This document shows positions 1 to 22,732 of a DNA stretch of 22,732 bases, piece after piece. The notes under the pieces were generated by a model, which was given only the letters and a program-made list of their open reading frames with translations, did no database searches and had not been told where the DNA came from. This stretch comes from a virus. Numbering within the stretch: position 1 is the stretch's first letter; the number at the start of each line of letters is the position of its first letter. The stretch is from IMG/VR virus record IMGVR_UViG_3300020472_000186, positions 1-22,732 of that record. One strand, 5' to 3'. Made by a program: the position numbers and the translations under genes.

Positions 1-1145
1 CATGTCAACTTGAAGGATTCTGTCTTTATACCAACAGTATTACTGTCAGTAAGACCATGAGATGCTTTAGTAAATGTTGTTACACCTGAAGTAGGATCGT
101 AATCAATAGCAGTTGGAGTAATTGATGCTCCAGTATGCCAGTTAGGTCCAACCTTTACAGCATCAGTAGCACCATAACCAGATACAAACTTATGTGTGTT
201 TACTATTCCCTGTGGTGGAAAAGTAACCATTGCACCAGTATTAGCAGCACCAACGAATGATAAGTTCTGTATTAGTACTCCATTAGTTACTTGAAATAAA
301 TCCTGACCAGCATTTGATGGTACTATCTGTGTATTTCTTAGATCATCTCCATCTATCGTAACGTTACGTGGAACAAATACTGGGTTATTCTCAGTGTAGA
401 TACCAGCAGCAACTCGTATAACATTACCTGCCTTTGCTTGTAAGCAAGCAGCTTCGATAGTTCTCTTTGCAGTCTTTAGTGTAAATCCATCAAATGTATC
501 GTTACCATCTTCATTGACATGTACTATATTAGAAACACTAGCACCTGCACCTACCCATACAAGTTCACCTGTAGTATTAGCAGCAAGAATACTCTTACCA
601 GTACCTACAGTACCAGAAGAGTCAAGGAAAGTACCACCTATCTGAACATAACCATTAGATCCTTGAGGTTGTACTTGGAGAAGATACTCTGGAAGGGTAG
701 AGCCTATACCTACTCGCTTATTTGTAGAATCGTAAACAAAATTATCTGCACCACCAAACTTAGTATTAGATTTCTTATATTGTACTGAGTTAGTACCATC
801 AGATGCATCACCATAAACACTAGCAGTGTTTACCCAATCAACACCTGAACCAGTAGTCATCAATACCTGACCACTAGTACCTGCAGATGAATTGCCGTCT
901 TCAAATAATCCAGTGAATCTAGCACTACCTCTCACATCGAGGTCTCTTACAGGTTGTGTACTACCTATACCAACCTGACCTGCAGCTAAAATACCATCAA
1001 AATTTGCCGTAGATGCTACATCAAGACCGTATTTTGGATTAGTTTTACCAATACCAGTCTTATTAGAATCAGCATCAACAATCAGAGCCTGATCGCCTAC
1101 TTCTAAGCCTTTTTCGACAGCAAACTTCTTATTTACTGATGCCAT
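1..1145 (-). CDS. Phage tail-fibre-like structural protein, C-terminus beyond left edge
   Basis: An open frame starts at ATG 1145 (MASVNKKFAVEKG) and stays open for about 381 codons to the window edge, so the C-terminus is missing. Residues about 50-170 carry fibre-type repeats of the form VGIGSTxPxxxLxV (VGIGSTQPVRDLDV, VGIGSTLPEYLLQV). Residues about 205-300 look like a right-handed beta-helix (pectin-lyase-like) module, with HVNEDGNDTFDG, an AKRTIEAA helix, AAGIYTE and VPRNVTIDGDDLRNTQIVP. The same signature occurs near the N-terminus of the neighbouring 1719-residue protein. An AAGGAG ribosome binding site lies at 1157-1162 (minus strand), 11 nt before the ATG, and a late-promoter-like GATAAATA lies further upstream. 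It is probably a virion fibre or decoration subunit acting at the cell surface. The precise role is inferred. Confidence 0.8.
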   Translation of the reverse strand, partial: MASVNKKFAVEKGLEVGDQALIVDADSNKTGIGKTNPKYGLDVASTANFDGILAAGQVGIGSTQPVRDLDVRGSARFTGLFEDGNSSAGTSGQVLMTTGSGVDWVNTASVYGDASDGTNSVQYKKSNTKFGGADNFVYDSTNKRVGIGSTLPEYLLQVQPQGSNGYVQIGGTFLDSSGTVGTGKSILAANTTGELVWVGAGASVSNIVHVNEDGNDTFDGFTLKTAKRTIEAACLQAKAGNVIRVAAGIYTENNPVFVPRNVTIDGDDLRNTQIVPSNAGQDLFQVTNGVLIQNLSFVGAANTGAMVTFPPQGIVNTHKFVSGYGATDAVKVGPNWHTGASITPTAIDYDPTSGVTTFTKASHGLTDSNTVGIKTESFKLT

Positions 1146-1170
1146 TTACTCAGCTACTCCTTAGTGATTG

Positions 1171-1178
1171 TATTTATC
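1171..1178 (-). promoter_or_regulatory. Late-promoter-like motif GATAAATA
   Basis: Read on the minus strand the octamer is GATAAATA, one base from the T4 late consensus TATAAATA. It begins just after the stop codon of the 1719-residue gene (TGA at 1182-1180) and ends 25 nt before ATG 1145, with AAGGAG in between. The position fits a late promoter for the left-edge fibre gene. Transcription itself is not shown. Confidence 0.5.
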
Positions 1179-1179
1179 A

Positions 1180-4100
1180 TCAAACAACAGCAGTACTTAG
1201 CGTACCATTGTTAGCAACTGTCACTCTATACTGTGTTCCATTAGGAGATGTCAGTATAATACCATTGCCAGCAGTATTGGAGGTTATGTCACCATTTACA
1301 AGAAGATCATCATCAACATTCAGATCATCAGTTGTATGTAAATGTTCTGCGGTAGTAATACCAACCACCTTCAAGTTACGACCAACAGTTAGGTCTACAC
1401 CTGTTGATGAACTGTTAGTAACACTAAGAGTGTTAGCAGTGACAGTTGCACCTGAGAAAGTTAGTGATGAACTATCTTGTAACTCTCCAGCAGTACCTAC
1501 TAGAACTACCCTACCTGAAGTAAGGTCATCAACCTTTAGACTATTAATACTAGCATTACCACTAATAGATAATGTTTCTCCTGCATCAGCAGATGCTTGA
1601 CCTACTGCAAGTTTATCAAATGCATAGTGTTCAGTACCAGCTTCTACTGATATTGGACCCCAGCGTTGCCACTTCTGAGCACCAGCTTCTGTTGTCTGAA
1701 CCCATCCAATATATCCACCTTTAGAGAAGTCTGTATTGAACAGTACGTTGTTATTAGTATCTGTATTAGCAGGTACAGCCTGTGATATACCAATGAATAC
1801 TTCTTTATTCTGTACTGCACCACCTCTGTTACCTCTAAACTTCATATCAATAACAGAATCATTACCATTACTGTAAAGGTTCTGGTTGACTGTTAGGTTA
1901 TCGAATGTAGCATTAGTAGCAGTCTGTGTATTTGGAGCAGAAACTGATGTAGTATCAAACTCATCAATGGTTGATACTTCCTCACCTGTTAGAGCATCAA
2001 TCTTCTTCCTACCAACATAGAACTCACCCTTATCATTCATGGCAGTGTATACTACCAATCCACCTCTAGTCTGAGATGCTTGAGCAAGTAACTGTTCCTT
2101 ATCATCCAAGATTCTATCTTGAACTTGAGGCATTGCAGTTGAGTAGTTACCTGGACCAAAACCAACATATTCAAATGTGTGTCCTGATGCACGTATGAGG
2201 GAGTTTCTTCTACCCTCCACTGGCAATACTTTGATCTTTACGGCTGCTACGTTTCTAAGGTGTGCAGCAGCATTAGTTCCTAATGCACCTCTGAGAACCT
2301 TAGTGATATTCTTATCTGTAATCCTTACAATCTCATCTTCAATTTGAAGATAATCTCCTCTACGGAGCATTGATCTCTCTTTGAGGTTGATTGTAGTTGC
2401 AGTTAGAGTAATATCATTGTTCAACGTGGTAGTTTGTCCACCGTATATTGGTATATTCTGATTGAATCCTCTATCACCAATACCAGCACCATGTGCAATA
2501 CCACTACCACTGTAAGAAGGTTGAGTAGCAGTTTTACCAATGTTGACCATCATAGATGATCCATAACCTATTCTATCAGTAACAGTATGTGTACCATTAT
2601 AGATTGGTTGAGTAGCACCACTGATTGTAATGTGGTCTCCTCTTCTCAAACCAATGTCCGATGCCAAGGTAACAGTAGCAATACCACTGACCATATCATG
2701 AACAATATTATTGACACCAGTTGCAACACCTACGTGGTATATGAAACCACCAGCACCTGAACCAGCAGCTAGAGTACCGTTGTAGGATACTTTTCTATTA
2801 TTCTCAACGTTAGTAATACGATGAACACCATTGTATCCAGTACTTCCAACACCAACAACTTGTATTATATCACCCTGATTATTACTAATCTGACTTACTC
2901 GTATAGTACAATCACTTGTATCACCACTTGGGCGGAATGGTACTCCTCTTATTGTTAGAATGTCACTTACATTATAACCTGAACCTGGGTGGTTTATATC
3001 TGCAGCAGTTATAGTACCAGCAGCAGCAACTGTAACATCAACAGTTGCACCCTTTCCATTACCACTACCACCTGTCAGTGGTATATTATAATAGAATTCT
3101 GCATTACCACTACTTGTACCATATCCTGTACCACCAGTTATGTTAGTAACATCCTTGATACCATCAAAGTTGTGATCTATTAGAGTATCAAGAGTTAGTG
3201 TACCAGATGAGTGAGATGCAGCTGTAAGACCAACACCAATATTAGTTTTTTCAATGAATGCATGAACCATTTCCTTGGTTATGCTATTCTTAGAATCATT
3301 ACTTACTACATGTCCTATCTTATCTCTCAAAGCATAAGATTTAGTAGCAGAAGGATCATCATGATAGTTGTCAGCATCAATAGCAGGACGTAAATTGTTT
3401 ATATCCTGTGGGAAATAATTACTTGTAGTAGAGAATGGTGATACATCAGGTTGTGTAAGATATCCTAAAACTGTTAGGTCATAGATACCATCTTGTACTC
3501 CCTTAGAAAACTCTTGAACTATCTCATTATTGAATATCTGGAAGGATGGACCTAGATTCCTCTTAGTAAAGAATGGTGCAAATGTTCTACCACTTCCAAC
3601 GATTGCCTGATCATAGAAAGTATATGGTGTATTGAGACTGATAGTTGATATGCTACCTGGATTAGTATTCAAACCAACAGTGAATGTCTTACTATCAGTT
3701 ATAGTAAGAACTTCAAACATTCCATTGAAACCAGTGTTATCAGTACCATTGACGTTCGTTGTACTCTTTATTCTACTGAGTTCAACTTGGTTACCAACAC
3801 CTAATCTATGTGGTGACTGTGCAGTAATAACACCAACTTTACCACTTGAGTTCCAAGTTGCATTGGTTATAGTATTATTAGTCCTAAGGTCACTAACAGA
3901 TGTTAGATCAGTATTATTATTCTTATAGTATGTGTCATCAAGAGATGTTCCAGACTCCTGTAATGTGAATCCATTGCTAGGTGGAGATGCTACTGTTGCA
4001 TTATCGGGTACAACATATCTCAAACGATAGATCTTCTCTAAATCTTTTCTAGTGTCAGGTTTTCTAACAACAAATGTATTCTGAGTAACAACTGCAGTTG

Positions 4101-6339
4101 TAGCTTGGTTAGTAACAATCGCCTGACGTAAACTATTAGCTGCACCTACGTTGACATACCAACCAGTACCTTCTGTGTACTGTATTGGATGCCCTGGTTC
4201 ACCTGGTTCCTTACCAGATACATTAGAAACTACTCGTAACTTACCACCTAAGTTGTTTAGTGTGGTTATATTACTACCAGCAATAGCATTATTATATGTG
4301 GTAGCAATTTTGATCTGATCGGCCTGTACTCCTGCAGAGATGACAAAATAATCTTTATCAATTACAATACCATCAGGTAACGATCCAGTATCAGAATAGA
4401 ATCTTATCTTCTCACCACTATTGAAATTATGAGTACCTTCTAATGTTACAACATTAGCAGTAATAGAGTTGATACCAGCATTACTACCAACAAATACCTC
4501 TTTCTTACCCCTACCCCAAGTATCAGGATCTGAGTTTGGTCCTGGCATTAGAATGTCAGCACCGTAAACAGTATTATTCAATGAACAAAATATCTTATCG
4601 TTCTGCTTATTACCTACTTCGTATCCACTAGCAGTCTTTACAGGAACAGTATCCTTTACGTTATAACCACGTATATACAGTTTAGTATCTGTACTTACAC
4701 CAATTGTCTTCTGTACATCAATTGACTCCCAGTTGACATTCTCATCCTTATTGAAATTCTTCTTAGGTGGTACTATACTTGTAATATAACCTTTATCATC
4801 TTTAATGAATGCCTGTGGTTTGAATCCATCAGCCTCTAAACCTACAGCACCAAAGTTAGAGTTAGAGTTAGTAAGAGATATATCACCACCAGACTCAACA
4901 CAGAACTGTCTACCATATCCAACAGCAAATGTTGATACTACCTGTAGTACAGCTTCATTTGTTGCTCTAATATGGAATGATTCCCAATTTGGTTTATATC
5001 TTGCTAAACCATCAGTATGTAATGTTACTGAAGTACCTAGTGTTGCTTGATCTTGCCAAGAACCAGATGTAGAATTATATTTTACAAATGCATTATCATC
5101 TTTCTGTAGTCCAATACCTGTGTACTGAGCACAAACCATGGATTTGAATCCAGTTGACCTGCTACCATCAGCAAGCATACCACACATACCAAACACTGAT
5201 CTCAATGAACAGTTGAATATGTAAGGTGATGCAGAAGTTACACTATCACTCTCAACTATAACAGTTGGAGATAGACCAGTCAGCGATGGAGTCGCTGTCG
5301 ATGTAGGAATTGCTGGTAAATTATAGGTGAAAGAAGTAGTACTTAGTACCTGTGCTACAACATGACTACCATCATAATCAGTATTATTGACACCATTGAT
5401 AATTACAGGAGTATCTACGTTTAGATTATGATCTGTCTTTGTTATTACTGTAACTACTGAAGTCGCTGAGACAGCAGATGGATTGATACCTGAGTAAATG
5501 TCATCAATCTCCAGATCACCCAACTTTGAAACCGCACCAACAATCCTCGATTCATCGATGACCTTTTGGAAATCCTTATTAGTTGGGTAGTTAGGAAGTG
5601 CTCTACCACTATTAGTACCATAAGCAAGCGTAAGCTTAGCATAGTACATGTCGAGGTCTGTGTTCCCCTTCCCTGCAATCGTGTTCTGCCCATCAGCAAA
5701 CTCAAAGCATGTTAATTTATGGTGTGAGTAGTTAGGAGCATATACGTTATTAGTATAATCCTTGAAAACCCTATCTGCAGGGTCACCATCAAACAAACTA
5801 AAGTTGAAGAAGAAACAACCACCAGTTACTTTGAATATAGCAGAGTTCTCAATACTATCATTATCTGGTTGTGGAATAAACTTTGGTTTGATCTTAGTCT
5901 TTCTAAGATCTGTACCAATAATAGATGTACCACGAGGTAGTATTACACCACCAGTAACAGAGTTGAAATGATATAGTATATTATCTGTATCCTGTATATC
6001 AAAGTTTGTACCAATAGAAAGTTCAGCAATAGTTGCTGCAGAACCATTTACATCTGTTATATTACCACTAGTATCAATTGTTAGACCTGGACGGTTGTCA
6101 ATGTAATGTGTACCAGGTGAGACCATGATACTGGTCTTATCAAACTTATCGTTATCTTTACCTAACTGATATGAAAATCGAGCAGATTCTATCAGTGCTC
6201 TCTGTATAGTTTTGAACGGACGAGTTCTGGAATTACCAGTATTACTAACGTCATCAGTTGCATCAAGTTCTTCTGGGTTAACGTATATAACGTTACCCTG
6301 AACATTCTTGAGGAAATTTTCAAGTCTACTTAATGGCAT
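1180..6339 (-). CDS. Very large (1719 aa) phage fibre/structural protein
   Basis: This is the largest gene here and resembles the giant structural proteins of cyanomyoviruses. Residues about 15-240 form a beta-helix-like module (NVIYVNPEELD, RTRPFKTIQRALIESARFS, SPGTHYIDN, LPRGTSIIGTDLRKTKIKP). The middle holds repeated beta modules of the form HxLxxGxxVxxxGxxxxxYxGxxxVxxV near residues 295-340, 836-896, 1157-1193 and 1213-1273, plus GGTGY/PGSGY repeats near 1066-1130. A segment near 1313-1370 has RRGDYLQIEDEIVRI and LRGALGTNAAAH. Residues about 1375-1460 carry GHTFEYVGFGPGNYSTA and YTAMNDKGEFYVGRKKI, which I associate with cyanophage virion proteins. The C-terminal 40 residues (LLVNGDI, GNGIILTSPNGTQYRV) are fibre-like. 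The start MPLSRLENFL follows a TATAAATA late motif by 32 nt. It is likely part of the distal tail or baseplate; the receptor-binding role is inferred. Confidence 0.85.
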   Translation of the reverse strand: MPLSRLENFLKNVQGNVIYVNPEELDATDDVSNTGNSRTRPFKTIQRALIESARFSYQLGKDNDKFDKTSIMVSPGTHYIDNRPGLTIDTSGNITDVNGSAATIAELSIGTNFDIQDTDNILYHFNSVTGGVILPRGTSIIGTDLRKTKIKPKFIPQPDNDSIENSAIFKVTGGCFFFNFSLFDGDPADRVFKDYTNNVYAPNYSHHKLTCFEFADGQNTIAGKGNTDLDMYYAKLTLAYGTNSGRALPNYPTNKDFQKVIDESRIVGAVSKLGDLEIDDIYSGINPSAVSATSVVTVITKTDHNLNVDTPVIINGVNNTDYDGSHVVAQVLSTTSFTYNLPAIPTSTATPSLTGLSPTVIVESDSVTSASPYIFNCSLRSVFGMCGMLADGSRSTGFKSMVCAQYTGIGLQKDDNAFVKYNSTSGSWQDQATLGTSVTLHTDGLARYKPNWESFHIRATNEAVLQVVSTFAVGYGRQFCVESGGDISLTNSNSNFGAVGLEADGFKPQAFIKDDKGYITSIVPPKKNFNKDENVNWESIDVQKTIGVSTDTKLYIRGYNVKDTVPVKTASGYEVGNKQNDKIFCSLNNTVYGADILMPGPNSDPDTWGRGKKEVFVGSNAGINSITANVVTLEGTHNFNSGEKIRFYSDTGSLPDGIVIDKDYFVISAGVQADQIKIATTYNNAIAGSNITTLNNLGGKLRVVSNVSGKEPGEPGHPIQYTEGTGWYVNVGAANSLRQAIVTNQATTAVVTQNTFVVRKPDTRKDLEKIYRLRYVVPDNATVASPPSNGFTLQESGTSLDDTYYKNNNTDLTSVSDLRTNNTITNATWNSSGKVGVITAQSPHRLGVGNQVELSRIKSTTNVNGTDNTGFNGMFEVLTITDSKTFTVGLNTNPGSISTISLNTPYTFYDQAIVGSGRTFAPFFTKRNLGPSFQIFNNEIVQEFSKGVQDGIYDLTVLGYLTQPDVSPFSTTSNYFPQDINNLRPAIDADNYHDDPSATKSYALRDKIGHVVSNDSKNSITKEMVHAFIEKTNIGVGLTAASHSSGTLTLDTLIDHNFDGIKDVTNITGGTGYGTSSGNAEFYYNIPLTGGSGNGKGATVDVTVAAAGTITAADINHPGSGYNVSDILTIRGVPFRPSGDTSDCTIRVSQISNNQGDIIQVVGVGSTGYNGVHRITNVENNRKVSYNGTLAAGSGAGGFIYHVGVATGVNNIVHDMVSGIATVTLASDIGLRRGDHITISGATQPIYNGTHTVTDRIGYGSSMMVNIGKTATQPSYSGSGIAHGAGIGDRGFNQNIPIYGGQTTTLNNDITLTATTINLKERSMLRRGDYLQIEDEIVRITDKNITKVLRGALGTNAAAHLRNVAAVKIKVLPVEGRRNSLIRASGHTFEYVGFGPGNYSTAMPQVQDRILDDKEQLLAQASQTRGGLVVYTAMNDKGEFYVGRKKIDALTGEEVSTIDEFDTTSVSAPNTQTATNATFDNLTVNQNLYSNGNDSVIDMKFRGNRGGAVQNKEVFIGISQAVPANTDTNNNVLFNTDFSKGGYIGWVQTTEAGAQKWQRWGPISVEAGTEHYAFDKLAVGQASADAGETLSISGNASINSLKVDDLTSGRVVLVGTAGELQDSSSLTFSGATVTANTLSVTNSSSTGVDLTVGRNLKVVGITTAEHLHTTDDLNVDDDLLVNGDITSNTAGNGIILTSPNGTQYRVTVANNGTLSTAVV

Positions 6340-6371
6340 TGCCTATTTTCTCGTATACCAGTCCTTCAACT

Positions 6372-6379
6372 TATTTATA
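6372..6379 (-). promoter_or_regulatory. Late promoter, exact TATAAATA
   Basis: The minus strand reads CTATAAATAAG, an exact match to the T4 late promoter core. It lies in the 44-bp gap between the 104-residue gene (stop at 6384) and ATG 6339, and ends 32 nt before the start codon. In T4 this core is recognised by sigma factor gp55 with the sliding clamp; use here is inferred. Confidence 0.65.
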
Positions 6380-6383
6380 GAAC

Positions 6384-6698
6384 CTAGATTCGTGGTATCT
6401 TCTGAACTAAAGGCATTACATCTGTTTCCACCTTATCTACTATCTGATCAATTATATTTACATCTAATCCAGCAAAGGGTGGAATGATACCAAGTATGCG
6501 AAGTAATCCATCAACAAATAAAGCAAGACAAGTGAATCCAAGTATCATACTAATGATAGTAGCATCTCTATTATGCTTACGCATAGATGCTTCATCAATT
6601 GCTCTTGCCTCTGCTAATGCATCAGCAATCATCTGATCTACTTCTTTCTTAGTATAGAAATCTCCTAAAAATGGTATGTCATGTACGTCTGGACTCAT
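6384..6698 (-). CDS. Small single-span membrane-like protein of unknown function
   Basis: The product is 104 residues and its function is not recognised. The N-terminus (MSPDVHDIPFLGDFYTKKEVDQM) leads into a charged helix rich in Ala, Glu and Arg (residues about 17-46). One strongly hydrophobic stretch follows (residues about 47-71, ISMILGFTCLALFVDGLLRI) that could span a membrane or pack inside the virion. The tail is again amphipathic. The start ATG overlaps the end of the upstream gene, with GGGTAGGGC just before it acting as a likely ribosome binding site. It lies between fibre genes. A holin-like or virion role is possible, but nothing in the sequence decides it. Confidence 0.6.
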   Translation of the reverse strand: MSPDVHDIPFLGDFYTKKEVDQMIADALAEARAIDEASMRKHNRDATIISMILGFTCLALFVDGLLRILGIIPPFAGLDVNIIDQIVDKVETDVMPLVQKIPRI

Positions 6699-6702
6699 TG
6701 CC

Positions 6703-6885
6703 CTACCCTGTGTACTCTATATCTAACATATCCCCTGCTTCTCGTGTTACTTTCAATACATTCATAAACTCTTCTGGAGTATCACATCGAATCTTCTGTT
6801 TGGATCCATCAGATCCAACCAACTCGAAAGTTCTTGCTGCTACATCAACGTTTACACTGTCAACGTACTCTTGTTCGAATGTCAT
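6703..6885 (-). CDS. Small conserved-looking phage protein, about 60 aa
   Basis: The product starts MTFEQEYVDSVNVDV and contains ARTFELVGSDG, CDTPEEFMNVL and DMLDIEYTG. I associate this pattern of a short beta hairpin followed by a helix with small cyanophage proteins of unknown function. The frame stays open upstream to a TTG at 6936, with an in-frame ATG at 6903. I prefer ATG 6885 because a promoter-like ATATGCTATAATA lies at 6907-6919, and any start at 6903 or above would precede the expected RNA start. No good ribosome binding site is seen for any of the three starts. The gene lies within the tail-fibre cluster. Confidence 0.6.
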   Translation of the reverse strand: MTFEQEYVDSVNVDVAARTFELVGSDGSKQKIRCDTPEEFMNVLKVTREAGDMLDIEYTG

Positions 6886-6906
6886 AGGGATATGTAGATA
6901 CATTTC

Positions 6907-6919
6907 TATTATAGCATAT
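6907..6919 (-). promoter_or_regulatory. Promoter-like ATATGCTATAATA, copy 2
   Basis: The minus strand reads ATATGCTATAATA in the short gap after the upstream stop codon (TGA at 6926-6924). It contains an extended -10 (TGCTATAAT) and also resembles a late promoter core. The identical 13-mer sits in the preceding gene junction at 7218-7230. It ends 21 nt before ATG 6885. Confidence 0.45.
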
Positions 6920-6923
6920 GTAG

Positions 6924-7199
6924 TCAGATGTCGCAATCACTACTCACAGATGCTGCCCAAGGTTGAGTACCTTCTACCCCTTTTAGGTGAGCATGTACAC
7001 AATAATATGCATTGATAGGACCACCTGCAGCATTACGTACTATAACCTTAGCACCATATTGAACACCTTGAACAAATAGTTCCTGATGAACACCAATAGG
7101 TGTCAACTGAACTGTTATGCTCTCTGGATCTGCTTGACCTTGCCATGATGATGGTAACTCAATGATACCATCAATCTTTACAATTCCACTTGCTTCCAT
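6924..7199 (-). CDS. Stand-alone tail-fibre C-terminal domain protein, 91 aa
   Basis: Residues 10-45 (GIIELPSSW, DPESITVQLTPIG, QELFV) match in register the C-terminal domain of the upstream 246-residue protein (VIPLPDYW, DSITVQ, QNIII). The rest (INAYYCVHAHL) aligns with its FFHVYAER. So this gene encodes only the last part of a domain that cyanophage fibre proteins normally carry after a HPxKxGxRL...EGPE segment. It lacks the HPSK/EGPE half. It starts at ATG 7199, 18 nt after a promoter-like 13-mer. It could be a detached domain that still assembles on the fibre, or the remnant of a duplication. Either way, a fibre-associated role is inferred from the shared domain. Confidence 0.7.
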   Translation of the reverse strand: MEASGIVKIDGIIELPSSWQGQADPESITVQLTPIGVHQELFVQGVQYGAKVIVRNAAGGPINAYYCVHAHLKGVEGTQPWAASVSSDCDI

Positions 7200-7217
7200 G
7201 ATTTTGTTATTTTCTAA

Positions 7218-7230
7218 TATTATAGCATAT
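7218..7230 (-). promoter_or_regulatory. Promoter-like ATATGCTATAATA, copy 1
   Basis: The minus strand reads ATATGCTATAATA in the 30-bp gap between the 246-residue gene (TAA at 7232-7230) and ATG 7199. It contains TGCTATAAT, a perfect extended -10, and ends 18 nt before the start codon. The same 13-mer recurs at 6907-6919. Confidence 0.45.
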
Positions 7231-7970
7231 TATCTAGCAAATGCACTATTATTATATTCTGGATCAGGATAATCTTCCCATGTATCACCTTCATATTCTA
7301 CAACAAGTGGATTGACATCCTTACGTTCTGCATATACATGGAAGAAACAATCAGTCACACCCTCCAAAATTATTCTATCCTCATTCCATTCTTTTATTAT
7401 TATATTCTGTGTTGATCCTACTGCTTGTGTCTGCACCGTAATAGAATCAACAAGCACAAGATCCTTCCAATAATCAGGTAGTGGAATCACATTATTATGT
7501 GTTCTTCCTCTAAAATATACACCAACCTCTGGTCCTTCAATACAAGCATACCTTAGTCTATGACCCTCACCTTTGCTAGGATGCACCATATCAAAAGGTT
7601 TAGGTAATGAATCAGCAACTTTGTGTCTTGACTCTAATCTACCAGTAGATAAGCAATCAACGGTTCCTGTGACAAATACATTACCTTCAATGTATACATG
7701 ATTCGGTCCTTTCTTACCTGTTACATTGACATCACCCTCTATGTCAACTGCACGTTCTGATATCTTTGGTTTCCACTCATCTATATCTGTTCCAACATTC
7801 AGAGTTCCATTACCATTGCCACTATGACCACCTATGTAAGTGGGTCCAGCAACTGCTAATGTACCCTCATAGGGTCTATCACCCTTGAGATACTTGCTAG
7901 ATCTATCATCTTTTGGTAACTCATTACCAATATAGATCTTGTGTGCATCAATGTCTGGTATTCCTGCCAT
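7230..7970 (-). CDS. Phage tail-fibre/spike protein with C-terminal HPSK-EGPE domain
   Basis: The product is 246 residues. The N-terminal half (1-105) is beta-rich with short repeats (IYIGNELP, TYIGGHSGNGNGTLNVG, VDIEGDVNVTG, VYIEGNVFVTGTV), typical of a trimeric shaft. Residues 126-180 carry the cyanophage fibre signature PFDMVHPSK, HRLRYACIEGPEVGVYFRGR and VIPLPDYW, followed by DSITVQ and a beta tail. This signature is common in the C-terminal domains of cyanomyovirus fibre proteins. Its gene starts by a TAATG overlap with the needle gene, which suggests translational coupling and joint assembly at the baseplate spike or fibre. The symbol and exact position in the virion are unknown. Confidence 0.75.
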   Translation of the reverse strand: MAGIPDIDAHKIYIGNELPKDDRSSKYLKGDRPYEGTLAVAGPTYIGGHSGNGNGTLNVGTDIDEWKPKISERAVDIEGDVNVTGKKGPNHVYIEGNVFVTGTVDCLSTGRLESRHKVADSLPKPFDMVHPSKGEGHRLRYACIEGPEVGVYFRGRTHNNVIPLPDYWKDLVLVDSITVQTQAVGSTQNIIIKEWNEDRIILEGVTDCFFHVYAERKDVNPLVVEYEGDTWEDYPDPEYNNSAFAR

Positions 7971-8587
7971 TATCCTTTTAGTGGTGCTATGTATGTATCT
8001 AGAATAGTTTGTAAACTGCTAGGAATCAACTGTGATCTAGGTTCATGTATTCTAACTATACGTCCACATATAATATTCCAACCTTCAGAATGTGAAATAA
8101 TTTGTTTCTTAGCATCTAGTGTAACGTTCTCTGAAGTAACTGTAACTGCTTTATCTGCATCAATTTTTATATTCTTTGAAGCCTTTAGATTTATATTACC
8201 ACTTTGATTCCAAGGTTTCTCAAGACCTGCCCTATTCTTTGCTCTCATCTGAATATCATTTGCTGTTACAGCAAACGTACCCTCACAATCAAATATAATA
8301 CCACCCTTAGAATGTATGATAAGTGGGGCATCTTCTACTAACTGAAGTATCTGAGAACCCTGAATACCACTAGGATCAGGAGTAGATCTCAATTCAAATC
8401 CACCATCATGAAATAGTCTTAGTGATGCTGCAGGACCACCTGCCTCAGCACTTCCTGCTTGCAGACTTACATCTGCCTTTCTAACTGTAGGTTCTACTGA
8501 TTCTTCATCACGTTCTCTACCAATTCTAAACGTACCATCCTCAGGATGCTGTATTATAATGGGTGGTACTTTACTCTTATCTGACAT
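7970..8587 (-). CDS. Beta-repeat baseplate spike/needle protein (gp5 C-terminal-like)
   Basis: The product is 205 residues. Residues about 85-165 read as alternating beta repeats (APLIIHSKGGIIFDC, GTFAVTANDIQMRAK, GNINLKASKNIKIDA, VTVTSENVTLDAK). This is the pattern of the intertwined beta-prism at the tip of T4 gp5 and VgrG proteins. I chose ATG 8587 over the TTG at 8605 because ATG 8587 forms a TAATG overlap with the upstream gp5-like gene and has GAGGA seven bases before it. It follows the OB-fold protein directly, so together they probably make the membrane-piercing spike that T4 encodes as one polypeptide. The needle role is inferred from the repeat pattern. Confidence 0.7.
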   Translation of the reverse strand: MSDKSKVPPIIIQHPEDGTFRIGRERDEESVEPTVRKADVSLQAGSAEAGGPAASLRLFHDGGFELRSTPDPSGIQGSQILQLVEDAPLIIHSKGGIIFDCEGTFAVTANDIQMRAKNRAGLEKPWNQSGNINLKASKNIKIDADKAVTVTSENVTLDAKKQIISHSEGWNIICGRIVRIHEPRSQLIPSSLQTILDTYIAPLKG

Positions 8588-10650
8588 TAGTAGATCCTCG
8601 CACAATCAACAACTCTAATAATGGTAGCAGTAACAGGAATAGCACCCACCTGAGTTTCATAATCTTCTCTCTTAGTAAACCTAGTTATAGGAATTAGGAA
8701 TGCACCAGTACCAGTAGAATCAGAGACACTAATAGTTGGAGGTTCTTTCAAACCAAGATCACAAGAACCAGAAGCACCAACAATTCTACCATTTTCAATT
8801 ATTGGTGTCAACTGACATCCATTACTTGTAGTAATAGTAGTGTCTGGACTATAGTTTCCTCCAGTAGATACTACTTTCACACCATCAATAACACCTATAA
8901 CATCAACACCCTCGTCATCTGAGGTTGCAGTCTCAGGTCCTAGGTAACCACTACCAGGATTTGTTATTATAATATTGTCTATAGTACCATCAGGACTTAG
9001 AACTGCTTCTCCAGTAGCACCTGCACCTCTACCACAATCATCGATTATAGTAACATAAGGTGGTGCTGTGAATCCACTACCAAGAACTTTCATGTTCGCA
9101 CCAACAACCTTTCCAGTCTCATTGATAACTGCATTTGCAATAGCACCAAATCCACCACCACCAAATATTTCAATCCTAGGAGGTCCACAATCCTTCTTGA
9201 ATGGATTACATGCACCTACAATAGATTCCATGTCACCAATAGAAGTCACTGTTCCTTTTATACCTATTGCCTTGTTTATTGCACCAGATATTCCTTCTAT
9301 ACCAGGGAACATTCCTCCAACAATATCTTTGAGTCCAAGACCACCATTGAGTATTGATCTAGCCTTACCTAAAACATTATTGAAATTCATTACACTCTTA
9401 GGATCAGGTCCAATATTGGTAATTCTATCAATTGGTTCTGGATCACAATCCATACCTTCACAAGAAAGTAGTTGTAGACCAAGTTGAGCTAGACCCATTG
9501 CTTTACTAAGAAGATCCATGAATGAAGGAATCTTTATACCTGCTAATGCACCAATAGCACTCGTAAATCCTCCTATTAGTCCTTGTATTTTATTTGCTAT
9601 ATCAGAAAATAACCCACCAAGAAAATTTTCAGCAGCACAAAGTGGCATGTTTATCAATTTGCCAAGCAATTCTTTTAGGAAGTTCTTGATCATATTCTGA
9701 AGTCCTTTCAGAAAATTCTCAATCAAACAAAAAATACTATCTTCCTGCTTCTTTATCTCTAATTCTTTTATAAGATTTGCTGGATCTAAGAAAGAAAGAC
9801 TCTGCTCAACTCCTTCATTTATAGTCTTGAACATTTCTGTTCTTGCTTTTCTAACTACACCAGACAATGCACCATCAATTTCTCTTGCTGCCTTGTCAAC
9901 CATCTTATCCATGTTGACAATAGTACCAAGAACAGGGTCAACATAACCATCCTTAACCTGCTCTAATTCATTGACTCTATCCATGAAACCTTGAAGTTTC
10001 TTAGTTATCTCACCACCCATCCCTGCAGGTTTGATACACTCTGAATCTGCCTGTTCAATCTTCTGAGTTTTATTATCCTGTGCTCTATTGATTGTTGATT
10101 GTCTTGTCTGACCTTCATTTAGAACTTCACCATTACTAGTAGCAACACCACCCCTAGGATCAAGTTTAGTTGAGTTTGTTAGTTTTATTGACTTCGATTG
10201 CTGTATACCATCAAGATCATATGCAATGGGTGCAAAGTTAGAAGACTTACCCTCATATGCTGTTTTCCATGGTAGAGGATTTTCTATACTTGGATTGGTA
10301 TGGAAGCAACCAATAACTATAGGTTGCTGTCCTTGTTCACCATCCAAAAAGAAACCAACAACGGTCTCTCCACCTTGCAATGCAAAACTTGTACCACCAT
10401 AATTATTACCAGCACCAAACTGAGGTGATACTAAGAAATGAGCCCATGGTAGGTCAGCATCATCAATACCATCCTTATCTTCAGCGTCTTCGGGATGCCA
10501 ACCTAATATCCTTACCTTAGCCCTGAAACCATTATCAGTGAACTGGTTATGTTGAGTACGCCACACAGGATCTGGGGTCACCTGTCCAATGAACCAGTGA
10601 AACCCATCTCTACCTAGAAAATCTATCGGTGCGCTGCGTGTTTCAAGCAT
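8587..10650 (-). CDS. gp5: gp5-like baseplate hub/spike protein with N-terminal OB fold, no lysozyme domain
   Basis: The product is 687 residues. Residues about 16-116 match the gp5/VgrG OB-fold domain: FIGQVTPD, FRAKVRILG, LPWAHFLVSPQ, GETVVGFFLDG and QQPIVIG. T4 gp5 continues into a lysozyme domain, but no such domain is visible here. Instead residues about 290-400 form hydrophobic amphipathic helices with several Cys. Residues about 493-655 are beta repeats with LGSGFTAPP, NPGSGY and STGGNY motifs, ending in a short conserved-looking tail. It should sit at the hub centre with the gp27-like protein, whose gene lies just upstream past one small gene. The T4 name refers to the OB domain only; the rest of the protein is of a different design. 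Confidence 0.75.
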   Translation of the reverse strand: MLETRSAPIDFLGRDGFHWFIGQVTPDPVWRTQHNQFTDNGFRAKVRILGWHPEDAEDKDGIDDADLPWAHFLVSPQFGAGNNYGGTSFALQGGETVVGFFLDGEQGQQPIVIGCFHTNPSIENPLPWKTAYEGKSSNFAPIAYDLDGIQQSKSIKLTNSTKLDPRGGVATSNGEVLNEGQTRQSTINRAQDNKTQKIEQADSECIKPAGMGGEITKKLQGFMDRVNELEQVKDGYVDPVLGTIVNMDKMVDKAAREIDGALSGVVRKARTEMFKTINEGVEQSLSFLDPANLIKELEIKKQEDSIFCLIENFLKGLQNMIKNFLKELLGKLINMPLCAAENFLGGLFSDIANKIQGLIGGFTSAIGALAGIKIPSFMDLLSKAMGLAQLGLQLLSCEGMDCDPEPIDRITNIGPDPKSVMNFNNVLGKARSILNGGLGLKDIVGGMFPGIEGISGAINKAIGIKGTVTSIGDMESIVGACNPFKKDCGPPRIEIFGGGGFGAIANAVINETGKVVGANMKVLGSGFTAPPYVTIIDDCGRGAGATGEAVLSPDGTIDNIIITNPGSGYLGPETATSDDEGVDVIGVIDGVKVVSTGGNYSPDTTITTSNGCQLTPIIENGRIVGASGSCDLGLKEPPTISVSDSTGTGAFLIPITRFTKREDYETQVGAIPVTATIIRVVDCARIY

Positions 10651-10919
10651 TAGTCGTCATACACTCTACATTCCAGCGAGTCTGGATGGTTATCACAATA
10701 CACTTCAAGATGCTTGTCTTGATGTCTGGTATGCCAATCATTGATCGTTGCACCACCAGGGTTCTCTTCGTTCTCTTCATGATCATGGAATGCATCATTG
10801 TGCATCTCCAAATCTGCTTCACTATATTCAATCATGCCATGGTTGACATGCTCCTTATGATCTTTAGGATCAATATAAACCTCATGTTCGAGGTCATGTT
10901 GTGGAACTTTAGTAGTCAT
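10650..10919 (-). CDS. His-rich, acidic small protein between hub and spike genes
   Basis: The product is 89 residues with 12 His, 12 Asp, 12 Glu and only 6 Lys plus Arg, so it is very acidic. His residues are spread along it (8, 12, 21, 24, 27, 40, 45, 47, 63, 66, 70, 78), and two Cys (75 and 84) flank CDNHPDSLEC. The composition suggests metal binding, but no known metal-site fold is recognised. The gene starts 2 bp after the gp27-like stop codon and ends in a TAATG overlap with the gp5-like gene, so it is embedded in the hub/spike operon. It may be a hub cofactor, spike-tip or assembly protein; that is inference from position only. Confidence 0.65.
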   Translation of the reverse strand: MTTKVPQHDLEHEVYIDPKDHKEHVNHGMIEYSEADLEMHNDAFHDHEENEENPGGATINDWHTRHQDKHLEVYCDNHPDSLECRVYDD

Positions 10920-10920
10920 G

Positions 10921-12309
10921 TTACTTACTTTGGAATGAGTCTCTTACGAGTGAAAGTCCAGTGAAATCACCATCTGGATTACCAAATTCATGAGACAACC
11001 TAGCAATCATATAATTACCAGATTCAGTATTTCTACCACCTGTTGTATCTTCAGTATTTAGTTCAGGAAACTTGATCGCTACCATGTCACCTGCTCTTAG
11101 AGATAGGTTCATTGGTATAGTAATATGTAAGACCTGAGAAAACATTGATGAGTATCTAGCACTTGATTGAGCTTGGAATCGAGCTTGATCTTGATCTGTT
11201 TCTTTAGATTTATTCTCTGGATTTTGATCCATAGTACCTTGATCTAAAGAACTTAAGGTAACTCTAGAATACTTATCAACGAAATCTGATTGCAACATAG
11301 GAATCTCATCGTTGGAGGTTTCAGACTGTCCTTTTTCTACACTCTTCTTATAATTATACTCTGCAAACAGTGGTTGTCGTGTCAATATATCGAAATACCA
11401 ATTTGCAGTCCTATAAGCACCAGATCTAAGTTTATTCAAAATATCATGACTTTCTTCCCACTGAGGAACACCAGCTAACATAAAATTAGTGTCAGGGTTA
11501 TTAGTTTCCTTGTAAGGTGTCATTATATATTCATACTTTGGTTTTTCTCCAAAAATCTTATCAATACTAACATAATTATACCCATCATGAGTCTCCCAGA
11601 ATAAAAATCCAGATGAACCAGTCTCACCTTTTTTATCTCCTCCAGATTTTACAGGAATAGATTTAGGACACATATTACTAATCACCTTGAATGGTCTTCT
11701 ATAGTTACCAGTAAACTGTAACTTATTACTAGTCTCTTCAATCGTCACAATTCTCTCACCTTTTACTTTCATTACATTCGTTAGTATATCTTTTACTGTC
11801 TCATTGATCTTATTCTTATATTTTTTCCAAACTCGTGTAGTATGGTTTGAAACAGCCTGCTTAGTCTCACATGTAAGAGTATATAATTCTCTCTTATTAT
11901 CAATAATATGATCAGTTATATTTGTGATTATAAGAGGTTCAGTCTGTCCATCAAACTTGAAAGGTTCTTTCTGACTAGGATGTGTTATTTCAATACTTAT
12001 AGGACACCCACTTCTAATAGGAAGCTCATTCATAAAACCATAAGTGTCAGCAATCAATATCTGGCAATGAATAGCAGGGTCAACAACATCCTCATAATAC
12101 TTTAGGAACATCAACTGTCCTAACATATTACCGTTAGTTTTATTTTTATCTAAAGAAACAACATCAAAACGTTTTATCTGATGACCCTTTTGCCAGTTTT
12201 GATTGCTATTTTTAGGATCATTCTTATTTCGACTACTACTATCCCTTCTAGATGATCCCCCTAATAGTAATGTTGTCCCTAAAGCAAGGGCTCCTGCTAT
12301 ACCTATCAT
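10921..12309 (-). CDS. gp27: gp27-like baseplate hub protein
   Basis: The product is 462 residues, longer than the roughly 390 of T4 gp27. After a hydrophobic and Ser/Arg start, the body has the hub-protein style of alternating beta segments: IKRFDVVSL, CQILIADTYGFMNELPI, CPISIEITHP, EPLIITNITDH, ELYTLTCETKQAV. A helical segment follows (ETVKDILTNVM), then NYRRPFKVISNMCPKSIP and GFLFWETHDGYNYVSI, both typical of gpD/gp27-type hubs. The C-terminus has LHITIPMNLSLRAGDMVAIKFP and NYMIARLSHEF, the usual end of this fold. It should form the trimeric ring joining tail tube and spike. Position (after the tape-measure-like genes, before gp5) supports this. Odd feature: the first 20 residues (MIGIAGALALGTTLLLGGSS) resemble a membrane or signal segment. 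Confidence 0.75.
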   Translation of the reverse strand: MIGIAGALALGTTLLLGGSSRRDSSSRNKNDPKNSNQNWQKGHQIKRFDVVSLDKNKTNGNMLGQLMFLKYYEDVVDPAIHCQILIADTYGFMNELPIRSGCPISIEITHPSQKEPFKFDGQTEPLIITNITDHIIDNKRELYTLTCETKQAVSNHTTRVWKKYKNKINETVKDILTNVMKVKGERIVTIEETSNKLQFTGNYRRPFKVISNMCPKSIPVKSGGDKKGETGSSGFLFWETHDGYNYVSIDKIFGEKPKYEYIMTPYKETNNPDTNFMLAGVPQWEESHDILNKLRSGAYRTANWYFDILTRQPLFAEYNYKKSVEKGQSETSNDEIPMLQSDFVDKYSRVTLSSLDQGTMDQNPENKSKETDQDQARFQAQSSARYSSMFSQVLHITIPMNLSLRAGDMVAIKFPELNTEDTTGGRNTESGNYMIARLSHEFGNPDGDFTGLSLVRDSFQSK

Positions 12310-12310
12310 C

Positions 12311-14014
12311 TTATACAGTCATTAGGGAAGTCATTTGAGCATATTTAGTTGCAGTAAGGTATGGGTTCATTATTCTAGTCCCACTTCCACCACCTTTACT
12401 AGATCCTGAAACTGGCGAATTTATTATAGTCTGTCCATTATTATTCACAATTGTTATTGGACCACTATCCAAAGCCCAGTTAGGTACTATAACACCATCT
12501 TGTTCAGGTATGAATAATTCTTCACCTATCTCACCAACTTTGTATGGGTTACCTGCTATAACAGGACCACCGTCTGCTTTGGGTTTTGTGAAATGGAAGT
12601 CTGATCTTGTACCTGGACCTTTTTTTAAATTCTTTACTGAAGGATATATTGATCTAGTTGGATTAGCTACATTAACTTTGAGACCTTGTGGACTGATTAC
12701 TTTTTTCTTTACTAATTTTTTAATAATCAAATCTAATGCATTCAGTTCAGTTTGAGCATCTAATATTCTTCTTTCTGCCTCAAAATTTATAGTCCTTTGT
12801 TGCTTTCCAAAATTCATAAGACTTCGCCAAAACTTCTTCGCTTGACCTGCCAAAAACCAATCCTTTCTTATTACTGCTAATTCTCCTTTCTTTACTAAAA
12901 CTATTTGACCAGGTTTTGATACTGGTACTATAGTTGTTACAGGTTTATTGAATTTTACAAGTTGTCCAGCCTTGAAAAGTCTCCTAAGTAATGGAATTTT
13001 TCTAGCAGTTTCAGCAACCTTAGCCCATGCAAGCATATCTCCAAACCATGCATCCCAAGGTATTAGTGTTATACCTATAGCAACTCCTATTTCAGTAGTA
13101 AGTCTAAACCAATCACTTTTCCAGAAAGGTTTGCTAGGAGCTTTAGGAACAAAACCAAATATCTTATCATCATCTTTCTTTCTTCTTGATAAAAGTTGTT
13201 GATTACTACCTGGCAATCCTTTCCTTTGTAACTTATCTAATACATCATCAAGTTTATCTAATGCCTTAGAGAAAGGAGTTACCATTTGCTCTATTGCTTG
13301 TGCCTGAACTAGTTGCTGTCTTCTATCATCTGCACCAGTAAAGAAATCTGCTATATTAGCACCTATACCTGATCCTAATATACTACCACCTACACCACCA
13401 ATAAATCCACCAATAGCTGCTCCTGGAGCAGCACCTACTCCACCAAATAATGCACCAATTGATCCACCAACAATAGCACCTGCTTTTGCACCTGCAGCAC
13501 CACCTGCCAATGCACCTGCTAATCCACCACCTGCACCAACACCTGCCTGTAAATTAGTTTGACCATCTGCCTTACGACCCATAAAGTCCAAACCAGTAGT
13601 TAGAACTGCAAGAGGACCAATACCTCCTCTTAGTCCTCTTAGACCTGGTAGTCTAGCACCTTTAGATCCTCTAAGAAGACCACTTGTAGGTCTAATATTA
13701 TTAGAAGGTACTCTTGGTCCACCACCTTTTATACCACGAAAACCACCTCCACCACCTCTAAACCTTCTTAGTATACTACCACCTGTTAGACCACCAAATA
13801 AACCACCAAGTATACCACCAAGACCACCGCCACCACCTTCTCTATCATCATCTAAAGAATTGAAAGTCTGCCTTCTCTTCTCAATTAGTTTCTTTCTTGC
13901 TTCAAGAGATAAACCTTCAAGCCTTCTTTCAACAATATAGCTCGTTCTTACAGCATTGAGTACAAGACCTGAAGTCTTTACTGCTTTATTAGATACTAAT
14001 CTTAGATTACTCAT
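12311..14014 (-). CDS. Tape-measure-like tail protein, 567 aa
   Basis: Residues 1-55 are a basic helix. Residues 58-105 are very Gly-rich (GGGGGLGGILGGLFGG), and residues 157-220 are a Gly/Ala hydrophobic stretch (GGLAGALAGGAAGAKAGAIV). Gly/Ala stretches of this kind are usual in tape-measure proteins, which can insert into the host membrane. Residues about 479-515 read GGPVIAGNPYKVGEIGEELF then IPEQDGVIVPNW. This is the widespread tape-measure C-terminal motif G-x-P-Y-x-V-G-E-x-G-x-E-L-F. The gene starts by an ATGA overlap with the previous gene and ends 2 bp before the gp27-like gene, matching the usual order chaperone, tape measure, hub. T4 gp29 (590 residues) is the functional counterpart I would expect; direct homology is not visible to me. 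Confidence 0.65.
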   Translation of the reverse strand: MSNLRLVSNKAVKTSGLVLNAVRTSYIVERRLEGLSLEARKKLIEKRRQTFNSLDDDREGGGGGLGGILGGLFGGLTGGSILRRFRGGGGGFRGIKGGGPRVPSNNIRPTSGLLRGSKGARLPGLRGLRGGIGPLAVLTTGLDFMGRKADGQTNLQAGVGAGGGLAGALAGGAAGAKAGAIVGGSIGALFGGVGAAPGAAIGGFIGGVGGSILGSGIGANIADFFTGADDRRQQLVQAQAIEQMVTPFSKALDKLDDVLDKLQRKGLPGSNQQLLSRRKKDDDKIFGFVPKAPSKPFWKSDWFRLTTEIGVAIGITLIPWDAWFGDMLAWAKVAETARKIPLLRRLFKAGQLVKFNKPVTTIVPVSKPGQIVLVKKGELAVIRKDWFLAGQAKKFWRSLMNFGKQQRTINFEAERRILDAQTELNALDLIIKKLVKKKVISPQGLKVNVANPTRSIYPSVKNLKKGPGTRSDFHFTKPKADGGPVIAGNPYKVGEIGEELFIPEQDGVIVPNWALDSGPITIVNNNGQTIINSPVSGSSKGGGSGTRIMNPYLTATKYAQMTSLMTV

Positions 14015-15489
14015 GATCCTAATGAAGCATAAGTTTTAAGTGATAAAGCATAATCAAACTTATCAATTGCACCACCACCTTTCATAAATGAGGTATGAAC
14101 TTCAGGACTTCCCGTTGGTCCTGTACCTTCAGGTATTGGAGCAGTTCTCTGAGTTGTAGTACCATTATCATTGTCTATGATTATTGGTTCCTTTTGCTTA
14201 TTACCACCACCAATTTTAATATTTTTGAAAGGATTACTTGGTCTCCAATCCAACCAACTCTTTTTATCTTTATCATCAGATATACCAAAATTCGATTCAA
14301 AAACAGATTCTAATTTATCAATATCATTTTCTGTTTCTATTTTTGTAGATAAAATAGGTTGTTTCTCTTCTTCACCTGTCTGAATAGCAATCTCAGCAAG
14401 TCTTCTAGTATCTGCTGTTGAGGATGTATCAAAAACTTTACCTATATTAAGTCCTTGAAGATCTGTAGTTGCAACTGGAATTCCCCTACTAGCATTCATA
14501 AAATTCATCCATCTATCATCATTTGTTTCAGAAACAAATGCAAGATCTTTAGAAAGAGAACCTAATTGACCACTTAACTTATCATCTTGTATTATTTCTT
14601 TTTCTACTTCTTTATCCTTATCCTTTTTTTCATCAGGTTCAAAGGGTTTAGGTTCTACAACACCTATAGCATCCTTTGCAGATTGTGTATAATTCTTATT
14701 TGGTTTTAATTCTATATCTGGTTCTTTTTCTTTAATTGTTGGTATACCTTTTTCTTCTTCAGGAGAAGAAATACCAAAACTATCTAAGATAGAATCAAAT
14801 CTATCAAGTTGAGATCTAAATCTTTCGCTATCAGATACATTGACAGCAGGACCCTCAGTTGATAATAGGGTTGATGATTTTCTTCTTTCATCAGCTTGAC
14901 TTTTTCCACCCATCAATATCATTGCAGCAAGTGCTGCAATCGTCAATAAACCACCTTTACCTCCAAGTCCTCTCATCTTACCACCACCAGCAGCAATGGG
15001 AGAAGTACCACCACCTTTTGCCCCTACACCCAATCCTAACAATGCAGCAACACCCATTGCTATCTCAGGTATAAAAGCTGTTATAGCAACTCCAAAGTTT
15101 GAAGTAGCATCACCAACGTTACCATCAGATAAATCTCTAGCACCTGCTGCTGCAGCAATAATTCCTATATCTCTACGTAACTCAAAGAAAGCACCTGCTC
15201 TAATAGAATCCAGATTCTCAGAATCCTTCTTCATCAACTTCTGTTCTGCTATAAAAAATTTCTGTCTTGCCCTCATATCACGTCTTATCTCTGCTCGAAT
15301 CACCTCCATATTATTATTCAGTTGTTCAAACTGAAGCATAATACGTCCAAACTGTCTTGCCTGTGGTCCTCTCTCAATCTGCTGATTCTCTTCACTACGC
15401 CTAATCAATGCATCATAAGCATTACTCATTCTACGTTCCAATGGAACCATAGGAGTTTGTGGTTGAATTGTACTACCAGGCGTTTGCAT
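14011..15489 (-). CDS. Second tape-measure-like or hub-associated tail protein, 492 aa
   Basis: Residues about 35-105 form a charged helical or coiled-coil region. Residues 107-195 are hydrophobic and Gly/Ala-rich (DIGIIAAAAGA, VAITAFIPEIAMGVAALLG, LLTIAALAAMILMGG). Residues 200-440 are highly charged and probably disordered. The C-terminus (KGGGAIDKFDYALSLKTYASL) resembles the end of the next protein (GGGSGTRIMNPYLTATKYAQM) in composition and ending. The two genes overlap by ATGA, so they are likely coupled. The pair may be a divided tape measure, or one may be a hub protein that travels with it. I do not recognise a specific T4 counterpart. Confidence 0.5.
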   Translation of the reverse strand: MQTPGSTIQPQTPMVPLERRMSNAYDALIRRSEENQQIERGPQARQFGRIMLQFEQLNNNMEVIRAEIRRDMRARQKFFIAEQKLMKKDSENLDSIRAGAFFELRRDIGIIAAAAGARDLSDGNVGDATSNFGVAITAFIPEIAMGVAALLGLGVGAKGGGTSPIAAGGGKMRGLGGKGGLLTIAALAAMILMGGKSQADERRKSSTLLSTEGPAVNVSDSERFRSQLDRFDSILDSFGISSPEEEKGIPTIKEKEPDIELKPNKNYTQSAKDAIGVVEPKPFEPDEKKDKDKEVEKEIIQDDKLSGQLGSLSKDLAFVSETNDDRWMNFMNASRGIPVATTDLQGLNIGKVFDTSSTADTRRLAEIAIQTGEEEKQPILSTKIETENDIDKLESVFESNFGISDDKDKKSWLDWRPSNPFKNIKIGGGNKQKEPIIIDNDNGTTTQRTAPIPEGTGPTGSPEVHTSFMKGGGAIDKFDYALSLKTYASLGS

Positions 15490-15670
15490 TAGCGTGTTCT
15501 GCTTGCTGTGCTTCTAGTTTTTGTTTTTCTAGATATTTTACAAGATAATTTACATAAATTTCCTTTTCCCAAGGAATCAAATTCTCAATGTCACTAAGAC
15601 TCCACTTATGATACTGAATCAATGCGAAATTAGTTTCCATCATTGAATCAATAGTCACATGATACATCAT
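15473..15670 (-). CDS. Small tail-assembly chaperone-like ORF, probable frameshift extension of the gp26-family gene
   Basis: The product is 65 residues (MMYHVTIDSMMETNFALIQYHKWSLSD begins it). The core YHKW-x-LSDIENLIPWEKEIY plus a charged helix resembles the short second product of tail-assembly chaperone pairs, where a W/L-rich helix precedes a Lys/Gln-rich tail. Its ATG overlaps the stop of the gp26-family gene (TAATG), but no ribosome binding site precedes it: the bases before are GCAAATTTTTTCGCATA. A -1 shift at that T run would read into this frame without a stop. It may therefore be made mainly as a fusion of about 308 residues. T4 gp51 is another possible counterpart. Confidence 0.6.
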   Translation of the reverse strand: MMYHVTIDSMMETNFALIQYHKWSLSDIENLIPWEKEIYVNYLVKYLEKQKLEAQQAEHANANAW

Positions 15671-16398
15671 TATGCGAAAAAATTTGCTAATCCCTCAATT
15701 ACTATCTCTTGTTCGACTTTAGTGTTAGGATTAGTTACATTACCCTTATACTGTAACTTAGGCATAGTCTCAAAGAATTTTTCAATTTTAGCAAACTGTT
15801 GTGAATTCAACTGTTCAATAAACTTGACCAATTCCTTCTTAGTACAATCAGATGCAGACCACGACTCTTCATTAGTGTATATTTGATCAATAGAGTCAGC
15901 AACTGCTTCAAATGCCTTTTCAATTCTCTCACCACCCTCAATATTAGTCATAGTAAAATTACTATCAATAAATTGTTGTAATGATGGATACTTCAACTTC
16001 ATAAGAAGTCCTTCACCAAGATCAACTATTTCAGTGTGACCATCAGGGACATGAAGTATAATATCCGATAATGCAATAGATAATGGAACTTTAGTCTCAT
16101 TATCATCTTGACAAGTAACTATCAACTCAACAGTTTCACCAATAGATTTTCCTCGAATATTTAAGAATAAGTATTCTAAGTCAAAACTTGGTAAATCATC
16201 AATTTTCACGCCACGACTAGTAATACAAGATTTTAGTACTTCTTTTATAGTGGCAGTAATATCTTTCTCGTTACCATTTTCTAGAGCAATCAACAAAGCC
16301 TTTTCCTCTTTTACAAGGAATGGTCTAAATTTTACTGATTTTTCAGAAGAAAGTAATTTCAGTTCAAAAGTAGGTGCGGTGACCTTTGGTAATGGCAT
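15670..16398 (-). CDS. gp26: gp26-family baseplate hub / tail-assembly protein
   Basis: The product is 242 residues, slightly longer than T4 gp26 (about 208). Residues 22-40 (VKFRPFLVKEEKALLIALE), a helix with IKEVLKSCI, and residues 66-90 (KIDDLPSFDLEYLFLNIRGKSIGE region) are the hallmark pattern of the T4 gp26 baseplate family. The rest alternates beta strands (VELIVTCQD, HTEIVDLGEGLLMKLKYP) and helices, ending in KIEKFFETMP and VEQEIVIEGL. In T4 the protein acts in assembly of the baseplate hub in the cytoplasm. Downstream genes are tape-measure-like, so a chaperone role for the tape measure is plausible. It follows gp54 with a 32-bp gap containing GCTAAATA. The last codons carry a slippery sequence. 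Confidence 0.8.
   Translation of the reverse strand: MPLPKVTAPTFELKLLSSEKSVKFRPFLVKEEKALLIALENGNEKDITATIKEVLKSCITSRGVKIDDLPSFDLEYLFLNIRGKSIGETVELIVTCQDDNETKVPLSIALSDIILHVPDGHTEIVDLGEGLLMKLKYPSLQQFIDSNFTMTNIEGGERIEKAFEAVADSIDQIYTNEESWSASDCTKKELVKFIEQLNSQQFAKIEKFFETMPKLQYKGNVTNPNTKVEQEIVIEGLANFFA
15676..15685 (-). other. Candidate -1 programmed frameshift site (A AAT TTT TTC)
   Basis: On the minus strand the final codons of the gp26-family gene are GCA AAT TTT TTC GCA TAA. They contain two overlapping canonical X-XXY-YYZ heptamers, A-AAT-TTT (15679-15685) and T-TTT-TTC (15676-15682), in the correct phase. After a -1 slip on TTT TTC the reading becomes CGC ATA ATG ATG TAT, which is the frame of the 65-codon ORF. 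A weak 6-bp stem (TCAATG/CATTGA, arms 15641-15646 and 15619-15624) lies downstream. Frameshifting is inferred. Confidence 0.5.
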
Positions 16399-16419
16399 AA
16401 TTATACAATTCAGTAGCTT

Positions 16420-16427
16420 TATTTAGC
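16420..16427 (-). promoter_or_regulatory. Late-promoter-like GCTAAATA before the gp26-family gene
   Basis: The minus strand reads GCTAAATAAAG in the 32-bp gap between gp54 (stop at 16431) and ATG 16398. It ends 21 nt before the start codon, similar to the spacing of the other AAATA motifs in the window. It differs from TATAAATA at the first two bases, so the call is moderate. Confidence 0.4.
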
Positions 16428-16430
16428 AGG

Positions 16431-17300
16431 TTATCCTGGAGGAAGTCTGCCCTCATTAGAAGGATCAGTTTCCCACTCTTGTATTGACCTATTGATCCTA
16501 TGTGGTGCATCTGCTGTATGTTGACCTCTTATATCACCAAAAGTGTCAGATGTTCTAAGAACTGGTCCTCTTCTAGAACCACGATCAATATAGAAGTAAT
16601 CATACTTGAACGTTACTGAGGTCTTGATCAACTCTGCTTGACCATATGCTAATGGTGCTGCAATAATATTGACAGGAAATATATTCTCAAGAAAGTATGT
16701 AATACTACTAGGTTCTTTTACACTATACCTATTACCTGATCTCAATGCTTCAGGAGGAGAATTTACTGATTTACTAAAAGCAGTTACTTCCATATCAACC
16801 TTATACTGTGCAGGATACTGTAATCTCCTATATGAAGCTGGTTGATTCCTTCTTTCTCTTGTCGAACGACCATGACCTGCACCCATTCTTGTAGGTGAAA
16901 TAAATTCCATCCACTGATTGAATACCTCATTAGTATAATAATCTGTCTGTGAATACCATGTTAGCACAACTTCAGGATAACTTCTAAACGTAGCATAGTT
17001 TTGCTGAACACCCTGACGTAACCCCTTTACTTCTTGAAAATCAATATTAGATCCAGGCAGAACTGCTTCAGAACAAAATAATGCCATATAGTTACCAGGA
17101 TTGGAGTTTCCTGAAGGTTGATCATAAAATCCACCTTGGTTTATAAATTGCCTCAAATTATCTGCTTTACCAAAATTTATCCACACATCATAATTATTAT
17201 TGAACGCAGGAGTAAGATTCCCAAAGTTAGTTGATGTTTCATACAACTCAGCAGTTGGGAGATAAAACCTTTCCGTTTCTAGTGCATTAGGTCGTGCCAT
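16431..17300 (-). CDS. gp54: gp54-like baseplate tail-tube initiator
   Basis: The product is 289 residues, against 320 for T4 gp54. The central part follows the tail-tube/initiator fold. ALFCSEAVLPGSNIDF matches the strand and loop before the tube interface (T4 has KMPENRLSY at this place). RSYPEVVLTWYSQTDYYTNEV and FNQWMEFISP match the T4 segment DPLVISFRMDSE...MQDWVNSVQDP. KYDYFYIDRG near residue 235 is the last conserved strand. The protein should sit on the gp48 cap and start polymerisation of the tail tube. The minus-strand block begins here, and the gene diverges from gp4 across a 33-bp gap. No clear ribosome binding site is visible before ATG 17300. Confidence 0.75.
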   Translation of the reverse strand: MARPNALETERFYLPTAELYETSTNFGNLTPAFNNNYDVWINFGKADNLRQFINQGGFYDQPSGNSNPGNYMALFCSEAVLPGSNIDFQEVKGLRQGVQQNYATFRSYPEVVLTWYSQTDYYTNEVFNQWMEFISPTRMGAGHGRSTRERRNQPASYRRLQYPAQYKVDMEVTAFSKSVNSPPEALRSGNRYSVKEPSSITYFLENIFPVNIIAAPLAYGQAELIKTSVTFKYDYFYIDRGSRRGPVLRTSDTFGDIRGQHTADAPHRINRSIQEWETDPSNEGRLPPG

Positions 17301-17307
17301 CTAAATA
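17300..17307 (+). promoter_or_regulatory. Late-promoter-like TCTAAATA before gp4
   Basis: The plus strand reads TCTAAATA, ending 26 nt before ATG 17334. It overlaps the first base of gp54, which runs the other way. It belongs to the same NNTAAATA set as the minus-strand motifs at 1171, 6372 and 16420, so the divergent block may share late control. Confidence 0.4.
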
Positions 17308-17333
17308 TAAGATGCTTAGCTTATATACTATGT

Positions 17334-17768
17334 ATGTCATATAAAGGGAGGTTTAGACCAAAAAACCGTAAAAAGTACAATGGTAACCCAAGTGATATCA
17401 TTTACAGGTCTTCTTGGGAACTAAAATTCATGAATTACTGTGATAATAACAATAAAATTGTAAAATGGTCTTCTGAGGAAATTGTTATACCTTATAGATG
17501 TCCCACTGATAATAAAATCCATAGATACTTCCCAGATTTTTATATCAAATATAAAGATATGAAGGGTAAATTACATGAAAAAGTAATTGAAGTAAAACCT
17601 GCAAAACAAGTAAAAGAACCCAAAGTGCAAAAAAGAAGAACAAAGAAATACTTAGCAGAAGTATTCACATATGCTAAAAACATGGCAAAATGGGAAGCTG
17701 CAGAAGGTTTCTGTAAAGATAGAAGATGGGAATTTCAAATACTAACGGAGAAAGAACTTGGAATTTAG
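17334..17768 (+). CDS. gp4: Head completion protein gp4, PD-ExK nuclease-like
   Basis: The product is 144 residues, close to T4 gp4 (about 150). It matches along its length: SYKGRFRPKNRKKYNG, IIYRSSWELKFMNYCD, SEEIVIPYRCP, HRYFPDFYIKYKD, VIEVKP, KWEAAEGFCKDRRWEFQILTE. Catalytic-type residues of a PD-(D/E)xK fold are present: E29 in SSWELKF, PD at 67-68, and E86-x-K88 in IEVK. In T4 the protein completes the DNA-filled head before tail joining; the nuclease fold suggests trimming of packaged DNA ends, which is inference. The gene starts a plus-strand unit and overlaps the next frame by 11 bp. Confidence 0.9.
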   Translation: MSYKGRFRPKNRKKYNGNPSDIIYRSSWELKFMNYCDNNNKIVKWSSEEIVIPYRCPTDNKIHRYFPDFYIKYKDMKGKLHEKVIEVKPAKQVKEPKVQKRRTKKYLAEVFTYAKNMAKWEAAEGFCKDRRWEFQILTEKELGI

Positions 17769-18162
17769 AAATACCTTCCCAAAATCAACAACCACAGGAA
17801 CACCCCTACCTGGACATCTAGTAATGTTCCAGTATGGAGCAAAAACTGCTGAAAAATTGAGGTTTTATGATAGAAATCCGTTATGTTATATTATTGCAAC
17901 TCAAGGACCAGCATTTTGGGGTGTAAACCTTCATTATTATGCTCCAGATGAAAGAGAAATGATTATGGAATGGATAGATGAAGCAGATCCTACAGAACTA
18001 CCTAAAGGATACCATAAATACCTAAAATCCTACGTTGATACACTATTCTTGGATATAGCAATGGAAGAATGGGAAACTGCCTTTAACTTACCTATTGAAG
18101 AGTTCGTAAGAGATCTCGGAAGTATTGAGATCAATGTCAGCAAACAGAGGGTGTGGAAATGA
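17758..18162 (+). CDS. Uncharacterised phage protein between gp4 and gp48, 134 aa
   Basis: The function is not recognised. Conserved-looking blocks are FQYGAKTAEKLRFYDRNPL (residues 24-42) and FWGVNLHYYAP (53-63), with two helical segments after them (DEREMIMEWIDEA, YVDTLFLDIAMEEWETAF). I have seen similar FYDxxPL...GxNLHYxxP patterns in unnamed proteins of other tailed phages, though this is memory, not a search. I chose the TTG start at 17758 because GGAG lies seven bases before it (17747-17750), it overlaps the gp4 end by 11 bp, and the first in-frame ATG (17824) would cut into the conserved block. The stop forms ATGA with the gp48 start. Position suggests a head-tail or baseplate assembly role. 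Confidence 0.7.
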   Translation: MEFRNTFPKSTTTGTPLPGHLVMFQYGAKTAEKLRFYDRNPLCYIIATQGPAFWGVNLHYYAPDEREMIMEWIDEADPTELPKGYHKYLKSYVDTLFLDIAMEEWETAFNLPIEEFVRDLGSIEINVSKQRVWK

Positions 18163-19736
18163 CTACTGAAACTGTAGAAAAGGTAGATTTAACTAATAAA
18201 TCGGTATATTATCCAACGAGAAATACCACTCATACCACTGCAACCTATAAAATAGATGGAGTCACCTATCAGGAGGAAATAAACCTCAAGATGAATGGTG
18301 AATTTTTAACGACAAATTATATCTCAAAACAAAATAAGGATGGTACAACAACAATTATAGATTCAACTTCAAGTGAATTTTTAGATATAGCACTACACTC
18401 TAATAGGACTAGTACTCTTACAGAGACATATAATGATATACAAGAAACATCCAAAAACCTAGGTAATAATAATTTCGAAAAAGCTATTTCTGAATCTGGA
18501 ATGGATAAAGTTATAGAGACTGGTGACTTCAATACAGTCGTACCAAACAGAGTAATACAAGATCAAAAGTTAGCCGAGCAAGGAGCAACAACATTAGAAG
18601 CAATCGATGGATCAAGTAGTATAACTGATCCAGTTGAACTTAGAAAAAACACACACATGTCACTAAAAGGGATGCATCATCAGTATCCAAGTGATGCATT
18701 ATATGATTCTGGACAAGATTATATGTATATACAACAATTTAAATATGCACCTCCTCAAGCAAGAAATCAAATCGATAAAACAGGTGGTAAGGACGATACA
18801 TTTCTTGGAGGAGCAAAAAATAGATCAATAAATGTAGCAGTTCAAGGTTTAGGTAGAGGAAGTAATCTAAGTGAATCAAGAGGATCAGTCAAATTACCAA
18901 TACCAAATGGTTTAAATGTTAGTAATGGTGTTGGATGGGGTGAAGGTAGAGCAAACGCAGTTGAAGCTGGAGCATTCTTCCAAGCATTTGGATCAGCACA
19001 AGATCTAATTCAAGGTAAAAAAAATGTTGCTGAAATTATCAATGAAAACTTCAAAGCAGCAGGTGGTTTATTAGATGGGTTGAAAGCAGATGCAAAAGGT
19101 AGTGGACAAGCAAGCATGGTTCTATCTGCTGTTCTTGCAAAAGCAGGATTAGCAAAGATGAATATAAATGTAGATCCTGCTCAATTTATTACTCGATCAA
19201 CTGGAATGGCAATCAACCCTAACTTAGAACTACTGTTCAGTGGTCCTAAACTAAGGAACTTTACTTTCAGTTTCATGTTTGCTTCTCATGATGAAAAAGA
19301 AGCATCAGAGGTTAGAAAAATCATAAGATGGTTCAAACAAGGAATGTCTCCTGACAATGAGCATGATGCCAGATCCCAAATATATCTTGGATCTCCTAAT
19401 GTATTCAGACTAAGGTATATGAATAGTGGTAGAAGAATCAAAGGTCTGAATATATTCAAAATATGTGCATTGACTGGATGTGAACTTGATCTTGCTCCAA
19501 GTAAAACATATCAGTCTTATGAAGATAATACAGCAGTATCAATGCCTCCAATGATAGGTATGGCATTATCATTTACTGAACTTACTCCCATATTTTCAAA
19601 CGATTACACTAGTCTTGAGAATACAAACACAGGTCAGGCATCATTTGATGCAGAAAATAAATTTGGTGATGAATCTTATAATGACTTAGGTTTAACAGGT
19701 AATGACAACATCGGTACAGAGGACATAGGATTCTAA
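18159..19736 (+). CDS. gp48: gp48-like baseplate tail-tube cap
   Basis: The product is 525 residues, longer than T4 gp48 (364). The N-terminal 110 residues are polar and Thr-rich. The next part holds HQYPSDALYDSGQDYMYIQQF and a Gly/Ala/Ser-rich linker. The C-terminal half has the tube-cap signature: NPNLELLFSGPKLRNFTFSF, then KIIRWFKQGMSP, YLGSPNVFRLRYM, ICALTGCELDLAPS and MPPMIGMALSFTELTPI. This fits the gp48 role of capping the baseplate hub for gp54 and the tube. I prefer ATG 18159 over GTG 18153 because AGAGGG sits seven bases before it and the ATGA overlap couples it to the previous gene. The stop overlaps the gp53 start (TAATG). Confidence 0.8.
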   Translation: MTTETVEKVDLTNKSVYYPTRNTTHTTATYKIDGVTYQEEINLKMNGEFLTTNYISKQNKDGTTTIIDSTSSEFLDIALHSNRTSTLTETYNDIQETSKNLGNNNFEKAISESGMDKVIETGDFNTVVPNRVIQDQKLAEQGATTLEAIDGSSSITDPVELRKNTHMSLKGMHHQYPSDALYDSGQDYMYIQQFKYAPPQARNQIDKTGGKDDTFLGGAKNRSINVAVQGLGRGSNLSESRGSVKLPIPNGLNVSNGVGWGEGRANAVEAGAFFQAFGSAQDLIQGKKNVAEIINENFKAAGGLLDGLKADAKGSGQASMVLSAVLAKAGLAKMNINVDPAQFITRSTGMAINPNLELLFSGPKLRNFTFSFMFASHDEKEASEVRKIIRWFKQGMSPDNEHDARSQIYLGSPNVFRLRYMNSGRRIKGLNIFKICALTGCELDLAPSKTYQSYEDNTAVSMPPMIGMALSFTELTPIFSNDYTSLENTNTGQASFDAENKFGDESYNDLGLTGNDNIGTEDIGF

Positions 19737-20383
19737 TGGCTTATTTCGATCTTTTCCCAAACATTCTAATAGCATCTCATACAGAGAATAGAAGCTCAAA
19801 TCTTGATATGGTTCTATCCAAGAATCTTTTCAAAAGAGCTAAAATTAGAGAAGACTTTTTCCAAAACGTAATCGCATTCAACAAATTCCAAGTTGAAGGT
19901 GACGATAGACCCGACAATGTAGCAGATGAGATATATGGTAATCCAGAACTAGACTGGGTTGTATTACTATCCAACAATATTATCAATATACATGATGAAT
20001 GGCCAATGAGTCAATCTGACTTCCAGAGATATCTTGACAACAAGTATGATAAAGTTCAACTAGGTCAAATACATCATTATGAGACTACAGAAATAAAATC
20101 TCCAAATGGATCACTTCTATTAGAAGCAGGTCAACATGTTGATGCTGACTTTACATATAAGTATTCTCAAGATGGCATCAATTATAGTGTGAATAGTGTA
20201 ACATCTGTTAGTAACTATCAGCATGAAGTAAATAAAAATGATGCTAAAAGATCAATTTTCGTAATAAGAAAAAAATACCTTGATATGATAATAGAAGATA
20301 TGAGAGATATTATGACTTATGAAGATAGTTCACAATATATCAATAAGAGAACTAAAAAAGGAAGCGATATTAGACTTGAATAG
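19736..20383 (+). CDS. gp53: gp53-like baseplate wedge subunit
   Basis: The product is 215 residues, near T4 gp53 (196). The hallmark is residues 60-100: DNVADEIYGNPELDWVVLLS, followed by NNIINIHDEWPMSQSDF and YLDNKY. This matches the wedge-protein pattern Y-x-N-P-x-L-x-W-V...N-x-I-x-x-x-x-x-W-P. The C-terminal part has beta segments and a final helix rich in Asp, Ile and Met (YLDMIIEDMRDIM). In T4, gp53 strengthens contact between neighbouring wedges and closes the baseplate ring. It starts by TAATG overlap with gp48. Its 3' end overlaps by 14 bp the end of the convergent hydroxylase gene. Confidence 0.8.
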   Translation: MAYFDLFPNILIASHTENRSSNLDMVLSKNLFKRAKIREDFFQNVIAFNKFQVEGDDRPDNVADEIYGNPELDWVVLLSNNIINIHDEWPMSQSDFQRYLDNKYDKVQLGQIHHYETTEIKSPNGSLLLEAGQHVDADFTYKYSQDGINYSVNSVTSVSNYQHEVNKNDAKRSIFVIRKKYLDMIIEDMRDIMTYEDSSQYINKRTKKGSDIRLE

Positions 20384-20912
20384 TATGATGTGGGTTACCT
20401 TCATTATGAGGTGTGTCCCATACTAGGGTAATTCTATCAACATCACTTATATTATGTGCTCCATGTGGTACTTTGTTGTAGAACCAAAAGAAAGTGCCAG
20501 GTTCCACTATCATCTCCTCATCACCTACAGTGTAGTGATATCTTCCCTGTAGTGATAAGTGGTATCTGTCTTTAGTAAGATAATATGTGCCTTCATCAAT
20601 ATGCTTACCAACACGTCCGTCAGGTTGTAACTTGAAAAATGCTGCTCTAGCAGTTTTCTTGATATTCCACTCTTTCCAGAATTTATGGACTTCTGTGAAA
20701 TCAGAGAACATTGTGGTATTTCCCAATCCTTCAGTATCTTTCGGATTTTCACCTTTTTTGACTTTTGCCATAGTTAGTGGTAAAAACCCATATGGGTTCT
20801 TTTTGCCACCTACCCCAGTTTGCTGAGAAACCCATTTCCAGTGATCTGGACGAATTTGCTCTAAAAAAGGTTTTGGGTCAATTCCTGTTTTTATGATTTT
20901 GATGTTTTTCAT
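20370..20912 (-). CDS. Aspartyl/asparaginyl beta-hydroxylase-like 2OG-Fe(II) protein
   Basis: The product is 180 residues. It carries the compact facial-triad layout of aspartyl/asparaginyl beta-hydroxylases: H104-x-D106 in GKHIDEG, H150 in KVPHGAHN as third iron ligand, and R160 in DRITLVWD for 2-oxoglutarate. DRYHLSLQG (115-123) and EPGTFFWFYN (137-146) match the family pattern R-x-H-x-x-L and PGxxxFFxx. The expected reaction is hydroxylation coupled to 2-oxoglutarate and O2; the substrate is unknown. AAGG lies seven bases before ATG 20912. A possible terminator hairpin separates it from the upstream oxygenase gene, so it may be expressed at a lower level. Such genes occur in marine cyanophages. 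Activity on a phage or host protein is inference. Confidence 0.75.
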   Translation of the reverse strand: MKNIKIIKTGIDPKPFLEQIRPDHWKWVSQQTGVGGKKNPYGFLPLTMAKVKKGENPKDTEGLGNTTMFSDFTEVHKFWKEWNIKKTARAAFFKLQPDGRVGKHIDEGTYYLTKDRYHLSLQGRYHYTVGDEEMIVEPGTFFWFYNKVPHGAHNISDVDRITLVWDTPHNEGNPHHTIQV

Positions 20913-20929
20913 GAAAAAACCTTAATGGC

Positions 20930-20976
20930 AAAAAAAGTGCTGAGTTTTTTTTCCCGAATATTTGAAACTAAAACTC
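20930..20976 (-). terminator. Possible terminator between the two oxygenase genes
   Basis: On the minus strand GAGTTTT (20976-20970) pairs with AAAACTC (20948-20942). A further 4-bp inner stem lies beyond a 2-nt mismatch, and seven T follow (20936-20930) after 5 nt. The stem is AT-rich, so termination may be partial. Confidence 0.35.
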
Positions 20977-20985
20977 GAATTTACC

Positions 20986-21540
20986 TCAGTTATAATGGAT
21001 TCCTATGTGGTAGGCAATCGAAACCCTGTCTTCATTTGACCTGTTGATGTCAACGTAATGGATTAGGTTGCTATTGAAGAACACACCTCTGTTAGGTTGA
21101 GGGTGAAAGTACATAGCATTATAATCTTTCTTCTGTGCTATCGTACATGTATTCATAAACCTATTATAAAATGGATTCATTACTATAAGATCACCTGCAT
21201 CAGGTGCTGCCTTCAACCATAGTGCTCCACTAAACTCACCAACTGTATGATGATGCATCATATTAGATGCACCTGGTGGGTTTATATTACAAAAGAACCT
21301 AGTAAAATCTAACCAATATGGTTCTTCTATACAGTAGTACTTGATATATTTTCTAAACTCTCTTTCAATTACATTCTTTATTGGATGATCTAATTGTTTC
21401 TGCCACCCACCTTTGTTAGAGTTACCATCAGACTCTGGATACTGTTCTCTTAGTTTATAGACATAAGATAAAGCAGAGTCTACGACAGATTGATCTCCAT
21501 CGTAGACTCCAATGGTCTCTTCAAATGAGACGTACTCCAT
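20986..21540 (-). CDS. Putative 2OG-Fe(II) oxygenase
   Basis: The product is 184 residues. The core fits the short phage 2OG-Fe(II) oxygenase family: NMMHHHTVGEFSGALWLKA (93-111) with His ligands at 96-98, GDLIVMNPF (116-124), RGVFFNSNLIHYVDI (151-165) with H161 as the distal iron ligand, and R172 in DRVSIAYHIG for 2-oxoglutarate. The usual family wording is HxHxxxxxSGxxYL; here the second His position and a Glu (E102) make the exact ligand set uncertain. It starts by TAATG overlap with gp32, with GAAGAG before the start, so it is likely co-translated from the gp32 message. The substrate is unknown. Confidence 0.75.
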   Translation of the reverse strand: MEYVSFEETIGVYDGDQSVVDSALSYVYKLREQYPESDGNSNKGGWQKQLDHPIKNVIEREFRKYIKYYCIEEPYWLDFTRFFCNINPPGASNMMHHHTVGEFSGALWLKAAPDAGDLIVMNPFYNRFMNTCTIAQKKDYNAMYFHPQPNRGVFFNSNLIHYVDINRSNEDRVSIAYHIGIHYN

Positions 21541-22427
21541 TACTCTTCTGCTAAACGCTGAAAGTATTTGAGAGCATCATCATCATCTGATGCACCTACC
21601 TGACCAGCAGAAACTGATACTCCTTCAGGTGCTTTTACGACTATCTCTTCTTCTTCATCAGCAACTTCTGCTGCTACCCTTGGACGACTAGCATTTAGCA
21701 CACTATGTAAACGCTTCTCAAGATCCTGATAGGACTTGAACTGATCGTCAGCAGTGAACTCAGTCAATGAGTATTGCTTCTTCCACAATGCTTCAAGAGC
21801 ATCGTCATCATCTAACAGAGCACTAGATGCAGAGAACTCAGAGGAATCGTAGTTACGATAACCTGCTACATTCTTTGCCTTCAACTTGAAGTTAGCACCT
21901 TGCCAGAAATCGAATGGATCGATTGCTTCCTCATCCTCAAACTCAGGTTGCATTGCTGCAGTAATCTTATCAAAGATCTTCTTACCAAACTTATATAAGA
22001 ATACCTTACCTTCGTTCTCAGGATTAGTTGGATCCTTTACAACATAGATGTTGCTGATGTAACTAAGCTTACGCTTTTGCTTACGTGCAAGATCTTTGTC
22101 GGCATCGTTCCCACTGTTCCAAAGTAATCTATTGTACTCAGAGACAGGATCTTTCTGACCTAAGGTAGTAAGACTGTTCTCTATGTACCAACCACCAGGT
22201 CCTTGGAAAGCATGTGACCATACTTTTGCCCATGGTAGTTCTTCTTTGTCTGGAGCAGGAAGGAATCTGATAACAGCATAACCGTTACCTGCCTTATCTA
22301 CTTCCAACTTCCATAGTCTCTCATCAGCACCGCCAGTGCTGCCCTTATTCATCTTCTCGATTTCATTGGTCAGTTTGGAAGTAAGACTGCCCAAGCGAGA
22401 TTGCTTCTTTAGATTTGCGAATGACAT
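21540..22427 (-). CDS. gp32: gp32 single-stranded DNA-binding protein
   Basis: The product is 295 residues, close to T4 gp32 (301). The N-terminus has the basic cooperativity region (KKQSRLGSLTSKL). The OB-type core contains GYAVIRFLPAPDKEELPWAK and KLSYISNIYVVKDPTNPENE, followed by GKVFLYKFGKKIFDKI and DPFDFWQGANFKLK, all typical of T4-like gp32. The C-terminal tail (residues 255-295) is acidic (VADEEEEIVV, SDDDDALKYFQRLAEE) and should recruit replication partners. The protein contains no Cys, so the zinc site of T4 gp32 (His64 and three Cys) is absent. It coats ssDNA in replication, recombination and repair. A near-consensus sigma-70-type promoter lies upstream. No ribosome binding site is evident before ATG 22427. 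Confidence 0.95.
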   Translation of the reverse strand: MSFANLKKQSRLGSLTSKLTNEIEKMNKGSTGGADERLWKLEVDKAGNGYAVIRFLPAPDKEELPWAKVWSHAFQGPGGWYIENSLTTLGQKDPVSEYNRLLWNSGNDADKDLARKQKRKLSYISNIYVVKDPTNPENEGKVFLYKFGKKIFDKITAAMQPEFEDEEAIDPFDFWQGANFKLKAKNVAGYRNYDSSEFSASSALLDDDDALEALWKKQYSLTEFTADDQFKSYQDLEKRLHSVLNASRPRVAAEVADEEEEIVVKAPEGVSVSAGQVGASDDDDALKYFQRLAEE

Positions 22428-22469
22428 ATTCGTTGTATTAGGTGGATTGTAGTATTGTCACCAGAACAT

Positions 22470-22498
22470 AGTATACACCACTATTTAGGCGTTGTCAA
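22470..22498 (-). promoter_or_regulatory. Sigma-70-type promoter of gp32
   Basis: On the minus strand TTGACA (22498-22493) is followed after exactly 17 nt by TATACT (22475-22470). The RNA start would be near 22463, giving a leader of about 36 nt. The spacer contains CCTAAATA (22489-22482), which resembles the late motifs elsewhere in this window. TTGACA lies within GTTGACAAC, a small inverted repeat that could bind a regulator. Confidence 0.8.
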
Positions 22499-22504
22499 CC
22501 ACTG

Positions 22505-22732
22505 TCACGATACCTTATTACTCTTTTCATCCTGGTATTTAAATCCTGAACCTGGTGGGTAAATATATTTTCCGTTCTCATCAAATTGAGGACCAACTTT
22601 CTTTGGAGGGTATGTTGGATAAGGTCTCAACCCTGCTCTCATCTCTCTACCCTTTCTTTTTCTCAATTCATTACCAGTCTCATAATTTTCATCCCACTCT
22701 GGACATGATGTACCAAGGATCTCCCTGATCAT
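22505..22732 (-). CDS. Small phage protein of unknown function, possibly extending past the right edge
   Basis: At least 75 residues are visible, beginning MIREILGTSCPEWDEN exactly at the last base of the window. The true start may be this ATG or may lie outside. The sequence is basic in the middle (ELRKRKGREMRAGLRPYP) and then rich in Pro, Gly and Tyr (YPTYPPKKVGPQF, YIYPPGSGFKYQ), suggesting a flexible or extended protein. No known domain is recognised. It ends 7 bp before the gp32 -35 element, so gp32 is transcribed separately from its own promoter even if read-through also occurs. Confidence 0.6.
   Translation of the reverse strand: MIREILGTSCPEWDENYETGNELRKRKGREMRAGLRPYPTYPPKKVGPQFDENGKYIYPPGSGFKYQDEKSNKVS

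Follow-up and report, generated by a model that had tools for sequence, protein, structure and literature searches.

Gene order and the gp26-gp51 junction

We analyzed a 22.7-kb IMG/VR virus fragment over its full length of 22,732 nucleotides (the window), in which a gp26-family gene and a 65-codon open reading frame (ORF) both lie on the minus strand (Table 1). The small ORF was read here as positions 15473-15670 (-), in the -1 frame relative to gp26. It belongs to the gp51 family (phrog_634), so that a fusion of the two would be a gp26-gp51 protein; in the annotations of relatives, this extension is listed as a gene of its own. The pair follows the tail-tube gene and precedes tape-measure-like genes, with the match to PHROG tape-measure families two genes downstream. 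The product of that latter gene is likely the client of the putative chaperones discussed below. No significant match was found in Pfam, PHROGs or NCBIfam for the 492-aa protein that lies in between, whose start sits inside the gp51 extension with an overlap of 17 nt. The NCBIfam search returned nothing for gp26 or gp51.

Table 1. Positions in the window of the genes and signals at the gp26-gp51 locus, with the basis for each assignment.
Feature	Position	Strand	Basis
Tail tube protein, directly upstream of gp26	16431..17300	(-)	PF23849 4.7e-13, phrog_45 1.1e-24
gp26-family gene, zero-frame product of 242 aa (putative TAC-N, the short tail assembly chaperone)	15670..16398	(-)	PF12322 4.7e-67, phrog_150 5e-72
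Shine-Dalgarno-like GAGGGA, ending 8-9 nt upstream of the heptamer	15691..15696	(-)	Codon bias in relatives
Overlapping heptamer A_AAT_TTT	15679..15685	(-)	Present in the window; not kept in relatives
Candidate slippery heptamer T_TTT_TTC, one codon before the gp26 stop	15676..15682	(-)	Conserved in-phase T_TTT_TTN
Zero-frame stop codon TAA, bypassed by the proposed -1 shift	15670..15672	(-)	Sequence
-1 frame extension, gp51-family C-terminal domain (putative TAC-C)	15473..15676	(-)	phrog_634 1.9e-21
492-aa protein at the tape-measure position	14011..15489	(-)	Position alone
Tape-measure-like protein	12311..14014	(-)	PHROG tail tape measure families 3.8e-9, 4.9e-8

The mRNA at the junction reads GAG GGA TTA GCA AAT TTT TTC GCA TAA (TGATGTAT), then TGA TGT. 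The original prediction was that two overlapping slippery heptamers at the end of gp26 allow a -1 frameshift into the small ORF. Its coordinates, both heptamers, the frame and the 308-residue fusion were all correct on the minus strand: the -1 product would be exactly 308 aa long, with the junction N-F-F-R-I-M. An in-phase T_TTT_TTN occurs a single time among the ten main genes of the window. The claim that the small ORF has no ribosome binding site of its own was also borne out. No Shine-Dalgarno sequence lies 5-14 nt from either of its ATG codons in the window, the nearest element of this kind being GAGGG, which ends 21 nt upstream.

Conservation and selection around the heptamer

Relatives were collected from viral-contig scans and annotated phage records, giving 241 distinct loci after removal of duplicates. 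Alignment of this junction across relatives, which had been proposed as a check, showed an in-phase T_TTT_TTN 0-1 codon before the gp26 stop in 238 of the 241 loci. The frame relation from gp26 to gp51 was always -1, while the flanking codons drifted. The -1 frame stayed open for 149-203 nt beyond the gp26 stop in every locus with a visible end (233/233). Of the two heptamers first proposed, T_TTT_TTC was conserved and A_AAT_TTT was not. We dropped the latter as a slip site because it is absent in relatives, in which the codon before TTT is AGT, TCT, GAT, AAT, GCT or GGT; judging from this drift, it is probably incidental.

The exceptions among the 241 loci were two Ackermannviridae and one Vibrio phage. 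On a wider look, a T6 run was missing from eight loci at the periphery of the family, six of them from Ackermannviridae and two from Vibrio phages, again with the -1 frame open. In this group, gp26 of the Ackermannviridae ends in ATT TTC ATT stop or GTT TTC ATC stop, and that of the Vibrio phages in CTT TT(T/C) NNN stop. These T6-lacking loci (L089, L093, L094, L301-L304 and L306) have (A/G/C)TT TT(C/T) one codon before the stop, suggesting that the group may reach the same fusion through another slip site. A search with Vibrio D481 as the query found no relatives among viral contigs.

The same arrangement as in the window was present in phages of Pseudomonas, Stenotrophomonas, Aeromonas, Vibrio, Citrobacter, Rhizobium and Nitratidesulfovibrio. 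In the last case, phage SRB7757 (L088), which infects a sulfate reducer, has a GAT TTT TTC ... stop junction and a gp51-like extension, and it widens the host range of the gp26-gp51 arrangement.

Codon statistics were computed on 134 representatives with less than 80% mutual nucleotide identity, with expectations derived from codon use, and column entropy on 131 mutually diverged homologues. The six T columns had zero entropy, compared with approximately 1.5 bits for the neighbouring columns just upstream. The P-site codon was TTT in all 134 representatives, where 93 were expected, and the codon before it also ended in T without exception (134/134, against 86 expected), even though the residue encoded there could be Ser, Asp, Asn, Ala or Gly. 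At the A site, the codon alternated between TTC, TTT, TTA and TTG, sometimes replacing Phe by Leu, with the T-run unchanged. Read from these alignments, the direction of selection is unmistakable and points to the nucleotides of the T-run.

In relatives, a Shine-Dalgarno-like GGAGGG precedes the heptamer by about 10-15 nt. Its Glu codon was GAG in 95 of the 134 representatives (42 expected), its Gly codon was GGG in 32 (10 expected), and its pairing with the anti-Shine-Dalgarno was stronger than in synonymous versions, with P values of 1.3e-20, 2e-9 and 1.5e-13, respectively, which assume independent homologues and are overstated, that is, too small, because the homologues are phylogenetically related. 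The codon preceding the Glu codon ended in G in 63/134, compared with 34 expected. GGAGGG is thus apparently selected beyond coding need, and the element likely acts as a frameshift stimulator.

The RNA just downstream of the heptamer folded more stably than its shuffled versions (mean z of -1.6 to -1.7). No stem common to all loci emerged there, as the RNAalifold consensus was empty over 132 sequences. In one lineage, a hairpin of 9-10 bp is located 6 nt after the heptamer (31/132, against 0-3 in the partner-sliding control), and another lineage has a different, 5-bp hairpin (GGTCCATATGGACC; 17/132). A few compensatory changes were seen in the 9-10 bp hairpin, of the GTATGGCTCA...TGAGTCATAC type (L016, L027, L061, L083 and approximately 27 others). 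The window fits neither lineage hairpin strongly, and its own downstream hairpin is weak (-5.0 kcal/mol).

The -1 site of the unrelated E. coli gene dnaX combines an internal Shine-Dalgarno sequence ~10 nt upstream of the heptamer with a downstream stem-loop, whereas the hairpin is not universal here. It may be that the chaperone sites of marine T4-like phages are composite and dnaX-like, with an internal Shine-Dalgarno, conserved and ~10 nt upstream, setting the efficiency, the hairpins being lineage specific, and the ratio of short to long form being retuned by swaps of stimulators around an invariant heptamer; we would put the case for this proposal level with the case against.

Translation of the gp51 domain

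Initiation signals for gp51 were scarce. In 62 of 238 loci, the stretch from the heptamer to the conserved NFxL domain contains no ATG, GTG or TTG, and a Shine-Dalgarno sequence preceded any start in 5 of the 238. The two sequence patterns named beforehand as counting against the original prediction, namely heptamer loss in related phages and a small ORF in other frames behind a good ribosome binding site, thus did not hold among the relatives. Residue 5 of the -1 frame (counted from 0), the usual annotated "start" Met, was Leu in 58 of the 131 homologues and Met in 68; in the alignment it behaves as a hydrophobic position, apparently not as a start site. Annotation of this region is uneven. 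Of 60 phage records that match the small ORF, sampled at even steps, 10 were without a feature there, 6 more had only the last base of gp26, and in the remaining records the small ORF was begun at differing codons. In none of the public phage records examined were the two frames joined. The gp51 extension is unannotated in the public records L084, L098, L090 and L303, despite an open -1 frame.

We considered three other explanations of the junction, all of which are disfavoured by the evidence. If gp51 were a small gene in its own right, reached by termination-reinitiation (translational coupling) at TAATGATG, the T-run would be incidental. In the window, the gp26 stop is overlapped by ATG ATG, which would permit reinitiation, and public records give gp51 as its own gene. 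However, this overlap is not kept among relatives, as the loci without a start and the Leu at the "start" position indicate, and the nucleotides of the T-run are invariant where the encoded amino acid changes. Coupling would also require no fixed frame, whereas the one observed never departs from -1. We find this explanation very improbable.

We give the same small credence to RNA polymerase slippage on the T6-8 run, which would generate mixed mRNAs encoding the fusion. The homopolymer run of 6, or of 7-8 in some relatives, might invite it, but 6 is a short run for slippage by a bacterial polymerase. Moreover, the phase N NNT TTT TTN that is kept in 238/241 loci is unneeded by a polymerase, and the upstream Shine-Dalgarno-like element and downstream hairpins suit a ribosomal site. 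Finally, it is scarcely credible that the -1 ORF is a decaying remnant and that the run reflects only an FF dipeptide at the gp26 C terminus, as found also at the end of T4 gp26 (GLKEFFELL), since the P-site codon is never TTC whereas 31% of the other Phe codons of the gene are, and since the -1 frame has coding periodicity from the junction onward and is never interrupted.

We are therefore confident, short of certainty, that the locus encodes a TAC-N/TAC-NC pair made by programmed -1 frameshifting. Most ribosomes would end gp26 at TAA and release the 242-residue short form (TAC-N). A fraction of them, holding tRNAs on TTT (P site) and TTC (A site), would slip by -1 on T_TTT_TTC and continue in the -1 frame, which would add the gp51-family domain and yield the 308-residue long form (TAC-NC). 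The heptamer, the frame relation, the missing initiation signals and the selection on the run are there in the sequence; what we infer is that slippage occurs and how efficient it is, along with the stimulation by the upstream Shine-Dalgarno-like element and the chaperone function. By analogy with lambda gpG/gpGT, both forms may cover the tape-measure protein while the tail is assembled and bring in tail-tube subunits.

Proposed chaperone function and related systems

The predicted model of gp26 had a pLDDT of 84. Among solved structures, the best match to its residues 1-86 was the HK97 tail assembly chaperone 2ob9 (Z 7.7, below 8; rmsd 4.0 over 84 residues), followed by 3fgx and 3klu, phage-like proteins that we take to be TAC-like. 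The comparison is suggestive of an N-terminal fold shared with the HK97 TAC, though its Z score falls short of what would prove one. A sequence search of solved structures gave nothing relevant. The proposal that gp26 and the small ORF correspond to lambda G and G-T fits both this fold match and the position of the locus, which is where such chaperones are expected.

With lambda gpG/gpGT the window would have in common that ribosomes shift by -1 shortly before the short chaperone gene ends, at a site upstream of the tape-measure gene, and produce a C-terminally extended form. The slip heptamer of lambda is G_GGA_AAG, as against T_TTT_TTC here; the C-terminal domain belongs to the gp51 family and not to gpT, and the phage is one with a contractile tail. 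The TAC of Vandenendeviridae/Andersonviridae (phage Adele, PMC12846349) likewise has a conserved -1 open frame, a poly-T at the TAC-N end and a downstream ORF annotated as a separate gene. Its motif is GTTTTT, compared with T_TTT_TTN in exact phase and 0-1 codon from the stop here.

Tail assembly chaperones were assigned in T4-like phages by Vladimirov, Gautam and Davidson (Virology 2022, 566:9-15), as cited in PMC12846349 and PMC10885494. According to the first of these citing papers, that work found that the TAC-N genes of T4-like phages carry poly-T signals for frameshifting; the second states that some T4-like phages have the short and long forms as separate genes. A T4-like phage with a poly-T signal in its TAC-N gene is what the window shares with these cases. 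Chaperone frameshifts occur in many phages, and a frameshifted chaperone in T4-like phages is thus a known kind of system, of which the window is a further case, and the view that a frameshift at the gp26 position was undescribed did not hold. The chaperones of that study presumably belong to the same gp26 and gp51 families, and its abstract is said to report that several T4-like groups have retained frameshifting and that T4 relies on genes 26 and 51. Our literature search, which reached the 2022 study via citing papers, found no paper linking cyanophages to a gp26 frameshift. The Shine-Dalgarno-like GGAGGG and the lineage-specific hairpins are apparently fresh details, for which no description was found.

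Cyanophage gp51 was described by Sullivan et al. in 2010 (PMC3037559) as being without the first ~200 residues of T4 gp51 and amounting to ~20% of it; the gp51 passages found in that paper do not mention frameshifting. In marine T4-like phages, gp51 is very probably the tail of a frameshift product and not a gene of its own. This would explain why cyanophage gp51 looked like such a small part of its T4 counterpart, and why many records omit it or give it arbitrary starts. Taken over all loci, the proposed chaperone frameshift is documented for hundreds of phages common in the ocean, and the sites form a clean natural series for the study of the determinants of frameshift efficiency.

In hhalign comparisons, T4 gp26 matched the N-terminal part of the fusion (4e-15), and T4 gp51 (7e-9) was collinear with the fusion over residues 13-286 of 308, the -1 frame extension lining up with the C terminus of T4 gp51. 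T4 genes 26 and 51 are separate and on opposite strands, and T4 fits the type with separate chaperone genes. The window differs in having a putatively frameshifted pair, in which gp51 is not a separate full-length protein but a C-terminal domain only, directly behind gp26 in the -1 frame. As T4 gp51 spans the whole fusion and has its own gene, T4 would obtain the long form from that gene, and the marine lineage, by inference, by slippage. T4 gp26 is itself homologous to the N-terminal part of T4 gp51 (blastp 2e-6 in a two-sequence comparison; L099, 5803-6429 and 6480-7229), which would fit an origin of gp51 as a duplicated and fused long form.
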